A stretch of DNA of 64,000 bases from Klenkia marina (GTDB lineage Bacteria > Actinomycetota > Actinomycetes > Mycobacteriales > Geodermatophilaceae), in contig NZ_FMUH01000001.1 in NCBI RefSeq assembly GCF_900101025.1, forward strand, positions 806,001 to 870,000. Reading direction: 5' to 3'. Below the pieces are notes generated by a model. The model was not told where the DNA came from. It did not search any database and saw nothing but the letters and a program-made list of their open reading frames with translations. Shown piece after piece: positions 1 to 64,000 of this stretch (within the stretch, counting starts at the first letter, position 1; the number at the start of each line of letters is the position of its first letter). Position numbers and translations under genes: made by a program.

Positions 1-29
1 GACACCCGTCGTGACCCGGCCGGGTGAGC

Positions 30-1136
30 TCAGCCGGCGAGCACCTCGGCCACGACCTCGCGCATGCGGTCGCGGAAAGCGGCCCGGGAGAACGACTCGG
101 CGTGCCGCCGGATCGCCGTGGCGTCGTAGCGGGCCGGGTCGAAGTCGCGCAGGGCGGCGGCCCAGGTGGCGACCTCGTCGCGGGCGTCGACCGGGGGCAC
201 CAGCTCACCGGTCACGCCCGGGACGACGGTGTCCTGGGTTCCGCCGGCGTCGACCGCCACGACCGGGGTGCCGCAGGCCTGGGCCTCGACCGGGACGATG
301 CCGAAGTCCTCGACACCGGGCATGAGCAGTGCGGTGCAGCTGCGGAACAGCCGACGCAGCTCGGCGTCGTCGACCCGTCCGACGAACCGGGTGTGCGGCC
401 CGGCGAGCGCCTCGAGCTCGCTGCGGGCCCGGCCCTCGCCGGCGACCACCAGCGGGACCCCGGCCGCCTCGGCGGCGCGCACGGCCAGGTCGGGTCGCTT
501 GTAGGCGACCAGCCGACCGGCCAGCAAGAAGAACTCCTCGCGCGGCACGTCGGGGTCGGGGGTGTAGCTCTCGGTGTCGACAGGCGGGTGCACGACCGTG
601 GCCGGCTGCTGCCACCAGTCGCGGATGCGGGCGACGACGGCGGTGGAGTTGCCCAGCAGGGTGTGCACGCGCGCGGCCGCCCGGACGTCGGCCGGGCGGT
701 ACAGGGCGGAGAACGCGGCCAGCCCCGCGCCGCCGACCCGCCCGCCGATCTCGCCGGCCCGCATCGCCGGGTCCCAGGCCCAGCGGGCCGGGGAGTGGAC
801 GTAGGAGACGACGGGGGCGTCGGTGGCGTGCACGACCTGGTTGGCGAAGGCGTGGTGGGAGGCGACCACGACGTCGGACGGCGGGACCGGCAACCGGCGC
901 ACCGCCGCGGGCAGCACCGGCAGCAGGTGCGCGTAGGTGCGCCCGCGCAGCAGCCGGCTGAGCGCGGTCGTGGTGACCCGGGGCTCGATGTCGGGCGGCA
1001 TGACCCCGGGCAAGCCGATCGGGGCCAGCACGGGGGCCGCCGGCCACTCCCGGGCCAGCTGCTCGACTACGGCCTCGGACCCGGCGAACTCGGTGAAGCG
1101 TTCGTGCACCAGGGTCACACGCGGCGGGGTCGTCAC
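30..1136 (-). CDS. GT4-like glycosyltransferase
   Basis: Predicted cytoplasmic GT-B glycosyltransferase of 368 residues. It would move a sugar from a nucleotide donor to an acceptor I cannot name. The N-terminal Rossmann half begins with a V-T-L-V-H strand. The C-terminal half has GRLVAYKR (about residues 207-214) and EDFGIVPVE (276-284), the E-x7-E donor-binding signature of family GT4, followed by CGTPVVA. The start is GTG at 1136; no longer coding extension is supported. It lies 22 bp downstream of the secreted beta-helix gene on the same strand, so the two are probably co-transcribed, which suggests a role in surface polysaccharide assembly. That role is inference from context; the enzyme class is secure. 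Confidence 0.87.
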   Translation of the reverse strand: MTTPPRVTLVHERFTEFAGSEAVVEQLAREWPAAPVLAPIGLPGVMPPDIEPRVTTTALSRLLRGRTYAHLLPVLPAAVRRLPVPPSDVVVASHHAFANQVVHATDAPVVSYVHSPARWAWDPAMRAGEIGGRVGGAGLAAFSALYRPADVRAAARVHTLLGNSTAVVARIRDWWQQPATVVHPPVDTESYTPDPDVPREEFFLLAGRLVAYKRPDLAVRAAEAAGVPLVVAGEGRARSELEALAGPHTRFVGRVDDAELRRLFRSCTALLMPGVEDFGIVPVEAQACGTPVVAVDAGGTQDTVVPGVTGELVPPVDARDEVATWAAALRDFDPARYDATAIRRHAESFSRAAFRDRMREVVAEVLAG

Positions 1137-1158
1137 CGCACGAGCCTGCCACGGCGGT

Positions 1159-2688
1159 CTAGCGGAAGTACCCGCCGGTCCGGACGAGACCCGCTCCGTT
1201 GCGCAGGACGGAGGTCACGGCGAAGGTCGTCGAGGACTGGTTGCTCACCAGGGCCGCGGGCCGTCCGTCGCCGGTGATGGCGATGCCGCTCAGCGTGGCG
1301 TTCCGGATCCCCGGGGAGGACGCCGAGTCCACGATCAACCCGAGCACCCGGCTGACCGAGGCGCGGTAGCCGCTGACGGTCAGCCCGGTCAGGGTGACGT
1401 CGGAGACCAGCTGGTCGGGCGTGCCGTTGTAGACCAGCACCGAGCCGTGGTCGATCGACGTGGCGGCGTTGGCGTTGACGATCGCCCCGCCGCTGACCCG
1501 GACCCGGGCGACGCCGGCGGTGCCCCAGCCACCCTCTGCGGCCAGGTAGACGCCGGCGCCGTAGGTGTTGCGCACGTCGATGCCGGTGAAGTCCACGTCG
1601 GTGCCGCCGACGACGGACAGCCCGCGCCCACCGGTCGAGCCGTCGACCGAGGGCGAGGTGACCACGATGCGGGCGCAGGGGACGCCGTCCTGACGGTAGG
1701 ACACGACGGCCACGCCGTCGTCGCCGACGTTGCGGACGACCGGCGACACGACCTGGCCGTCGTGCGAGCCCTGGGTGATGTGGATGCCGTCGGCGCGGGT
1801 GTTCATGACCGTCACCCGGTCCAGCACGAAGCCCGAGGTGCCGCCACCCACGTACACGCCGGCGGCGGCCGACCCGTCGACGACGACGTTCCGGACGACG
1901 GCACCGGTTGCGCCGTCCAGCCGGAGGCGCTGCTGCTCGTAGGCGTCCCACCGACGGGTGGTGGAGGCGACGGTGAGCGTGATCCCGCTGACGGTCACCC
2001 CCGGCGCGGAGACGGTCAGCGACGACGTCGCCTCCCTGGTCGCGCGGAGGGTGCCACCGCCGGTCAGGGTCATGCCGCCCCGGCGGACGGTGAGGACGCG
2101 GCTGTGCGCGAACGTCGCACCGGCCGGGAGCATGACGACGTCGCCGTCACCGGCCAGGTCGAATGCGGCCTGCAGCGCGAGCGAGTCGTCGGTGACGCCG
2201 TCGCCGACGGCTCCGGTGTCGTAGGGCGAGATGAGCCGGACGGCGCCCTGGGTCGGGGGGTCAGCGTCCACCGGGACGGCCGGCGGGGCGGGCAGGGCGG
2301 CGGGCGGCGCCGTCGGGTCAGCGGCAGAAGGGGCGGACCCGGGTGCCGTCGAGGGCTGCGTCGTGGCCGGCGTCGAGGGTCGGCCGGTGGTCGGACGAGC
2401 GGCGGTGGGCGTGCTGCCCTGGCTCGCCGACCCGGCCACCGGGGGCCGGGAGGGGTCGGCCACCGCACCGGCGGTCTCGCCGGGCGCAGACGACGTGCCG
2501 GGTGCCGAACCGGACGACGCGGCGGCGCCGGTACCGGGCGCGTCGTCGGCGGAGATCAGGACGGGGGCGGCCTCGTCGCCCGGGGACGAGGTGGCGATGG
2601 CGGCCACCGGCACGACCACGGCCGCCACGAGCGCAGCCGTCCCCGCGAGCAGGGCTCGACGCACCCGTGATGCCTTGTCCGTGCGCAT
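1159..2688 (-). CDS. Secreted right-handed beta-helix protein
   Basis: Predicted exported protein of 509 residues. I chose the ATG at 2688 because GAGGAGG lies 8 bases upstream; a longer frame to 2775 has no such site. The N-terminus is a signal peptide (RR-ALLAGTAALVAAVVVPVAA, ending near A-T-S). A Ser/Thr/Pro/Ala-rich linker follows to about residue 150. The rest contains repeated G-x-T-L-x-G and V-R-N-V-x-V-D-G strands typical of pectate-lyase-like beta-helix (parallel beta-helix, PbH1) proteins. It opens with a segment like the superfamily entry (LISPYDTGAVGDGVTDDS). Such folds bind or cut polysaccharides; no catalytic residues can be assigned. The gene ends in TAG. The glycosyltransferase gene follows directly, consistent with envelope polysaccharide work. 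Confidence 0.8.
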   Translation of the reverse strand: MRTDKASRVRRALLAGTAALVAAVVVPVAAIATSSPGDEAAPVLISADDAPGTGAAASSGSAPGTSSAPGETAGAVADPSRPPVAGSASQGSTPTAARPTTGRPSTPATTQPSTAPGSAPSAADPTAPPAALPAPPAVPVDADPPTQGAVRLISPYDTGAVGDGVTDDSLALQAAFDLAGDGDVVMLPAGATFAHSRVLTVRRGGMTLTGGGTLRATREATSSLTVSAPGVTVSGITLTVASTTRRWDAYEQQRLRLDGATGAVVRNVVVDGSAAAGVYVGGGTSGFVLDRVTVMNTRADGIHITQGSHDGQVVSPVVRNVGDDGVAVVSYRQDGVPCARIVVTSPSVDGSTGGRGLSVVGGTDVDFTGIDVRNTYGAGVYLAAEGGWGTAGVARVRVSGGAIVNANAATSIDHGSVLVYNGTPDQLVSDVTLTGLTVSGYRASVSRVLGLIVDSASSPGIRNATLSGIAITGDGRPAALVSNQSSTTFAVTSVLRNGAGLVRTGGYFR

Positions 2689-2926
2689 GGCGTTCCTCCT
2701 CTTGGCAGACCTGCACGAGGAGGATCGGCCCGGCGGTGCTGTTGCTTGAGTGACTCGCCGAACTTGTTCCGTCACTGTCGGGAATCAGCCCCTGGCCTCA
2801 TCCACCCGCCCGCACCGTCACCCTTTCGCGCGAAGGCGGGCCCGGCCTCCCAGGCAGGTTCGGACGGCGCCACCGTCACCCCAGCCCGGAGCGCGACGGA
2901 GGTGCACGAATCGACGACGACGCCGG

Positions 2927-3172
2927 TCAGGGGACCTGGGCGGCAGCCGGCATCTCGGCACGGCTCGACGGCGCACCCCGCATGCCGACGACGGCCGCCA
3001 CCACTCCCCCGGCGTTGCCGGCGAGCAGGCCAGCCCCGGCGGTGACCACGAGATCGGCACCCGTCGAGCCGAGCAGCAGGCCCGCGACGACGGACACCGC
3101 CAGCCCGGTCAGCAGCCCGATGACCAGCAGCCACCACCCGCGCAGCAGCACGTCCCGAACGTCTCTACCCAC
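2927..3172 (-). CDS. Small two-helix membrane protein
   Basis: Hypothetical 81-residue protein. Two hydrophobic stretches are clear: LLVIGLLTGLAVSVVAGLLL (about residues 15-34) and a second at about 40-62 rich in Ala/Val/Gly. They are separated by a short polar turn, and a basic N-terminus (G-R-D-V-R) precedes the first. The GTG at 3172 follows a purine-rich run (AGGGGTCGGG). It resembles small integral membrane proteins of actinobacteria, but I recognise no family. The 238 bp between it and the beta-helix gene show nothing I can name, and it may be an independent unit. The frame could be spurious, but the helix-turn-helix pattern and G/C-rich third positions favour a real gene. Confidence 0.5.
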   Translation of the reverse strand: MGRDVRDVLLRGWWLLVIGLLTGLAVSVVAGLLLGSTGADLVVTAGAGLLAGNAGGVVAAVVGMRGAPSSRAEMPAAAQVP

Positions 3173-3372
3173 CCCGACCCCTGCCTGCGTCCCGACGACC
3201 CGTACACGGATCAGCTTCGGAACCGTAGCGTCATGGACTGACTACGGAACGCTGCTACCGCGGAAGCGCCGCCGCGTCGCCCCACGCATCCCACCTGCAC
3301 CGGACCGTCGACGGGCAGCAGGGGCGTGACCCGTCCTGGCGAAGAGCAGCCTGCACGACGGGGTCGCCGTAG

Positions 3373-3725
3373 GTCGACGACGGCCGGGGGCGGGTTCATG
3401 CCGTGTGCCCCGCGTGGCCCATCTCCGACATCGCAGACCGGCTCCGGACGGACAGCTCTCAGCAGCGGTTCTCGGCCGTGGTGCGCGCTCACCTGGAGGA
3501 AGCAGGCTGGTTCCCCGGTCGCCGCATCCTGGATGCAGGAGGTGGACGCATTGATCGCCGCACGACCTGGCGTGGACGGCGTGGTGGTGCACGGTGGAGC
3601 GAGGTCGACCCTTCGTGAGTTCGGCGGACTGCGCATCGGCGCCGCCGCTGGGCGGGACGTCGAGTTCTTCCCTCACCCGGTGTCCGACGGTCGATGGAGG
3701 AGCGCCTCGGTCATCCGTGGCTGGG
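3373..3725 (+). pseudogene. Frameshifted SUKH-3 immunity gene remnant
   Basis: Two adjacent frames together reproduce part of the intact SUKH-3 gene immediately downstream. Frame one, from a stop at 3370, reads PAWPISDIADRL and then HLEEAGWFPGRR, matching NWPVDEIADRI and VLEDAGWFPGRV of the intact copy. Near 3530-3540 the similarity jumps to another frame, which gives ALIAARP, LREFGGLRIG and VEFFPHPVSDGRWRSAS, matching VEFGGLRLH and LEFFPHPTPDVRWREAA. The region aligning to the first about 80 and last about 60 residues of the intact protein is missing. It is a decayed paralogue, or one interrupted by a sequencing indel; the missing ends favour decay. Confidence 0.75.
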
Positions 3726-3799
3726 GCACCCCCGATCACCCAGATCCGGGCACGGCCGGTTCTCGAGTCCGTCGACGCCAGCCCACGTTCCACAGGGTT

Positions 3800-3828
3800 C
3801 TGGACCGGGGCCGGGAGTCGGGCAGGAT
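3800..3828 (+). promoter_or_regulatory. Possible promoter, leaderless start of SUKH-3 gene
   Basis: CTGGAC (3800-3805), 17 bases, then CAGGAT (3823-3828). The hexamer ends 6 bases before the ATG at 3835, so transcription would begin at or next to the start codon. Both hexamers are imperfect. Confidence 0.35.
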
Positions 3829-3834
3829 GCACGC

Positions 3835-4629
3835 ATGATCAGCGAGGACGAGGCCCGGGCGGAGCTCGCCCGTCGTGCGCTCCGCTTCCGAGCTGCGGCC
3901 GCAGGACGGGAGAAGGACCTCATCCGGTCCGAGGTCCTGGGAACGGCTGTACCGGATGAGCTCCTGGGTTCGCTCCCGGCGGTCCATGCCGGACTGCGAC
4001 AGGTGGCCGACGGATGGCTGCTCTGGATCACGAACCACCGGGGCGAGGAGTCCGTCCGCGGTCCCGGTAGGCGGATCCACCTGTTCGAGCACGCAAGGGT
4101 GGCCCAGGCGCACCGTTGGCCCAACTGGCCGGTCGATGAGATCGCTGACCGGATCGGTTCGGCTGCGCCCACCGATCGTTTCCCGCCCGTCGCGGTCGCG
4201 GTGCTCGAGGACGCCGGATGGTTCCCCGGCCGAGTGCTCCCCGAGGCCGAGATCACGGCGTGGGCTGCCGCTCGCGTCCCCGACGACGACGTCCGACTGC
4301 ACGACGCCGCTCGGAGAGCCCTGGTGGAGTTCGGCGGGCTCCGGTTGCACTCCGAGGGGGTCTGCGACCTCGAGTTCTTCCCGCACCCGACTCCTGACGT
4401 CCGTTGGCGAGAGGCAGCCAGTCTGGCCCACTGGGCCGGATCCGTCCTCTTCCCCGTCGCCGAGGACCGACGACAGCGGGTCGAGGGCTTGGTGGTGGTG
4501 CTCGAGGACGGGCCGGGCATCTCGGGAGTCGTGCTCGCCGGTGAGATCGACCAGTACGTCGTCGGCCGCACAGTGGACGAGATGATCATCAACTACGCAA
4601 CGGGGGCCCCACCGCAGCCGGTCGACTGA
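3835..4629 (+). CDS. SUKH-3 family immunity protein
   Basis: Predicted cytoplasmic immunity protein of 264 residues that should neutralise the toxin encoded convergently at 4593-12476. The SUKH-3 core is visible: W-P-V-D-E-I-A-D-R-I (about residue 102), AGWFPGR (about 128), VEFGGL (about 163), LEFFPHP (about 176) and a C-terminal strand block with GPGISGVVLAGEIDQYVVG. SUKH-family proteins bind toxin domains directly; SUKH-3 is commonly found next to deaminase or papain-fold toxins, which fits here. The ATG at 3835 was chosen over an upstream in-frame ATG at 3694 because similarity and composition begin there. Its last 37 bp overlap the 3' end of the toxin gene tail to tail. Its G+C is visibly lower than that of the neighbouring genes, suggesting transfer. 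Confidence 0.82.
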   Translation: MISEDEARAELARRALRFRAAAAGREKDLIRSEVLGTAVPDELLGSLPAVHAGLRQVADGWLLWITNHRGEESVRGPGRRIHLFEHARVAQAHRWPNWPVDEIADRIGSAAPTDRFPPVAVAVLEDAGWFPGRVLPEAEITAWAAARVPDDDVRLHDAARRALVEFGGLRLHSEGVCDLEFFPHPTPDVRWREAASLAHWAGSVLFPVAEDRRQRVEGLVVVLEDGPGISGVVLAGEIDQYVVGRTVDEMIINYATGAPPQPVD

Positions 4630-7600
4630 CCGGGGTCCAGACGCAAGGCGCTGCGGGCAAGCAGCACCTCGGCGGGCGGGAGCACCCGGACCTCTCCTGT
4701 CGCCTCCACTCCCCCACCGTTGGTGGGACTCACTGCCAGCTGGGCCATCACCCGACGGCCGAGGCGGTCGATCCGTTCTCCCAGGACGATCATGGTGGCC
4801 CACCGGTCGGGATCCGGGTGCAGGGCTTCGCGTGCCCGATCGATGAGCTGGGTCAGGGCCTCGGGGGTGCTCCACCAGAACGGATGGCCCGGGAGCTCGG
4901 CCAGCACGAGCACGTCTCGCTGGTCCCGGCTGGTCTCGACCCACCGGGCTGCCACCCACCTCCGCTCACCCCCCGGGGAGTCGACGGGGACGGTCGTCAT
5001 GGACGTCGATCCGGCGCCGTCCGCCCAGTTCTCGACCCTGGTCGAGCTCGGCCGGAGTTCGTCGTCCTCCTCGGGCCAGTCCCCCGTCGCGTTGGTGATG
5101 CGGGCCGCGAAGGATGCGTCGGTCGGTTGGGGGCTCGCCGTCGGCGTCCGGCCATCGGCGGGGTCCACGTCCTCGCGAGCCATCACGCGTTCCCAGTCGA
5201 ACTCCGCGTTCGCTGCGGCGTGCAGCAGACGGTGCGGGGTTGCCGGGTGAGACGCACGGAGAGCGGACTCGACCACCTCGTGCATCACCAAGGTCACGTC
5301 GCTGTCCCGCACCCCGCGGCCGCTCACCAGGCGCGAGAGGGCCGCGATGATCTCGGGGTCCAGGGCGAACCGAGCACGGCGGACGTGCTCGTCACCCAGC
5401 TCGCCGATCGAACCGGTGTGCCCCGATCCGAGGGCCCGCGCCACCGACGCCCAGTCGACGAGCAGGTGGTCGTCTGCCGCCAGGTGCCGCAACGCCTGGC
5501 GCACATCGGATGGCGTCGGTACGGGTATCCCGAGTTCGACGGCCTTGAGCGCCACCGATCGCGTGATGGCATCAACCGTCCGTCGCTCGTCCGCGAGCAT
5601 CCCTCCGTACAGGTCGGCGGGTGCCGACGTCCCTGGAGGACCGCGGGAGAACGCAGTCGGGGGCCACGCCTCGATCGGCCGCTCACGCCCGCCCGTCTCG
5701 ACGGGCGCATCCCGCTGGACGACCGAGCCAGGGTGAACCCTTCGCTCGACGGGAACCCAGTCGGCGACAGGCTGCTCGAGCGGGGCCACCCTCGACGGCA
5801 CGATCGCTGCGCCGAAGACCGAACCGGGCCCGACCAAGTGCTCACACGTGGAGCACGGCGGGAAGTCCTCGAAACGGAACCGCACGTCCTCAGCACGGCG
5901 GTGATCGACCACCAGCCGGCTGACCGAGATCGTCGACCGAGCCACGTGGGCCACGGCAGCGAGCCGCAGCGACTCCGCATCAGCCCACTGCGCCTGGTTG
6001 ACCGCGTCCGCCTCGAACTGCCACAGAGCATCCGAGAGCACCGCGACCTCGGCGCAGCGACCATGCCCGGGCCCGCGGTGCTCGGGATCGATCCGGTCGA
6101 GCGCAGCGGCCATCACCGGGTGCAGGTCCGGCTCACGTGCATGTTCTGCGGCGCCCGCTGTCCTCATCGAGGTGCTCACCGTGACCTCTCCGTCGGGCGA
6201 GACGAGGGCTGCAGCTGCGGGGGATACCTGCCGGGCGACGGCACGCACGTTGCCCACCGATCCTGCGGCCATCGCCACGACCGCATCGGCAAGCGCAGCA
6301 GACAGAGCACGCGCCGACAGAGAAGCGGCGACTGCTGGGTCACCCCCCTCGTCCAACTGCCCCGCATCCAGGTCGAAGGTCAGCAGCGGCGCCCCCGTTC
6401 GGCCGTTCCGGTGCAGGTAGTCGACGAGCAGGCTCACATCCCGCGAACGGCGTCCACCGGACTCGACGGCCGATGCAGCCCCGCCCGATCCTGGCCCGCC
6501 GCCGACCTGACCGCCGTCCAGGAACAGGTCCACCCAGACGTCTGAGCCCTGGGCGCGGGTGATGACGGAGTAGCCGCTGTAGGGAGTGGTGTACGGCGGC
6601 GGCCAGGCGTGGTGGTCGGCGGTCTGGCCGTCGATCCACTCGACGCCGTCCTCGGTGACGGCCGCGTTGAACCAGTGCCCGCCGTCCCAGTGACCCGTGG
6701 GGTCGGCCCAGCCGAGCAGCACGATCGCCACCGTGCCCTCGGGGAGCGAGGCCAGCGCCGCGCCGATGCGTGCATCGGCGTCGTCGGTGAAGTCGGTGGA
6801 GAACGTGGCGGACTCCAGCCCCCACCAGTGCCATCCGGGCTGGATCCCGGCCCAGCGCCACATCTCGTTGAGCTCACCCGGATCGGTTCCCCAGATGACG
6901 TGGTCATCGAGCACGCGCCCGCCGTTGTCGCCGAACGCGGCCCGCGCATCCCTTCCGTGCAGCAGGTCGGCCACCGCACGGGAGCAGTCGCCGCAGTTGT
7001 TGCTCCACGGCGTCCACCGGGCCACGGGGAAGCGGGCGTGGTGCGGGTTCACGAACGGCAGCCACCGCAGGGCGTTCTCGACGGCCTCGCTCACCGACGA
7101 GGGGGTCCACCCGGCCACCGCTCTCCTCATGGCCTCCCGTGTCCAGAACCCGGGATCGATGTGCCGTTGCGGTTCGACGTCGGTGCGCAGCACGCCGGGT
7201 TCGTCGTGCGCCGGTCGGGCCACCTCGAACTCCGTCACCCGCATGCCGACGAAGCCGTCGTCCGCGAGCACGCCCTGCACTCGGAACTGCCGGACGGCGC
7301 CCTGCTGGAGTGCTTTGGTCAGTGAGTCGACGGCCCCCTTGTAGGCCGGGTACGCAGCCAGCTCGTTGCGCAGCTGCCCGATGTCGGACGTCGTCCCCGC
7401 CTGTTGCAACCCGGGTCGACTGCCGGCCAGCGCGTCGTTCTCAGCCACGGAGACCGTGACCACGGCGAGGTCGCCGTGGTCGAGCTCGACCAGCACACGC
7501 CCGTTCGACTCGGCCAGTGGCTGCACCCCCTGGTCCACGAACTGGGCCACTGCCGGTGCGACGGCGTCCGTCATCCACTTCTCGGCCTGCCGTCGCAACT

Positions 7601-10600
7601 CAGCCCGTCGCCGAGCCCGTGCCTCCACGGCGGCGGCGTGCTCCTCGGTCCCCGGAGCCGTCTGCAGCTTCTCGTCCTGCTCGGTCGCCCGGAGCCGAGC
7701 GAGCGTCTCGACGGAACCGTCGACCAGCTGCACGGCGCTGGGCTCGTTGACCCAGCTGGCGAACGCCTCCGCGGGGATGAGCTCCTCACCCTTCACCCGA
7801 GCCAGAGCGCCGGCCCGTCGGGCGTCGACCCACCCCTGGGCCGCATCCCAGACGAGCGTCGGTGCACCGTCCACGCGACGCCGGGCGAGCCCGGGCGCGG
7901 CGATCTCGTGCGTGCCCGGGTCGAGCGTGGCCCGCTGCGCCAACCAATGGGATGAAGGCCCCGCCTGCCCGACATCGGGGTCGGTCAGGGCCATGAGCAG
8001 GTCACCGAGGAACCTCGAGGTCGCCGGGGTCAGAGGTCCGTCGTCGAGGTGGAACGCGCCCACGGTCCACATCTGCAGGGGCCGATCGGGGTCCGTACGC
8101 GCCCAGGGGTTCAGGCCGGTGTTGACCCGCACCGAGGACCCGTCGGCCAGCAGGAGCACCTGTCCGGGCAGGACGCCGTCCGCGCCCTCCCACAGGACGG
8201 CGGGGTCCGCCTCGGCGAGGACGTGCTGCCATGCGGCACCGCCGTCCGCCCCGACGGCGAGCGGCCCGGTCAGCGCTGGCGGTTGCGCAACCTCGCCCGG
8301 TCCTCCGAGGTCGCCGACATGCCCAGCTCCCGGCCCTCCTGGTTGCGGCACATCTCCAGCAGGCGTTCCGGGCTCGGCAGCGTCGTCCCCTTCAACCGGG
8401 CCAGTTCCTCCGCCTGCTCCCGCGTGGCCGGCTCCAGCAGCACGTACGGGTCCTCGTCCGCCTGGTGCGCGATCTCGCTCGCGCTCACCGGGTCCCAGAT
8501 CCAGGTGTGGCTCGGTACGTCGAACAAGATCGTCTCCTGCCCCCCGTCCACCACCCAGTGGCTGGCCAGGATCTGCTTGGTCCCCAGCTTCCGCCAGGTC
8601 GCTATCCGATAGGTGAAGACCTTCTCTTCTTCCCGTTGTTCGGCCTCCAGCTGCACCAGCATGTCCAGACGCTCCGGTCCCGGGTCGTCTGGAAGCTCCT
8701 GGTATGAGGCCGTCGGAAGCCCGGCGCGCTGGTCCATCACCCGGAACCTCTCCCACATGGCCCGGTCCTTCTGCCGGGTCCGTTCCCACAGAGGCCACCC
8801 CGGGTGATTCGGGTCCGTCATCGTTGCTCTCCTTCGGTGCCGACGTGGCGGGTGTCGTCTGAGCGCCCAGGGCGTCAGCTATGTGCTGTGCGGTCTCAGC
8901 CGAGACCTTCGCTCGCATCAAGGCCGCGGCTACGGACCCGAATTTGCTTTCCGCGGTGGCCAGGAATGCCGCGGCAAGGCGAGGTTCCTTCTTGAAGATC
9001 TGTGTCGGCCCATTGGCTTTCACCGGCCCGAGTAGGTCCAGACCTGCAGGGAGATGCGCCTCTACCCCTTCGGCTCGGACGATGTCCAGGATCCTGCCGA
9101 GCGCAACCACCCGTTCGAACGGGTCGCCCTTCGTGAAGCGCAGGGTCTCGTAGAAGTCATGGGTCCGCTTGCCGACGGCCCAGGACTGCGGGGTCGGGAA
9201 CTGCATCTCCACCCGCTGGCCTGTCGTGGCGTGCGTCATCACGACCAGCAGTCCGTGGTGCCGGTTGCCGATGGCCCAGGTGTTGCGCCAGTCGTCGTGG
9301 GTCTCGCCGGGACCCGGGTCCTCAGGAGCAGCCCATCCGAGTGCCCGGAAGGCCCGCAGCGCCTCCAGCACGGATTCGCCGTAGCGGTCGGGGTCGATCT
9401 GCAGCGAGAACCGCACGAGGTCGTCCATCGACCAGATCGACGCGGCGAAGGTCGAACCACCCTGGATCGACGGCTGGATCTTCCTGGCTGCCGACTCCAG
9501 GCTCTTGACCGCGTTGACCAGTCCCACGGCCTCGGGCGCGGGCAGCCCCTGCTCCTGCAGCCGGGCGAAGACATCCACCATCTGGTCCTGCACCAGGTCA
9601 GCCCACACCTGGCCGTGCGCCACCGCCTCCATCAGGTACCGCCGCAGCGGCTCCGGCATGCCGTCGTACAGCTCCTGCTCCGGCGTGGGCGGAGGGACGG
9701 GCGGGTCTCCTGCACCGTTTTCGGGAGCGGACGTCGGCCCGGTCTGCGGGACACCGGAGTCGGACCCCGGACCGGCCGTTACGCCGGTGGGCTCACCAGA
9801 ACCGAGCCCGGGCTCACCATCGAGGCGTCCTCCGGGTGCAGGAACAGCCCGACTTGCACCCCCGCTGGTGTCTGACGGGTGTGCAGATCGAAGGAGCGGA
9901 TGCGGACCGGCGTCCCGTTCGCCTCGACGTGCAGCGTCGTCCCCGTCACCGGGACGTCGCCCTCCTCCAGGATCCCCACGGCCGTCGGCCCCATCCCCGT
10001 GAGCTGGAACGTCCTGGCCACGGTGAAGCGCACCGGCACCGTCATCGTTCGTCCTTCCCTCGCCGGACGTCATCCCGGCCCGCTGCGCCGACCCCGAACT
10101 CTCCGTGTCGGTCCTGATCCTCGCGCCGCCCCCGGTCGGTGCCGCGACGCGGGCTGCTTTGCGGCCGGCGATCTCGCGCAGCGCGTACTCGCGGGCTCGG
10201 ACCCGCGACGTCCGTTGCGACTCGGTCTGCGCCGACTGGTGCAGCAAGGCCTGCTCGACGTCGGACCGGCTGACCGGGCCGCCACCGCCCGTCGCCGCGA
10301 TCGCCGTGAGGTCAGCCGCCAGCCGGTCGAGCGACGCCTCGATCCGGTCGGCGCGAGCGGGCGCCACCGCGACGGTCTCCGTCGGCGTCACCTCTGCCGC
10401 CGGGTCGACCGAGGTCCCCGCCTCCGCTGCGGGGTCGGACGGTTTCCCGGTCGGTGCCGCGGTCGCCGGACCGGACGTCGACTCCGCGTCGGCCGTCACC
10501 GAACCCGGCCGGGGGGTGCCCGTCGGGGCCGCGCTCGTCGTCGGGCCCTCGGCCTGAGCTGCTGCCGCCGACGCCTGCGCCGACGTGGCCTGCGCCGACG

Positions 10601-12476
10601 CGGCCGGGGCTGAGGTGGGAGCAGCCCCCACCGGGCTTCCCTGGGCCGCGACGGGTGCGGTATCGACCGGGGCGGACGACTGCGCCGCGGGGGACGTCGA
10701 CCCGGCAGCTCCTGGCTCCTCGGTGGTCGAGTGCGCGTCGGCGGGGGCCAGGCCGGCTCCCGTCGCCCCCGCCCCGCGCTCGGTCGGGGACGCGTGCGCG
10801 CTCCCCTGCGTCTGACCCGACGAGGACGACGACGCCGAGCCCGTCGACGATCCGGGCGAGGCCGACTGGCTCGCGGGCGACTGGATCGAGGACGGCGAGG
10901 AGGACGACGGTGCGGGGGCCACGGACGCCGACGCCGGACCGGCCGCCGCACTCGACCCGACCGGAGTGGCCGCGACCGGGGCGAAGGAGACCGGGGCGGA
11001 GGAGACCGGAGCGGAGGAGACCGGAGCTGCCACGGCCGGGGCTGCGGGCGGCGACGTCGTGGTGGTCGGGGACGCGGTGGCAGCGGCCGGCTGGGCGGCG
11101 AGCGGAGAACCGGTCGTCGTCCCCGCCGTGGTGGAACTGCCCCCGGTGGCCGCCGCAGCCGTCATCCGCCCGGTCGCGGGGGTCGACGACGGTGCCGTGC
11201 TCGACGGTGCGGTGCCGGTCACGCCGCGCGCTGGTGACGTCCTCCCGTGGACGTCCGTGCCGGGCGTCGTCGTCACGGACGTCGTCCCCGCGGCGGACGC
11301 GGCCCCCGCAGCGGTCGTCGTGCCCTGCTGCGCCAGGTGCCCGGCCAACGCGTCGACGTGCACCTGGGCCAGGGTCTGGACCGGGTGCACGGCGGCGTAG
11401 AGCACGGCCGGGTTGGTCGGGCTGACCGTGCCGTACCGGCCCATCGCGCCCAGGGCCGCCATCCCGAAGACGGACCCGTCGAGCGCCGGGAACCCCTGCC
11501 CGGTCAGCAGGCTCGCCGCGATGCCACCGGCCGGTGACGCGACCGCGTTGGTGCCCGCGGTGGCGGCGAGCCCACCCGTGTGCCGGATCCCGAAGTTGCC
11601 GGTGCGGGCCAGCCGTCCCCCGTCGGCGCCCAGACCGGCGACGGCGCTGACCCGTGGTGACCGGCGCAGGCGGGCGAACACCGGCGCGACCAGCCCGGCA
11701 CCGGCCGCTCCGCCGAACCCGCCCCCCAGGCCGGCCTGCACCGTCGAGAGCACGTTCCAGTCGGTGCGGCTGCCGTCGGCCATCTGCCACGCCTGGGTGG
11801 TGACGTCGATGACGAGCTCCTCGAGCACCTCCTCGGCGATCTCGTACGCGAGGTGCCGCCCGGTCGAGTGCGCCGCGACCCGGCCGGCGAGCGCGACCGT
11901 CTGCTCGGTGACGGCGCGGCGCACCCCCTCCACGAGCGCCTTGCGGCCGGCGGCCTCGGCCAGCTTGTCCAGCGCAGCGATGACCGCCTGCCGGGCCGTG
12001 CTCGCGATGGGCCCGAGCCCCGCCAAGGACAGTCCCCCGGCCCAGGCCATGACGACCGCGATGACCGCCGCCATCGCGGCCACCGCGACGGCCACGTTGA
12101 CCGACACCTTCGCGTACTGCAGCTCGACCCCGAACCCGCTGGTCTGCTGCGCGATGGCCACCGCGTTCTGGATGTGGCCGGGCAAGCCGAACTCCGGCGA
12201 CCCGAGCAGCTTGCGGGCCAGGTCGTCGAACCCCTCCGCAGCCGGGGCGTCCCAGGCAGCGAGGAGGTCGGCCGCTGCTGCCTGCAGCCCCTCGGACGCC
12301 GCGCCCAGGCCGTCGGCCAGGTCGATCCACTCCTGGGACAGCTCCCAGACCGCCGTCTCGCTGCCCTCGGGCCAGGCCGACCCGGCGAAGATCATCGACA
12401 GCAGGTCGTTCCAAATGCCGTCACCGTCGGCGCCCAGCCACATGAAGGGGTTGACGACGTCGTCGGGGTGCTCCAT
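4593..12476 (-). CDS. Giant WXG100-type polymorphic toxin frame
   Basis: A single open frame of 2627 codons from ATG 12476 (a GTG at 12479 is also in frame; CCGGAG precedes both) to TAG 4593. Residues 1-120 are a helical WXG100/CpnT-like N-terminal domain, 126-155 a hydrophobic helix, and 380-780 a Ser/Thr/Ala/Pro linker. Residues 940-1214 resemble RelA/SpoT synthetases (DDLVRF 1018, EMQFPTP 1090, HDFYETLR 1106). About 1405-1975 end in a papain fold (C1828 in NNCGDC, H1934 in GHWFN, D1949 in WIDGQ). About 2010-2230 look like a YwqJ-type deaminase (H2138 and E2143 in HGRCAE, C2208 and C2211 in PPCSTC). About 2230-2627 are unassigned. Residues 811-899 and 1219-1403 are shadows of two genes in another frame, with poor codon bias in this frame. 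Either this is one polypeptide with nested genes, or a gene string joined by lost stops. Export by an ESX/type VII system is inferred. Confidence 0.7.
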   Translation of the reverse strand: MEHPDDVVNPFMWLGADGDGIWNDLLSMIFAGSAWPEGSETAVWELSQEWIDLADGLGAASEGLQAAAADLLAAWDAPAAEGFDDLARKLLGSPEFGLPGHIQNAVAIAQQTSGFGVELQYAKVSVNVAVAVAAMAAVIAVVMAWAGGLSLAGLGPIASTARQAVIAALDKLAEAAGRKALVEGVRRAVTEQTVALAGRVAAHSTGRHLAYEIAEEVLEELVIDVTTQAWQMADGSRTDWNVLSTVQAGLGGGFGGAAGAGLVAPVFARLRRSPRVSAVAGLGADGGRLARTGNFGIRHTGGLAATAGTNAVASPAGGIAASLLTGQGFPALDGSVFGMAALGAMGRYGTVSPTNPAVLYAAVHPVQTLAQVHVDALAGHLAQQGTTTAAGAASAAGTTSVTTTPGTDVHGRTSPARGVTGTAPSSTAPSSTPATGRMTAAAATGGSSTTAGTTTGSPLAAQPAAATASPTTTTSPPAAPAVAAPVSSAPVSSAPVSFAPVAATPVGSSAAAGPASASVAPAPSSSSPSSIQSPASQSASPGSSTGSASSSSSGQTQGSAHASPTERGAGATGAGLAPADAHSTTEEPGAAGSTSPAAQSSAPVDTAPVAAQGSPVGAAPTSAPAASAQATSAQASAAAAQAEGPTTSAAPTGTPRPGSVTADAESTSGPATAAPTGKPSDPAAEAGTSVDPAAEVTPTETVAVAPARADRIEASLDRLAADLTAIAATGGGGPVSRSDVEQALLHQSAQTESQRTSRVRAREYALREIAGRKAARVAAPTGGGARIRTDTESSGSAQRAGMTSGEGRTNDDGAGALHRGQDVPAHGDGADGRGDPGGGRRPGDGDDAARRGERDAGPHPLLRSAHPSDTSGGASRAVPAPGGRLDGEPGLGSGEPTGVTAGPGSDSGVPQTGPTSAPENGAGDPPVPPPTPEQELYDGMPEPLRRYLMEAVAHGQVWADLVQDQMVDVFARLQEQGLPAPEAVGLVNAVKSLESAARKIQPSIQGGSTFAASIWSMDDLVRFSLQIDPDRYGESVLEALRAFRALGWAAPEDPGPGETHDDWRNTWAIGNRHHGLLVVMTHATTGQRVEMQFPTPQSWAVGKRTHDFYETLRFTKGDPFERVVALGRILDIVRAEGVEAHLPAGLDLLGPVKANGPTQIFKKEPRLAAAFLATAESKFGSVAAALMRAKVSAETAQHIADALGAQTTPATSAPKESNDDGPESPGVASVGTDPAEGPGHVGEVPGDGPARRASDGLIPGASRRPGTGASGHAGAAGGRTTGRREGLHLSDSDLAEAGDQADPGQPLGGGRGAGDDLVRRTEPHLDLGPGERERDRAPGGRGPVRAAGAGHAGAGGGTGPVEGDDAAEPGTPAGDVPQPGGPGAGHVGDLGGPGEVAQPPALTGPLAVGADGGAAWQHVLAEADPAVLWEGADGVLPGQVLLLADGSSVRVNTGLNPWARTDPDRPLQMWTVGAFHLDDGPLTPATSRFLGDLLMALTDPDVGQAGPSSHWLAQRATLDPGTHEIAAPGLARRRVDGAPTLVWDAAQGWVDARRAGALARVKGEELIPAEAFASWVNEPSAVQLVDGSVETLARLRATEQDEKLQTAPGTEEHAAAVEARARRRAELRRQAEKWMTDAVAPAVAQFVDQGVQPLAESNGRVLVELDHGDLAVVTVSVAENDALAGSRPGLQQAGTTSDIGQLRNELAAYPAYKGAVDSLTKALQQGAVRQFRVQGVLADDGFVGMRVTEFEVARPAHDEPGVLRTDVEPQRHIDPGFWTREAMRRAVAGWTPSSVSEAVENALRWLPFVNPHHARFPVARWTPWSNNCGDCSRAVADLLHGRDARAAFGDNGGRVLDDHVIWGTDPGELNEMWRWAGIQPGWHWWGLESATFSTDFTDDADARIGAALASLPEGTVAIVLLGWADPTGHWDGGHWFNAAVTEDGVEWIDGQTADHHAWPPPYTTPYSGYSVITRAQGSDVWVDLFLDGGQVGGGPGSGGAASAVESGGRRSRDVSLLVDYLHRNGRTGAPLLTFDLDAGQLDEGGDPAVAASLSARALSAALADAVVAMAAGSVGNVRAVARQVSPAAAALVSPDGEVTVSTSMRTAGAAEHAREPDLHPVMAAALDRIDPEHRGPGHGRCAEVAVLSDALWQFEADAVNQAQWADAESLRLAAVAHVARSTISVSRLVVDHRRAEDVRFRFEDFPPCSTCEHLVGPGSVFGAAIVPSRVAPLEQPVADWVPVERRVHPGSVVQRDAPVETGGRERPIEAWPPTAFSRGPPGTSAPADLYGGMLADERRTVDAITRSVALKAVELGIPVPTPSDVRQALRHLAADDHLLVDWASVARALGSGHTGSIGELGDEHVRRARFALDPEIIAALSRLVSGRGVRDSDVTLVMHEVVESALRASHPATPHRLLHAAANAEFDWERVMAREDVDPADGRTPTASPQPTDASFAARITNATGDWPEEDDELRPSSTRVENWADGAGSTSMTTVPVDSPGGERRWVAARWVETSRDQRDVLVLAELPGHPFWWSTPEALTQLIDRAREALHPDPDRWATMIVLGERIDRLGRRVMAQLAVSPTNGGGVEATGEVRVLPPAEVLLARSALRLDPGQSTGCGGAPVA
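8270..8821 (-). CDS. Out-of-frame gene nested in toxin frame, 183 residues
   Basis: Hypothetical 183-residue soluble protein, read in a different frame of the same strand as the surrounding toxin frame. Reality is supported by GAAGGAGAG 5 bases before ATG 8821, strongly G/C-rich third positions (the toxin frame loses that bias here), and a balanced composition with many Trp, Lys, Tyr, Ile and Glu residues. Recognisable stretches are PNHPGWPLWERTRQKDRAMW at the start, a charged helix EAEQREEEKVFTYRIATWR, and HTWIWDPVSASEIAHQADED. There is no signal peptide or membrane segment and I know no family. It sits directly before the papain-fold/deaminase part of the toxin and may be a cognate immunity or chaperone protein (inference). 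Confidence 0.72.
   Translation of the reverse strand: MTDPNHPGWPLWERTRQKDRAMWERFRVMDQRAGLPTASYQELPDDPGPERLDMLVQLEAEQREEEKVFTYRIATWRKLGTKQILASHWVVDGGQETILFDVPSHTWIWDPVSASEIAHQADEDPYVLLEPATREQAEELARLKGTTLPSPERLLEMCRNQEGRELGMSATSEDRARLRNRQR
9779..10045 (-). CDS. Out-of-frame nested gene, EF-Tu domain 2-like small protein
   Basis: An 88-residue protein read in another frame of the same strand as the toxin frame. GAGGGAAGG lies 7 bases before ATG 10045 and the gene ends with TAA. The sequence looks like a six-stranded barrel related to domain 2 of translational GTPases: PVRFTVARTFQLTGMGPTAV, ILEEGDVPVTGTTLHV, then a strand with IRSFDLHTR and a final PGSVLV. Third positions are almost all G or C in this frame, and only about half in the toxin frame, so selection acts here. 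It sits immediately upstream of the RelA/SpoT-like module. An immunity or accessory role is possible but unproven; the fold assignment is from motif resemblance only. Confidence 0.7.
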   Translation of the reverse strand: MTVPVRFTVARTFQLTGMGPTAVGILEEGDVPVTGTTLHVEANGTPVRIRSFDLHTRQTPAGVQVGLFLHPEDASMVSPGSVLVSPPA

Positions 12477-12500
12477 CACCTGCTCCGGCGGACCACGGCG

Positions 12501-12905
12501 TCAGCGGCGGCCGCGGAGCTGGTCGTCGACGATCGAGGCGACCTGCTCGTCGTCGCCGTTCAGCATCGCCCGCACCTGCTCGCCGTCGGCGACCTCGGAC
12601 ATGATCTCGACGACGCGGTCCTCCGCCGTCCACACGGCGTGCTCGATGGTCTCGGTGATGAGGTCGGCCAGCGCCCGGGCGTCCTGGTTGCGGTAGATGC
12701 GCGGGTCCAGGTCGAGCCGGACGACGCGGCCCTGCGGGCCGACCGTCACCGACACGAGGCCGTCGGGCGAGGTCTCCGTCGCCTGCACCGCACGGGCGCG
12801 GCGTGCGAGCTCGGGCCCCTGCTCGACCAGCTTGCCGAGCTTGACCTGCAGCTGCTCGGAGTAGGCGCGGAAGCCGTCGAGCTCACTGCGGTCGGGCGCG
12901 GTCAC
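12501..12905 (-). CDS. YbaB/EbfC-like protein of ESX locus
   Basis: A 134-residue protein resembling the YbaB/EbfC nucleoid-associated family, versions of which are common beside WXG100 and ESX genes in actinobacteria. An N-terminal helix (LDGFRAYSEQLQVKLGKLVE) is followed by the family-like block SPDGLVSVTVGPQGRVVRLD (about residues 47-66). A second helix (ARALADLITETIEHAV) and an acidic tail follow. The GTG at 12905 has GAGAGGAGC 7 bases upstream. The toxin gene starts about 25 bp downstream, so the two are an operon and this protein is probably produced together with the toxin, perhaps as a chaperone or regulator (inference). Confidence 0.75.
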   Translation of the reverse strand: MTAPDRSELDGFRAYSEQLQVKLGKLVEQGPELARRARAVQATETSPDGLVSVTVGPQGRVVRLDLDPRIYRNQDARALADLITETIEHAVWTAEDRVVEIMSEVADGEQVRAMLNGDDEQVASIVDDQLRGRR

Positions 12906-13044
12906 GGCACTGCTCCTCTCAGGAGGGCTGAGGTCGGTGGGGCGCCACCGTAACCGGTGCTGCCCGGGTCCGGATCCCCGTCACCGGGTGGACATGCCGC
13001 CTGAGCTGCGCGTACGTAGTTGTCCACAGGCACCGGTCCGCAGC

Positions 13045-13073
13045 TTGGGGATGTCGTCCGGGCCCCCTAGGCT
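13045..13073 (+). promoter_or_regulatory. Putative sigma70-type promoter
   Basis: TTGGGG (13045-13050), 17 bases, then TAGGCT (13068-13073). It lies 39 bp upstream of the ATG at 13113 in the 207-bp divergent region, leaving room for the AAGGAGGAGG ribosome site at about 13099-13108. It would drive the ESX-substrate pair at 13113-15927. Confidence 0.5.
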
Positions 13074-13112
13074 CGGCGAACCCGAGGCACCAGCAGCGAA
13101 GGAGGAGGACGC

Positions 13113-13952
13113 ATGACGGACGGCACGCGGGTCGACGCCGACGCACTCCTGGAGTTCTCCCACCGCCTCTTCGAGCGGTCGAACGCTTTCGGGCAGTCCT
13201 CCGCGACGGCGCGCATGACCACGTCCGGGGCGAACCTCGGCGGCAGCGGCATGGTGGAGTCCCGGTCCGCAGCGTCGAGCTACGCCGACTCCCAGTTCAT
13301 CACCGGGCAGTTCCTGGACGACGTCCGCGACGGCCTCCTCGCTCTGAGCTACGTCTCCGCGACCGTCGCCGAGCGGTACCGGTACTCCGACGCCGACCAG
13401 GCCGACCAGATGGCCACGGTCGGTGCCGCCTTCGCACCTCCTCCGGGCCAGGCCAGCATCTCGTCGCGGCGCGCCGAGGAGCGAGCTGCGCAGACCACGG
13501 CGTCCGCAGCGAACGCCGAGCAGCAGCGGTACCTGAACCAGCTCGACGCCGGTTCCGCGGGTCGACCAGCCGACCACGAGGAACAGCGCTTCCTCAACCA
13601 GGCCGATGCCGGGCGTCGTCCCGAGCCCGGATCCCGGCACGACCAGTACTCACGGGCAACCGACGAGGTCGCCGCGCACTTCGAGAGCATCGGGCAGTCC
13701 GGCCAGGCGGCCGAGGGCCGTTACGACCCCAGGGCCGGGTACGCCGAGGCCGAGCGGGCCGCGGATCGGCTGTCCGACCAGTTCAACACCCCCTTCGTCG
13801 TCCGGGTCGACGAGCACGGCAACAGCGAGGCGGTGTCGGTGGTCCCGTTGGACCCCGATGCCGAGCCGGATCCGGTTCTGGAGCAGACGGCCGAGGAGTC
13901 GCACGCCCAGCAGGCGGCGGACCTCGACCGTGCACTCGGGGCGAACGGCTGA
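13113..13952 (+). CDS. Putative ESX-secreted helical protein
   Basis: Hypothetical 279-residue protein with an excellent ribosome site (AAGGAGGAGGACGC before ATG). The first about 100 residues are helical with a WXG100/EspC-like layout (ADALLEFSHRLFERSNAFGQ, then SSYADSQFITGQFLDDVRDG). There is no canonical W-x-G. The middle has two imperfect copies of the motif EQQRYLNQLDAGS / EEQRFLNQADAGR (about residues 134 and 154). The C-terminal part is charged, with an acidic end. There is no signal peptide. The next gene begins one base after its stop, so they are coupled. Its position between the toxin/YbaB genes and a PPE-like gene suggests it is a secreted or helper component of the same type VII system (inference). 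Confidence 0.7.
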   Translation: MTDGTRVDADALLEFSHRLFERSNAFGQSSATARMTTSGANLGGSGMVESRSAASSYADSQFITGQFLDDVRDGLLALSYVSATVAERYRYSDADQADQMATVGAAFAPPPGQASISSRRAEERAAQTTASAANAEQQRYLNQLDAGSAGRPADHEEQRFLNQADAGRRPEPGSRHDQYSRATDEVAAHFESIGQSGQAAEGRYDPRAGYAEAERAADRLSDQFNTPFVVRVDEHGNSEAVSVVPLDPDAEPDPVLEQTAEESHAQQAADLDRALGANG

Positions 13953-13953
13953 C

Positions 13954-15927
13954 ATGCCCACAGCACGCACGGACGGCGAGAGCGGTGCTCGTCCAGAGGT
14001 CGAGGGCCAGGATTTCCGGCTGTTGAAGATCACCGAGATCTACCCGCTCGTCATGCTCGAGGACACCGAGGGCATGCGTGACGCCGCAGTGGCCTGGCAG
14101 AACCTGGGCGCTTCGCTGGACGCCGAGGCCAGGGCTCTGCGCGGATCCCTGACCGGCCTCGCGGCGTCGTGGCAGTCCGACGCCGCCACCGTGTTCGCCG
14201 AACGGGGGGAAGCCGCCGCTGCCTCGGTGGACCGGTGGTCCGACGTAGCCGCGAACCGTGCGAGCGAGCTGTACGACCTCGCAGTGGTCGTCGCCAGCAA
14301 GAAGCTGCGCATGCAGTGGATCTGGGACGACTTCACCCAGGCGGCCGACGCCATCACGGCGCGTGCGGACGCCTCCTCCGGCTTCAGCGCCGACCCGGAG
14401 GGGGACGCGCTCACCGACGTGGTCTCTGGCCTCGTGATCGATGCAAGCCTCGAGGACAACGTGGAGGAGCACACCCGACGAACCCTCGACGAGGTGGTGA
14501 ACCCACTCGCGAACCGGTTCGCCGAGGCGGCAGTCTCGTTGTCCGAACGGGGGCCCATCTACCGCGGGCCCACCGACGCCGCCGTCCCGGCCGACAGGGC
14601 ACTGCAGGCGATGGTGACCGGGCACTGGTCACCATCCATGCCTTCCATGCCTTCCATGCCCTCCATGCCCGGTGATCCCGGGGCATCCGTCGCCTTCCCC
14701 CGACCAGGTGCCCCGTCCGCGCCCGACCTACCGACGGCTCCCTCCGCGGCGGTCGCCGCAGTCCCTCTGGTGCCCACTTCCCCGGTACCGACGCCGGCAC
14801 CGGTTCGGGGTGCCGTGCGCGGGCCATCACCTGCGCCTGCGGGCCCCCGCCTTCCCGCCGGCACCACCTTGTCGTCGCTGGTCGCCGCTGGCTGGGCCGG
14901 AGCGCCTGCCCTCGCCGGTCGGCGCGCCCCCGCGATGCCGACGGTGCCCGGAGCCCCCGGGTCCCCCAGCGCGGTGGGCTCGCGCTCCCCCGGCTCGGCC
15001 CCGATCCAGCGTGCGCCTGGCATGCCGGGCGCGACCCCACCTGGTCTCCCTGGTCGGGCCGCGTTGCCGGCCGCGAGTGCGTCGCCCCCGGTCGGGGCCC
15101 CCGGCGCTCCGCAGCCGCCCGGCGCTCCCGGCCTGCGGCCCGGAGCCACCCCGCCACCGCCTCCTCGTCTGCCGGGCCGATCGACCACGTCCGCGCCGTC
15201 CTCGCCGACCGCGCCGCCGCCTCCGCCGGCCCTGCCCGGGTCCACCCGCCCGCGCGCCGGCGGGCCCGCTCTGCCCGGCACCCGACCTCCTGGTGGCCCA
15301 TCCGGCACGAACCGGTCAGCTGCGCCTACGACCCCACACGTCCTCGGTCGCCCCGGTCCTGCCGACGCAGCACCACCCTCGCCCCCGCCCCCACCCGCCC
15401 GCGGCCAGCCCCGGCGGCAGAGCAGACATCGCCAGGACCCCCCGCGGCCGAGCAGCCCGGCGCGGCCCGGCGCCCACCACGGAGCCGACGTCGACCCGTC
15501 GGTCCCGATGGCCCTGCGATCAGCCCGCACGACCGGCACCGTCGCGCTCCCCGGCTCGGTCACCACCCCGCCCGCTCCCGCCGATCCGCGCCTGAGCCGT
15601 CAGGCCCCGGCGGCCCTCGGGACTCCGAACGCATCGGGTCCCCTGGGCGGCAGGACCAACCGTGCACCTGGCGAGCACCGGTCCGGCGGGCACGCTCGGC
15701 CGGTTGCTGCGGAGTCGCCCGCCCGAGGAGGTCGACCACCGATCGGTGGATCCCGGGAGCGGGGTGCTCGACGCACCGCCCCGGACACCGCCCACGAGCT
15801 GGGCGGGCGCACCGCTGCCGAGGCGACCGCGCCCACCCCGGCGGAGGTCCGCGCTGCCGACCGCGCACGACGTCGCGCCGAGTGGGAGGACGCACGCCGA
15901 CACCACGCAGCCGCGGTCAGCCCGTGA
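13954..15927 (+). CDS. PPE/WXG100-like protein with long Pro-rich tail
   Basis: 657-residue protein; ATG 13954 lies 1 bp after the previous stop. Residues 1-230 form a helical domain containing ITEIYPLVMLEDTEGMRDAA, then LTGLAASWQSDAATVFAERG with the helix-W-helix look of WXG100/LXG-type secreted proteins, and a conserved-looking LRMQWIWDDF. From about residue 230 the protein becomes Pro/Ala/Gly-rich and disordered, starting with a fourfold S-M-P tripeptide repeat. It ends in a basic helix. Such architecture (helical head, Pro-rich tail) is typical of PPE-like or EspB-like type VII substrates. The last 11 bp overlap the oppositely oriented gene at 15917. It probably pairs with the product of the upstream gene for export (inference). 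Confidence 0.72.
   Translation: MPTARTDGESGARPEVEGQDFRLLKITEIYPLVMLEDTEGMRDAAVAWQNLGASLDAEARALRGSLTGLAASWQSDAATVFAERGEAAAASVDRWSDVAANRASELYDLAVVVASKKLRMQWIWDDFTQAADAITARADASSGFSADPEGDALTDVVSGLVIDASLEDNVEEHTRRTLDEVVNPLANRFAEAAVSLSERGPIYRGPTDAAVPADRALQAMVTGHWSPSMPSMPSMPSMPGDPGASVAFPRPGAPSAPDLPTAPSAAVAAVPLVPTSPVPTPAPVRGAVRGPSPAPAGPRLPAGTTLSSLVAAGWAGAPALAGRRAPAMPTVPGAPGSPSAVGSRSPGSAPIQRAPGMPGATPPGLPGRAALPAASASPPVGAPGAPQPPGAPGLRPGATPPPPPRLPGRSTTSAPSSPTAPPPPPALPGSTRPRAGGPALPGTRPPGGPSGTNRSAAPTTPHVLGRPGPADAAPPSPPPPPARGQPRRQSRHRQDPPRPSSPARPGAHHGADVDPSVPMALRSARTTGTVALPGSVTTPPAPADPRLSRQAPAALGTPNASGPLGGRTNRAPGEHRSGGHARPVAAESPARGGRPPIGGSRERGARRTAPDTAHELGGRTAAEATAPTPAEVRAADRARRRAEWEDARRHHAAAVSP
14635..14670 (+). 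repeat. Four 9-bp tandem repeats (Ser-Met-Pro)
   Basis: TCCATGCCT, TCCATGCCT, TCCATGCCC, TCCATGCCC in tandem. The repeats encode Ser-Met-Pro four times at the junction between the helical head and the Pro-rich tail of the PPE-like protein. The in-frame 9-bp unit can vary by slippage without disturbing the frame. Confidence 0.9.
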
Positions 15928-16300
15928 CGCCCCGCTCCTCCACCTCGAGCTGCTCGACCTCACCGCGGGGCACCCAGCGCCGCCGCACCCCGACGTCCAC
16001 CCGCTCGAACCCCAGCTCGCCGGCCGCCGCCGCGTCACCACCGGCGTCCTGCAGCAGGTAGCCGTCGGGGCGCTCGCCGACCACCACGCACGCGACCCCG
16101 CGCCAGCGCGCGACCGTGCGGCGGTGCAGCACCGCCTCGCACTCGGCGACCGGCACGGTGCGCACCCACGGCCCGTCCTCGGTCAGCAGCTCGAATCCCT
16201 CCCGCACCGCGGGGACCGACAGCCACACCCACCAGCCGTCGACCCGCAGCTCGGGCGCGGCAGCCAGCTCCTCGCCCCGCCACCGCGCCACCCAGCTCAC
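15917..16300 (-). CDS. Hypothetical protein in ESX-like locus
   Basis: 127-residue protein of unknown function. The GTG start at 16300 overlaps the stop of the upstream SseB-like gene (GTGA), so translation is coupled. The sequence is rich in Trp and Val (WVARWRGEEL, DGWWVWLSVP, GPWVRTVP). A likely conserved part is RWRGVACVVVGERPDGYLL and ending WVPRGEVEQLEVEE. This pattern suggests a compact beta-rich soluble domain with no signal peptide or membrane segment. I do not recognise the family. Its fixed position behind an SseB-like gene and a WXG100 gene suggests a chaperone-like or structural role in secretion. Its 3' end overlaps the PPE-like gene by 11 bp tail to tail. Confidence 0.7.
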   Translation of the reverse strand: MSWVARWRGEELAAAPELRVDGWWVWLSVPAVREGFELLTEDGPWVRTVPVAECEAVLHRRTVARWRGVACVVVGERPDGYLLQDAGGDAAAAGELGFERVDVGVRRRWVPRGEVEQLEVEERGVTG

Positions 16301-17163
16301 GACGCCGCCCCCGTGGTGACCAGCTGCCAGACCTCGCGCACGGCGTCCCAGCGGGCCCGCTCCTGCTCCCGTCCGCGCACGTCGACCTCCACCACGGCGG
16401 CGCCGTGCGGCAGCGCGACGTCGTCCACGCGGTGCTCGCGCACCGGCACCGCGCCCGCCGCCAGCCCCGTCCCCCGGAACGGCGGGGGCTCGACCAGCCA
16501 GCCACCCACCGCGTCGCGCTGCTCGGCGTCGCGGCCACCGCGGGCCACCCGGTACAGCTCGGCGGCGAACACCGGCCAGCGCAGCACGTGCAGCGAGCCG
16601 TCGTCCGGGATGAGGTCGCGCTCCTCGTCGGCCCGGCCCAGCGCACGCAGCAGCACCGTGGGCGCCCCGATGTGGGCGAGGTCGTCGCACCGGTGCACGA
16701 CCCCGCTCACCCGGCCTCGGCCACCGGAGAGCAGCGGACCCAGCCGGTCGAGCGGTACCAGCTGCTGCACCCACACCGCGTGCCCGGGGTCGGCAGCCAG
16801 CTCGTCGACGAGGTCGGGGACCACCAGGCGCACCAGCGCACCGGGCTCCACCAGCAGCGGGTGCTCGGTGCCGGCGCCCACGGCCAGCCCCCAGCGCAGG
16901 TCGGGCCAGCCGTGCACCAGGTCGACGAACGAGCTGCGCCACCAGGGCGCCGCCGGGTCGGGCAGCAGGTCGGGCGCGGTCCACGCCGTCACCCAGGTGC
17001 GGCCGTCGTGCTGGGTCACCGGCCAGGTCGGCGGGTCGTCCGGCGGCAACGGCAGGGCCAGGTCGGCGCCCCGCAGCAGGGCCAACCGGGTCGCGTCGTC
17101 GCCGGCCCGCGCCGCGGCCGCCCAGACCGCCGCGAACTGCGAGGGGTCGAACGGCTCACCCAC
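16297..17163 (-). CDS. SseB-like protein of ESX locus
   Basis: 288-residue soluble protein resembling actinobacterial proteins with an SseB N-terminal-like domain, often found near WXG100 genes. The N-terminal part has AVWAAAARAGDDATRLALLR followed by LALPLPPDD and QHDGRTWVTAWTAPDLL, the alternating helix and strand pattern of that domain (about residues 12-70). The C-terminal half is unassigned. It starts at GTG 17163, 10 bp after the stop of the WXG100 gene and without a strong ribosome site, so coupling is likely. It is translationally coupled to the 127-residue gene downstream. Family assignment is by pattern only and moderately sure; the secretion-related role is inference. Confidence 0.6.
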   Translation of the reverse strand: MGEPFDPSQFAAVWAAAARAGDDATRLALLRGADLALPLPPDDPPTWPVTQHDGRTWVTAWTAPDLLPDPAAPWWRSSFVDLVHGWPDLRWGLAVGAGTEHPLLVEPGALVRLVVPDLVDELAADPGHAVWVQQLVPLDRLGPLLSGGRGRVSGVVHRCDDLAHIGAPTVLLRALGRADEERDLIPDDGSLHVLRWPVFAAELYRVARGGRDAEQRDAVGGWLVEPPPFRGTGLAAGAVPVREHRVDDVALPHGAAVVEVDVRGREQERARWDAVREVWQLVTTGAAS

Positions 17164-17172
17164 GGGCAGCGG

Positions 17173-17514
17173 TCACAGCGAGTCGAGGGTGCCCTGCGTG
17201 GACGCCAGGGAGGAGGCCTGCTCGCCGTCGGAGGCCAGCGACGCCTGAACGGCGGTCTCCACCTGCTGGCCGACCTCCTCGAACTGTCCGGCCAACGAGG
17301 ACACCGCCCCGCGCGACGGCTCGGCCCCCTCGAGGTAGGTCGTCCCGAACTCCCGCCCGCTGGAGTCGCCACCCCACGGCTGCGCCCCCTCGGCGGCCTC
17401 GATCGCGCCGGAGCACTGCATCACGGTCTGCCGCAGCTGGGCCGCCGACGCCTGCCAGGCCTGCAACGCGGCGGCAGCAGCGTCGGGGTCGATCCGCACC
17501 GAGTCGTAGGACAT
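17173..17514 (-). CDS. WXG100-family small secreted protein
   Basis: 113-residue helical protein of WXG100 size. ATG 17514 was chosen because CTGGGAGGAACC gives a perfect ribosome site; an upstream in-frame start lacks one. Helix 1 (AAAALQAWQASAAQLRQTVM) is followed by a turn region AQPWGGDSSGREFG, where P-W-G-G replaces W-x-G. Helix 2 (SSLAGQFEEVGQQVETAVQ) follows. No signal peptide is present, as expected for type VII substrates or their partners. It is the first of three same-strand genes (this one, SseB-like, 127 residues) and follows the membrane protein at 17537 by 22 bp. It may dimerise and act as secreted factor or chaperone; the secretion machine itself is not in this window. Confidence 0.75.
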   Translation of the reverse strand: MSYDSVRIDPDAAAAALQAWQASAAQLRQTVMQCSGAIEAAEGAQPWGGDSSGREFGTTYLEGAEPSRGAVSSLAGQFEEVGQQVETAVQASLASDGEQASSLASTQGTLDSL

Positions 17515-17536
17515 GGTTCCTCCCAGGTCGCGCCGG

Positions 17537-18658
17537 TCATGCTCCCACGGGCGGCACGGCACCGGCCCGGCGTCGCACCTCTGCCTCGAAGCTGGCCAGC
17601 CACCCCTGACGACGGGACAGTGCCTGCTCGAGGGTGTCGCGCCGGAACGCCCGGGTGACCTGGTCGACGGGCACGGTGCGGCCGGCGGTGCGCATCCCGG
17701 GCACCTTGTCGGCTCCCTCGGGCACCAGCGCCAGCAGCTGCTGGGTCACGCGCACACCCCCGCGCAGAGCCCGCACGCACCAGACGAGCGGCTCGTCGTC
17801 GAGGGCCGCAGGGGACACCGGGCGCACCACCAGGCGACCGTCGACCTCGGTGGGGGCCGACTGGCACACCTGGTCGGCCTGTTCGCCCAGCCACCACAGG
17901 TCGGAGCCGCCCAGCTCCGGCGTCTCCCCCTCCCGCAGCGCCGCACCCAGCTGCTCGGCCGGTTCACCGCACGCACCACAGGTGTAGCGCACCCGCCACC
18001 CCGACCCGTGCCGGTCGTGCACCGGGACCACCTCGGGGGGCTGCGCCGGGTAGGCGTACCCGAAGGCGCCGCAGGTGTGGACGCGGACCCCCGGGAGGCA
18101 GGCGGCCTGCTCGGCATCGGCGACCCGCACGCCGCGGCGCAGCTCGACCTGCTGGGGCCAGGCCCGCGCCGCGTCGTTCTGCAGCAGCACCCACGGGAGC
18201 CACAGGAAGGCGACCCCCGCCGGCACGAGGGCCATCGTCCACGGCATCTCCTCGCCCTGCGCGACGAGCGCGATGGCCGCCACCCCCACGACCACGAGCC
18301 CGATGAGCGACAGGCGGGCGAGGAAGAACCCGTCGTCGTAGGAGCCCAGGTGCACGGTGCGCTTGACCCCGCGCCACCCCAGGCCAGCGAGGGTGAACAG
18401 GATGATCCCGAGCAGGCACGAGAACAGCCCCTGCCAGAACCCGGCCGAGAACCCGGGCAGCACGACGGCCACCGAGGCGACGGCCAGCGCGAGCACCGGC
18501 ACGGTCATCAACACCCCGGCGACCAGCACCGGCAACGGTGCCCGGAGCTGCCCCAGGCCTCGGAGGAAGACGCGGGACGACGGCCCGAGCCCGGCCGGCG
18601 GGCGGGCGGCCTGCACCGCCTTGCCGGTCTCGCCGTAGGGCACGCGGTTCGTGGTCAC
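17537..18658 (-). CDS. Membrane protein with zinc-ribbon-like segment
   Basis: About 373 residues. There are four hydrophobic helices in the N-terminal half: around residues 44-70, 72-97, 115-134 and 140-160. A cytosolic C-terminal half follows, with cysteines in VHTCGAFGYAYP and RYTCGACGEPAEQL, resembling part of a zinc ribbon, then Trp-rich DLWWLGEQADQVCQ. The start is ambiguous between GTG 18658 (used here) and GTG 18667; neither has a strong ribosome site. The product is probably an integral membrane component of the neighbouring WXG100/SseB-like unit, 22 bp away on the same strand. I recognise no named family. Unlike EccB/EccD it lacks their size and helix number, so I do not call it ESX core machinery. 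Confidence 0.65.
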   Translation of the reverse strand: MTTNRVPYGETGKAVQAARPPAGLGPSSRVFLRGLGQLRAPLPVLVAGVLMTVPVLALAVASVAVVLPGFSAGFWQGLFSCLLGIILFTLAGLGWRGVKRTVHLGSYDDGFFLARLSLIGLVVVGVAAIALVAQGEEMPWTMALVPAGVAFLWLPWVLLQNDAARAWPQQVELRRGVRVADAEQAACLPGVRVHTCGAFGYAYPAQPPEVVPVHDRHGSGWRVRYTCGACGEPAEQLGAALREGETPELGGSDLWWLGEQADQVCQSAPTEVDGRLVVRPVSPAALDDEPLVWCVRALRGGVRVTQQLLALVPEGADKVPGMRTAGRTVPVDQVTRAFRRDTLEQALSRRQGWLASFEAEVRRRAGAVPPVGA

Positions 18659-18724
18659 GCCGGGCACCGTGCCACCGTGACTCCGGGGGTCGCAAACGCG
18701 TCCACCCGGCCTGTGGACAACCGG

Positions 18725-19999
18725 TCAGGCGTCCTTCGGCGAGCTGTCGGCGGCGGCGCGGGCGGCGAGGCGTTCGCGCTGCGGGATCACCACGTACTTC
18801 GGGTCCTTGGACGACGCCATGCCCGCGTCGAAGACCCCGAAGCGGGTCAGCAGCGAGCCCGCGGCCAGCAGCGCACCGCTGGCGACGGCGCCCCAGCGGC
18901 GGCCACCCACCAGCGCGGCGCCGACGGCCCCGGCGGAGGTGCAGGCCCGTGCCGCGCGCAGCAGCTTCCCGGCCCGGCCGATGTGGAAGGGCTCGCTGAC
19001 GATGCCGTGGTCGTGCTCCACCTTGTGCATCGCGGCCAGCTCGACCGCGGCGCCGACCACCGCGGCCGAGCGCGCCGGCCCGGCCTGGTCCACGGGGGTG
19101 AACGCCATGCAGAGCCCGCCACCGGCGGCCAGCGCCGAACCGGTGAACACGAACGGCAGCTGGTTGCCCGGCTCGTGCCAGCTCGGCGTCGCGGTGTTGG
19201 CCAGCAGCACCGCGGTGTAGGCCGCCATCGGCCCACCGAAGGCCGCCGCGCCCACGCTCGCCGTCCGGCGCAGGCCCGCCGAGCGCACCAGCCGCGGGAA
19301 CCAGCCACGCGACCGGCGCACGGCGGGCACTCCGGAGAGCAGGGTGAGGGCAGCCGCTCCCCCGGCCGCCGTGCTGAACGGCGACAGGATGTAGGAGCCC
19401 ACGCTCAACGGCGAGGTCGGCTTGAACACCCGCAGCATGTGCAGGAACCGCTCGGGCCGACCCAGGTCGTGGATCAGGAAACCGACGCTGGCGATCGCGC
19501 CACCACCGGCGACCAGGTGCGCAGCACGGGCGAGGGCGGGGCGGCCGGTGAACTCGGCGCCGGCCCCCAGCACCGCCGACGACCCCGCCGCACCGCCGAG
19601 GAACAGGTAGAGCGGTACATCGGGGGTCTTCCACACCGCCGACTTCACGATCTGCCGGCCGTAGTAGCTCTGGAAGTCCGCATCGCCCACGGTCGGGTCG
19701 CCGTCGCGGGCACCTCCGCGGCGTCCCCTCCGCTTGCGCTTCTCGCGCCCGGACGCCGAGGGTCCGTCGGCCTTGCGCCAGCCACCACCGGGGGTGGCCA
19801 CGCCCGAGACGCCGGGCCGGTGGTCGAGCGGGGCGTCGACGTCCTCGCTGGGCACACCGGTGCGCCCCATCTCGGGGGTCCGCGCCTGCGCGACCTCGGG
19901 GTCGGGCTGGGCGACCGGGGCCTGCGCCGCCCGGTCGGGTCCGGCGCCCTCGGCCGGCGCGCCGCCGTCGCCGGGCTCGCTCGCGTGCCGGGGGGTCAT
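18725..19999 (-). CDS. Formate dehydrogenase NrfD-like membrane subunit
   Basis: 424-residue membrane subunit that should anchor the formate dehydrogenase and pass electrons to quinone. The first about 130 residues are a hydrophilic Pro/Gly/Arg-rich extension. From DADFQSYYGRQIVKSAVWK the protein matches NrfD/PsrC-type anchors, with hydrophobic helices such as PLYLFLGGAAGSSAVLGAGA, LVAGGGAIASVGFLIHDLGR and GPMAAYTAVLLANTA. G-R-P-E-R-F-L-H-M-L-R is the usual conserved loop. ATG 19999 overlaps the stop of the beta-subunit gene (ATGA), so synthesis is coupled. The long basic N-terminal extension is unusual compared with standard NrfD proteins. The C-terminus (KDPKYVVIPQRER) is typical of actinobacterial homologues. 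Confidence 0.85.
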   Translation of the reverse strand: MTPRHASEPGDGGAPAEGAGPDRAAQAPVAQPDPEVAQARTPEMGRTGVPSEDVDAPLDHRPGVSGVATPGGGWRKADGPSASGREKRKRRGRRGGARDGDPTVGDADFQSYYGRQIVKSAVWKTPDVPLYLFLGGAAGSSAVLGAGAEFTGRPALARAAHLVAGGGAIASVGFLIHDLGRPERFLHMLRVFKPTSPLSVGSYILSPFSTAAGGAAALTLLSGVPAVRRSRGWFPRLVRSAGLRRTASVGAAAFGGPMAAYTAVLLANTATPSWHEPGNQLPFVFTGSALAAGGGLCMAFTPVDQAGPARSAAVVGAAVELAAMHKVEHDHGIVSEPFHIGRAGKLLRAARACTSAGAVGAALVGGRRWGAVASGALLAAGSLLTRFGVFDAGMASSKDPKYVVIPQRERLAARAAADSSPKDA

Positions 20000-21087
20000 C
20001 GCCGCCGCCCCAGGAAGCCGGAGAGCGCCACGCCGACCAGCATCGCCGCGGCACCCGCGGCGTGCCGCCACATGGAGGGCAGGTCACGGGTGGTGACCAC
20101 CGGGTCCGGCGGCAGCCCGTAGACCTCCGGCTCGTCGAGCAGCAGGAAGAACGCCCCCGCGCCGCCCACGCCGTCGTCGGTGTCCCGGCCGTAGAGCCGG
20201 GCAGTGGTCACACCCTGCTCGGTGAGCGTCGCCAGCCGCGCGTCCGCGCGGGCCTGCAGCTCGTCGAGGTCGCCGAACTGGATCGACTGCGTGGGGCAGG
20301 CGGTGGCGCACGCGGGCTGCAGACCGTCGGTGAGCCGGTCGTAGCACATCGTGCACTTGAAGACCCGGCCGTCGTCCTTGCGTTGGTCGATCACGCCGTA
20401 CGGGCAGGCCGGCACGCAGTAGCCGCAGCCGTTGCAGATGTCGTCCTGCACCACGACGGTGCCGAACTCGGTGCGGAACAGCGCCCCGGTCGGGCAGACG
20501 TCGAGGCAACCGGCGTGCGTGCAGTGCTTGCAGACGTCGCTGGACATCAGCCAGCGGATCTCGCGGTCCGCCGACTGCGCCGTCTGCGGGTCGAACGAGG
20601 ACAGCGCCTGCGCGTTCAGCACGCTGTGCTGGTCGATCGTGACGCCGTCGGCGTTCGCGTGGGACGGCGTCTCGGCCGACCCGCAGGACCCGCCGCACCC
20701 ACCGGCGGACCCGACCCCCTGGCCGGGCGCAGCCGGGGCCCCGATGGCGGGCATGGGGAGGTCCACCGAGCGCGACTGCTCGACGAACGCCACGTGCCGC
20801 CACGAGTTCGCGCCGAGCATGCCGGTGTTGTCGTAGCTCATGCCCGACAGGCCGAGGGCGTCGCGGTTGCCGTCGGCGTCGTCCATCGGGAGCGTGTTCC
20901 ACTCCTTGCAGGCCACCTCGCAGGCCTTGCACCCGATGCAGACGCTGGTGTCGGTGAAGAACCCGACCCGCGCCGGGTGGTCGGGCTCGTAGCCGGCCTC
21001 GCCGGTGACGTCGGGCAGCGGCCCGAACAGCCGGTTCTCCGGGTCGTTGCCGGTGAAGGCCGGGCTGGCGGAGCTGATCTGGCTCAC
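19996..21087 (-). CDS. fdhB: Formate dehydrogenase iron-sulfur beta subunit
   Basis: 363-residue electron-transfer subunit with four 4Fe-4S sites. Cysteine blocks are visible at CIGCKACEVACKEW (about residue 50), CKHCTHAGCLDVCPTGA (about 188), CNGCGYCVPACPYG (about 220) and CTMCYDRLTDGLQPACATAC (about 246), as in FdnH/FdoH. A C-terminal hydrophobic helix (AAGAAAMLVGVALSGFLG) would anchor it in the membrane. It starts with GTG 21087 overlapping the alpha-subunit stop. An insertion around residues 115-150 contains a Gly/Cys-rich stretch (GGCGGSCG) not needed for the four clusters. It carries electrons from the catalytic subunit to the NrfD-like anchor. Confidence 0.92.
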   Translation of the reverse strand: MSQISSASPAFTGNDPENRLFGPLPDVTGEAGYEPDHPARVGFFTDTSVCIGCKACEVACKEWNTLPMDDADGNRDALGLSGMSYDNTGMLGANSWRHVAFVEQSRSVDLPMPAIGAPAAPGQGVGSAGGCGGSCGSAETPSHANADGVTIDQHSVLNAQALSSFDPQTAQSADREIRWLMSSDVCKHCTHAGCLDVCPTGALFRTEFGTVVVQDDICNGCGYCVPACPYGVIDQRKDDGRVFKCTMCYDRLTDGLQPACATACPTQSIQFGDLDELQARADARLATLTEQGVTTARLYGRDTDDGVGGAGAFFLLLDEPEVYGLPPDPVVTTRDLPSMWRHAAGAAAMLVGVALSGFLGRRR

Positions 21088-24000
21088 GAGGTGCCCTCCG
21101 CGATGTGGTCCGGTGCGCTCTGGGTGGTGTCCGCGCCGGAGTCCTCACCGGTCATGTTCGTCTCCTCGACCGGCGAACGGCCACCGACCGGCACGCGGCC
21201 GCTCTTGACGCCGGCCCGCTGCCGGTAGCTCTCGACCAGGTCGACCAGCGCCGGGCCCCGCGGACGGCGACCGGCCTGGATGTCGCAGGTGGCGACCTTC
21301 GACTCCTGGATGTGCACGTTGGGGTCCATCACCACGCCGAACAGGTCGTTGCCGCTGTCGCCGGTGGAGATGCCCTGCTCGCCCCAGTGGTACGGGACGC
21401 CGATCTGGTGCACGACCCGCCCGCCGCCCACCTTCAGCGGCCGCATGCGCTCGGTGACCAGCACCCGCGCCTCGATCGCCGTGCGGGCGCTGACCAGCGT
21501 CGCCCAGCCGCCGTTCTCCAGCCCGCGCTCGTGCGCCAGCTGGGGGCTGACCTCCACGAAGAACTCGGGCTGCAGCTCGGCCAGGTAGGGCAGCGTGCGG
21601 CTCATGCCACCGGCCGTGTGGTGCTCGGTCAGCCGGTACGTGGTGAACGCGTACGGGTAGACGTCGCTGGTCGGCGGGTTGCTGCGGTTCCAGGCCGCCT
21701 CGATGACCTCACGCCCCGGGTTCGCCTGCTGCCGGTAGAGCAGGTTCGGCATCGGTGACTCGTCGGGCTCGTAGTGCGTCGGCAGCGGCCCGTCGGCCAG
21801 GCCCGACGGCGCGTACAGCCAGGCCTTCCCGTCGTTCTGCATGATGAACGCGTCGGCGCCGCTGATGCCGGCCGCGCCCTTCGCCCCGGGCTCGGGACGG
21901 TAGGACGGCGGCTTGGTCGCCTCGAAGTCCGGGACGTCGTGACCCGTCCACCTCTGGGCGTCCTCGTCCCACCAGACGTAGGCCTTGCGCTCGCTCCACG
22001 GCTTGCCCTCGGGGTCGGCCGAGGCGCGGTTGTAGAGCGTGCGGCGGTTGGCCGGCCACGCCCAGCCCCACTCCGGGGCCACCCAGTTCTGCTCGCGCCC
22101 GGGCTTGCGGCGGTCGGACTGGTTGACCTCGTCGGCGTAGACGCCGGTGTAGATCCAGCAGCCGGCCGTCGTCGTCCCGTCGTCCTTGAGCTCGGTGTAG
22201 CTCGAGAGCGCCTTGCCGTCCGGGCCCACGCCGTTGATCTCGCGCAGCACCGCCTCGGCCGACGGCTCGACCAACGGGCCGTGCGTCGGGTAGTCCCAGG
22301 TCAGCGCCTGCAGACCGCGGTCGCGCGGGTCGGTCGAGTCGCGCAGCCGGTCGCGCAGGATGCGGCCCAGGTGGAAGTAGAACCACAGGTCGCTGCGGGC
22401 GTCGTCCGGCGGCTCGATCGCCTGGCGGTGCCACTGCAGCACGCGCTGGGTGTTGGTGAAGGTGCCTTCCTTCTCCGTGTGCGTGGCCGCCGGCATGAAG
22501 AAGACCTCGGTGCCGATCTGGTCGGTGACCAGCTCGCCGGTGGCGATCTCGGGCGCGGTCTGCCAGAAGGTGGCCGACTCGATCATCTGCAGGTCGCGGA
22601 CGACGAGCCAGTCGAGGTTGGCCAGGCCCAGGCGCTGCATCTTGCCGTTGGCGTGCCCGACCGCAGGGTTCTCGCCGACCAGGAAGTAGCCGGGGATCTT
22701 GCCCTGGATCATGTCGGCGACCTGGCGGTACGAACCGTGGTCACCGTTGATCTTGGGCAGCAGGTCGTAGCACCAGTCGTTCTCGGCCGTCGCGGCGTCG
22801 CCGAACCAGGCCTTGAGCAGGCTGACCATGTAGGCCCGGGTGCCGCCCCAGAACCCGACCATCTCGTCGCCGACCTTGCAGAAGTCGTCGAGGGTGGCGT
22901 GCTCCTCGGCGTGCGGCATCGGCAGGTAGCCCGGCAGCAGGTTGTACAGCGTCGGGATGTCGGTGGAGCCCTGGATCGAGGCGTGCCCGCGCAGCGCGAG
23001 GATGCCGCCGCCGGGCCGGCCCATGTTGCCCAGCAGCGCCTGCAGGATGCCGGCGGTGCGGATGTACTGCACGCCGACGGTGTGGTGGGTCCAGCCGACC
23101 GAGTACACCCAGGCGGTGGTGCGGTCGCGGCCGGAGTTCGCCGTCACCGCGCGGGCGACGTCGAGGAACACCTCGGGCTCGATGCCGCAGATGTCGCCCA
23201 CCATCTCGGGGGTGTAGCGGGCGAAGTGCCGCTTCATCACCTGGTAGACGCTGCGCGGGTGCTGGAGGGTCGGGTCGGTCACCGGCTGGCCCAGCGAGTC
23301 CTTCTGCGGTGCCGGCGGGTCGATCTCGTCGGTGCCGGTGGCGCTCGGCTCGTGGGCGCCCTCGAACTGCCACGACGTCTTGTCGTAGCTCTTCGAGTCC
23401 TGGTCCCACCCGGAGAAGAGGCCGTCGAGGTCCTCGGTGTCGACGAAGTCCTCCCCGACCAGCGACGAGGCGTTGGTGTAGGCCAGCACGTAGTCGCGGA
23501 AGTCGAGCTCGTTCTCCAGCACGTAGGAGATCAGCCCGCCGAGGAACGCGATGTCGGTGCCCGCGCGCAGCGGCACGTGGGTGTCGGACACCGCCGACGT
23601 GCGGGTGAAGCGCGGGTCGATGTGGATGACCTTCGCCCCGCGCGCCTTCGCCTCCATCACCCACTGGAACCCGACCGGATGGCACTCGGCCATGTTCGAG
23701 CCCTCGATGACGATGCAGTCGGCGTTGACCAGGTCCTGCTGGAACCCGGTGGCCCCGCCGCGGCCGTACGTGGCACCCAGACCGGGCACCGTGGCGGAGT
23801 GCTATATGCGCGCCTGGTTCTCGATCTGGATCGCGCCCATGGCGCTGTACAGCTTCTTCATCAAGTAGTTCTCTTCGTTGTCCAGCGTCGCGCCACCGAG
23901 GCTGGCCAGCCCCATGGTGCGGTTGACTCGCTGGTCACCGTCGACGTCCTGCCAGCCCTTCTCCCGCGCGGCCAGCACGCGGTCGGCGATCATCTCCATC

Positions 24001-24371
24001 GCCTCGTCGAGGGCGAGGTCCTCCCACTCGGTGCCGTACGGACGCCGGTACTTCACGGTCGTCACACGGGTCGGCGAGGTGACCAGCTGCTTGCTGGCGC
24101 TGCCCTTGGGGCACAGCCGGCCGCGGCTGATCGGCGAGTCGGGGTCGCCCTCGATCTGCACGATCTGCTCGTCCTTGACGAACACCCGCTGGCCGCATCC
24201 CACGGCGCAGTAGGGGCAGATCGACTTCACGACCCGGTCGGCCGTGGCGGTGCGCGAGGTGATGCCCTCGGTCTTCCTGCTCCGCGCGGCCTGGCCCCGG
24301 CCCAAGGGGTCGGAGCCGGTCAGCTGGCGGAACACCGGCCACTGGTCGAGCCACGTCTTCACCAGCGTCAC
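21084..24371 (-). CDS. fdhA: Formate dehydrogenase alpha, selenoprotein with UAG codon
   Basis: Catalytic molybdenum or tungsten bis-MGD subunit oxidising formate to CO2; 1095 residues if UAG is read. It starts with GTG 24371. The N-terminal 4Fe-4S site is C52-x2-C55-x3-C59 ... C87 (CPYCAVGC, RLCPKG). At codon 190 (23802-23804) an in-frame TAG interrupts NQARI-HSATVPGLGATYGRG, exactly where homologues have Sec or Cys (ARV-U-H). The frame is open and conserved on both sides: molybdopterin-binding motifs, VYSVGWTHHTVGVQ and LGNMGRPGGGI follow. A hairpin with a GGUCU loop begins 11 bases after the TAG. UAG-coded Sec is known in Geodermatophilus and Blastococcus, so I read it as Sec rather than a broken gene. 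The sel genes needed are outside the window. Confidence 0.92.
23772..23790 (-). promoter_or_regulatory. SECIS-like hairpin after UAG codon
   Basis: On the mRNA strand GGUGCCC (23790-23784), loop GGUCU (23783-23779), then GGGUGCC (23778-23772). The stem has seven pairs, two of them G-U. The stem begins exactly 11 bases after the UAG at 23804-23802. Bacterial SECIS elements lie inside the reading frame just after the codon; the E. coli fdhF element also has a GGUCU-type apical loop and this spacing. SelB binding is inferred. Confidence 0.75.
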
Positions 24372-24566
24372 TGTGCCACCCGGAACCGCATCGTGCGCGG
24401 GGGCGGGGCGGACGGGTCCGCCCGTCCCACCGGCCGCACGACCCCCATGTGCCGCACGTCCCTGCGACACGCCGCCGACGCACTGTCGTCATGTCGCTTC
24501 GGAGTGTCACCATTCCCGCCGATCGGGTGCCGCACGGAGCACCGGGACGGGTGGAGGACTGCCAAG

Positions 24567-25817
24567 GTGGACGAGCACGTGATCGCACCGCGCCGCCCCC
24601 TGCCACCCGTCCCGGGCGTCGGCCCCGCAGCGGCCCCGCCGGTGGACGAGACCAGCTGGTACGACCCCCACGACCTGCTCGTCGACTCCGGCATCCACAC
24701 CGGCGGCACCGCGGCCGAGGCCGCCCGCGACCTGGTCGCCGAGTCCGGACGCCTGCTGGTGCTGGACGAGCAGCTCCTGGCCGCGCTCGACGCCGCCGCG
24801 AAGGCCGCCGAGGCCCGCCGGGCCCTGACCGCCGGCGCCGTCACGGCCGCGCCGGGCGGGCTGGCCGACCTCTTCGCCCCGCCCGCGGTCGGTGGCCCCT
24901 CGACCGCGGTGGCCCCGGTCCCCGCCCTCCCGCCGCTGCCCCTGCCGGTCCTCTCCACCCGCGCCGACCTGCTCCCCGTCGACGCCTTCCCGGCCCTCCA
25001 GGCCGCCGATGCCCAGGACGAGGGCGTCGACGCCCGTGACGACGACGACCTGGACGACGAGGGCCCCGACGAGGGCCACGACGTCGAGGCAGCCGAGCTC
25101 GAGGTGCACGCCGAGCCGGCCGCCCCCGCCGTGCCCGAGCTCGACGTCGCCGCCGAGTTCGCCCGGCACGACGACCTGGTCGAGACCGGCCGGCACGCAG
25201 CGCTGGACGACGCACCGGCCGGTACCGCCCTCGCCCTGACCGACACCGGCCGGCACCACCTGGCCGTCCGCGGCGACGACGAGCGCGACGGGTGGGCCGA
25301 CGACGTCCCCGCCCTCGGCACGCTGACCCACCGCACCCTCGTCACCCGGGGTTCCGGCCGGCGCTGGATCCCGGTGGGCGTCGGTGCCGGAGTGCTGTCC
25401 ATCGTCGCCGCAGTGCTGCTGACCAGCGGGTTCGCCTCGAACGGTCCGGCGACCGACACCGACGAGGCGGCGCGCACCGGCGCCAGCACGACCGAGGCCG
25501 CCGTGCCCAGTGCGACCACGACCACGCCGCCCCCGCCGGCGATGAACACCCTCGACCTCTCCGGGCCGGTCGTCGTCGACGACTCCGACCGACCCGCGGA
25601 CGACGACGCCGACCGCCCCGCCCCCACGAGCGCTGCCGGCCGCACCACCACCCCCGCCCCCGCCCCGGTCCAGCCGCAGGTCGCCGCGCCCCCGGCGGCC
25701 GACACCCCGGTGGTCGTGGAGACGCCTGCCGCCACGGCGAGCACGGCCACGTTGACCGCCGAGACCGCGCCCCCGCCCGTCGAACCGGTCACCCCGGAGA
25801 CCACGCCCTCGAACTGA
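24567..25817 (+). CDS. Single-pass membrane protein, Asp/Ala-rich
   Basis: Hypothetical 416-residue protein. It starts at GTG 24567 with GGAGG 10 bases upstream. Residues 1-265 are cytoplasmic, acidic and low-complexity, with helical parts such as EAARDLVAESGRLLVLDEQL and a D-D-D-D-L-D-D-E stretch. One transmembrane helix follows (about 267-290, WIPVGVGAGVLSIVAAVLLT). The outside tail of about 120 residues is Thr/Pro/Ala/Asp-rich and probably disordered, possibly within the cell wall. It is divergent from the formate dehydrogenase operon, with 195 bp between the starts in which no promoter is clear. No known family is recognised. The next gene encodes a similarly built protein, so the two may work together. 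Confidence 0.7.
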   Translation: MDEHVIAPRRPLPPVPGVGPAAAPPVDETSWYDPHDLLVDSGIHTGGTAAEAARDLVAESGRLLVLDEQLLAALDAAAKAAEARRALTAGAVTAAPGGLADLFAPPAVGGPSTAVAPVPALPPLPLPVLSTRADLLPVDAFPALQAADAQDEGVDARDDDDLDDEGPDEGHDVEAAELEVHAEPAAPAVPELDVAAEFARHDDLVETGRHAALDDAPAGTALALTDTGRHHLAVRGDDERDGWADDVPALGTLTHRTLVTRGSGRRWIPVGVGAGVLSIVAAVLLTSGFASNGPATDTDEAARTGASTTEAAVPSATTTTPPPPAMNTLDLSGPVVVDDSDRPADDDADRPAPTSAAGRTTTPAPAPVQPQVAAPPAADTPVVVETPAATASTATLTAETAPPPVEPVTPETTPSN

Positions 25818-25988
25818 ACCGGTCCCCCCACCGCGCGCACCCGCCCGTGCGCGATGTGTGAACGCGAACATCTCTCGGCGAGTCGCGGATGACACGCCGA
25901 TGTCGACTTCTCCGTCACGCATCGGAGTCACTACGTTGCTGATCCGTCAGGGACGAATGACACGCATGCAATTCACCGGGGGACAGAC

Positions 25989-26789
25989 GTGGGCGGACAC
26001 CGGCACAGCGCCGACACGGGCGGACGGCACGCCGGCCCACCCACGGGCGCCCGCAGCACCGCCGTCCCGTCGCGGCCGGTCCCGCTCCCCCCGCCCCCGC
26101 TGACCGGCGTCCGCGGCCCCGCCGCCGGCCCGTCCACCGGTTCCTCCCGGGGCCCGTCCACCGGCTCTTCCCGGGGCCCGTCCACCGGCTCTTCCCGGGG
26201 CCCGTCCACCGGGTCGTCCCGCGGCCCCGCCACGGGGTCACGGCGCGCGCCGGGTCGACGGGACCTGCGCTGGGTCCCGGTCGCGCTCGCCATCTGGATC
26301 GCCAGCTTCCTGGCCGTCCCGGCCGCCGTCCTGGTGCACGAGGCCGTGACCTCCGACGCCACCGCGGTGGAGAACGCAGCGGACACCCGCACCGACGACG
26401 GCCCCGCACCGGGCGCCGGCGCCGGTGCCGGCAGCACGGGTGCTGCCCCGGCCGACCAGCCCAGCACCGCGCCGAGCACCGCGGCGGTCCGGGTCGACGA
26501 CCCGGAACCGGCCGACGGCGCCGAGACGGTCGACGGGGCCACCCCGGCGGGGTCCGCCCCCGTCGGCGGTGCGGCACCGGCGGCGCCCTCGGCAGCGGTG
26601 GCCGGTGGTGCGGCGTCCGCCTCGCCGTCCCCCGCCCTGGCCGGCGGCCCGGCAGCACCGGCCAGCTCGTCGTCCAGCGCCGCCGCCACCGAAAGCCCCT
26701 CCTCCGCACGGGCGGAGGAGCCCGTCGCCCCCGAGGTCCCGGTCGAGGCCGCCCAGCTCGCCCCGGCCGAGGGCGCCCCAGCTTCCTGA
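25989..26789 (+). CDS. Single-pass membrane protein with tandem GPSTGSSR repeats
   Basis: Hypothetical 266-residue protein. GTG 25989 has GGGGGACA upstream. A basic, Pro-rich N-terminal region contains five tandem copies of an eight-residue unit (GPSTGSSR and variants, residues 47-86). One transmembrane helix follows (about 95-117, VPVALAIWIASFLAVPAAV). The external tail is Ala/Pro/Ser-rich with about 150 residues and no cysteine. The layout (disordered cytoplasmic head, one helix, low-complexity tail) matches the preceding gene. The 171-bp gap before it is comparatively AT-rich and may hold its promoter, but I see no clear hexamers. It lies 81 bp before the c-di-GMP operon. Function unknown. 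Confidence 0.65.
   Translation: MGGHRHSADTGGRHAGPPTGARSTAVPSRPVPLPPPPLTGVRGPAAGPSTGSSRGPSTGSSRGPSTGSSRGPSTGSSRGPATGSRRAPGRRDLRWVPVALAIWIASFLAVPAAVLVHEAVTSDATAVENAADTRTDDGPAPGAGAGAGSTGAAPADQPSTAPSTAAVRVDDPEPADGAETVDGATPAGSAPVGGAAPAAPSAAVAGGAASASPSPALAGGPAAPASSSSSAAATESPSSARAEEPVAPEVPVEAAQLAPAEGAPAS
26127..26246 (+). repeat. Five 24-bp tandem repeats within a gene
   Basis: Units begin at 26127, 26151, 26175, 26199 and 26223. The second and third are nearly identical (GGCCCGTCCACCGGCTCTTC as core); the first and fourth differ by a few bases; the fifth is degenerate. Each encodes GPSTGSSR or a close variant, so copy-number change would keep the frame. This is coding repeat, not a CRISPR. Confidence 0.9.
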
Positions 26790-26870
26790 TCCGCCGGCGA
26801 CCCGCCCCCGAGGGGTGAGGAGCCACCGCACGGGCTCAACGCGGGGTCCGCCGCGGCCGACCTGCCCTCT

Positions 26871-29528
26871 GTGAACCCTGGTCCCCCGCAGCCCCGCGGC
26901 GGACCCCGGGGCAGGGCGACCCCAGGTCGTGTGGCCGCCGGGGCCTGCCTGCTCGGCATCGGCACCCTCGTGTCGGCCGCGCTCCCGCAGCCGGCCGTGG
27001 ACGTCGGCGTCGCCTCCTGCGCCTCGCTGGCCTTCGTGGGCGCCCTGCTGGTGGGCGTGCCGGCCGGTCGGCGCAGCATCCACCGCGACGTCTGGGGCCG
27101 GTACCTGGTGGCGCTGCTCGTCGCCGCCGTCGGGGCCGCCGTGGCCCTGCACCTGCCGGGGTCGTCGATCCCGATGACCGTCGGCGCACTGCCCGGCATG
27201 CTGCTCACCGTCCGGCCGCTGCCGCGGCTGCTGCCCCCGGGCACCTGGCACCGGCTGCGGGCCCAGCTCGTCACGTCGCTGCTGCTGTTCGTCGTGGCCT
27301 GCCTGCTGTGCGCGCTGGCCGTCTTCGAGCTGCTCGCCGGACGCACCCTGCGCCTGGACTCCGCCTTCGACGCCACCCTGGCCGCGCTGTTCGCCACCCT
27401 TGCCCTGATGGTGGCGGTCGGGCTGCTGGTCGTCTCGGCCACCACCGGCGGACTGCGCCGGGTCGCCGTGCTCGCCCTCACCGGCCAGGTGGCGGTCAGC
27501 GCGGGCGTGGTGCTCATGGCCTTCTCCGACGAGGCGCAGGCAGCCTCGCCCCCGCTGATCGCGACGTCGGTCTGCGCCATCGCCGCCCTGGCCCTGCTGG
27601 TGTCGGCGGCGCTGCTCGACCGCGAGCACGACCGGCCGTCCGACGCAGCTGCCCTGCCGGTGCTGCCCGCCCTGCTGCCGCACGTGACCGCGACGACCGG
27701 TGGGCTGCTGCTGCTGGTCGGCGTCCTCGTGCACGGCCGGCTGGGTGTCGCGCAGACCGTGCTGGCCGGTGTCGGGCTGCTCCTGCTGACCGTGCACCAG
27801 TGGGTGACGCTGCGCGACGGTCGGGACCTCACGCACCGGCTGCAGCGCAGCGAGGCCTACTTCCGCGCCGTCGTGCGCTCCGCGGTCGACCCCGTGATCA
27901 TCCTCGACGCCGACCTCACCATCACCTGGTCCTCCCCGTCGTTCACCGCGATGCTGGGCCGCGGACCCGAGCGGATCGTCGGCGCCGACGTCCGGGTCGC
28001 CGTCCACCCCGACGACCGGGCCGCGCTGGCCGCCGGCCTGCTGGCCCCGCAGGACGACGCCGACCGCGAGGGCCGGACGATCACCGGTCGCGTTCGGCAC
28101 GACGACGGCCGCTGGCGGCTCGTGCAGAGCCGGGTGCGCGACCTGCGCGACGACCCCGACGTCGGGGCCCTGGTGCTGTACTGCCGCGACGTCACCCGGG
28201 ACGACGCCCCCGGCGCGGCCCCCGGAACGGCCCCCGCCGTCGTCGCCGAGACCGGCGGCGTCGACCCCGACACCGGCCTGCCCGACCGCAGCGCCCTGGT
28301 CGTCCGACTGGCCGACCTGGCCCGTACCCGCACGCCCGCCGCGCTGGTGAAGATCTGGGTGAGCGGCCTGGCCGACACCCACCGCGGCACCCCCGCACCG
28401 CCCGAGGCCCTCGTGGACCTCGCCGGCCGGTTCGCCCGCGTGCTGCGCACCGGGGACGAGCTGTGGCGCACCGGGACGCAGGAGTTCACGGTCCTGGTGC
28501 AAGGCAGCATCAGCGACGCCGAGACCCTGGCCCACCGCCTCGTGGGCACGGTGCCCGCCGACGCCCCGGTGCACGGGGTCCGGCTGTCCGCCTCGGCCGG
28601 CATCACCGGCCTGCAGGACGGCGACCCCGAGCCGGTGCAGGTGCTGCGCCGGGCCGGGATGGCGCTGGAGAGCGCGCGCACCGCCGGCCCCGGCCGGGTG
28701 CGGCGGCACTCCGTCGCCTCCCTCATCGCGCAGAACCGGCGCGAGGCCCTGCGCGCCGACCTCGCCGTCGCCCTGGGCCGCGGCGAGCTGCGCATGGTCT
28801 ACCAACCGGTCGTCGACCTGGTGCTGCAGCGCCCCGGGTCCGCCGAGGCGCTGATGCGCTGGCAGCACCCCACGTGGGGCGCGGTCTCCCCCGGGGAGTT
28901 CGTGCCGCTGGCCGAGGAGTCCACGATGGTGGTCGAGCTCGGGCGGTGGGCGCTGCGCACCGCCACCGCGCAGGTCGCCGGCCTGGGCCGCCCCGACCTC
29001 GCCGTCGCGGTGAACGTCGCCGCCCGGCACGTGCGCAGCGGCCAGCTGCTGACCGACGTGCAGGACGCGCTGCAGGCCAGCGGCCTGCCGGCCGGTCGGC
29101 TCACCCTGGAGCTCACCGAGTCGGTGCTGCTGGACGATGCCCACGTGACCGACGAGCTGGAGGCCCTGCGCCGGCTGGGGGTGCGCATCGCCGTCGACGA
29201 CTTCGGGACCGGCTGGTCCTCGCTGGCCTACCTCGTGGGCCTGCCCATCGACGTGCTCAAGATGGACCGCCAGTTCCTGGCCTCCCTCGAGTCCGACCCC
29301 CGGCACCAGGCCCTCTGCCGCTCCGTGCTCCACCTGGGCTCCAGCCTGGGCCTGGACGTCGTCGTCGAGGGTGTGGAGACCCCGCGCGAGCTGCAGCTGC
29401 TGCGCGACATGGGCCACCGGTTCGTGCAGGGCTTCCTGCTGGCCCGGCCCACCGAGCTCCCCGCGCTGGCCGGCGTCCTCGACGACGTCCCCGCAGCGGT
29501 CACCGGCGCACCGGGGGCACTGCGGTGA
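26871..29528 (+). CDS. Membrane PAS-GGDEF(degenerate)-EAL phosphodiesterase
   Basis: 885-residue sensor protein. About eight hydrophobic helices cover residues 20-310, a PAS domain about 325-435 (SEAYFRAVVRSAVDPVIILD), a GGDEF-like domain about 455-620 and an EAL domain about 630-875. The cyclase signature is broken (GTQEF instead of GGDEF), but an inhibitory-site RTGD sits five residues before it, so it may bind c-di-GMP. EAL motifs look intact: AEALMRW, a metal-site Asn in VNVAARH, LELTES, DDFGTG, LKMDRQF, VVEGVETP. It should therefore hydrolyse cyclic di-GMP at the membrane, perhaps controlled by the PAS input. It starts with GTG 26871 and overlaps the next gene by GTGA. Confidence 0.88.
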   Translation: MNPGPPQPRGGPRGRATPGRVAAGACLLGIGTLVSAALPQPAVDVGVASCASLAFVGALLVGVPAGRRSIHRDVWGRYLVALLVAAVGAAVALHLPGSSIPMTVGALPGMLLTVRPLPRLLPPGTWHRLRAQLVTSLLLFVVACLLCALAVFELLAGRTLRLDSAFDATLAALFATLALMVAVGLLVVSATTGGLRRVAVLALTGQVAVSAGVVLMAFSDEAQAASPPLIATSVCAIAALALLVSAALLDREHDRPSDAAALPVLPALLPHVTATTGGLLLLVGVLVHGRLGVAQTVLAGVGLLLLTVHQWVTLRDGRDLTHRLQRSEAYFRAVVRSAVDPVIILDADLTITWSSPSFTAMLGRGPERIVGADVRVAVHPDDRAALAAGLLAPQDDADREGRTITGRVRHDDGRWRLVQSRVRDLRDDPDVGALVLYCRDVTRDDAPGAAPGTAPAVVAETGGVDPDTGLPDRSALVVRLADLARTRTPAALVKIWVSGLADTHRGTPAPPEALVDLAGRFARVLRTGDELWRTGTQEFTVLVQGSISDAETLAHRLVGTVPADAPVHGVRLSASAGITGLQDGDPEPVQVLRRAGMALESARTAGPGRVRRHSVASLIAQNRREALRADLAVALGRGELRMVYQPVVDLVLQRPGSAEALMRWQHPTWGAVSPGEFVPLAEESTMVVELGRWALRTATAQVAGLGRPDLAVAVNVAARHVRSGQLLTDVQDALQASGLPAGRLTLELTESVLLDDAHVTDELEALRRLGVRIAVDDFGTGWSSLAYLVGLPIDVLKMDRQFLASLESDPRHQALCRSVLHLGSSLGLDVVVEGVETPRELQLLRDMGHRFVQGFLLARPTELPALAGVLDDVPAAVTGAPGALR

Positions 29529-32104
29529 CCGGCGCCGGGCGCAGCGGCGCTGCGGTGGGCGGTGGCGTGCGCGGGAGCGTGCTGGTCGTGCTGCTCGGCC
29601 TGCTGGCCGTCGGGGCGTCGCTGCCCTGGACGCCGTCGGACGCCCTCGGCGCCCAGGCCGACAACACGGTCCTGGGCGTGCTCGCCGTGGTCGCCGCCGT
29701 CCGCACGGGGTCCGCCTCCCGCGGCCGGACCGGCCGCTGGCGGGCGACCGGGTGGGCGATGACCGTCATGGTGGCCCTCTTCGCGGTGGCCTGCCTGGTC
29801 ACCGGCAGCGGGGTGGCGGGCGCGTTCGGCGTCGCCGGGGTCGGCGACCTGCTCCTGGTGCCGGTGCTCGTCGTCCCCCTCGTCGTCTGCACCGTGCTGG
29901 CCCACCAGGTCAGCACGTCCCGGTGGGTCACCCTCGCCGTCGACGGCGTCGCGGTGGTCCTGGCCCTGGCGGTGGTCACCGACGTCCTGGCCCTGCACTC
30001 CCCCGACCTGACGCAACCGGTCAGCGCGGTGACGCTGGGCTACGCCGGGTACGCGGTGGTCGCCGTCGGCCTGACCGGGGCGCTGTGCACCGTGTCCACC
30101 CGCGACCTGCAGCGCACCGCCACCGCCATGGTGGTCGCCAGCGTCGGGGTGGCCCTCGCGACCGCCATGCTGGCCGTGGGCAACGACCGCCCCACCCTGC
30201 TGTGGCAGGCACTCGGCGACGCGGCCTCGGTCGTGGCGCTCGAGGCCTGCGTCGTCGCCGTCCGCTGCATGCCGCGCGCCCGCCCCGGCCGGGACGACGT
30301 CCTGGCGCAGAGCCCGCGGGTCGTCCCGGCCGGGCTGCTGGTCACCGTCCTCTCCCTCGGCGGCCTGCCGGTGGCCCTGGCGGTGGCCGCCGCCCGCGGG
30401 CAGCAGCTCACCACCGGGTCGCTCGTCGCCGTGGCCGGGGTGGTCGCGCTGCTGCTGGTCCGCAGCACCCTGCGGCTGCGCACCAGCGCCCGCCTGGTCG
30501 CCGACGCGGTGCGCGCCGAGGAGGACCTGCGCAGCCTCGTCGAGGGCAGCACCGACGGCGTCGTGGTCGTCGACGACGCACTGCGCGTGCAGTTCGCCTC
30601 GCCCGCCGCCCGCGCCCTGCTGGGCCTGCCGGACGAGGCCGGCGACCCGGCCCACCTGCCCGACCTCGTGCTCGCCGAGGACCGCGAGCGGGTGGCCGCA
30701 GACCTGCGCACCGGCGCCGCACCCTCCCTGCACCTTCGGGTGCCCGACGTCGGCCAGCCGACCGAGCTCGAGGTCACCGCGCACCCACGGGCCGACGGCG
30801 GACGGCGGGTGCTGCACCTGCGCGACGTCACCGTGCGCCGCCGCCGCGAGCGCGAGCTCGAACGCATGGCCTACACCGACCACCTCACGCAGCTGCCCAA
30901 CCGGGCCCGGCTGTTCCGCGAGCTGGCCGTCCCCGCCGGCGACCGGTGCCTGCTGGTGCTCGACCTCGACGGGTTCAAGGCGGTCAACGACGTCGCCGGG
31001 CACGAGGCGGGTGACCACCTGCTGGTCGAGGTGGCCCGCCGGCTGCGCTCGGTCGTCCGCGAGCAGGACCTCGTCGTCCGGCTCGGCGGCGACGAGTTCG
31101 CCGTGGTCGTCGCCGGCACCCTGGCCGAGGCCGTGGAGGCCGCCGAGCGGGTGGTCGACGTGGCGGCCCTGCCGCACCGCGCCGCCGGCCGGACCTTCGC
31201 CATCGGCGCCAGCGTCGGGGTGGCCCCCGTGGGCGGCGCCGGTGGCCAGCACGCCTTCCGCGAGGCCGACGACGCGCTGCGCGCGGCCAAGGCCGCCGGC
31301 AAGGGCTGCGTGCGCGTGCAGGACGACGGCGCCGTCGACGGCGACGACACGGTCACCGCCGCCCTGGCCGAGGGGCGGGTCGAGCTGCGCTACAGCGTCA
31401 CCGGCTCGACGGGGGACCCCCGGTCGCTGCACGCCGAGCCCTTCTGGCACCACACGGTCACCGGCCTGCGCCCGCCCGCCGAGCTGTGGGCCGCGGCCGG
31501 CCGCGAAGGCTGCGACGCCGCGCTGCAGGCCTGGGTGCTCGACCGTGCGTGCCGGGACACCGCCCCGCTGCCCGGGATCCGGGTGCTGGCCGTCGACCTC
31601 CCCGCCGGCCACGTGGCCGCCGACCAGCTCGTCGCCGACGTCCGGCGGGCCCTCGACGGCTCGGGCCTGGCGCCCGGCACGCTGTCGCTGGCGCTCACCG
31701 AGGCCGCCCTGCAGACCTCCCCGCCCGCGCTGCCGCCCGCGCTGCGCGAGCTGCACGCCCTCGGGGTGCGGATCTGCCTGGACGACTACGGGCTGGGCCA
31801 GACCATCCACGCCCACCTCTCCCGGGCCCCGCTGACCAGCGTGCGCATCGACGTGGCGGCGCTGGGCGCCCGCGGCGACGAGGAGCTGACCCGGCGGTCG
31901 GTGCGGGCCATCGTGGCCACCTGCACCGCCTACGGGCTGGACACCGTGGCGCACGGCGTCTCCCCCGGCCCGCTGCTGGACGCCGTCCTGGCCGCCGGCG
32001 TGCAGACCGTGCGCACCCGCGCCGACCTGCACCACGTCACCGTGGAGCAGGTGCGGCGCGAGCTCCGGCCGGGTGCTGAGGGGGCACGGATACTGGCCCG
32101 GTGA
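29525..32104 (+). CDS. Membrane PAS-GGDEF-EAL(degenerate) diguanylate cyclase
   Basis: 859-residue protein. Around nine hydrophobic helices fill residues 15-320, a PAS domain about 335-440, a GGDEF domain about 445-605 and an EAL-like domain to the end. The cyclase site is canonical (RLGGDEFAVVV), with an inhibitory-site REQD five residues before GGDEF, so it should make c-di-GMP from GTP with product inhibition. The EAL part is decayed: AEPFW for EAL, LTEAAL for ELTES, DDYGLG, and VAHGVS where the catalytic EGVE is expected. It is therefore probably regulatory or a c-di-GMP receptor. The start GTG overlaps the upstream gene's stop. The two neighbours thus have opposite activities with mirrored decay. 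Confidence 0.88.
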   Translation: MTGAGRSGAAVGGGVRGSVLVVLLGLLAVGASLPWTPSDALGAQADNTVLGVLAVVAAVRTGSASRGRTGRWRATGWAMTVMVALFAVACLVTGSGVAGAFGVAGVGDLLLVPVLVVPLVVCTVLAHQVSTSRWVTLAVDGVAVVLALAVVTDVLALHSPDLTQPVSAVTLGYAGYAVVAVGLTGALCTVSTRDLQRTATAMVVASVGVALATAMLAVGNDRPTLLWQALGDAASVVALEACVVAVRCMPRARPGRDDVLAQSPRVVPAGLLVTVLSLGGLPVALAVAAARGQQLTTGSLVAVAGVVALLLVRSTLRLRTSARLVADAVRAEEDLRSLVEGSTDGVVVVDDALRVQFASPAARALLGLPDEAGDPAHLPDLVLAEDRERVAADLRTGAAPSLHLRVPDVGQPTELEVTAHPRADGGRRVLHLRDVTVRRRRERELERMAYTDHLTQLPNRARLFRELAVPAGDRCLLVLDLDGFKAVNDVAGHEAGDHLLVEVARRLRSVVREQDLVVRLGGDEFAVVVAGTLAEAVEAAERVVDVAALPHRAAGRTFAIGASVGVAPVGGAGGQHAFREADDALRAAKAAGKGCVRVQDDGAVDGDDTVTAALAEGRVELRYSVTGSTGDPRSLHAEPFWHHTVTGLRPPAELWAAAGREGCDAALQAWVLDRACRDTAPLPGIRVLAVDLPAGHVAADQLVADVRRALDGSGLAPGTLSLALTEAALQTSPPALPPALRELHALGVRICLDDYGLGQTIHAHLSRAPLTSVRIDVAALGARGDEELTRRSVRAIVATCTAYGLDTVAHGVSPGPLLDAVLAAGVQTVRTRADLHHVTVEQVRRELRPGAEGARILAR

Positions 32105-32865
32105 CGCTCACGTTCCTGGGGCACTCCACGGTCCGGGTCGAGCTCGCCGGGCGCACCGTGCTGACCGACCCCGTGCTGACCGGGCGGGTCGGCCCGCTGC
32201 GCCGCGTCGTCCCCCCGCTCGACCCGGCCACCTGGGCCGACGTCGACCTCGTCCTGCTCAGCCACCTGCACGGCGACCACCTGCACCTGCCCTCGCTGCG
32301 CCGCCTGGGCCGCAGCACGCCGGTGGTCGTGCCCCGCGGGGGCGGCGCCTGGCTGCGCGGCAAGGGGTTCACCGACGTCACCGAGCTCGCCCCCGGCGAC
32401 ACCCTCGCCGACGGCGGGCTCACCGTCACCGGCACGGCGGCCGCGCACAGCGGCCACCGGTGGGGGCCGCGCTCGACCCACGGACCGGACGCCGTCGCCA
32501 TGGGCCACCTGCTCACCGGCGACGGGACGACGGTCTACGCGGCCGGCGACACCGACGTCCTGCCCGGCATGGCCGACCTCGGGCCGGTCGACGTCGCGCT
32601 GCTGCCCGTGTGGGGCTGGGGCGCCACGCTCGGCCCGGGCCACATGGACCCCGCCGGCGCCGCGCTGGCCTGCACCCTGCTGCGCCCGCGGGTCGCCGTC
32701 CCGGTGCACTGGGGCACCCTCGCGCTGCCCGGCGTCGCCCGCACCCGCCGCATGCGCAGGCTGCTGGTGGACCCCCCGCGCCGCTTCGCCGACGACGTGG
32801 CCGCCACCGGGGTGGGCACCCAGGTGCTGGTCACCGAGCCGGGCTCCCGGGTGGACCTCCCGTGA
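32101..32865 (+). CDS. MBL-fold hydrolase, UlaG-like
   Basis: 254-residue metallo-beta-lactamase-fold protein. The first strand has FLGHSTVRVE. The metal motif is SHLHGDHLHLPSL (H-x-H-x-D-H), and later ligands lie in AAAHSGHRWGPR, AGDTDVLPGM and the final VPVHWGT. This order matches the UlaG-like branch, which acts on varied esters and phosphodiesters or as RNase-like enzymes. The substrate is unknown. GTG 32101 overlaps the stop of the diguanylate cyclase gene, and its stop overlaps the start of the DedA gene. The coupling places it in the six-gene operon 26871-36033. Predicted to be cytoplasmic, with no signal peptide. Confidence 0.85.
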   Translation: MTLTFLGHSTVRVELAGRTVLTDPVLTGRVGPLRRVVPPLDPATWADVDLVLLSHLHGDHLHLPSLRRLGRSTPVVVPRGGGAWLRGKGFTDVTELAPGDTLADGGLTVTGTAAAHSGHRWGPRSTHGPDAVAMGHLLTGDGTTVYAAGDTDVLPGMADLGPVDVALLPVWGWGATLGPGHMDPAGAALACTLLRPRVAVPVHWGTLALPGVARTRRMRRLLVDPPRRFADDVAATGVGTQVLVTEPGSRVDLP

Positions 32866-33467
32866 GCGTGCAGGTGCTCGCCTCGGGCTGGACCGACAGC
32901 GGCTCGCTGGGCTACCCGGTGCTCTTCGGCGGCGTGCTGCTGGGGTCGATCGTGCCGGTGGTGCCCACCGGGCCCCTGCTCTCGGTGGCCGCCGCCGTCG
33001 CGATGACCACCGACCGGCTGGACATCGTGCTGGTGCTGCTGCTGGCGGTGCTGGGTGCGTTCGTCGGCGACGTGGTCACCTTCGCGGTCGCCCGGTTCGG
33101 CGGGCCGGCGGCGGTGCGCTGGGTGTCCCGGCGCCAGCACGCCGACCGGCTGGCCGAGGTGCGCCGGCAGTTCGCCGCGCACGGCTGGCAGATCGTCGTC
33201 GTGGGTCGGCTGCTGCCCGCCGGCCGCATCCCGGTGCTGGTCACCGCCGGTGCGCTGGCCTACCCCTGGCGACGGCTGCTGCCGGCCTCGCTCGCCGCGG
33301 CCACCCTGTGGGCCGTGGCCTACGCGCTGCTCGGCGTCGTCAGCGGGGGCATCTTCGACGACCCGCTGGTGGCCACGCTCGTCGCGACCGCCCTGGTGCT
33401 GCTGGTCGGGCTGCTGTCCAACCGGCTGGCCGCGCGGCGCCGCCGGAAGCGGGAGCGTTCGTCGTGA
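32862..33467 (+). CDS. DedA/VTT-family membrane protein
   Basis: 201-residue integral membrane protein of the DedA (SNARE-associated, VTT) family, thought to flip lipids across the membrane. Family marks: GSIVPVVPTGPLLSVAAAVA near the N-terminus, the loop GAFVGDVVTFAVARFGG, and RLLPAGRIPVLVTAGALAYP, equivalent to the conserved F/R-x3-G-R motif. Five or so hydrophobic helices are present and the tail is very basic (RRRRKRERSS). GTG 32862 overlaps the MBL-fold gene stop and its own TGA overlaps the next GTG. The enclosing operon suggests an envelope or lipid-related output for the c-di-GMP proteins (inference). Confidence 0.85.
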   Translation: MSVQVLASGWTDSGSLGYPVLFGGVLLGSIVPVVPTGPLLSVAAAVAMTTDRLDIVLVLLLAVLGAFVGDVVTFAVARFGGPAAVRWVSRRQHADRLAEVRRQFAAHGWQIVVVGRLLPAGRIPVLVTAGALAYPWRRLLPASLAAATLWAVAYALLGVVSGGIFDDPLVATLVATALVLLVGLLSNRLAARRRRKRERSS

Positions 33468-35626
33468 CACCGCCGCACACCCCGCCCGGCCGGGTGCTCA
33501 CCGGCGGCCGGGCGGTCGCCCGGGTGCTGCTCGTGTGGGTGCTCACGACCGTCGCCCTGCTGGGCCTGGACCGCTGGCTGACCGGGTTCGCGATGCCCTC
33601 GTGGTGGCAGCCCCCGGTCGCCGCGCTGCTGCTGGGCGTGCTGGCCGGGGTGGTCTGGCCGCTGCTCATGCGGGTCGCCCTGCCGATCGCGATCCTCACC
33701 CTCGGGCTGGGCGGCTTCCTGGTGCTCGGCGCCGGCGTGCTCGGCATCTTCCTGGCCATCCCGGGGGTCCAGGTCACCTCCTTCCGGACCTCGGTGGTCG
33801 TGGCGGTGTCGATGGCCGGGGTCGCGGCGGTGATCAGCAGTCTGCTGGCCCTCGACGAGGACGAGCTGTTCTTCCGCCGGGCCCGTCGCCGGGGCGCCGA
33901 CGCCGCGGCCACCGAGGTCCCCGGCGTGCTGTTCCTCCAGGTCGACGGCCTGGGCCACGCCACCGCCCAGCGCGCCGTGCGCGACGGAACCATGCCCACG
34001 CTGGCCGCCTGGCTGCGCGCGGGCAGCCACCGGCTCACCTCGTGGCACACCGACTGGAGCTCGCAGACCGGGGCCAGCGTCTGCGGCATCCTGCACGGCT
34101 CCAACCACGACGTCATCGGGTTCCGCTGGTACGAGAAGGACCGCGACAAGGTCGTCGCCGTGTCCCACCCCGAGGACGCCGCCCTGGTCGAGTCCCGGCA
34201 CAGCGACGGGTGCGGCCTGCTCTCCGGTGACGGCGCCGGGCGGGGCAACCTGTTCACCGGCGACGCCCGGCACGTGTCGCTGACGATGAGCTCGCTGGCC
34301 GTCGTCGTCCCGAAGGGCTCCCGGCGGGCGCGCCGCGGCACCGACCGGGTCGGGGCCGGCTACTACGCCTACTTCGCCAACCCGGTGAACGCCCTGCGCA
34401 CCCTGGTCGCCTCGCTGGTCGACGTCGGCCGCGAGCTGACCGCGGCCAGGCGGCAGCGCCGGGCCGACGTGCGGCCGCGCATCCACCGCGGCGGGCTGTA
34501 CCCGCTGGCCCGGCCGGGCACCACGGTCATCGCCCGCGACGTCGTGGTGGCCGCGCTCATCGAGGACATGCTGGCCGGGCGCCCCGTCGCCTACGCCGAC
34601 TTCCTCGGCTACGACGAGGTCGCCCACCACTCGGGCATCGAGCGCTTCGACACCCTCGAGGTGCTGCGCTCGATCGACCAGCAGATCGGCCGGCTCCGGC
34701 GGGCCACCCAGCTGGCCCCGCGGCCCTACCATCTGGTGTGCCTGTCCGACCACGGCCAGACCCAGGGCGAGAACTTCGCGAACCGGTTCGGCGAGACCGT
34801 CGAGCAGCTGGTCGGCCGGCTGTGCGGGGCGCCGCCCGACCCGGCGCCGGACGCCGCCGACCCGGCGCCCGGGGCCGCCGGCCCGGCGCCCGGGGCGCGG
34901 GGGCAGCGGGCGACCGAGGGGTGGCAGGTCGGCGCCGCGCTGGCCGAGGCCGCGAGCGGTCCGGGGCTCGTGGCCCGCCGGCTGCGCGACCGCGTCGAGC
35001 GCGCCGGGTCCGCCGAGCACACCCCGCGGGACGTCGCCGGCGCGCCCGGGAAGGTCGCCCGGGTCGCCCCCGGCGTGGTCTGCGTGGTCAGCGGCCACAC
35101 CGCGATGGTCTCCTTCACCGACCTGCCCGGACGGGTGCCCATCGAGCAGATCGAGCGGCGCTGGCCCCGGCTGCTGCCCGCGCTCGTCGACCACCCCGGC
35201 GTCGGCTTCCTGCTCGTGCACTCCGAGGAGTTCGGCCCCGTCGTCCTCGGCCGCGACGGCCTGCACCGGCTGGACTCCGGGGTCGTGGTCGGCGAGGACC
35301 CCCTGGCCCCCTACGGCCCGCACGCCGCCCGGCTGGTCGCCCGCACCTCGACCTTCCCGCACTGCGCCGACGTGATGGTCAACAGCCGCTTCGACCCCAC
35401 CACCGAGGAGTCGCCGGCCTTCGAGCCGCACGTCGGCTCGCACGGCGGGCTCGGCGGCCCCCAGCAGCACGGGTTCCTGCTGCACCCGGCCGGCTTCGCC
35501 GACCCCGGTGAGGTGGTCGGGGCCGAGCACCTGCACCGTGTGCTGCGCGGCTGGCTCACCGATCTGGGTCACCCCGACCCGCGCGCCTCAAGGACGACGG
35601 GGGTCGAGCCGATCCACACCGCATGA
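33464..35626 (+). CDS. Alkaline-phosphatase-superfamily protein with membrane N-terminus
   Basis: 720-residue protein. The first about 140 residues hold four hydrophobic helices resembling phage-holin-like family IV membrane domains (ALPIAILTLGLGGFLVLGAG). The rest is a soluble alkaline phosphatase/sulfatase-superfamily domain: metal site 1 VLFLQVDGLGHATAQRAV, nucleophile region TDWSSQTGASVCGILHG, then DFLGYDEVAHHSGIER and CLSDHGQTQGENF as the Asp/His ligands. Near the C-terminus are HVGSHGGLGGPQQHGFLLHP and a lobe with VNSRFDPTTEE. A phosphodiesterase or phosphatase acting on lipid or polymer head groups is plausible. The start GTG overlaps the DedA stop and its TGA overlaps the following ATG. 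Confidence 0.82.
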   Translation: MTPPHTPPGRVLTGGRAVARVLLVWVLTTVALLGLDRWLTGFAMPSWWQPPVAALLLGVLAGVVWPLLMRVALPIAILTLGLGGFLVLGAGVLGIFLAIPGVQVTSFRTSVVVAVSMAGVAAVISSLLALDEDELFFRRARRRGADAAATEVPGVLFLQVDGLGHATAQRAVRDGTMPTLAAWLRAGSHRLTSWHTDWSSQTGASVCGILHGSNHDVIGFRWYEKDRDKVVAVSHPEDAALVESRHSDGCGLLSGDGAGRGNLFTGDARHVSLTMSSLAVVVPKGSRRARRGTDRVGAGYYAYFANPVNALRTLVASLVDVGRELTAARRQRRADVRPRIHRGGLYPLARPGTTVIARDVVVAALIEDMLAGRPVAYADFLGYDEVAHHSGIERFDTLEVLRSIDQQIGRLRRATQLAPRPYHLVCLSDHGQTQGENFANRFGETVEQLVGRLCGAPPDPAPDAADPAPGAAGPAPGARGQRATEGWQVGAALAEAASGPGLVARRLRDRVERAGSAEHTPRDVAGAPGKVARVAPGVVCVVSGHTAMVSFTDLPGRVPIEQIERRWPRLLPALVDHPGVGFLLVHSEEFGPVVLGRDGLHRLDSGVVVGEDPLAPYGPHAARLVARTSTFPHCADVMVNSRFDPTTEESPAFEPHVGSHGGLGGPQQHGFLLHPAGFADPGEVVGAEHLHRVLRGWLTDLGHPDPRASRTTGVEPIHTA

Positions 35627-36033
35627 CCCTGCTGGAGCACCCCGCGACCGCGCTGCCGTGCGCCGGCTCGCTGGCGGCTGCCCTGCTGGTGGCCGGTCGC
35701 TCGGGGACCCTGCTGGTCCTGGCCGTCGACGAACCCGGACCCGCACGCACGGCGGCGGTCCGCGCCGCCGTCCGTCGCGAGACCCGGGTGGAGGACTGGG
35801 TGGGCACCGAGGGCGACGACGTCGCCGTCGTGCTCTCCGTGCTGCCCGCCGACCTCGACGCCGTGGCCGACCGGCTGCTCTCGGTCGCCGAGCGGGTCAC
35901 CGGCCGCCCGGCCGCCGGCGGCCTCAGCGCCGCCCGCCCCGACCACTCCCCCGCCGAGCTGCTGCTGCGCGCCCGGGCCGGCCTGCGCGTCGCGTGGGCC
36001 TGCGGTGGCAGCCGGGTCGTGCGCCACCCCTGA
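35623..36033 (+). CDS. Half GGDEF-like domain protein
   Basis: 136-residue protein, ATGA-coupled to the phosphatase gene. Only the second half of a GGDEF fold is recognisable: RVEDWVGTEGDDVAVVL aligns with R-x-x-D-x5-G-G-D-E-F-A-V-x-L. ADRLLSVAERVTGRPAAGGL and AELLLRARAGLRVAWACGGS follow, matching the distal helices of the fold. The catalytic motif is lost (GDDVA for GGDEF), but the RxxD inhibitory-site motif at the right distance remains. It could bind c-di-GMP as a small receptor or partner; it cannot be a cyclase alone. It closes the six-gene operon. Confidence 0.65.
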   Translation: MTLLEHPATALPCAGSLAAALLVAGRSGTLLVLAVDEPGPARTAAVRAAVRRETRVEDWVGTEGDDVAVVLSVLPADLDAVADRLLSVAERVTGRPAAGGLSAARPDHSPAELLLRARAGLRVAWACGGSRVVRHP

Positions 36034-36138
36034 CCCTGCGTGACCAGCATGTTTCCGGCTCCTGGACCTCCGTGAAGATCGCGTGAACCCGGCCGCTCGG
36101 GCGCGACAGCGGCGGCGCACGTGGCCGACAGTGGGCCC

Positions 36139-37119
36139 ATGCGACCCGACACCCGAGCCTGGTTCGAGCACCGCACCTCCTCGGCCACCTCGCTGGCCGG
36201 GGTCGACCCCGTCGCCCTGCTCGCGGCCAAGCGCCGCGGCGGGCACCGGGTCAGCGTCGTGCTGCCCGCCCGCAACGAGTCCGCCACGGTCGGCGGCCTG
36301 GTCACCGACCTGGTGAGTCGCTGGGTCGAGCAGGTGCCGCTGGTCGACGAGGTCGTGGTCATGGACTCCGACTCCACCGACGACACCGCGGCCATCGCCC
36401 GGGCCGCCGGTGCTCGCGTGGTGGCCACCGCCGACGTGCTGCCTGCGCTCGGCACCCGCCCGGGCAAGGGCGAGGCGCTGTGGAAGTCGCTGGCCGCGAC
36501 CACCGGCGACCTCGTCGTCTTCATGGACTCCGACCTGCTCAACGACGTCTCGCACTACGTGCCCGGCCTGCTCGGGCCGCTGCTGGCCGACCCGCGCATC
36601 GACTACGTCAAGGGCTGCTACACCCGGCCGCTGAGCGTCGACGGCGAGGTGCGCGCCGCCGGCGGCGGGCGGGTCACCGAGCTCACCGCGCGTCCGCTGC
36701 TCAACGCCCTGTGGCCCGAGCTGGCCGGGTTCGTGCAGCCCCTGGGCGGGGAGTACGCCGGCCGCCGCTCGGCGCTGGAGCAGGTGCCCTTCGTCTCCGG
36801 CTACGGGGTCGAGGTGGGCCTGCTGGTCGACCTGCTGCAGGTCAGCGGCCTGCCGGGGCTGGCCCAGGTGGACCTGGGCACCCGCGTGCACTCCCACCAG
36901 ACCGACGAGGCCCTGGGCGCCATGGCCGGCCAGATCGTCTCGACCGTGCTCGCGCGGGCCTCCCGCGGCAGCAGCGACCGGCACCGCAGCGCGCCCGGCG
37001 GCCTGCTCACCCAGTTCGGCCACGACGGCACCGGGTTCGTGCCCACCAGCATCCCGGTGGCGGTCGACCAGCGCCCGCCGATGGTCACCGTTCGCGACTA
37101 CGTCCAGCGCGCCGCCTGA
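36139..37119 (+). CDS. gpgS: Glucosyl-3-phosphoglycerate synthase
   Basis: 326-residue GT-A glycosyltransferase (GT81) expected to join glucose from UDP-glucose to 3-phosphoglycerate, the first step towards glucosylglycerate and methylglucose lipopolysaccharide. Motifs: VSVVLPARNESATVGGLVTD, VVMDSDSTDDTAAIA, the lysine-rich GKGEALWKSL, the metal-binding VFMDSDLLND, YVKGCYTRPL, GEYAGRR, and GYGVEVGLLVDLL. ATG 36139 (M-R-P-D-T-R) matches the usual start of the family better than an in-frame GTG at 36121. A GACAGT hexamer ends 6 bases before it, so the mRNA may be leaderless. Known homologues are cytoplasmic. The HAD phosphatase gene lies convergently 12 bp downstream. Confidence 0.92.
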   Translation: MRPDTRAWFEHRTSSATSLAGVDPVALLAAKRRGGHRVSVVLPARNESATVGGLVTDLVSRWVEQVPLVDEVVVMDSDSTDDTAAIARAAGARVVATADVLPALGTRPGKGEALWKSLAATTGDLVVFMDSDLLNDVSHYVPGLLGPLLADPRIDYVKGCYTRPLSVDGEVRAAGGGRVTELTARPLLNALWPELAGFVQPLGGEYAGRRSALEQVPFVSGYGVEVGLLVDLLQVSGLPGLAQVDLGTRVHSHQTDEALGAMAGQIVSTVLARASRGSSDRHRSAPGGLLTQFGHDGTGFVPTSIPVAVDQRPPMVTVRDYVQRAA

Positions 37120-37131
37120 CCCCGGCCCGGA

Positions 37132-37794
37132 TCAGCGCAACGGCGTGTCGTCGAGGGCGGCGGCGAGGTCGGCGGGGGTGTCGTGGAGCGAGACCGCGCC
37201 GGCCTCGTGCAGCTCGTCGTCCCCGAACCCGCCGGACCGGACGACGAGCGCGGGCATCCCCGCCCGCTTCGCCGCCTCGACGTCGTAGACCGAGTCGCCC
37301 ACCACCACCGCCGGCGCGTCGTCGGGCTCCCCCAGCTTGCGCAGCGCCGTCAGCAGCAGGTCGGGGGCGGGCTTGGAGGACTCGACGTCGTCGCTGGTGG
37401 TCCAGGCCTCGGCGAGGTCACGGACGTCGAGCAGGTCCAGGTAGTGGTCGACCTGGTCGGCCTTGCCCGAGCTGGCCAGCACCAGGCGGTGGCCGCGCTC
37501 GCGGACGGCCACCAGCAGGTCACGGGCCCCCGGCAGCGGGGACAGCTCGCCGAGCAGCGGCTGCACCTCCTCCTCCCAGCGGGCACGGGCCGCGTCGCCC
37601 AGCCGCTCCTCCAGCTCGTCGCCGCCGACCGCGGCCACCAACTGGTCACCGCCCATGCCGATCAGCCGGTGCAGCCGCCACACCGGCACCGTCTCGCCCA
37701 GCGACCGGAACGCCCGGTACCAGGCCAGCGCGTGGTGGTAGTTGGAGTCGACGAGGGTGCCGTCGACGTCGAGGACGGCGATCTTCGGAGCCAT
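37132..37794 (-). CDS. HAD-superfamily phosphatase
   Basis: 220-residue haloacid-dehalogenase-like hydrolase. Motif I is AVLDVDGTLVDSN (Asp nucleophile), motif II LVLASSGKADQ, motif III Lys in ESSKPAPDLL, motif IV VVGDSVYDVEAAKRAG. The cap between motifs I and II is of the phosphoglycolate-phosphatase type. ATG 37794 was preferred, with GGTGAGGG upstream, over a frame extension to 37899. The substrate is unknown. The adjacency to gpgS invites the idea that it removes the phosphate from glucosyl-3-phosphoglycerate, but the genes are convergent and known GpgP enzymes of mycobacteria belong to another family, so this remains inference. Confidence 0.85.
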   Translation of the reverse strand: MAPKIAVLDVDGTLVDSNYHHALAWYRAFRSLGETVPVWRLHRLIGMGGDQLVAAVGGDELEERLGDAARARWEEEVQPLLGELSPLPGARDLLVAVRERGHRLVLASSGKADQVDHYLDLLDVRDLAEAWTTSDDVESSKPAPDLLLTALRKLGEPDDAPAVVVGDSVYDVEAAKRAGMPALVVRSGGFGDDELHEAGAVSLHDTPADLAAALDDTPLR

Positions 37795-37865
37795 CGCCCT
37801 CACCTGCCCGGGCGCGGCGGGGGTCAACCCCGGCGGGCACCACCCGCGTGGTGCAGGATCGGCGG

Positions 37866-38315
37866 GTGCCTGCCGCCCGCCCCGCCGACGGGTCCCCACC
37901 CCCGCCGCACCCGCCCACCCTGGTGTCCCGTTGCCCGGGCTGCGGCGCCGTGCTGGCGGTCGCCCCCGGCCTCGAGGCGCGGCACCCCGGGGCCTCGCCG
38001 GGGTGCACCCGGCTCTTCGACGTCACCGTGCGCGGCCTGCGCGACGAGGCCCCCAGCGACCTCCGCGCCGCCGCCCTGCTGGACCTCGCCGGCGTCGCCT
38101 ACGACGCCCAGCACTCCCCCGACGGCGAGCCGGTCCAGCGGCTGCGCGCCGCGCTCGGCGAGGGCGCCCGCCGACCCGTGCGCGACCACCCACCGACCGC
38201 CTGGCGCACCACCGTGGCCGACGTCGCCGCCGACCTCGACGTCGTCGACCTGTCCACCCTCGTGCGCTCCTGGGCCCAGGCCGTGTCCGCGGACTGGGCC
38301 GGGGACGACGCCTGA
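37866..38315 (+). CDS. DUF5946-like protein
   Basis: 149-residue protein with the layout of DUF5946: an N-terminal C-P-G-C pair (RCPGCGAVL) and a second Cys in SPGCTRLFDVTV. A helix follows with LLDLAGVAYDAQHSPDG, matching the family's D-A-Y-x-x-Q-H-P motif. The C-terminal part has AWRTTVADVAADLDVVDL. It may bind a metal through the cysteines and His. The start is uncertain: GTG 37866 lies 6 bases after CAGGAT and may be leaderless; a GTG at 37923 is also possible. It diverges from the HAD gene with little space. No function is known for this family. Confidence 0.65.
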   Translation: MPAARPADGSPPPPHPPTLVSRCPGCGAVLAVAPGLEARHPGASPGCTRLFDVTVRGLRDEAPSDLRAAALLDLAGVAYDAQHSPDGEPVQRLRAALGEGARRPVRDHPPTAWRTTVADVAADLDVVDLSTLVRSWAQAVSADWAGDDA

Positions 38316-38340
38316 CAGGGCGGATCCCGACACCTAGGCT
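38312..38340 (+). promoter_or_regulatory. Promoter for leaderless TetR transcript
   Basis: CTGACA (38312-38317), 17 bases, TAGGCT (38335-38340). The -10 hexamer ends 6 bases before ATG 38347, so the first transcribed base should be the A of the start codon or adjacent, and no ribosome site is present. Confidence 0.6.
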
Positions 38341-38346
38341 GCCCCC

Positions 38347-39204
38347 ATGCCCCAGGAGCTCGCCGACCGCCGTGCGCGGAAGAAGGCGCGCACCCGCGTC
38401 GAGGTGCGGCGCGCCGCGCAGCGGTTGTTCGCCGACCGGGGCTTCGACGCCGTGACCGTCGCCGACGTGGCCGAGGCCGCCGACGTCGCCGTCCAGACGG
38501 TGTTCAACCACTTCGCCACCAAGGAGGAGCTCTTCTTCAGCGGGCGCGACTGGTGGGCGCACGGGGCCGCGGCGGCGGTGCGCTCCCGGCGCCCGGGCAC
38601 CGGTGCGGTCGCCACCGCGCACGCCTGGCTGGAGAGCCACGTGCTGGTGGTACCCCGGCTGCTGCGGCGCCCCGCGATCGCCTGCTACCTCGAGACGATC
38701 ATGGCCAGCCAGACCTTGCAGCTGCAGCAGCGCGAGCTGATGCGCCGCGCCGAGTTCGAGCTGTCCGACGCGCTGCACGCCACCTGGGTCGAGCAGCTGG
38801 GCGACCTCCCCGGCCTGCGCGTGCCGGCCGACCTGCTCAGCGGCGTGCTGGTGACCTCGGCGCGGGTGGTGCTCACCGAGCAGTGGCGGCGGGGGTGGGG
38901 CTCGGCCTCGGTCGAGGTGGCCGAGCAGGGCGTGGAGACCGAGCGGGCCGAGATGCGCGAGCTCAGCCAGCTGACCTTCAGCGGGGTCATCGCCGGCCTG
39001 GGCGCGGTCGCCGACCACCCCGCCGACAGCTCGGTGCTGGCCCGGGTCGCCCAGCTCGAGAAGCACCTGCCGCCCGACCTCGTCGTCGCGCGGCGGGCCC
39101 GTCCGGGTGGTCAGCGCCCGGAGGCACCCACCACGGGCAGCAGCGCGCCGTCGACCAGCGCCGCGAGCTCGTCGGCGGGCAGCGGCTCCGCGAACGCGGT
39201 GTAG
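38347..39204 (+). CDS. TetR-family transcriptional regulator
   Basis: 285-residue TetR-type repressor. The N-terminal DNA-binding domain (residues 15-65) is clear: VEVRRAAQRLFADRGFDAVT, VADVAEAADVAVQTVFNHFA, TKEELFF. The ligand-binding helical part follows. The last about 31 residues (from about P-G-G-Q-R-P) are Ser/Ala-rich and are read from DNA that also encodes the C-terminus of the opposing TetR gene (39111-39719), so the tail may be a read-through extension. The gene ends in TAG, used here as an ordinary stop. The start is predicted leaderless. Target genes are unknown; the two convergent TetR genes suggest regulation of neighbours in both directions. Confidence 0.85.
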   Translation: MPQELADRRARKKARTRVEVRRAAQRLFADRGFDAVTVADVAEAADVAVQTVFNHFATKEELFFSGRDWWAHGAAAAVRSRRPGTGAVATAHAWLESHVLVVPRLLRRPAIACYLETIMASQTLQLQQRELMRRAEFELSDALHATWVEQLGDLPGLRVPADLLSGVLVTSARVVLTEQWRRGWGSASVEVAEQGVETERAEMRELSQLTFSGVIAGLGAVADHPADSSVLARVAQLEKHLPPDLVVARRARPGGQRPEAPTTGSSAPSTSAASSSAGSGSANAV

Positions 39205-39719
39205 CGGTCCCACCACAGGGCCAGCAGCAGCTGGCCGAGGAGCCGGCGGCTAGTGGCCGAGACGCCCTCGCCCCGGCGCTCGGCGCGGTCGAGCACCTCC
39301 TCGACCACGGCACCCAGCGGCCCGACCACCGCGGTGTCGAGGCCGGCGCGCAGGTCGTCGTCGTGCCGGGCGGCCCCGACCAGACCGGCCACCGCCCGCT
39401 CCTCGCGGTCCAGCGGCCGACCGAAGGGGGCCACGAGCTCGAGCAGGTCACCGCGCAGCGAACCGGTGTCGGCCGGCCGCGGGACCAGGTCGAACCCGCT
39501 GACGGCGTGCCGCACCAGGGCAGCCATCGTGGGCCAGCGCCGGTAGATGCCGGCCTTGCCGGCCCGGGCCCGTGCGGCGACGCGGTCGCTGTTGAGCCGG
39601 CCCCAGCCCTCGTCGGCCAGGATGTCGACGGCCACCGAGACGAGCTGCTCGGACAGCTCCGGGCTCAGCGGGCGCCCCGGGGACCGGACGTCGGCGCGGG
39701 GGGAGAGGTCGGTGGTCAC
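39111..39719 (-). CDS. TetR-family transcriptional regulator
   Basis: 202-residue regulator with an N-terminal TetR helix-turn-helix (residues 20-66): LSPELSEQLVSVAVDILADE, GWGRLNSDRVAARARAGKAG, IYRRWPTMAALVRHA. The C-terminal part (GDLLELVAPFGRPLDREERA and LLGQLLLALWWDRYTAF) resembles the TetR_C_16-like dimer/ligand domain. GTG 39719 follows GCGAGG. It converges on the other TetR gene with 94 bp of overlap. Upstream, after about 110 bp, lies the end of menB on the same strand. Target unknown. Confidence 0.85.
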   Translation of the reverse strand: MTTDLSPRADVRSPGRPLSPELSEQLVSVAVDILADEGWGRLNSDRVAARARAGKAGIYRRWPTMAALVRHAVSGFDLVPRPADTGSLRGDLLELVAPFGRPLDREERAVAGLVGAARHDDDLRAGLDTAVVGPLGAVVEEVLDRAERRGEGVSATSRRLLGQLLLALWWDRYTAFAEPLPADELAALVDGALLPVVGASGR

Positions 39720-39829
39720 CCTCGCATGGTGCCTGTTCGAGTGGAGTCACCACAACGACCGACGACGTCCAACCAGTGTGTGTCGAGACTCACCGGCGCG
39801 TCCGAGCACGGTGCGTGACCACACGCTCC

Positions 39830-40720
39830 TCAGACGTGCCAGGGGAAACGGGAGAAGTCCGCCGTCCGCTTCTCCAGGAACGAGTCGCGGCCCTCGACGG
39901 CCTCCTCGGCCATGTAGGCCAGCCGCGTGGTCTCGCCGGCGAACAGCTGCTGGCCGACCAGACCGTCGTCGGGGAGGTTGAACGAGTACTTGAGCATCCG
40001 CTGCGCGGTCGGGCTCTTGGCCACGATCCTGCGCCCCCACTCGAGCGCGGTGGCCTCCAGCTCGGCGTGCGGGACGGCGGCGTTGACCATGCCCATGCGG
40101 TGCGCGTCGGCCGCGGAGTACTCGTCACCGAGGAAGAAGATCTCGCGGGCGAACTTCTGGCCCACCTGCCGGGCGAGGTAGGCCGAGCCGTAGCCGCCGT
40201 CGAAGCTGCCGACGTCGGCGTCGGTCTGCTTGAACCGGGCGTGCTCGGCACTGGCCAGCGTCAGGTCGCTGACCACGTGCAGGCTGTGCCCGCCACCGGC
40301 TGCCCACCCCGGGACGACGGCGATGACCACCTTCGGCATGAACCGGATCTGCCGCTGCACCTCCAGGACGTGCAACCGCCCCGAGCTCCCCGCACCGGCC
40401 TCGTAGCCGTACTTCCCGCGCACCCGCTGGTCACCGCCCGAGCAGAACGCCCAGCCGCCGTCCTTGGGGCTCGGACCGTTGCCGGTGAGCAGCACGCAGC
40501 CGACCGTCGTGTCCAGCCGTGCGTGCTCCATGACCTGCAGCAGCTGGTCCACCGTCTGCGGCCGGAACGCGTTGCGCACCTCGGGCCGGTCGAAGGCCAC
40601 CCGCACCACACCGGCGTCCACCGCGCGGTGGTAGGTCAGGTCGGTCAGCCCCTCGAAGCCGGGGACCGCCGTCCAGGCCGTGGGGTCGAAGGTCTCCGAG
40701 ACGCCGTCCAGTGCACTCAC
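39830..40720 (-). CDS. menB: 1,4-dihydroxy-2-naphthoyl-CoA synthase
   Basis: 296-residue crotonase-fold enzyme of menaquinone synthesis that closes o-succinylbenzoyl-CoA to 1,4-dihydroxy-2-naphthoyl-CoA. MenB marks are present: YHRAVDAGVVRVAFDRPEVR near the start, the oxyanion loop FCSGGDQRVRGKYGY, AVVPGWAAGGGHSLHVVSDL, FKQTDADVGSFDGGYGSAYL, and the C-terminal SFLEKRTADFSRFPWHV, which reaches into the neighbouring active site. GTG 40720 is preceded by TAGCGT and 7 bases, suggesting a leaderless mRNA. It is separated from other men genes in this window. Menaquinone is the likely acceptor for the formate dehydrogenase complex, though the genes are far apart. Confidence 0.93.
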   Translation of the reverse strand: MSALDGVSETFDPTAWTAVPGFEGLTDLTYHRAVDAGVVRVAFDRPEVRNAFRPQTVDQLLQVMEHARLDTTVGCVLLTGNGPSPKDGGWAFCSGGDQRVRGKYGYEAGAGSSGRLHVLEVQRQIRFMPKVVIAVVPGWAAGGGHSLHVVSDLTLASAEHARFKQTDADVGSFDGGYGSAYLARQVGQKFAREIFFLGDEYSAADAHRMGMVNAAVPHAELEATALEWGRRIVAKSPTAQRMLKYSFNLPDDGLVGQQLFAGETTRLAYMAEEAVEGRDSFLEKRTADFSRFPWHV

Positions 40721-40780
40721 GGGCGGGACGCTACGCGACCCCGGGGTGCCGCGATCGTGCACAACCTGCACCCTGTCCCG

Positions 40781-41590
40781 GTGCGCGTGGGCTCGTTGAA
40801 CATCGCCTCCGGCCGGTGCCCGGACGGTGCGTCCGTCGACGCCGCCGGGCTCGCGGCCGGCCTGGACGGGCTCGACGTCGACGTCCTCGCCGTCCAGGAG
40901 GTCGACGTCGACCAGCCCCGCTCCCACCGGGTGCACCAGCCCTCCGTCGTCGCGGACGCGCTGGGCGCCGTCGACTGGCGGTTCGCCCCCACGCTCGCCG
41001 GCACCCCCGACCCCTTCGCCTCGTGGCAGCCGCTCTCCGGAGTGCTCGACCACGGCGGGCTCGGCGGCCCGCACTACGGCATCGCGCTGGTCTCGCGGGT
41101 GCCGGTGCGCCGCTGGCACGTGCTCGGGCTGGCCCCCGGTCCGCTCAAGCTCCCGCTGGTGGCCCCCGACCCCCGCACCGGGGCGCGGAGGCTGTGGTGG
41201 TTCCCCGACGAACCGCGCGCCGCCGTCGCCGCCGAGCTCGACGGGCTGACCGTCGTCGCCACCCACCTCTCCTTCGCCGCACCCACCGCCCTGCGGCAGC
41301 TGCGCCGGGTGCGCGCGTGGGCCGCCGGGCTGCCCGGTCCCGTGGTCGTGGCCGGGGACCTCAACCTGGGTGGCTCGCTCGCGCCCCTGGCCACCGGCGG
41401 GCGCCGGCTGGTCACCGAGCGCACCTGGCCGGCGGCGGCGCCCCGGGTGCAGTTCGACCACGTGCTCGCCCTCGACGACGTCGGCGGCACCGACCCCGAG
41501 GTGCGCCGGCTGGCCTTCGGCGACCACCGGTTCGCCGCGGTGACGGTGCACCCGGGGCCGCGGCACGGGACCGCTACGCGGCCCGGATGA
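40781..41590 (+). CDS. Endonuclease/exonuclease/phosphatase-family protein
   Basis: 269-residue protein of the EEP superfamily. Motifs in order: VGSLNIASGRC (N-terminal strand with Asn), LAVQEVDVDQPRSHRVHQ (metal-binding Glu), HYGIALVSRVPV, VATHLSFAAPTALRQLRRV (His), VVVAGDLNLGG (Asp-x-Asn), RVQFDHVLAL and FGDHRFAAVTV (catalytic Asp-His). It may act on DNA, phospholipids or phosphates; the substrate cannot be named. The start is one of three in-frame GTG codons (40757, 40781, 40787); 40781 places the first strand at the N-terminus. It diverges from menB and its end overlaps the convergent membrane gene by 17 bp. Confidence 0.8.
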   Translation: MRVGSLNIASGRCPDGASVDAAGLAAGLDGLDVDVLAVQEVDVDQPRSHRVHQPSVVADALGAVDWRFAPTLAGTPDPFASWQPLSGVLDHGGLGGPHYGIALVSRVPVRRWHVLGLAPGPLKLPLVAPDPRTGARRLWWFPDEPRAAVAAELDGLTVVATHLSFAAPTALRQLRRVRAWAAGLPGPVVVAGDLNLGGSLAPLATGGRRLVTERTWPAAAPRVQFDHVLALDDVGGTDPEVRRLAFGDHRFAAVTVHPGPRHGTATRPG

Positions 41591-42224
41591 CCCCCGTGCG
41601 CGGCAGGCGCCGGTCCAGGAGGCGGAAGCCCGACAGCAGCACCAGCGCCAGGACGGCGACCAGCGCGAGGTTGCGCAGCGCGGTGGCGTATCCCAGCGCC
41701 GCGACGTCCAGGAACGGGTAGGGGTACCAGCCGCTGACCGCGCCGTGGGCCAGCGTGTACGCGATCCACGCCAGCGGCCAGACCATCGCCCACCCCACGG
41801 TGGACCAGGTGACCCGGGGCCGCGGGCCGAGCACCAGCCAGCCCAGCAGGGCCGCGACCGGGGCCACGTAGTGCAGGCCCGCGTTGGTCCACACCCCCAG
41901 GCCGACCGGGTGGTCGGTCGGCGCCAGCACCACGGCGTACACGAGCCCCGTCACGACGATGCCCAGCAGCGCGGTCAGCCGCAGCGGCCGCCACCACCGG
42001 CCGTCGTGCTGCGGGTCGCGGACCAGGGGCAGCACGGCGAGGAACGTGAGCACGTTGCTCTGGATCGTGAAGTAGCTCCAGAACCGCACGACCCGGGTGC
42101 CCAGCGGTTCGGGGTCCTCGCCGACACCGGCCAGCGTGCGCCCGAACTCGGTGAGCACCGACGCCAGGACGACGAGGGCGAGCAGCGCCCAGAGCACGCG
42201 GGCCACGCGGTTGCGGTCGGACAC
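41574..42224 (-). CDS. Pr6Pr-family membrane protein
   Basis: 216-residue integral membrane protein with six hydrophobic helices and the family marks FWSYFTIQSNVLTFLAV, GLVYAVVLAP, NAGLHYVAPVAALLGWLVLG, and WIAYTLAHGAVSGWYPYPFL. This family (Pr6Pr, related to FAR-17a/AIG1-like proteins) has no firm function in bacteria; relatives hydrolyse fatty acid esters. I chose GTG 42224 because CATGAT ends 6 bases before it; an ATG at 42239 is also in frame. It lies downstream of the Nudix gene on the same strand and ends inside the 3' end of the convergent gene. Confidence 0.8.
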   Translation of the reverse strand: MSDRNRVARVLWALLALVVLASVLTEFGRTLAGVGEDPEPLGTRVVRFWSYFTIQSNVLTFLAVLPLVRDPQHDGRWWRPLRLTALLGIVVTGLVYAVVLAPTDHPVGLGVWTNAGLHYVAPVAALLGWLVLGPRPRVTWSTVGWAMVWPLAWIAYTLAHGAVSGWYPYPFLDVAALGYATALRNLALVAVLALVLLSGFRLLDRRLPRTGVIRAA

Positions 42225-42249
42225 CCCGGGATCATGCACGGCCGGGAGC

Positions 42250-42717
42250 TCACCCGATGAGGTCGCGCAGGCCCGGGAGGCTCGCCGCCAGCCCCGGGTG
42301 GAGCTCCACGCCGGGGTGGTCGAGGGCCAGCCAGGCCACCGCGGTGCTCTCGGGGTTCAGCCGCAGCGCGGCGGGGTCGAGCGGCCCCGCGGGGACGGCC
42401 AGCACGGTCGTGTAGCTCCACCCGCCGTGCTCGTCGACCGACTGCACGCCCAGCACGAGGTCGGCCGCGGTGAGGCCGAGCTCCTCGCCCGCCTCCCGCA
42501 GCGCGCCGTCGACCGCGGACTCGTCGGGCTGCAGCGCCCCGCCCGGGGTGCCCCAGGTACCGCCGTGGTGGCTCCACTCGACCCGGTGCTGCAGCAGCAC
42601 CTCGGTGCCGGTCGGACCGGCACGGTGCACCAGCAGCCCAGCGGCCCCCGCGAGCCCCCAGTGCCGGTGCCCCAGCGCGCAGGTGGTCCACCCGTCGGTC
42701 GGCGAGGTGTGCGGCAC
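42250..42717 (-). CDS. Nudix hydrolase
   Basis: 155-residue Nudix protein. The Nudix box is complete: G-G-A-L-Q-P-D-E-S then REAGEELGL (G-x5-E-x7-R-E-U-x-E-E-x-G-U). It follows VEWSHHGGTWGTPGG, typical of MutT/ADP-ribose-type hydrolases, which cleave nucleoside diphosphates linked to another group. The N-terminus has HRHWGLAGAAGLLVHR. GTG 42717 has GGAGGAT 6 bases before it, which could serve either as a ribosome site or as a -10 hexamer for a leaderless start. The stop lies 26 bp upstream of the membrane protein start, so the two may be an operon. Confidence 0.87.
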   Translation of the reverse strand: MPHTSPTDGWTTCALGHRHWGLAGAAGLLVHRAGPTGTEVLLQHRVEWSHHGGTWGTPGGALQPDESAVDGALREAGEELGLTAADLVLGVQSVDEHGGWSYTTVLAVPAGPLDPAALRLNPESTAVAWLALDHPGVELHPGLAASLPGLRDLIG

Positions 42718-42806
42718 TCCCCCATCCTCCCCGCCACGCCCGGCCACCGCCCGGCACGCCTGGCCGGACGGGGTGGCGGCTGGGGCGGCGTCACCTACGG
42801 GGTGGG

Positions 42807-43280
42807 TCAGCGGTGGGGGCGGCGGCGGGAGGTGATGACGCCGGTGTCGAAGCCGGCCAGGTGCAGGCCGCCGTGGAAGCGGGCGTGCTCGATCTTCAGG
42901 CAGCGGTCCATCACGACGTCCAGCCCGGCTCCCAACGCCCGCTCGGCCAGGGCGCCGTCGCTCAGCCCCAGCTGCAGCCAGAAGGTGCGCGCCCCCACCG
43001 CGATCGTCTCGTCGAGCACCCCGGGCAGGTCGGCCGGCTTGCGGAACACGTCGACCAGGTCGGGCACGCCGGGCAGGGCGTCCAGCGACGGGTACACCGG
43101 CCGGCCGAGGATCTCCGACACCCGCGGGTTGACGAACCAGACCTCGTAGTCGGTGCTGGCCAGCAGGTAGGTGGCCACGAAGTAGGACGCCCGCGACGGG
43201 TTGTCCGAGGCGCCCACGACGGCCACGGTGCGGGTGCGGTCGAGGATCTCCTGCCGCTGCCCCGCGGTCGGGCCGGTCAC
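42807..43280 (-). CDS. CoA-binding protein, YccU-like
   Basis: 157-residue Rossmann-fold protein of the CoA-binding family (YccU type). Core motifs: TVAVVGASDNPSRASYFVAT (nucleotide/CoA-binding loop), VWFVNPRVSEILGRPVYPSL, VPDLVDVFRKPADLP, TFWLQLGLSDGALAERALGA, and the CoA-type end VVMDRCLKIEHARF. Members bind CoA and are thought to help in CoA-linked regulation; no reaction is known. Its GTG start overlaps the stop of the O-acetylhomoserine sulfhydrylase gene (GTGA), so both are made together; the same pair is commonly seen in actinobacteria, hinting at a link with sulfur amino acid synthesis. Confidence 0.88.
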   Translation of the reverse strand: MTGPTAGQRQEILDRTRTVAVVGASDNPSRASYFVATYLLASTDYEVWFVNPRVSEILGRPVYPSLDALPGVPDLVDVFRKPADLPGVLDETIAVGARTFWLQLGLSDGALAERALGAGLDVVMDRCLKIEHARFHGGLHLAGFDTGVITSRRRPHR

Positions 43281-44563
43281 TTCGTCGCCGCCGTCAGGGC
43301 CTGGTCGAGGTCCCAGAGGATGTCCTCGACGTCCTCCAGGCCCACCGAGATGCGCACCAGGTCCGCCGACACCCCGCCGGTCTCCAGCTGCTCGGCCGAC
43401 AGCTGGCCGTGCGTCGTCGAGCCGGGGTGGATGACCAGCGTGCGGGCGTCGCCGATGTTGGCCAGGTGGCTGCACAGCTGCACCGCCTCGATGAACCGGC
43501 GTCCGCCCTCGCGTCCGCCGACGACGCCGAAGCTGAACACCGCCCCGGGCCCCTCGGGCAGGTACCGCTGCGCGCGCTCGTACGAGGGGTGCGACGGCAG
43601 GCCCGAGTACCGCACCCAAGCCACCCGGTCGTCGGCCTCGAGCCACTCGGCCACCCGCCGGGCGTTGGCCACGTGCTCGCGCATGCGCTGCGGCAGCGTC
43701 TCCACGCCCTGCAGCAGCAGGAACGCGCTGTGCGGCGACAACGACGCCCCGATGTCGCGCAGCTGCTCGCTGCGCAGCTTGGTCAGGAACCCGTACTCGG
43801 CGAAGTTGCCCCACCACGACAGCCCGCCGTAGGAGGCCGTCGGCTCGGTCATCTGCGGGAAGCGCCCGTTCGCCCACGGGAAGGTGCCGGCGTCGACCAC
43901 CACGCCACCGATCGTCGTCCCGTGGCCGCCGATGAACTTGGTCGCCGAGTGGATCACGATGTCCGCGCCGTGCTCGATCGGCCGGCACAGGTACGGCGTC
44001 GCCGTCGTCGCGTCGACCACCAGCGGGATGCCCGCGGCGTGCGCCACCTCGGCCAGGCCCCTGATGTCGCTGACCTCGCTGCCCGGGTTGGCCACCACCT
44101 CGGCGAAGAGCAGCTTCGTGCGGTCGGTGATGGCCGCGGCGTAGTCGGCCGGGTCGGTGCCGCGCACGAACGTGGTGGACACCCCGAACCGGCGCAGCGT
44201 CACGTCGAGCTGGGTGATGGTGCCGCCGTAGAGGTTCGCCGAGGCCACGATCTCGTCGCCGGCCCCGGCCAGCGCGGCGAAGGTGAGGAACTCCGCCGAC
44301 TGCCCGGACGACGCCGCCACCGCCCCCAGCCCGCCCTCCAGCGAGGCCATGCGCTCCTCGAACGCCGCCACCGTCGGGTTGCCGATGCGGCTGTAGACGT
44401 TGCCGTACTTCTGCAGTGCGAACAGCGCCGCGGCGTCGTCGGCGCCCTCGAAGACGTAGCTGGTGGTCTGGTAGATCGGCACCGCACGGGCACCGGTCGT
44501 CGGGTCGGGCTGACCACCGGCGTGCAGCGCACGCGTGCGGAAGCCCCAGCTGCGGTCGGCCAT
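43277..44563 (-). CDS. metY: O-acetylhomoserine sulfhydrylase
   Basis: 428-residue PLP enzyme that makes homocysteine from O-acetylhomoserine and sulfide (methionine synthesis). Family motifs: FRTRALHAGGQPDPTTGARA, IYQTTSYVF, YSRIGNPTVAAFEERMASLE, SSGQSAEFLTFAALAGAGDE, DATTATPYLCRPIEHGAD, and the PLP lysine in HSATKFIGGHGT. The C-terminal part has LVIHPGSTTHGQLS, a family signature. ATG 44563 follows GACACT by 7 bases, so it may be leaderless. It is coupled to the CoA-binding gene downstream. Related Cys/Met enzymes (cystathionine gamma-synthase) are alternatives, but the long form and HPGSTTH favour the O-acetylhomoserine type. Confidence 0.9.
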   Translation of the reverse strand: MADRSWGFRTRALHAGGQPDPTTGARAVPIYQTTSYVFEGADDAAALFALQKYGNVYSRIGNPTVAAFEERMASLEGGLGAVAASSGQSAEFLTFAALAGAGDEIVASANLYGGTITQLDVTLRRFGVSTTFVRGTDPADYAAAITDRTKLLFAEVVANPGSEVSDIRGLAEVAHAAGIPLVVDATTATPYLCRPIEHGADIVIHSATKFIGGHGTTIGGVVVDAGTFPWANGRFPQMTEPTASYGGLSWWGNFAEYGFLTKLRSEQLRDIGASLSPHSAFLLLQGVETLPQRMREHVANARRVAEWLEADDRVAWVRYSGLPSHPSYERAQRYLPEGPGAVFSFGVVGGREGGRRFIEAVQLCSHLANIGDARTLVIHPGSTTHGQLSAEQLETGGVSADLVRISVGLEDVEDILWDLDQALTAATK

Positions 44564-44638
44564 GCCACCCAGTGTCGCCGACGGTTGCCACCCCCACCGG
44601 ACGGGCAGGGCCTGCGGACCCGACGAGAGGAGGCCGTC

Positions 44639-44992
44639 ATGGCCAGCGGAGTGGCGAGTGTGTGGGTCCCGGTGGACGACATGGAGCGCGCCCGAGCGTT
44701 CTACCGCGACACCCTGGGGCTCGAGGAGGGCAAGGTCACCGACGAGTGGAGCGAGTTCGACGCGAACGGCCTGATGATCGGCCTGAACGCCCGCGAGGGG
44801 ACGGCGAAGCACGCCGACGGCGGCGCGGTGATCACGTTCCAGCCCGACGGCGGGATCGACGCCGAGGTCGAGCGGCTGCGGGGTGCCGGTGTCGAGTTCA
44901 CCGGCGGCATCAGCGACCACCCGTGGGGCCGGCTGGCCCCGTTCAAGGACTCCGAGGGCAACGACCTGCAGTTCTACGGTCCGCCCGCCTGA
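44639..44992 (+). CDS. VOC-family (glyoxalase-like) protein
   Basis: 117-residue vicinal-oxygen-chelate protein with two beta-alpha-beta-beta-beta units: VASVWVPVDDMERARAFYRD and later GGIDAEVERLRGAGVEFTGG. It ends SEGNDLQFYGPP, where Glu/Gln usually bind metal. GAGAGGAGG lies 4 bases before ATG 44639. Function is unspecific: glyoxalase, dioxygenase or antibiotic-binding relatives share the fold. Diverges from the sulfhydrylase gene with 75 bp between starts, and precedes the NIPSNAP-like gene by 18 bp. Confidence 0.85.
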   Translation: MASGVASVWVPVDDMERARAFYRDTLGLEEGKVTDEWSEFDANGLMIGLNAREGTAKHADGGAVITFQPDGGIDAEVERLRGAGVEFTGGISDHPWGRLAPFKDSEGNDLQFYGPPA

Positions 44993-45010
44993 GCCGGCAG
45001 ACTCCCGGGC

Positions 45011-45310
45011 GTGACCACCACCGTGCAGCTGCGCCGCTACTCCGTCGAGCCCGGCCGCATGGCCGACTTCGTCGCGTGGTTCCCCTCCATCGTGCCGGTG
45101 CGCGAGCAGTACGGGTTCCGGGTGCTGGAGGCCTGGGTCGACGAGGCCAACGACGCGTTCGTGTGGTCGGTCGAGCTCGACGGTGACGAGGCCCGCTTCA
45201 CCGAGGTGGAGACCGTCTACAACGCCTCCCCCGAGCGGGCCGCCGCGTTCGAGACCTTCCCGGCGGTGGTCACCAGCCAGCTCAACGCCTTCGTCCGGCC
45301 GGCTCGCTGA
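45011..45310 (+). CDS. NIPSNAP-like small protein
   Basis: 99-residue protein resembling the NIPSNAP/ABM dimeric ferredoxin-like fold: TTVQLRRYSVEPGRMADFVA, then VPVREQYGFRVLEAWVDEA, DAFVWSVELDG, and a tail PAVVTSQLNAFVRP. Function is unknown; related folds bind small ligands as dimers. GTG 45011 lies 7 bases after CAGACT, a leaderless-type arrangement. It follows the VOC gene closely and its 3' end overlaps the convergent membrane gene by 29 bp. Confidence 0.75.
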   Translation: MTTTVQLRRYSVEPGRMADFVAWFPSIVPVREQYGFRVLEAWVDEANDAFVWSVELDGDEARFTEVETVYNASPERAAAFETFPAVVTSQLNAFVRPAR

Positions 45311-46475
45311 CCTCCCCCGTCACGTCGGCGCCGTCCGCGTCGCCGTCCGCGTCGTCGTCCACCTCCCCGTCGGGGCCCTCGCCGAGGGCGTCGCGGCGGT
45401 ACCGCCAGACCAGCCCGAGGACGACGAGCTCCGTCGCGGCGGCACCCGAGGCCACCCACTGGTCGGTGTAGAACAGCAGCACGTTGACCAGCGTCAGCGC
45501 CAGCAGCAGACCGCCCTGCGCGACCTCGACGCCGCGGCGGTCCCGCCCGCGGGCCACCAGCACGGCGCCGACCAGCAGCAGCACGCCGACCACGACGTCC
45601 AGGCCCACCCGCAGCAGGAGCAGCGTCGTCCCGAGGCCGTCCTGGATGCCCACCCGGGCGTAGCGGTTGGCCGCGTCGGCCAGGGAGGTCGTCGTCCCGT
45701 CGAGCAGGTCCAGGCCGATGAAGCCGACGACGGCGAGGTCCGCAACGGCGACCACGCCCAGCACGGCCAGCGCGCCGACGGTCACCCGGCGCAGGCGGGC
45801 CCCGGACAGGTGCCGGTCGGTCCAGCGGTCGAGCCGGGTGACCAGCCGGCGCACCCGACCGGGGGCCGTCACCCCGCCGTCGAGCGCGCCGCTGCGGGTG
45901 AGCTCCAGCAGGTCCTCGGCCAGCCGCCGCAGCCGCTCGGGCTCGGCGTCGCAGGCCGACTCCAGCCGCCGCTCGAGCTCGCGCCGGTCGGACCGGGTCA
46001 GGTCGCGGTCGACGACGTCGCCGAGCAGCTCCAGAGCGGCGTGCAGCTGGGAGGCCGGCGAGGGGTCCCGTCGCCCGCGCACCCGGAACCAGACCCACAG
46101 CGTGAGCACGAACACCGCGTAGGCGACCGGCGCGGCCGCGGCGAAGAAGTAGTCGTTGTCGACGGTGATGAACTTGCCGATCTCGTCGACGAACAGCCCG
46201 GCGCCGACCCCGGTGGCCAGCGCCGCGACCAGCAGCGCCGAGCGGTTGGCCAGGGCCAGCGGCAGCAGGCCACCGACGAACAGCAGCAGGCCACCCCAGA
46301 CGGCGTGCGCGATGTGCAGGGTGTCGCCCCCGACGGTCGGGTAGCCGGTCAGCTCGAGGTAGAGCCGGGTGAGCACGATCGACCCGCCGAAGCCGAGCAG
46401 CAGGATGACCAGGTACCGGTCGGCGTCCAGCCGGCGCACGAGGTGGTGGAGACGGCGGCGGAGCAGAGAGGGCAC
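45282..46475 (-). CDS. Integral membrane protein, unknown family
   Basis: 397-residue protein with roughly eight to ten hydrophobic helices. The N-terminal block contains YLVILLLGFGGSIVLTRLYL, then THIAHAVWGG-like GDTLHIAHAVWGGLLLFVGG and a helix GVGAGLFVDEIGKFITVDND, resembling heme-copper-oxidase-like or PAP2-like membrane segments by hydrophobicity only. A soluble middle part (about residues 130-215) is charged and helical. Four further helices follow. The acidic C-terminus (D-D-D-A-D-G-D-A-D-G-A-D) is cytosolic. I do not recognise the family. GTG 46475 is the likely start. It diverges from the TPR-GGDEF pair. Confidence 0.7.
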   Translation of the reverse strand: MPSLLRRRLHHLVRRLDADRYLVILLLGFGGSIVLTRLYLELTGYPTVGGDTLHIAHAVWGGLLLFVGGLLPLALANRSALLVAALATGVGAGLFVDEIGKFITVDNDYFFAAAAPVAYAVFVLTLWVWFRVRGRRDPSPASQLHAALELLGDVVDRDLTRSDRRELERRLESACDAEPERLRRLAEDLLELTRSGALDGGVTAPGRVRRLVTRLDRWTDRHLSGARLRRVTVGALAVLGVVAVADLAVVGFIGLDLLDGTTTSLADAANRYARVGIQDGLGTTLLLLRVGLDVVVGVLLLVGAVLVARGRDRRGVEVAQGGLLLALTLVNVLLFYTDQWVASGAAATELVVLGLVWRYRRDALGEGPDGEVDDDADGDADGADVTGEVSEPAGRRR

Positions 46476-46587
46476 ACCGGATGCTGCCCGCTGCGGCGCG
46501 GCGGCAACCGTGCGCGCCGGCCACCCGGAAGGGTGATCTGGGGCGCGATCGGCTCGGAACCGGGCCACGGGTGACGATGGAGGTGAC

Positions 46588-48210
46588 GTGGACGTCGGAC
46601 CGTTGACCTCGGTGGAGCAGCCCGCGCTGCCCGCCGTCGTCGCCGCGCTCGACGAGCTGGAGGCCGACGCCCGCTTCGAGAGCGAGCTCCCCCGCATCGC
46701 CCCGGCCGCCGTGGCCGTGGCCCGGGACGCCCGCCTGCTGGGCCGCGAGGACCTCGCCTGCCGGGCCGACCTGGTCTCCGCCGACATCCGCCGCCGCGCC
46801 GGGCACCTGGCCGACGCCGGCCGCACCGCCCGCGAGATGCTGCAGTGGGCCGAGCAGAACGACGCCCGCATGGTGCTGGCCCGGGCCCACCACCTGATGG
46901 CCGCGGTGTTCAACGAGCTCGGCGACCTCGCCCAGGCGCTGGAGCACGCGGTGCACTCGGTCGACCTGCTCGACGAGTCCACCCCGGCCCCGGTGCAGAT
47001 CGACCACCGCAAGCGCATGGCCGACTGCCTGGGCCTCAGCCGCGACCAGGGGGCGCAGGAGCTGTACCTCGAGGTGCTGGCGCTGGCCGAGCAGGCCCAC
47101 GACGTGCACCGCGCCGCCACCATCCTGAACAACAGCGCCTACTGCGCGTCGCTGGCCGGCCAGCACGACGAGGCGCTGACCGCGATCGGCCGCCTGCGCG
47201 AGCTGTCCGACGCGCACGACCTGCCGCTGGACCTGGCCACCCTCGACACCGTGGGCCGGGTGCTGCTCGGCCTGGGCCGCTGGGACGACGCCGAGCAGGC
47301 GCTGCGCCCGGGCCTGGAGCCCGAGGTGCTCGACGCGTCGGTGACCGGCGACGGCGGGGCGGACTTCCTGCTCACCCTCGCCGAGGTGCAGCGGGTGCGC
47401 GGGCAGCACGCCGAGGCCGGCGCCGCCCTCGACGAGTGCATCCGGCGCTGCGAGCGGCACGGGCTCACCTCGATCCGCACCCGTGCCCGCCGCGAGCGCG
47501 CCGCCCTGCTGGCCGCCGCCGGGGACCACCGCGGCGCCTACGAGGAGCACGTGCGCTACGCCGCCGAGGCGTTGGCGCAGCAGTCGGAGCAGCGCGAGGC
47601 GCGGGCCCGCACCCTGCAGGCGATGTACGAGACCACCGAGGCCCGCCGGCAGAGCCGCCGCTACCGCGAGCTGGCGCTGCGCGACGCCCTCACCGGCCTG
47701 TACAACCGCCGCCACGTCGACGAGCGGCTACCGGCCCTGCTGCTGCGCCGCGAGGTCGACGGCGACCCGGTGACCGTGGCGCTGCTGGACCTCGACCACT
47801 TCAAGCAGGTCAACGACACGTGCTCGCACGAGGTGGGCGACGCCGTGCTGCAGCAGGTGGCCCGCATCCTGCAGGCCGCCGCCGACGCGGCGCCGACCGG
47901 CAGCTTCGCGGCGCGGATGGGCGGCGAGGAGTTCCTGCTCGTCCTCGCCGGCCTGGACCGCGACGCCGCGGCCGACTGCCTCGAGGGCGTCCGCCGGTCG
48001 GTGGCCGAGCACCCCTGGGTCGCGCTGACCCAGGGCCTGCCGGTCACCGTGAGCATCGGGGTCGCCGCCGACGGCGGCGCACCCGGGGCCGCCGAGGTGC
48101 TGGCCCGGGCAGACGTGAACCTCTACCAGGCCAAGCGCACCGGCCGCGACCGCGTCGTGGGTCCGGGGGTCGTGGGTCCGGCACAGGTGGGCACCGGGCC
48201 CGCCCGGTGA
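46588..48210 (+). CDS. TPR-GGDEF diguanylate cyclase, copy 1
   Basis: 540-residue soluble protein. Residues 1-350 are helical repeats of TPR type (DARMVLARAHHLMAAVFNEL, AATILNNSAYCASLAGQHDE). A coiled linker follows (QSRRYRELALRDALTGLYNR), then a GGDEF domain about 365-525 with MGGEEFLLVLAG and DLDHFKQVNDTCSHEVGDAV. The catalytic GGEEF and the metal and GTP residues are intact, so it should synthesise c-di-GMP. No RxxD inhibitory site precedes the motif, so feedback inhibition is unlikely. It has no membrane segment or signal peptide; the TPR part may sense a partner. GTG 46588 is the start, and its stop overlaps the second copy (GTGA). Confidence 0.88.
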   Translation: MDVGPLTSVEQPALPAVVAALDELEADARFESELPRIAPAAVAVARDARLLGREDLACRADLVSADIRRRAGHLADAGRTAREMLQWAEQNDARMVLARAHHLMAAVFNELGDLAQALEHAVHSVDLLDESTPAPVQIDHRKRMADCLGLSRDQGAQELYLEVLALAEQAHDVHRAATILNNSAYCASLAGQHDEALTAIGRLRELSDAHDLPLDLATLDTVGRVLLGLGRWDDAEQALRPGLEPEVLDASVTGDGGADFLLTLAEVQRVRGQHAEAGAALDECIRRCERHGLTSIRTRARRERAALLAAAGDHRGAYEEHVRYAAEALAQQSEQREARARTLQAMYETTEARRQSRRYRELALRDALTGLYNRRHVDERLPALLLRREVDGDPVTVALLDLDHFKQVNDTCSHEVGDAVLQQVARILQAAADAAPTGSFAARMGGEEFLLVLAGLDRDAAADCLEGVRRSVAEHPWVALTQGLPVTVSIGVAADGGAPGAAEVLARADVNLYQAKRTGRDRVVGPGVVGPAQVGTGPAR

Positions 48211-49808
48211 CCGGCCTGGGCCTCCTCGACGCCGACCTCTCCGAGCTCGAGCAGTGGGCCGCGGTGGCCCGGTACGGGGTGGGCGCGTTGCCGGCCCAGC
48301 TCGCCCGGGCCGAGGTCCTCCTGGACCGGGCCACCCGGAGCGGGAGCGCGCTGCGCGTGCAGCGGGCCCGTCTGGTGCGCGCCCAGCTCGGTCGCCGCGC
48401 GGGTGGCGTCGTCGAGTGCGCCCAGGTCGGCGAGGAGGTGCGCCGGTGGGCCGAGGAGCACGGCCACCGGCTGCTGCTGGCCCGCACGCACTTCGTGCTC
48501 GCCGGGGCGCTGTCGGAGATCGGCGACCGGTCGCTCGCCCTGGAGCACGCCGTCCGGGCGGTCGACGGGCTGCCCGACGACGCCCCGGCCGCCGTGCTCG
48601 CCGACCACCGCAGCCGGCTGGCCGACACCCTGGCCCAGCTGCAGGACCCCGCCACCGAGGACGCCTACGCGGCCGCCCTCGACCTCGCCCTGCAGCTCGA
48701 CGACCGGCACCGGGTGATGCGGGTGTTCAACAACCGGGCGTACACCCGCTTCGAGCTCGGTGACCTCGAGGGCGCCCGCGACGACGTCCGGGCGCTCCAG
48801 GAGGAGGCGCGGCTGGACGGCACCGGGCTGGACGTGAGCGAGCGGGACACCGTCGCCTGCGTCCTGCTGGGTCTCGGGCAGGCCGAGGACGCCGCCGCCG
48901 TGGTCGCCGCCGGTCTCGACCCCGCCACGCTCGAGGCGGCCACAGCCGGCGACGGCGGTGCGGAGCTCCTGCTCACCGCGGCCGAGGTGGACCTCGTGCG
49001 GGGGAAGCTCGGTCCGGCCCAGCAGCACCTCGCCGACGCGCGGCAGCGCTGCGACGCCCGCGGGCTCACCTGGCTGCGGCTGCGGGTCGACGAGCTGCAG
49101 GCCCGGCTGCACGCAGCGCGCGGGGAGTGGCAGCAGGCCTACGAGGGCCAGCGGGCCTACACCGCGGCGTTGCTGCGCCAGCAGTCGGTCGACCGCGAGG
49201 TGCGCGCCCAGACCCTGCACGCGCTGCACGACACGGCCGAGGCGCGCCGCGAGACCCGTCAGTACCGGGAGCTGTCGCTGCGCGACCCGCTGACCGGCCT
49301 GTTCAACCGGCGGCACGTCGACGAGGTGCTGCCCGTGCTGCTGCGTGGCCCCTCGGCCGTGCACGTCGCGCTGGTCGACCTCGACCACTTCAAGCGGGTC
49401 AACGACACCCTGTCGCACGCGGTCGGCGACGAGGTGCTCCGCCGGGCCGCCCAGCTGCTGCGCGACGCCGTGCCGACCGGCGGCCCCGAGACCGGCGGGT
49501 TCGCCGCACGGATGGGCGGCGAGGAGTTCCTGCTGGTGCTCGTCGGGCTCACCGCCGCGGACGTCGTCGACCGGGTCGAGGCGCTGCGGGTGGACCTCGC
49601 CGGCGCGCCCTGGGCCCCGCTGACCGGGGACCTGCCGGTGACCGCGAGCTTCGGCGTCGCGCACGCCCGGCCGGGCCAGCCCGCGCCCGAGGACCTGTCC
49701 ACCCTGCTGTCGCGGGCCGACGGCGCGCTGTACGAGGCCAAGCACGCCGGCCGGGACCGCGTGCGGGTGGCCGTCGCGGTCGCGGTCAGTCCCCGAGCGA
49801 GCGGCTGA
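48207..49808 (+). CDS. TPR-GGDEF diguanylate cyclase, copy 2
   Basis: 533-residue paralogue of the preceding gene, with the same design: TPR-like repeats (LLLARTHFVLAGALSEIGDR, MRVFNNRAYTRFELGDLEGA), linker ETRQYRELSLRDPLTGLFNR, and a GGDEF domain with DLDHFKRVNDTLSHAVGDEV and MGGEEFLLVLVG. The catalytic motif is intact and an inhibitory RxxD is absent. Sequence blocks align along the whole length, so this is a tandem duplication. GTG 48207 overlaps the first copy's stop. Its own 3' end overlaps the IclR gene by 23 bp tail to tail. It probably makes c-di-GMP in response to a different TPR partner. Confidence 0.88.
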   Translation: MTGLGLLDADLSELEQWAAVARYGVGALPAQLARAEVLLDRATRSGSALRVQRARLVRAQLGRRAGGVVECAQVGEEVRRWAEEHGHRLLLARTHFVLAGALSEIGDRSLALEHAVRAVDGLPDDAPAAVLADHRSRLADTLAQLQDPATEDAYAAALDLALQLDDRHRVMRVFNNRAYTRFELGDLEGARDDVRALQEEARLDGTGLDVSERDTVACVLLGLGQAEDAAAVVAAGLDPATLEAATAGDGGAELLLTAAEVDLVRGKLGPAQQHLADARQRCDARGLTWLRLRVDELQARLHAARGEWQQAYEGQRAYTAALLRQQSVDREVRAQTLHALHDTAEARRETRQYRELSLRDPLTGLFNRRHVDEVLPVLLRGPSAVHVALVDLDHFKRVNDTLSHAVGDEVLRRAAQLLRDAVPTGGPETGGFAARMGGEEFLLVLVGLTAADVVDRVEALRVDLAGAPWAPLTGDLPVTASFGVAHARPGQPAPEDLSTLLSRADGALYEAKHAGRDRVRVAVAVAVSPRASG

Positions 49809-50517
49809 TCCCCCGCGCCGCCGCCATCACGCCCGGGACGAAGGGACGGACGACGGACGGCGACCCGCCCCGCACCACGATCGACAGCGCCGCCACCACG
49901 GTGCCCCGCTGCCACACCGGCGCGGCCACCGACACCGCGTCGTCGGTCACCTGCCGGTCGCTGATCGCGTGCCCGGCGCGGCGCACCTCGGCCAGCACCC
50001 CGCGCAGCCGCCCGGGGTCGACGACGGTCTGCCGGGTGTGCCGGGTCAGCGGCGCGGCCAGCACCGCCTCCTGCACCTGCGCCGGGGCGTGCGCCAGCAG
50101 CACCAGGCCGACGCCGGTGGGCGGCAGCGCGAACCGACCGCCCACCTGGGTCAGCACGGTCACCGCGCCCCGGGCGGCGAACCGCTCGACGAAGAGCACC
50201 TCGTGGCCGTCGCGCACGCCCAGCTGCACGTTCTCGTGGGTGACCTCGTACAGGTCCTCCATGAACGGCAGGGCCGCCTCGCGCAGGCCCAGCCCGCGCG
50301 GGGCCAGCGCACCCAGCTCCCAGACCCGCAGGCCGACGCGGTAGCCGCCGTCCTCGTCCCGCTCGAGGCCGCCCCAGGCGGCCAGCTCGCCGACCAGCCG
50401 GTGGGCGGTCGACAGCGGGACGCCGACCGCCCGGGCGATCTCCGAGAGGGTCAGCCGCGGGCGCTGGCGGGTGAACGCGTCGAGGACGGCGAGCAGCTTG
50501 CCGTTCGCCGTCCTCAC
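49786..50517 (-). CDS. IclR-family regulator
   Basis: 243-residue IclR regulator. The N-terminal winged helix (KLLAVLDAFTRQRPRLTLSE, IARAVGVPLSTAHRLVGEL) binds DNA. The effector domain begins LREAALPFMEDLYEVTHENV and ends MAAARGISRSLG. It sits 11 bp downstream of the reductase gene of the vanillate-demethylase-like operon and is probably its regulator, responding to an aromatic acid (inference). GTG 50517 lies 6 bases after GACACT, a possible leaderless start, which would give it its own promoter inside the reductase end. Confidence 0.88.
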   Translation of the reverse strand: MRTANGKLLAVLDAFTRQRPRLTLSEIARAVGVPLSTAHRLVGELAAWGGLERDEDGGYRVGLRVWELGALAPRGLGLREAALPFMEDLYEVTHENVQLGVRDGHEVLFVERFAARGAVTVLTQVGGRFALPPTGVGLVLLAHAPAQVQEAVLAAPLTRHTRQTVVDPGRLRGVLAEVRRAGHAISDRQVTDDAVSVAAPVWQRGTVVAALSIVVRGGSPSVVRPFVPGVMAAARGISRSLGD

Positions 50518-50527
50518 CGGCGCAGTG

Positions 50528-51481
50528 TCACAGCTCCAGCACCAGCTTGGGGCAGGCCGCCCGCGAGACGCAGACGAACATGACGTCGTTGGCGGCCTGC
50601 TCGTCGGGGGTGAGCAGGGAGTCGCGGTGGTCGACCTCGCCCTCGAGCACCCCGGTCTCGCAGGTGCCGCAGGTGCCCTCCTCGCAGGAGCTGAGCACCT
50701 CGACGCCGTTCTCGCGCAGCACCGCCATGATGCTGCGGTCCGGCGGCACCGTGAGGGTCTTGCCGCTCAGCGACAGCTCGACCTCGAAGGAGTCGGCGCG
50801 CACGGGTTCGCCGACGTCCTTGGGCGCGAAGCGTTCCACGTGCAACCGACCGGCCGGCACGCGCTGCTCGACCGCGGCCAGCAGTGGTTCGGGGCCGCAG
50901 CAGTAGACCAGCGTGCCCCCGGGCAGGTCGCCGAGGATGGCGTCGAGGTCGAGCAGGCCCACCTCGTCCTGCGGGTGCAGGGTGCCCTCGAGCTCCTCGA
51001 GGAAGGCCATCGACCGCCGGCTGCGCCCGCCGTAGTGCAGCTCGTAGGGCGTGCCCGCGGCGCGGGCGGCGGCCGCCATCGGCAGGAGCGGGGTGATGCC
51101 GATGCCGCCGGCGACGAAGACGTACCGGTCGGCGGGCACCAGCTCGAAGTTGTTCCGCGGGCCGCGGACCTGCACCGCCGCGCCCTCGAGCAGGTGGTCG
51201 TGCACGTGCGCGGACCCGCCGCGGCCCTCGGGCTCACGCAGCACGCCGATGCGGTAGACACCGCGGTCGGCCGGGTCGCCGCACAGCGAGTACTGCCGGG
51301 TCAGGTCCTCGGTGAGCACGAGGTCGACGTGCGCGCCGGGGGTCCAGCCGGGCAGCTCCGCCCCGGTGGGGTCGGCCAGCTCAAGGACGACGACGCCCTC
51401 GGCACCCTCGGTGCGGCGGGCCACGGTCAGCTGCAGCTCGTGCTCGCCGGCGGCGGTCGGCGTGGACTGGACGGCGGTCAC
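50528..51481 (-). CDS. vanB: Vanillate demethylase-type reductase
   Basis: 317-residue flavin and iron-sulfur reductase that passes electrons from NADH to a Rieske oxygenase. Order: FAD/FMN-binding barrel (TRQYSLCGDPADRGVYRIGV), NAD-binding domain (FVAGGIGITPLLPMAAAARA, YCCGPEPLL), then a C-terminal plant-type 2Fe-2S ferredoxin with CEEGTCGTCETG and a later Cys in FVCVSRAACPKLV. The order matches VanB/phthalate dioxygenase reductases (class IA). GTG 51481 overlaps the stop of the 101-residue gene, so it is coupled. Vanillate is the best guess for the pathway; other O-demethylases or aromatic ring oxygenases use the same reductase type. Confidence 0.87.
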   Translation of the reverse strand: MTAVQSTPTAAGEHELQLTVARRTEGAEGVVVLELADPTGAELPGWTPGAHVDLVLTEDLTRQYSLCGDPADRGVYRIGVLREPEGRGGSAHVHDHLLEGAAVQVRGPRNNFELVPADRYVFVAGGIGITPLLPMAAAARAAGTPYELHYGGRSRRSMAFLEELEGTLHPQDEVGLLDLDAILGDLPGGTLVYCCGPEPLLAAVEQRVPAGRLHVERFAPKDVGEPVRADSFEVELSLSGKTLTVPPDRSIMAVLRENGVEVLSSCEEGTCGTCETGVLEGEVDHRDSLLTPDEQAANDVMFVCVSRAACPKLVLEL

Positions 51482-51783
51482 CGGAGCGGCGTCCGCGGGC
51501 CGGCGGCCTGCTCGGGGCGGGCCACCCGGTGCGGCGGGGGCACGTGCACCGCAGCCGCGGCGGCGTCGGGCTCGGCCACCTGCGCCGGGTGGTCGGGGTG
51601 GGCCAGCAGCCACTGCCACATGCCGATCGGGTCGCCGCCCTCGGCGCGGGCGCCGCACGAGCACTCCCCCATCAAGCGGTCGCTGCCGGGCAGCCAGGCC
51701 ACCCGGGTCACCCGGTCCCCGGAGAGCACCCGGGTGGGGGCGACCGTGGGCCCCGCCGGGACGGTGCGCAGCGGGCTGGTCAT
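51478..51783 (-). CDS. 101-residue protein between oxygenase and reductase
   Basis: Small soluble protein, coupled by ATGA to the oxygenase gene and by GTGA to the reductase gene. The central part (GDRVTRVAWLPGSDRLMGEC-SCG, then GDPIGMWQWLLAHPDHP) contains a C-S-C pair and Trp/His-rich segment, suggesting a metal or cofactor interaction. The flanks are Pro/Ala-rich. I know no family. The double overlap shows it is made in stoichiometric relation to the oxygenase system and may be an assembly or electron-transfer helper (inference). Confidence 0.7.
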   Translation of the reverse strand: MTSPLRTVPAGPTVAPTRVLSGDRVTRVAWLPGSDRLMGECSCGARAEGGDPIGMWQWLLAHPDHPAQVAEPDAAAAAVHVPPPHRVARPEQAAGPRTPLR

Positions 51784-52853
51784 CGAGCGAGCGCCGCGGG
51801 GCTCTCGGGCACCTGCTCGGCGCCGGCGGCGGCCTGGGCGGCGATGATCCGGCGCGCGGCCAGCCCACCGGTGTCGATGTTGATCGAGAGCTCCTGGTAG
51901 CCGTCGGGCTCGCCGGCCAGCACGCGCTCCAGGGCGTCGAGGGCGACGACGTCCTGCAGCACCACGGTGCGGTTGCTCTCGCGCAGGAAGTCGCTGACGC
52001 CCTCGTCGTCCAGGGCGAAGTCGCGGGCGACGGCCCAGAAGTCGTGCGTGGAGTGCTCGGTCTCCGGCGTGATGGCGTAGACCACCTCGACGTGGAAGCC
52101 GTTCGGGTCGGTGCCGTCCTCGTTCGGCAGCACGCCGACCGGGGCCACGCGGCTGTGCAGCAGGTAGAGGCACGGCGGGTGGAACTCGATGTCCTGCCAG
52201 CGCACGATGCGACCCTGGATGCCGGTGGACTTGGCGTAGAAGGGCGGGCAGTCGGCGTCGTCCATGTGCCGGGAGACGTAGACGACCTGGGCGTCCTCGT
52301 CGACCTCGGTGGTGATCGGGGTGTTGGCCACCTCGGGCGTGCCGATGTAGCCGCCGTGCAGGTAGGTCTCGTGGGAGAGGTCCATGAGGTTGTCCACCAG
52401 CAGGCTGGCCCGGGCGGCGAGCGGCTCCATGCCGGAGACGGTGGTGTAGCCCTCCTGGTCCAGCCACGGCGCGCGCGGGATCGGCACGGTGTCGCTGCGG
52501 TCGTCGTCGCCGATGAACACCCAGACGAAGCTGTCCTGCTCGACCACGGGGTAGCTCTTGAGCCGGGCGGTGCGCGGCACCCGGGTCTGCCCGGGGACGG
52601 CGACGCACTTGCCGTCGGCGTCGTAGGTGAAGCCGTGGTAGCCGCAGACGACGGTGTCGCCGACGAGGTGGGAGGGCTTCTCGCTCAGCGGGAAGCGGCG
52701 GTGCACGCAGCGGTCGCTCATCGCGGTGACCGAGCCGTCCTCGCGCCGCCAGAACAGGATCGACTCGCCGCAGATGGTCCGGCCGAACACCTCCCGGCCG
52801 ATCTCGCGCCCGTAGGCGGCGACGTACCACTGGTTGCGGACGATCGAGGTCAT
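51780..52853 (-). CDS. vanA: Vanillate O-demethylase-type Rieske oxygenase
   Basis: 357-residue terminal oxygenase. The Rieske 2Fe-2S site is C-V-H (SDRCVHRRF) and C-G-Y-H (VVCGYHGFTYD) at about residues 48-72. The mononuclear iron facial triad includes NLMDLSHETYLHGG (two His). ATG 52853 has GGGAGGGA 6 bases upstream. Homologues demethylate vanillate to protocatechuate and formaldehyde with the VanB reductase, but this family also contains other aromatic O-demethylases and ring oxygenases. Formaldehyde released here could end as formate; the formate dehydrogenase operon lies elsewhere in the window, a link I only note. Confidence 0.88.
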   Translation of the reverse strand: MTSIVRNQWYVAAYGREIGREVFGRTICGESILFWRREDGSVTAMSDRCVHRRFPLSEKPSHLVGDTVVCGYHGFTYDADGKCVAVPGQTRVPRTARLKSYPVVEQDSFVWVFIGDDDRSDTVPIPRAPWLDQEGYTTVSGMEPLAARASLLVDNLMDLSHETYLHGGYIGTPEVANTPITTEVDEDAQVVYVSRHMDDADCPPFYAKSTGIQGRIVRWQDIEFHPPCLYLLHSRVAPVGVLPNEDGTDPNGFHVEVVYAITPETEHSTHDFWAVARDFALDDEGVSDFLRESNRTVVLQDVVALDALERVLAGEPDGYQELSINIDTGGLAARRIIAAQAAAGAEQVPESPAALAR

Positions 52854-52940
52854 GCGGGTCCCTCCCGGGGCGTCGTCGGTGACCGGTCCATCGTGAGGCC
52901 CGTCACCACGGCCACAGAACCCGACTTCCACCATGCGGAA

Positions 52941-54101
52941 TCATCGGCGGCGGGCGAGGGCGGCTGCGGCGGCGAGCACGACCAGGCCGCCGGCCACCGC
53001 AGCCGTCACCCGCGGACCGAGGACGTCGGCCCCCAGCCCCATGAGCGGTGCCCCCAGCGGGACGCCGGCCACCAGCGCCACGGTGAACACCCCGGTCACC
53101 GCCCCGCGCACCTCGTCGGGCACCCGCACCTGCACCAGCGCGCTGCCCTGCGAGGCCATGAACACCGACGTCGCCCCGCACAGCACCAGCGCCCCCAGGT
53201 AGACCGGGAAGGTCGGGGCCGCCCCGGACGCCGCCGCCGCGAGCCCGCACGCCACCGCCCCGGCGCCGACCGTGCCCGGCATGGGTGTCCGCCGCCCGGC
53301 CGTCGTCCACAGGGCACCACCGACGGCACCGACGGCCAGGGCGAGCGCGGCGCCGCTCACCGCGAGGGCGTCGCCGCCGAACTCGCCCACCACGGTCAGC
53401 GTGGCCAGCGTCGTGAGGTTCGGCCCCACCAGGCCGCCCCAGCCGACGAACCAGAGCACGAGCACCAGGGCCGGGTCCGCACGCAGCGCCGCCCACGCGC
53501 CGGGGCCCGTACGCGGTCGTCCGGACCCCACCCGGCGCCGCGCGCGTGGCAGCAGCACGGCGGCGAACGCGAGGAACAGGGCCGCGCACCCCGCGAACAG
53601 CGCCGCCGTGCCGCGCACCGCGGTCAGCAGCGCGCCGGCGGCCGGGCCCAGCACCCGGCCCAGCTGGGTCGTGAGGACGACGGCGCCCACCCCCCGCGGG
53701 AGGTCGGCGACAGGCACGAGGTCGGCCACGGCCGAGGTGCGCACGGGCTGGTCGAGGGCCGCGGCGCACCCGAGGACCCCGGCCAGCACCAGCGAGTGGG
53801 CCAGCACGGGGGTGCCCGCCACCGCCCGGACCACCTCGGTGACCGCCACCCCGGCCATCACCGACTGCCCGGCCAGCAGCACCGCCAGGCGCGGCACCCG
53901 GTCGGCCACCCCGCCCAGCACCGGGGCGAGCAGCACCACCGGCACGGTCTGCAGGGCCGCCAGCACCCCGACGCTCCACCCGGCCACCCCCGGCACCTGC
54001 AGCAGCGCCAGGGTCTGCCCCAGCCGCAGCATCCAGATGCCGGTCCCCGAGCCCAGGGCGCCCACCACGTAGGCCAGGAACCACCCGCGGAACAGGCTCA
54101 C
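52941..54101 (-). CDS. MFS transporter
   Basis: 386-residue major-facilitator-superfamily protein with about twelve hydrophobic helices. Loop signatures are visible after helix 2 (LGGVADRVPRLAVLLAG, cytoplasmic G-x3-D-R) and PLMGLGADVLGPRV near the end. GTG 54101 overlaps the stop of the dehydratase-like gene (GTGA). Being an efflux-type (MFS_3-like) or uptake transporter cannot be decided. Its coupling to a CoA-transferase and dehydratase-like protein suggests transport of the pathway's substrate. Confidence 0.85.
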   Translation of the reverse strand: MSLFRGWFLAYVVGALGSGTGIWMLRLGQTLALLQVPGVAGWSVGVLAALQTVPVVLLAPVLGGVADRVPRLAVLLAGQSVMAGVAVTEVVRAVAGTPVLAHSLVLAGVLGCAAALDQPVRTSAVADLVPVADLPRGVGAVVLTTQLGRVLGPAAGALLTAVRGTAALFAGCAALFLAFAAVLLPRARRRVGSGRPRTGPGAWAALRADPALVLVLWFVGWGGLVGPNLTTLATLTVVGEFGGDALAVSGAALALAVGAVGGALWTTAGRRTPMPGTVGAGAVACGLAAAASGAAPTFPVYLGALVLCGATSVFMASQGSALVQVRVPDEVRGAVTGVFTVALVAGVPLGAPLMGLGADVLGPRVTAAVAGGLVVLAAAAALARRR

Positions 54102-56413
54102 CGCGCGCTGCGCGCCCCCAGCAGGCCGTCGACGAACTCCTCCAGCCGCTCCCGGGCCACCGCGCCGGCGTCGTGCGCCGTGTTGTCCAGCCCCAGCCGC
54201 AGCACCGGGACGCCGGCGTCCTCGAGCGCCCGGACGACGAACGGGTCGGCGTCGGCGATCGCCACCGCGGCGTCCACCCCGTGCCGGCGGGCCTCCTCGA
54301 CGTGCCACGGACCGGCCCAGCCGGGCATGCGCAGCTCGTCACCCATGACCACGAACCGGCTGGCCAGCGCCCGCAGCGGGTCCTGCCCGGGGGCGCAGCG
54401 ACGCTCGTAGCCGTCGGCGGCCAGCCCCAGGTACATCGACCAGACGAAGACCGCGCCGTGGCTGGCCTCCAGGTGCTGGTACAGGCCGGTGTCACCCCAC
54501 ATGCCCCGGCCCACCCACATCAGGCGCAGCCGTTCCTCGGCCACCACGCCCTGCCCGGCGGCGACCCGGTCGACCAGCTCGTCGCGCAGCGCACGGGCGG
54601 CGTCACGGGCCCACACGGTGCCGCGGTGCCACTGCGGCACCATCGTCGCCGGCATCGTGTCCACCACGCCGGCGGGCGCGGGGCGGGCGGCGGCCAGCAG
54701 GTCACGGGCCTCACGGTTGGCCCGGGCCTGCTCGTTGGCCAGCTCCAGCACCTCGGCCAGCCGGTCGTGGTCCAGCCGACGCCCGGTGACCTGCTCCAGC
54801 CCCGCCACCACGCCGTCGAGCTCGGCGCGCAGCAGGTCCAGGCGAGGTGCCTCGACGGCGTCGTCCCAGTGCTCGGGCAGGTCGGCCCACCAGGTGGGGC
54901 TCACCCGCGCGCGCGACTCCGCGGTCCGCTCGACCGGCAGGTAGCGGGCCCCGGTCTCGCGGGCCCAGGCCGAGTACAGCCGGTGGGTGACCGGGGTGCC
55001 CAGCGCGGCTCCGAGCACCGCCGGTCGGGGCAGGCCGCCCCACGGGCCGTCGCCGACGAGGTGGCTGGCCAGGCCCTGCGCGCTGTACGGCTCGACGTCC
55101 GGGGCGTAGCCGGCGGCCGCCATCGCGGCCAGGTTGCCCGGCGTCATCCGCTTGGACCCGACGATCGAGGCCCACCACTGGGTGACGACGTACGGGATGT
55201 CGAGGGCGCGCAGCAGCTCGTGCGGGTAGTCCGCGCCGACCACCGCGAAGGGCTCCCCCTCGCGCGCCCGGCCGGTGACCTCGGCGAACCACTCCCGCTG
55301 GTACGCCGTGTAGCTCTCCGCCACCGTCAGCACCTTGCGCGACCGCGGTGCCGGCGGGCCCGTGCGGGCACCCCCCGCCGGTCGCGGCGCGGACGCCGGA
55401 CCGGGCTGCGGCGCCGTCCGGACGGGGCTGCGCAGCACCACCTCGAGGTCGGACGGGGCGAGGACGGCGAGCCTTGCCGCGTCCCAGCGGGCCACCTCGT
55501 CGTCGGCGCGCGCCACGTGCACCAGCACGGTGGCGCCGCAGTCGCAGGCCTCCCGCACGAGCTGGTCGACGAACTCGCCGTCGGGCCGCCCCGGTCGGGT
55601 GGCATCGACACCCAGCTCGGCGCCGTCGGTGGCGTCGAGCACCACCAGCCCGTCGGCCTCGACTTCGGCGACGAGGCCGGCGTCGTCCTGCGCGCTGCCG
55701 GCCAGCACGACCCGACGGTCGGGGTGCAGCGGGGTGGGCGCCGAGGCGTACCCCTCGTCCACCAGTGCCTGCAGCAGCTCGAGGTGGGCTGCCGGGCCCA
55801 TGGCCGCGCCGGCTCGCCGCACCACGGCCGCGGCCCAGCCGCTCAGTCGCGGGGCCGACGACCGACGCTCGGCGACCAACTCGGCCAGGAGGGCGTCGCG
55901 ACGGGCCACCACGCCCCCGGGACGCGCGCCGTCCGACGGGTCGACGTCCGGCGGCCCGGGCACTGCGCCCGGCAGGCCGCCCAGCCAGCGGCGCACCTCG
56001 GCGACCCGGGCCGAGCGGTAGGCCGCGGACGTCGCCCGGTCCAGGCCCGGGAGGTCGAGGTGGGCCAGCGGCGGGAGCGGGGTGCCCGTCGTCCGGCCGA
56101 GTTCCCGCAGGACGGCGAACAGCCCGGCGTCCGCGGGGGTGCGCCCGGTGCTCAGCACCCCGGCGACCGTGCCGGTGCGGGCGAGCACCTGCTCGACCAG
56201 CGAGCGCTCGCGCGGGGGCAGCGCGACGTCGCCGGCCAGGGCGTCCAGGCGCGGGGTGGGGTCGGCGGCGTCGGCGACCAGCTCGACCGGGTGCAGGCCG
56301 GCGTCCAGCACGAGGTGGGCCGCCGGCACCGGGCCGAGCAGCAGCACCCCGCCGTCCGGGCCCGGGTCGCGTCGCCCGGCATAGGCGGCCAGCAACCGGT
56401 CGAAGGGGGTCAT
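54098..56413 (-). CDS. Double-length 2-hydroxyacyl-CoA dehydratase-like protein
   Basis: 771-residue protein that looks like two HgdB/BcrC-type subunits fused in one chain. Half one (residues 1-330) has GVLLLGPVPAAHLVLDAGLH and VLSTGRTPADAGLFAVLREL; half two (about 350-771) has PFAVVGADYPHELLRALDIP, QWWASIVGSKRMTPGNLAAM and DVEPYSAQGLAS. In known dehydratases three cysteines per subunit hold a 4Fe-4S cluster at the CoA site. Here cysteines are almost absent (A-C-D-C-G in the middle, R-R-C-A late), so a normal cluster is unlikely. No activator ATPase gene is nearby. It overlaps the CoA-transferase stop. Function unclear: perhaps a CoA-ester-binding or altered lyase. Confidence 0.72.
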   Translation of the reverse strand: MTPFDRLLAAYAGRRDPGPDGGVLLLGPVPAAHLVLDAGLHPVELVADAADPTPRLDALAGDVALPPRERSLVEQVLARTGTVAGVLSTGRTPADAGLFAVLRELGRTTGTPLPPLAHLDLPGLDRATSAAYRSARVAEVRRWLGGLPGAVPGPPDVDPSDGARPGGVVARRDALLAELVAERRSSAPRLSGWAAAVVRRAGAAMGPAAHLELLQALVDEGYASAPTPLHPDRRVVLAGSAQDDAGLVAEVEADGLVVLDATDGAELGVDATRPGRPDGEFVDQLVREACDCGATVLVHVARADDEVARWDAARLAVLAPSDLEVVLRSPVRTAPQPGPASAPRPAGGARTGPPAPRSRKVLTVAESYTAYQREWFAEVTGRAREGEPFAVVGADYPHELLRALDIPYVVTQWWASIVGSKRMTPGNLAAMAAAGYAPDVEPYSAQGLASHLVGDGPWGGLPRPAVLGAALGTPVTHRLYSAWARETGARYLPVERTAESRARVSPTWWADLPEHWDDAVEAPRLDLLRAELDGVVAGLEQVTGRRLDHDRLAEVLELANEQARANREARDLLAAARPAPAGVVDTMPATMVPQWHRGTVWARDAARALRDELVDRVAAGQGVVAEERLRLMWVGRGMWGDTGLYQHLEASHGAVFVWSMYLGLAADGYERRCAPGQDPLRALASRFVVMGDELRMPGWAGPWHVEEARRHGVDAAVAIADADPFVVRALEDAGVPVLRLGLDNTAHDAGAVARERLEEFVDGLLGARSAR

Positions 56414-57660
56414 CAGATGACCCCGCGGTCCCTGAGCTCGCGCAGCCGGTCGTCGTCGTAGCCGAGCAGGTCGCGGTAGACCTGCTCGTTGTGCTCGCCC
56501 AGGTGCAGCGGCAGCACGTCGTCGAACCCGGTCGCGGCCTCGGTGAAGGTGATGGGGATGCCGGCGGTGTGCAGGTCGGAGGGCCCGTGCACCGGGTGGA
56601 CGACGGGCACCGACTCGCGACGGCGCAGCGTGTCGGGGTCGGTCAAGGCCTCCTCCGGCGTGCGCACCGGGGCAGCCGGCACCCCGCGGGCCTCCAGCGC
56701 GTCCAGCGCCTCGGCGAGGGTGCAGGTGCGCGACCAGTCCTCGATGCGGGCCTCGAGCTCGACGGCGTGCGCGACCCGGGCGTCGCGGGTCGCGAACCGG
56801 GGGTCGGCGCCCAGCTCGGGGGCCCCCATCGCCGCGAACAACCCGGTCGCGAGCTTGTCGTGGACGGCGACGACCGCCACCCAGCCGTCCTTGCACTCGA
56901 AGACGCCGAAGGGCGACAGCCGGTGCACGGTGCGGCCGGTGCGGGCCTCCATGCCGGCCGCCGCCATCGCGCCCCAGTTCTCGATGGCGACGAACGAGGT
57001 CAGCGCGCCGAGCATCGAGACGTCGACCCAGTCGCCGGTGCCGGTGCGGTGCCGGCGCTCGAGCGCGGCCAGCACGCCGATGACGCCGAACACCGGGGCG
57101 AGCATGTCGGCCACCGGGATGCCCAGCCGCACGGGCGGCTCACCCGGCTCGCCGCTGGTGTACATGACCCCGCTCAGTGCCTGGACCAGCACGTCCATCG
57201 CCTTGCTGCCGGCCCGCGCGTCCTGGCCGAAGCCGCTCAGCGACAGGTAGACCACCCGCGGGTTGATCTCCCGCACGGTGTCGTGGTCGACGCCGAGCCG
57301 GGCCGCCGTCCCGGCCGTGAAGTTCTCCACCACGACGTCGCAGCCGCGCACCAGGTCGGCGAAGACCTCGCCGGCCGCCTCGTGCTTGAGGTCCAGCGTG
57401 ATGCCGGACTTCCCGCGCGAGCGGGTGAGGTGGGAGAAGGACACGTCGTCGGGGTCCGACCGGCCGACGGTGACGCCGTCCTTGCCCAGGTAGGGGCTGT
57501 TCTCCCGGGCGAGGTCGCCGCCGACCGGGTCCTCGAGCTTGATCACCTCGGCGCCGAGGCCGGCCAGCAGCAGCGTCGCGTAGGGCCCGGCCAGCGCCCG
57601 GGTCAGGTCGAGCACCCGGATGCCGGCCAGCGGCCGGTCGTCGGTCTGGTTCTCGGTCAC
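56413..57660 (-). CDS. Class III CoA-transferase, CaiB/BaiF family
   Basis: 415-residue CoA-transferase moving CoA between a thioester and a carboxylic acid. Family motifs: PLAGIRVLDLTRALAGPYAT, GAEVIKLEDPVGGDLAR (catalytic Asp is the third-last motif residue area, typically DxxxD), RSRGKSGITLDLKH, CDVVVENFTAG, GFGQDARAG, VDVSMLGALTSF. GTG 57660 has GAGAGGAA 7 bases before it; a longer frame to 57681 has no such site. It is the first gene of the CoA-transferase, dehydratase-like, MFS chain. The pairing matches pathways that activate hydroxy acids as CoA esters before dehydration (as in phenyllactate or 2-hydroxyglutarate fermentation), but the acid is unknown. Confidence 0.9.
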   Translation of the reverse strand: MTENQTDDRPLAGIRVLDLTRALAGPYATLLLAGLGAEVIKLEDPVGGDLARENSPYLGKDGVTVGRSDPDDVSFSHLTRSRGKSGITLDLKHEAAGEVFADLVRGCDVVVENFTAGTAARLGVDHDTVREINPRVVYLSLSGFGQDARAGSKAMDVLVQALSGVMYTSGEPGEPPVRLGIPVADMLAPVFGVIGVLAALERRHRTGTGDWVDVSMLGALTSFVAIENWGAMAAAGMEARTGRTVHRLSPFGVFECKDGWVAVVAVHDKLATGLFAAMGAPELGADPRFATRDARVAHAVELEARIEDWSRTCTLAEALDALEARGVPAAPVRTPEEALTDPDTLRRRESVPVVHPVHGPSDLHTAGIPITFTEAATGFDDVLPLHLGEHNEQVYRDLLGYDDDRLRELRDRGVI

Positions 57661-57721
57661 GGTGGTTCCTCTCGCGGGCATGCCGGAGGCACGCCGGGGT
57701 GGTCCGGCGGGTGGGGGCAGG

Positions 57722-58507
57722 TCAGGAGGCGGCGGAGAACCGCTGCAGGAAGGTCTGCAGGCGCTCGGTGCGCGGGTTGCCGAACACCTCGTCGGGGGTG
57801 CCCTGCTCGACCACCCGGCCGGCGTCCATGAAGACGACGCGCGTGGCGACCTCGCGGGCGAACTGGAGCTCGTGGGTGACCACGACCATCGTGGTGCGCT
57901 CCTGCGCGAGGCTCTCCATCACGGCGAGCACCTCGCCGACCAGCTCAGGGTCCAGGGCGCTGGTGGGCTCGTCGAAGAGCATGAGCCGCGGCCGGACGGC
58001 CAACGCCCGGGCGATGGCCACCCGCTGCTGCTGGCCGCCCGAGAGCTGCACCGGGTAGGCGTCGCCCTTGTGCCCCAGCCCGACCCGTTCCAGCAGCTGG
58101 TGGGCCCGGGCGCGGGCCTCGGCGAGGGGTTCGCCGAGGGCGCGCACCGGCGCCTCCCACACGTTGCGCTCGACGGTGAGGTGGGCGAACAGGTTGAACG
58201 ACTGGAAGACCATGCCCATGCGGCGCCGTTGCGGGGCGGTCCGGCGGGCGGGCAGCCGGCGCAGCACGCCGCGCCGGTCGACCCGGAACCCCAGCAGCTC
58301 GCCGTCGAGCTCGACGGAGCCGGCGTCGATGTCCTCCAGCAGGTCGATGCAGCGCACCAGGGTCGACTTGCCCGACCCCGACGGGCCGATGACGACGACC
58401 ACCTCGCCCTCGGCGACGTCGAGGTCGACGTCGGCCAGCGCGACGGTGTCCCCGAACCGCTTGCCCAGGCCGCGGACCCGCAGCACCGGAACAGGATCAG
58501 TAGCCAC
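57722..58507 (-). CDS. Polar amino acid ABC transporter ATPase
   Basis: 261-residue ABC ATPase. Walker [11 protein letters not shown]-loop [14 protein letters not shown], signature [16 protein letters not shown], Walker [17 protein letters not shown], and H-loop VVTHELQF are all intact. The S-F-N-L-F after the Q-loop and length are those of the GlnQ/HisP amino acid type. GTG 58507 overlaps the permease end by 11 bp. It completes the transporter encoded at 57722-60259. Confidence 0.93.
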
Positions 58508-59378
58508 GGGAGAACCGCCGTTCCAACCAGGACTGCCCTGCCGTGAGGGCGGCCACGAGGACGATGTACCAGAGGATCGCGACGATCAGCAGCGGCACGA
58601 CCTCGAACGTGCGGGTGTAGACCTCGCGGGCTGCGCCCAGCAGGTCGGTCATCGCGATGACGCTCACCAGCGAGGTGCCCTTGAGCAGCGAGATCACCTG
58701 GCTCCCCATCGGGGGCAGGATGATCCGGGTGGCCTGGGGCAGCCGGATGCGGAAGAACGTGTCCCGTGCGGGCAGACCCAGCGAGCTGGCCGCCTCCAGC
58801 TGCCCGCGCGGCACGGCCGACAGGCCCGAGCGGATGATCTCGGCGCTGTAGGGGCTGTTGTAGAGCGACAGCCCGATCACCGCGGCGGTGTAGGGCGTGA
58901 TGACGTCGTTGGCGCTCCACTCCCCGACGCTCGGCCCGAACGGGATGCCGATCGACAGCACCGGCACCAGGTAGGCGAGGTTGAACCAGAACAGCAGCTG
59001 CACCAGCGGCGGCACGCTGCGGAACACCGCGATCCAGGCCGCGGCCGCGTACCTCAGCGGCGCCAGCGAGCTCAGCCGGGCCAGGCAGACCAGAGCGCCC
59101 AGCACGGTGCCCAGCACGGTCGCGATCGCGGTGAGCGCGATGGTGGTGACCAGGCCGTCGAGGATGGGCTCGGCGAAGAGGTACTCCCCCACCACCGACA
59201 GCTCGAGCCGGTCGCTGCGCAGCACGAACGCGACGAGCTGGGCGAGCAGCACGACCAGGACGGCCCACGCCACCCAGAGCCAGGGGCGCCGTTCGGGCCG
59301 GCTGTCCCGGGCGTCGGGGACGCCCGTGGCCGGGGCGGGGTCGGGGGCCTTGACCGCCCCCGGGGCGGGCCGGCTCAC
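58497..59378 (-). CDS. Polar amino acid ABC transporter permease
   Basis: 293-residue permease of the HisMQ/GlnP type. A hydrophilic extension of about 40 residues precedes the first helix ([20 protein letters not shown]). The core holds [58 protein letters not shown], and the EAA-type cytoplasmic loop [20 protein letters not shown]. The end is [23 protein letters not shown] 59378 overlaps the stop of the binding-protein gene. Confidence 0.92.
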
Positions 59379-60259
59379 GACGCCGGGTTGAGGACGGGCT
59401 CGTCGACCGCGTTGTCGCCGAGGTTCCAGCGGTCCATGAGGTCCTGGTAGACGCCCTGGTCGATGAGCGCCCGGAACGCCGCCTCCATCGCCTCGCCGAG
59501 CCCGGTGCCCTTGAGCGCCATGCCGGCGGTGAGGTCGGAGGTGCCGGTGTCCTCGACGACGACCTCGTACCGGCCCTCGCGCTGGAGCTGGATGTACCGG
59601 GCGTCGGACTCGTTGGCCGCATAGGCGTCGGCCCGACCCGAGTCCACGGCCAGCCGGGACCCGTCGGCGGTCAGCGGCAGCGGGGTCAGCGTGTCGTCGC
59701 CGCACTCCTCGGCCAGCGCCTCGACGAAGGACTGCATCGAGCTGCCCTCCTCGTAGGAGACGGTCAGCCCGCACAGGTCGTCGGGGCTGGTGATCTCGTC
59801 GGCCCGGTCGGCCTCGATGAGGTAGGAGGGGCCGACGGTCAGCCAGGCGACCAGGTCGAAGTCCTGCTGCCGCTCGGGGGTGGCCCGCACCCCGCCGACG
59901 AAGAAGTCCGCCCGGCCCGACTGCAACGAGAGCAGCACCGAGTTCAGCCCGTCGGTGGGTTGGAACTCGATGTCGACGCCCAGCACCTGCTCCATCGCGG
60001 TCTGCAGGTCCGGGCCCAGGCCGGTGAACCCGTCGGCGCCGTCGATGTAGAACGGCGGCTTGGGGGCCCCGGTCCAGATCATCGTGCCGCTGTCCTGGAT
60101 GGCCTGGGGCAGCAGGTCGGCGGCCTCCTGGGAGAACTCGGCCTGCACGTCACCCGCCCCCGAGGTCGCGGCCGACTCCTCCGACGCCTCGCCGGAACCC
60201 CCGCACGCGGTGAGCGCGAGCAGGGCCGCGGCGGTCGCAGCGGTCATGAGCCTCTTCAT
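59375..60259 (-). CDS. Amino acid ABC transporter binding lipoprotein
   Basis: 294-residue solute-binding protein. The lipobox LTAC-G at residues 14-18 follows a short basic and hydrophobic signal (MKRLMTAATAAALLA), so it is a lipoprotein outside the membrane. The SBP family 3 fold is seen in YIDGADGFTGLGPDLQTAME, LQSGRADFFVGGVRATPERQ, DLCGLTVSYEEGSSMQSFVE, and DSGRADAYAANESDARY. ATG 60259 is the right start; an upstream frame to 60358 would bury the signal. It captures an amino acid or similar polar ligand; which one is unknown. The gene starts the three-gene transporter operon. Confidence 0.92.
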   Translation of the reverse strand: MKRLMTAATAAALLALTACGGSGEASEESAATSGAGDVQAEFSQEAADLLPQAIQDSGTMIWTGAPKPPFYIDGADGFTGLGPDLQTAMEQVLGVDIEFQPTDGLNSVLLSLQSGRADFFVGGVRATPERQQDFDLVAWLTVGPSYLIEADRADEITSPDDLCGLTVSYEEGSSMQSFVEALAEECGDDTLTPLPLTADGSRLAVDSGRADAYAANESDARYIQLQREGRYEVVVEDTGTSDLTAGMALKGTGLGEAMEAAFRALIDQGVYQDLMDRWNLGDNAVDEPVLNPAS

Positions 60260-60329
60260 CGGAACTCCGTCCTCGCAGCGCCCACGGCGCCGGCACATCG
60301 GTGTGACCCACAGCTCACTGGGTGCCCGA

Positions 60330-60358
60330 AAACTAGTCGCTTGCGTTGCGACCGTCAA
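60330..60358 (-). promoter_or_regulatory. Putative promoter of the ABC transporter operon
   Basis: On the minus strand TTGACG (60358-60353), 17 bases, TAGTTT (60335-60330), about 70 bases upstream of the binding-protein ATG at 60259. Good agreement with actinobacterial sigma70 promoters. Confidence 0.55.
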
Positions 60359-60510
60359 GGAAGTGCCTCAGGTTTGCCGGGTCCGGGGCCGCCGAGGCCT
60401 GGTCCACCCACGTCGCCCCCCATGCCATGACCCGGTGGAGGGGACGCCGGCAGGCGTCGACCGACGCGGCAGGCGGGGACGGGGCGGCGACGGGCGGCGA
60501 CGGGCGTCGG

Positions 60511-61074
60511 TCAGGAGGACTGGCGGCGGAGGTCGGCCGCGGCGCGCTCGAGGTCCGCATCGCCGAAGAAGCCCCCGGCCAGCACCTCGGCCGCGCCGGT
60601 GAGCGTCGGCAGCAACTGCTCCCGCTGCCGTGCGGGCAGGCCGGCCCGCAGTCGTTCCTCGACCGCGACGACGTCGGCGACGCAGGCGTCGAGGACGGCG
60701 GCCCCCCGCTCGGTGAGCCCCACCAGCCGGATCCGCCGGTTGTCCGGGTGGGCCGCGCGCCGGGCCAGCCCGCGGCGCACCAGCCCCGCCACGACGAGGT
60801 GGCTGGCCTGGGCGGTGACGAAGGACAGCCGGGCCAGCTCCGCGTTGGACCGCGGCACCTCGTCACCGAGCAGGAGCAGCACCCGGTACTCCGGCACGCT
60901 CACCCCGTGCCGCGCGGCGATCACCTCGGTCGAGCGGGTGAGCGCCCGCGCCAGGCGCTGGGCGACGTACTCGACCCGGGCAGCCGCGGCTCGGGGCAGC
61001 CGCTGCGGGTCGAGGCGGCCGGCCGACCCGCCGTCCGCCGTCCCGTCCGGGGACCCGTCGGGGGCTGGGCTCAC
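60511..61074 (-). CDS. MarR-family regulator
   Basis: 187-residue MarR-type winged-helix regulator. VEYVAQRLARALTRSTEVIA and HGVSVPEYRVLLLLGDEVPR lead into the recognition helix SNAELARLSFVTAQASHLVV. The wing carries RRAAHPDNRRIRLVGLTERG. GTG 61074 has GGGAG 9 bases upstream; a frame extension to 61179 looks non-coding. It diverges from the hydrolase gene at 61200; the spacer holds a palindrome that could be its operator. It probably represses itself and the hydrolase in the absence of a small phenolic or lipophilic ligand (inference). Confidence 0.87.
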   Translation of the reverse strand: MSPAPDGSPDGTADGGSAGRLDPQRLPRAAAARVEYVAQRLARALTRSTEVIAARHGVSVPEYRVLLLLGDEVPRSNAELARLSFVTAQASHLVVAGLVRRGLARRAAHPDNRRIRLVGLTERGAAVLDACVADVVAVEERLRAGLPARQREQLLPTLTGAAEVLAGGFFGDADLERAAADLRRQSS

Positions 61075-61101
61075 CGATCGAGTCTCCCAGCAGCCACTTC
61101 T

Positions 61102-61116
61102 ATCAAGCTGCTTGAC
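61102..61116. promoter_or_regulatory. Candidate MarR operator palindrome
   Basis: TCAAG-CTG-CTTGA at 61103-61115, a perfect 5-bp inverted repeat with a 3-bp spacer in the 125-bp divergent gap between the MarR gene (61074) and the hydrolase gene (61200). Its size, TCAA/TTGA ends and position are typical of MarR operators. Confidence 0.45.
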
Positions 61117-61199
61117 ATCATGCCGGGCCCGCGGGAAGTCTCCGCAGCACCCGCCGGGGACGTCGTCCCCGCGCCGCACCCCTCACCGTGGAGGCCGCC

Positions 61200-62645
61200 G
61201 TGCACCCTCGCCCACGCTCGTCCCGCCGCGCTTCGGCCCGTCGCACCTCGGCCCCCCGCACCTCGGCCCGTCGCGGCGCCGTCGTCGCCGGCGCCCTGGC
61301 CCTGCTGGTCGGCGGCGCCGTCGCGCCCGCCACGGCCGCCCCGGCCCCGTTCCCGGGCGGCACGCCCTGCCAGCAGGACGCGCCGAGCCGGCCCACCTGC
61401 CTGGCCGGCACGCTGGAGGACGGCACCCCGTTCGAGTTCGTCGTCCCGGCGGACTGGGACGGCACCGTGGTCGTCGCGCTGGACTTCGTCGGCCCCGGCC
61501 CCACCGAGGCCCTCACCCAGCGCCTGCTCGCCGAGGGCGTCGCCCGCGGTGGCACCACCCGCGCCGTCACCGGCTGGGACATCGCCGCCGCGATCGACAA
61601 CCAGGCGGAGGCGCTCGCCCGGTTCGAGGATGCCTACGGGCCGGCCCGCACCGCGGTGGCCTCGGGCGCCTCGATGGGCGGGTTCGTCTCGGCCGGGGTC
61701 GCGCAGGAGCACCCCGACGCCTTCGACGGCGCCGTCCCCATGTGCGGCGGCCTGGGCGGCTCGGTCGCCCAGTGGGACCAGAAGCTGGACACCGTGTTCG
61801 TGCTCGAGGAGCTGGTCGCCCCCGGACTGCCGGTGCTCCAGGTGGACGACGTCCCCACCGCGCAGCAGGCCTGGATCTCCGCCCTCACCGCCGCGCAGCA
61901 GACGCCGGAGGGCCGGGCCCGCATCGCCCTGGCCGCCGCGATCGGCCAGCTGCCGGCCTGGGGTGTGCAGCCCGACGGCACCCAGCCACCCCCGCCGTCC
62001 CGCCACGACGACGCCGGGCTGCAGCAGGGCGCGTTCCTGGCCCTGGCCGGTGGCCCGCTGCCCTACATCGGGCAGGCCATGAGCAGCCGGCGCGCCCTCA
62101 CCGCGGTGGCCGGCGGCAACCCCTCGACCAACGTCGGCGTCGACTACGCCCGCCAACTGCAGACCGCCGACCCGCAGGCCCGCCAGCTGGTGCGCGACCT
62201 CTACCGCCAGGCCGGCCTCGACCTCGACGCCGACCTCGGTGCGCTCGCCGCGGCCCCGCGCATCGCCGCCGACCCCGCCGCCCGCGAGCGCTTCGCCGCG
62301 GGCATCGTGTTCGACGGCCAGCTCGAGGTGCCGGTGCTGACGCTGTCGCCCACCGGTGACCAGATCTCGACCGTGGCCCAGCAGCAGTACTACGAGTCGC
62401 TGGTGCGCCGGGCCGGGAGCGCGTCCCTGCTGCGGCAGACCTACACCGAGACGGTCGGGCACTGCACCTTCTCGCCGGCCGAGCAGCAGGCGGCGATCGA
62501 CACCCTCGTGCAGCGGGTGGAGACCGGGCACTGGCCGGCCACCTCCGCGCCGGCGATGAACCAGCGCGCCGCCGCCCTCGGGGCCGAGCCCGCGCCCCGG
62601 TTCGTGCCGTTCACCCCGCCGCGGTTCAACCGGCCGCTGGACTGA
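61200..62645 (+). CDS. Secreted alpha/beta-hydrolase-like protein
   Basis: 481-residue exported protein. An Arg/Ser-rich n-region (RRASARRTSAPRTSARR) precedes a hydrophobic segment VVAGALALLVGGAVAP and a cleavage-like A-T-A-A-P. The catalytic nucleophile is probably Ser in VASGASMGGFVSAG (G-x-S-x-G), a later Asp lies in LSPTGDQISTVAQ, and the His in ETVGHCTFSPAEQQ, in the order Ser-Asp-His of alpha/beta hydrolases. Two cysteines near the N-terminus (TPCQQDAPSRPTC) may form a disulfide. GTG 61200 has GGAGG 5 bases upstream. Similar actinobacterial proteins are poorly characterised secreted esterase-like enzymes; the substrate is unknown. Confidence 0.82.
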   Translation: MHPRPRSSRRASARRTSAPRTSARRGAVVAGALALLVGGAVAPATAAPAPFPGGTPCQQDAPSRPTCLAGTLEDGTPFEFVVPADWDGTVVVALDFVGPGPTEALTQRLLAEGVARGGTTRAVTGWDIAAAIDNQAEALARFEDAYGPARTAVASGASMGGFVSAGVAQEHPDAFDGAVPMCGGLGGSVAQWDQKLDTVFVLEELVAPGLPVLQVDDVPTAQQAWISALTAAQQTPEGRARIALAAAIGQLPAWGVQPDGTQPPPPSRHDDAGLQQGAFLALAGGPLPYIGQAMSSRRALTAVAGGNPSTNVGVDYARQLQTADPQARQLVRDLYRQAGLDLDADLGALAAAPRIAADPAARERFAAGIVFDGQLEVPVLTLSPTGDQISTVAQQQYYESLVRRAGSASLLRQTYTETVGHCTFSPAEQQAAIDTLVQRVETGHWPATSAPAMNQRAAALGAEPAPRFVPFTPPRFNRPLD

Positions 62646-62660
62646 TCCGTGCTCGCCCGG

Positions 62661-62696
62661 CCGGTCCGGCCCGCCCACCGCGGCGGGCCGGACCGG
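62661..62696 (+). terminator. Perfect 15-bp hairpin after hydrolase gene
   Basis: CCGGTCCGGCCCGCC (62661-62675), loop CACCGC, then its perfect complement (62682-62696), starting 16 bp after the hydrolase stop at 62645. No U-run follows, as is usual for actinobacterial terminators. It argues that the PaaX-like gene starts downstream of it. Confidence 0.6.
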
Positions 62697-62702
62697 TCGT
62701 CG

Positions 62703-63596
62703 GTGACACTGTCCCCGGTGGACGACGTCGAGCAGCGGGCGGAGCCGGGTGAGCGCGACACCGGGGAACCGGTCGGGCCCCCCGGGGACGTCGCGCTGCG
62801 CCCGGAGAGCCTGCTGCTCACCTTCTACGGCGCCCACGTGCTCGACCGCGGCCTGCTCGTCGCCACCCCCGGCCTGGTCGACGTCATGGCCCGGTTGGGT
62901 GCCAGCGAGCACGCCACGCGGTCGGCGATCACCCGCATGGTGCGGCGCGGACGACTGGTCGGGCACAAGCGCGGCCGCCAGGTCTACCTGGGCCTGACCC
63001 CCTTCTCGGTGGCCGCCCTGCGCGCCGGCTACACCCGCATCTGGCAGCCCGACGCCACGGCCGACGCGCAGTGGGACGGCACCTGGACCCTGCTCTCCTT
63101 CAACCTCCCCGACACCTGGCAGCGGCAGCGCCACGAGCTGCGCACCCGGTTGCAGGGCGCCGGCTTCGGGCTGCTGCAGGGCGGGCTGTGGGCGGCCCCG
63201 GGCGCGCTCGACGTCACGGCTGCGCTCGGTGACCTCGAGGCCGCCGCGCACGTACGGGCCTTCACCGCGCACCCCACCGGCGGGCTCGACCCGGCGGCGC
63301 TGCTCGGCGAGGTGTGGGACGTGCCGGCCGCCGCCGCGGCCTACGCCGCCTTCCTCGAGCGGTGGGACGGCGGCAGCTCGGCCACCCGGTGGACCGATCC
63401 GCTGGCCCGGAAACTCGCGCTGCAGGAGGAGTGGCGGCTGACCCTGCGCGACACCCCGCGCCTGCCGCTGGAGCTGCTGCCCGACCCGTGGCCCGGGCTC
63501 GCCGCGCAGGAGCTCTTCACCCGCGAGCACGCCCGCATCGCCCCCGCCGCCCACGCCGCCGCCGACGCCCTGCTCGACACCATCCCGGAACCCTGA
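62703..63596 (+). CDS. PaaX-like transcriptional regulator
   Basis: 297-residue regulator of the PaaX family (GntR-like winged helix; in known cases a repressor of phenylacetate catabolism responding to phenylacetyl-CoA). Motifs: LRPESLLLTFYGAHVLDRGL, LGASEHATRSAITRMVRRGR (winged helix), LGLTPFSVAALRAGYTRIW, then DGTWTLLSFNLPDTWQRQRH and LRTRLQGAGFGLLQGGLWAA of the family. The start is uncertain: GTG 62703 is used because the hairpin at 62661-62696 lies before it; GTG 62649 and 62718 are alternatives. No paa genes are visible here. Confidence 0.8.
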   Translation: MTLSPVDDVEQRAEPGERDTGEPVGPPGDVALRPESLLLTFYGAHVLDRGLLVATPGLVDVMARLGASEHATRSAITRMVRRGRLVGHKRGRQVYLGLTPFSVAALRAGYTRIWQPDATADAQWDGTWTLLSFNLPDTWQRQRHELRTRLQGAGFGLLQGGLWAAPGALDVTAALGDLEAAAHVRAFTAHPTGGLDPAALLGEVWDVPAAAAAYAAFLERWDGGSSATRWTDPLARKLALQEEWRLTLRDTPRLPLELLPDPWPGLAAQELFTREHARIAPAAHAAADALLDTIPEP

Positions 63597-63605
63597 CCCG
63601 GCGAG

Positions 63606-64000
63606 TCAGCAGGTCAGGCGCAGCGGCAGGGACTCCCACGACCGCAGCGTGTTGTTGAGGTGGCGCACCGGGTCGCCGGCCAGCTCCAGCGAGGTGACCC
63701 GGGCCAGCAGCGCGGTGAGCAGCGACTCCGCCTCCAACCGCGCGACGTGCTGGCCCACGCACTGGTGGATGCCCATGCCGAACCCGACGTGCCCCGACGG
63801 GTCGCGGGTGAGGTCGAAGGCGTCCGGGTCGGCCCACCGCCGGGGGTCCCGGTTGGCCGCGGCGAAGAAGACCAGCACCTTCTCCCCCGCCGGGAGCACC
63901 GCGTCACCCACCGGCACGTCGCGCACGGTGGTGCGGAAGAACGCCTGCACCGGGGACTCCCAGCGCACCGCCTCGTCGAAGGCCACCCGCACCAGCTCGG
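63606..64000 (-). CDS. Cytochrome P450, C-terminal part (cut by window)
   Basis: Partial gene running off the right edge; about 131 codons of the C-terminus are seen. FDEAVRWESPVQAFFRTTV contains the K-helix E-x-x-R, the E-R-R triad region NRDPRRWADPDAFDLTRDPS follows, and the heme-binding loop is FGMGIHQCVGQHVARLEAES, with Cys as axial heme ligand. The end is typical (RSWESLPLRL). It is a bacterial soluble P450; substrate and N-terminal part are outside the window. It converges with the PaaX-like gene. Confidence 0.9.
   Translation of the reverse strand, partial: ELVRVAFDEAVRWESPVQAFFRTTVRDVPVGDAVLPAGEKVLVFFAAANRDPRRWADPDAFDLTRDPSGHVGFGMGIHQCVGQHVARLEAESLLTALLARVTSLELAGDPVRHLNNTLRSWESLPLRLTC

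Follow-up and report, generated by a model that had tools for sequence, protein, structure and literature searches.

An in-frame UAG codon in a Klenkia formate dehydrogenase gene is predicted to specify selenocysteine

The formate dehydrogenase gene fdhA of this genome contains an in-frame TAG at codon 190, which we predict with high confidence to be read as selenocysteine (Sec) by a tRNA-Sec with anticodon CUA encoded in the same genome. The gene lies in the window, i.e. the whole 64,000-nt stretch of DNA that was analysed (Table 1). Selenocysteine directed by UAG was reportedly found in Geodermatophilus and Blastococcus by Mukai et al. in 2016. Santesmasses et al. (2017; PMC5330540) likewise describe it in Geodermatophilaceae, for the same two genera, and the statement of the sequence-only reading that such cases had been reported agrees with the literature of 2016–2017. 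The Klenkia gene is therefore a further example, which extends a known natural genetic-code change to Klenkia. Our comparison adds the existence of genera with a UCA anticodon within the family, the probable repeated re-spelling of fdhA, a constraint on the base that precedes the Sec codon, and one genome that encodes tRNAs of both kinds.

Table 1. Features of the fdhA region (window positions).
Feature	Position	Strand	Remark
fdhA, FDH-N type formate dehydrogenase alpha subunit	21084..24371	-	1095 residues if TAG read
In-frame TAG, codon 190, predicted Sec codon	23802..23804	-	faces Sec of 1kqf_A, 1h0h_A
Codon -1, ATA (Ile)	23805..23807	-	sole ATA of fdhA
SECIS hairpin GGUGCCC-GGUCU-GGGUGCC	23772..23790	-	covariation in homologues
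fdhB, iron-sulfur subunit	19996..21087	-	Fer4_11
NrfD-type membrane subunit	18725..20071	-	PF03916 E 5.3e-11

The sequence-only reading had proposed that the fdhA frame is broken by TAG alone, that the flanking residues match the catalytic Sec/Cys site and that coding continues beyond it, and all three points were borne out. Translation of the gene yielded 1095 codons with this single internal stop; the start codon is the one chosen in that reading and is unproven. After the TAG, 905 codons remain open in the same frame until a TGA at codon 1096. The sequence identifies the product as a formate dehydrogenase alpha subunit of the FDH-N type: it reached 1913 bits against NCBIfam NF041513 and 929 bits against TIGR01553, in each case above the curated cut-off, contains the Pfam domains Molybdop_Fe4S4, Molybdopterin and Molydop_binding, and aligned with 1kqf_A at E 6e-203. 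In the alignments with 1kqf_A and 1h0h_A, residue 190, preceded by NQARI and followed by HSATVPGLG, is opposite the X (selenocysteine) of both. Among the neighbors, fdhB reached 175.7 bits against TIGR01582 (FDH-beta), under the cut-off of 334.7, and the NrfD-type subunit is a probable quinone-side anchor.

The same TAG was found at all 104 FdhA sites of Geodermatophilaceae read by script (96 genomes, this one included). Outside the family, none of the 87 sites read in DNA presented TAG (66 TGA, 20 TGC and 1 TGT); these sites come from a table of 110 rows, in which 20 more list TGA, with no TAG, and three miss the site. We detected tRNA-Sec(CUA) in 101 of 112 Geodermatophilaceae genomes, while seven genomes, belonging to three genera (g6–g8), carry tRNA-Sec(UCA) alone. 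Across the family the anticodon matches the Sec codon. In one genome (G079) both fdhA copies lack the Sec site, yet tRNA-Sec(CUA) is present. In g6–g8 the search for FdhA recovered only a 63-residue piece in one genome (G071) and no sequence in which the Sec site could be read, so that the codon switch is unseen in fdhA on the UCA side of the family.

The TAG is followed by a SECIS hairpin that starts 11 bases past the codon and spans bases 15–33 counted from its T, with the loop GGUCU at 23779–23783. UAG and UGA homologues alike have, after the stop, a hairpin whose loop is that of E. coli fdhF, and in both groups it covaries at wobble positions, whereas it is degraded in homologues with Cys. 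The wobble pair 18–30 is formed in 38 of 38 distinct UAG sequences (shuffle mean 17.9) and the pair 15–33 in 34 of 38 (shuffle mean 26.3). Folding of the single window sequence was no better than that of shuffles (z 0.15 to 1.35 over five cuts); a bacterial SECIS after the codon is established by comparison of homologues and not by single-sequence folding. This covarying hairpin supports the earlier suggestion that the meaning of TAG is set by context.

These observations bear on the possibility that the TAG is a true stop and that fdhA is a pseudogene or yields a two-piece product. TAG does end other likely genes here, as had been pointed out: in a crude gene call covering the window plus a further 60 kb of genomic sequence, the 75 frames ended in TGA (65), TAG (9) or TAA (1), and, since the nine include the codon-190 site itself, TAG terminates 8 of the 74 other likely frames. 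However, the long open frame beyond the codon, the conservation of the same TAG throughout the family and the covariation of hairpin pairs at silent positions all argue against termination in fdhA, which we regard as very improbable.

The tRNA and the enzymes for selenocysteine, whose presence in the genome the sequence-only reading had proposed as a check, were all found, including the tRNA-Sec(CUA) and SelB, whose joint absence it had named as refuting. The tRNA-Sec with anticodon CUA scored 67.6 bits against Rfam RF01852; selA lies immediately downstream, followed by selB, with selD close by, and the three genes exceeded the cut-offs of TIGR00474, TIGR00475 and TIGR00476, respectively. The encoded SelA is 86–90% identical to five records titled Klenkia, and by sequence the host belongs to Geodermatophilaceae and is Klenkia-like. 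A second alternative is that TAG specifies an amino acid other than Sec, either pyrrolysine, which is likewise decoded from UAG by a CUA tRNA, or one inserted by an amber suppressor or through near-cognate tRNA pairing. ARAGORN confirmed the anticodon (cta) but labelled this tRNA as tRNA-Pyl. Against this reading, Rfam identifies the molecule as a full tRNA-Sec, encoded beside selA and selB in place of a tRNA-Pyl; no PylS was found above cut-off in the genome (best score 17.5 bits against the required 178.15); and residue 190 faces Sec in solved enzymes. We consider decoding as another amino acid scarcely credible. Finally, the possibility that the codon is really TGA, TGC or TGT and was altered in base calling or assembly, the case that resequencing was to expose, has a negligible probability and nothing in its favor was found: 96 genome assemblies share the TAG at every site read, which rules out chance or sequencing error, and the tRNA anticodon concurs.

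Selenocysteine insertion at the fdhA TAG would proceed as follows. SerRS would load tRNA-Sec(CUA) with serine, which SelA would convert on the tRNA into selenocysteine using selenophosphate from SelD. SelB would then bring the Sec-tRNA to the ribosome and bind the SECIS hairpin, and this complex would outcompete release factor 1 at the fdhA TAG. Where the hairpin is absent, TAG would still terminate genes. An active selenoprotein has been made in E. coli from UAG with tRNA-Sec(CUA), SelB and a SECIS (PMC3834832). E. coli fdhF (L365, NC_000913.3) shares with the Klenkia gene the SelA/SelB/SelD route and the loop codons GGT CTG (positions +7 and +8 relative to the Sec codon), but it uses UGA and a UCA anticodon instead of UAG and CUA, and its competitor would be RF2 instead of RF1. 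The Geodermatophilus and Blastococcus systems have in common with Klenkia the CUA tRNA-Sec, the UAG Sec codon in formate dehydrogenase, the SECIS after the codon and the family; the present genome differs in being Klenkia-like and in that no UGSC protein was found in it.

The presence of genera with tRNA-Sec(UCA) places the anticodon switch inside Geodermatophilaceae, where UCA may have changed to CUA once. UAG is present in five separate fdhA lineages, which suggests that several lineages were probably re-spelled from UGA to UAG, repeatedly. In the SelA tree, G067 (g6) is the sole member of the UCA genera that branches as sister of the CUA clade; the three g7 and g8 rows cluster with two other families, f25 and f35 (95/81), which points to a mixed history of either the family or SelA. 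The UCA genera, the main CUA clade and the five UAG lineages make the codon change testable as an evolutionary event.

One genome, probably Geodermatophilus sp. LHW52908 (G059), encodes tRNA-Sec(UCA) in addition to tRNA-Sec(CUA). The UCA tRNA adjoins an AhpD-like gene with an in-frame TGA, and two Sec codons possibly operate in this cell. The AhpD-like homologue of our genome (C5:350669-351085) has no in-frame stop. Outside Geodermatophilaceae, true tRNA-Sec genes with CUA (L151) and UUA (L153, Anaerovorax) occur among 94 loci; the CUA gene belongs to a Coriobacteriia MAG that also has a grdA containing TAG. We lean slightly toward viewing the Sec codon as a swappable address: a single switch from UCA to CUA would have been followed by re-spelling of the five fdhA lineages, the UCA tRNA and the AhpD-like UGA gene of G059 would have restored the old codon, with UAG and UGA served by the same enzymes in one cell, and Coriobacteriia would represent a second independent move. 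If so, G059 would be a natural two-codon selenocysteine code and Coriobacteriia a second origin of UAG-Sec.

ATA directly precedes the TAG at all 104 Geodermatophilaceae FdhA sites read. On the tree, codon -1 changed 0 times in UAG rows (tree length 8.7) versus 17 times in UGA rows (12.8), which favors an invariant ATA special to UAG. We nevertheless set this narrower reading aside. Ile codons elsewhere in the UAG fdhA genes comprise 65 ATA, 5 ATT and 2211 ATC, so that those ending in A or T likewise lean to ATA (48 of the 65 ATA lie at codon -35), and the paired tree test included too few pairs. We therefore claim only the wider rule of A or U, never C or G: the preceding codon ends in A or U at every FdhA Sec site read and at no Cys site. 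Such a rule would add to Sec insertion in actinobacteria a requirement that is new and easy to test. It is weaker in UGSC genes than in FdhA. The motif was readable in 27 of 30 UGSC loci. TAG occurs in 18 of these, preceded by GAT in 11 and GAC in 7, and the nine with Cys all have GAC before it. In E. coli fdhF, the base before the Sec codon is C, versus the A of ATA in Klenkia fdhA.

The sequence-only reading took the fdhA frame of the window to be broken by TAG alone, at the catalytic selenocysteine (Sec)/Cys site. Translation confirmed this, and alignments placed residue 190 opposite the X that stands for Sec in 1kqf_A and 1h0h_A. Downstream of fdhA lie an iron-sulfur subunit and then an NrfD-type membrane protein. 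The machinery expected for UAG-directed Sec, a tRNA-Sec(CUA) with selA, selB and selD, was also present in the source genome (4.22 Mb, 99.97% complete), clustered on contig C5. This genome has one tRNA-Sec above the Rfam cut-off, with a CUA anticodon; selA starts 20 bases past its end and is followed by selB, and selD lies ~1.2 kb upstream on the opposite strand, each of these genes being above its NCBIfam cut-off. ARAGORN labels the tRNA as tRNA-Pyl because of its anticodon; this was rejected, since the tRNA is above the Rfam tRNA-Sec cut-off and the genome contains no pyrrolysyl-tRNA synthetase over the cut-off. The SelA protein is 86-90% identical to those of five records titled Klenkia, and we regard the organism as Klenkia-like. 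Separately, a 99-base tRNA-Thr called by ARAGORN at window positions 47568-47666 lies within a likely coding frame (46588-48210) and is probably false.

Table. Location of the Sec-related genes and codons in the window and in other loci (L).
Feature	Location	Strand	Remarks
fdhA, FDH-N type formate dehydrogenase alpha subunit	window 24371-21084	minus	1095 residues; NF041513 and TIGR01553 above cut-off
In-frame TAG, codon 190 of fdhA	window 23804-23802	minus	sole internal stop (translation)
Codon before the TAG (codon -1)	window 23805-23807		ATA
tRNA-Sec(CUA), source genome	C5:111845-111936		
grdA with TAG, and selA-selB-tRNA-Sec(CUA)	L151:2319-2795 and 4305-7693		JAUNNF010000009.1
tRNA-Sec(UUA), selA, selB	L153:1117-4553		NZ_JANFXK010000006.1
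tRNA-Sec(UCA) and AhpD-like frame, genome G059	L240:1173-2157		contig C17

Three Geodermatophilaceae genomes with tRNA-Sec(CUA) have been described, in which UAG-Sec occurs in proteins of the formate dehydrogenase, UGSC and AhpC types (PMC5330540, citing Mukai et al. 2016), and UAG with tRNA-Sec(CUA) is functional in E. coli together with SelB and a SECIS (PMC3834832). Natural Sec codons also include UAG, UAA and ten sense codons (PMC10778597); the main text of a 2026 review (PMC13188914) does not name Geodermatophilaceae. Our literature search found no paper on Klenkia and selenocysteine. With most subscription journals outside its reach, it also yielded no report of two Sec codons per cell, of the base before the Sec codon, or of the Coriobacteriia or Anaerovorax cases described below.

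FdhA was found in 100 of the 112 family genomes (119 table rows). We fetched 107 of these rows, the other 12 being second copies or contig-end pieces, most of which start past the Sec site. The Sec site was read by script in 104 of the 107 and was TAG in every case; TAG was also read by eye in L214. The remaining two rows are the fdhA copies of G079, from the genus of the window (L219 and L220); both are without the stretch of the Sec codon and SECIS, and the frame changes there. This genome retains tRNA-Sec(CUA) although its two fdhA copies have no Sec site, which represents either a real loss or an assembly fault. A class-wide sample of 393 genomes contained FdhA in 108 (112 table rows, 110 of these outside the family). 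The outside rows read in DNA (87 of 110) presented TGA (66), TGC (20) or TGT (1); the remaining 23 comprise 20 that list TGA and no TAG and three that do not span the Sec site. In G397, the sole outside row listing a TAG, the Sec site itself is TGA (L305). UGSC proteins were identified in 54 of the 112 family genomes and their internal stop, where present, is always TAG and never TGA in our table; none was found in the source genome or in the other eight genomes of its genus group (g1).

The FdhA N-terminal tree, built from 90 rows (28 of 104 UAG, 57 of 66 UGA and 5 of 21 Cys), needs five changes to explain the UAG rows, and its starred branches force at least four. A one-change history was recovered in 0% of 200 bootstrap trees and a single UAG clade was rejected (P = 0.000369; AU test). 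A quick tree of all 191 FdhA rows also required five changes. No TAG was read in the outside relatives of the class, and the direction of change is therefore likely from UGA to UAG. These sequence comparisons suggest that UGA was likely re-spelled as UAG repeatedly, either by gene transfer to the family or within old paralogues.

A tRNA-Sec (E up to 1e-10) was detected in 108 of the 112 family genomes and the CUA pattern was matched in 101. ARAGORN assigned CUA to 21 and UCA to eight of 29 family loci; seven of the eight UCA loci belong to genomes of genus groups g6, g7 and g8 in which the CUA pattern was not matched, and the eighth to G059 (probably Geodermatophilus sp. LHW52908), which has both anticodons. 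In the SelA tree (50 rows; 52 were found and two short ones left out), the 19 CUA rows form a single clade (100/100) whose sister is a g6 genome, G067 (100/97), and three g7 and g8 rows cluster with two other families, f25 and f35 (95/81). The CUA clade and its sister fit one anticodon switch after g6 split off; the place of g7 and g8 would point to a mixed history of the family or of SelA.

The UAG and UGA sites share a SECIS hairpin. With the T of TAG as base 1, its stem joins bases 15-21 to 27-33 and its loop spans 22-26. The loop is GGUCU in 37 of 38 distinct UAG sequences and AGUCU in the other; E. coli fdhF presents GGT CTG at codons +7 and +8, the same place as this loop. Pairs 15-33, 18-30 and 21-27 link third codon positions, so that their covariation is not explained by protein coding. 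Pair 18-30 is formed in all 38 UAG sequences (C-G 19, G-U 9, G-C 7, U-A 3; shuffle mean 17.9) and in 40 of 41 distinct UGA sequences (shuffle mean 27.0); for pair 15-33 the counts are 34 of 38 (shuffle mean 26.3) and 30 of 41 (shuffle mean 24.3), respectively. None of 2000 shuffles was as high in these four comparisons, which ignore relatedness, and the pair counts therefore overstate the number of events. Pair 21-27 changes in one UAG sequence alone (42/2000 shuffles). In the Cys group (21 sequences), one sequence can form pair 19-29 and nine can form pair 18-30, and three have the GGUCU loop. Folding the window sequence alone gave no signal beyond shuffles.

At all 170 UAG and UGA FdhA sites read, the third base of the preceding codon is A or U: ATA at 104 of 104 UAG sites, and ATT (45), ATA (19) or GTT (2) at the 66 UGA sites. 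None of the 21 Cys sites follows this rule, all presenting Val (GTG 12, GTC 9). Other Ile codons of the same genes are mostly ATC (2211/2281 in UAG and 1591/1645 in UGA genes). The A/U rule holds as tightly as the U in loop codon +7 and might, as a guess, reflect an influence of the P-site codon on competition with release factors. A second ATA was observed at codon -35 in 48 of the 104 UAG fdhA stretches of the family, far over background for ATA.

We scanned one genome per species (84,980 species) for long-armed tRNAs with CUA or UUA, using a pattern of fixed letters that tRNAs lacking those letters escape. This yielded 94 stretches (92 CTA and 2 TTA), 86 of which are titled Geodermatophilaceae. 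Three of the eight others (L079, L089 and L114) are tRNA-Sec with SelA ~75% identical to that of the window's genome; L079 (Bacillus sp. AZ43) and L089 (Jatrophihabitans sp.), with their Geodermatophilaceae-like tRNA-Sec(CUA) and SelA, are probably misnamed or mixed. L086 stays below the cut-off of every RNA family. Two further loci, L129:5213-5315 (Gemmiger gallinarum) and L130:2779-2868 (Erysipelotrichaceae MAG), were rejected as ordinary tRNAs; with CUA anticodons and long variable arms, they are possible amber suppressors.

The last two loci, L151 and L153, hold tRNA-Sec genes from other groups. L151 belongs to a MAG (35% G+C) titled Coriobacteriia bacterium and carries selA, selB and tRNA-Sec(CUA) (64.2 bits) in series, with grdA (glycine reductase protein A; PF04723, 266.7 bits) upstream in the same 8 kb. 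This grdA presents TAG at codon 44 (ECFV-TAG-TSAGAMDLENQ), where this selenoprotein has its Sec; the codon before it is GTT. L151 likely represents an independent case of UAG-Sec outside Geodermatophilaceae. In L153 (Anaerovorax odorimutans SL.3.17), a tRNA-Sec (54.8 bits) lies immediately ahead of selA and selB, and its UUA anticodon predicts UAA as the Sec codon of this organism.

G059 carries tRNA-Sec(CUA) on contig C11, and its FdhA and UGSC genes contain TAG. On contig C17, tRNA-Sec(UCA) lies 315 bases from a divergent CMD/AhpD-like frame with an in-frame TGA (CFY-TGA-MESH), predicted to encode Sec (CFYU). Cys occupies this place in 19 of 19 family homologues examined; codon -1 is TAT and a candidate hairpin can form after the TGA. 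A transporter gene of C17, found once in G059, is 79-82% identical to the seven g4 homologues compared and 82% identical to one homologue each of g2 and g3, which argues against contamination from outside the family. Three JGI proteins similar to the AhpD-like frame (P0001, P0002 and P0005) carry Trp where Sec would stand (CFYW, CHYW), probably because a TGA was rendered as Trp.
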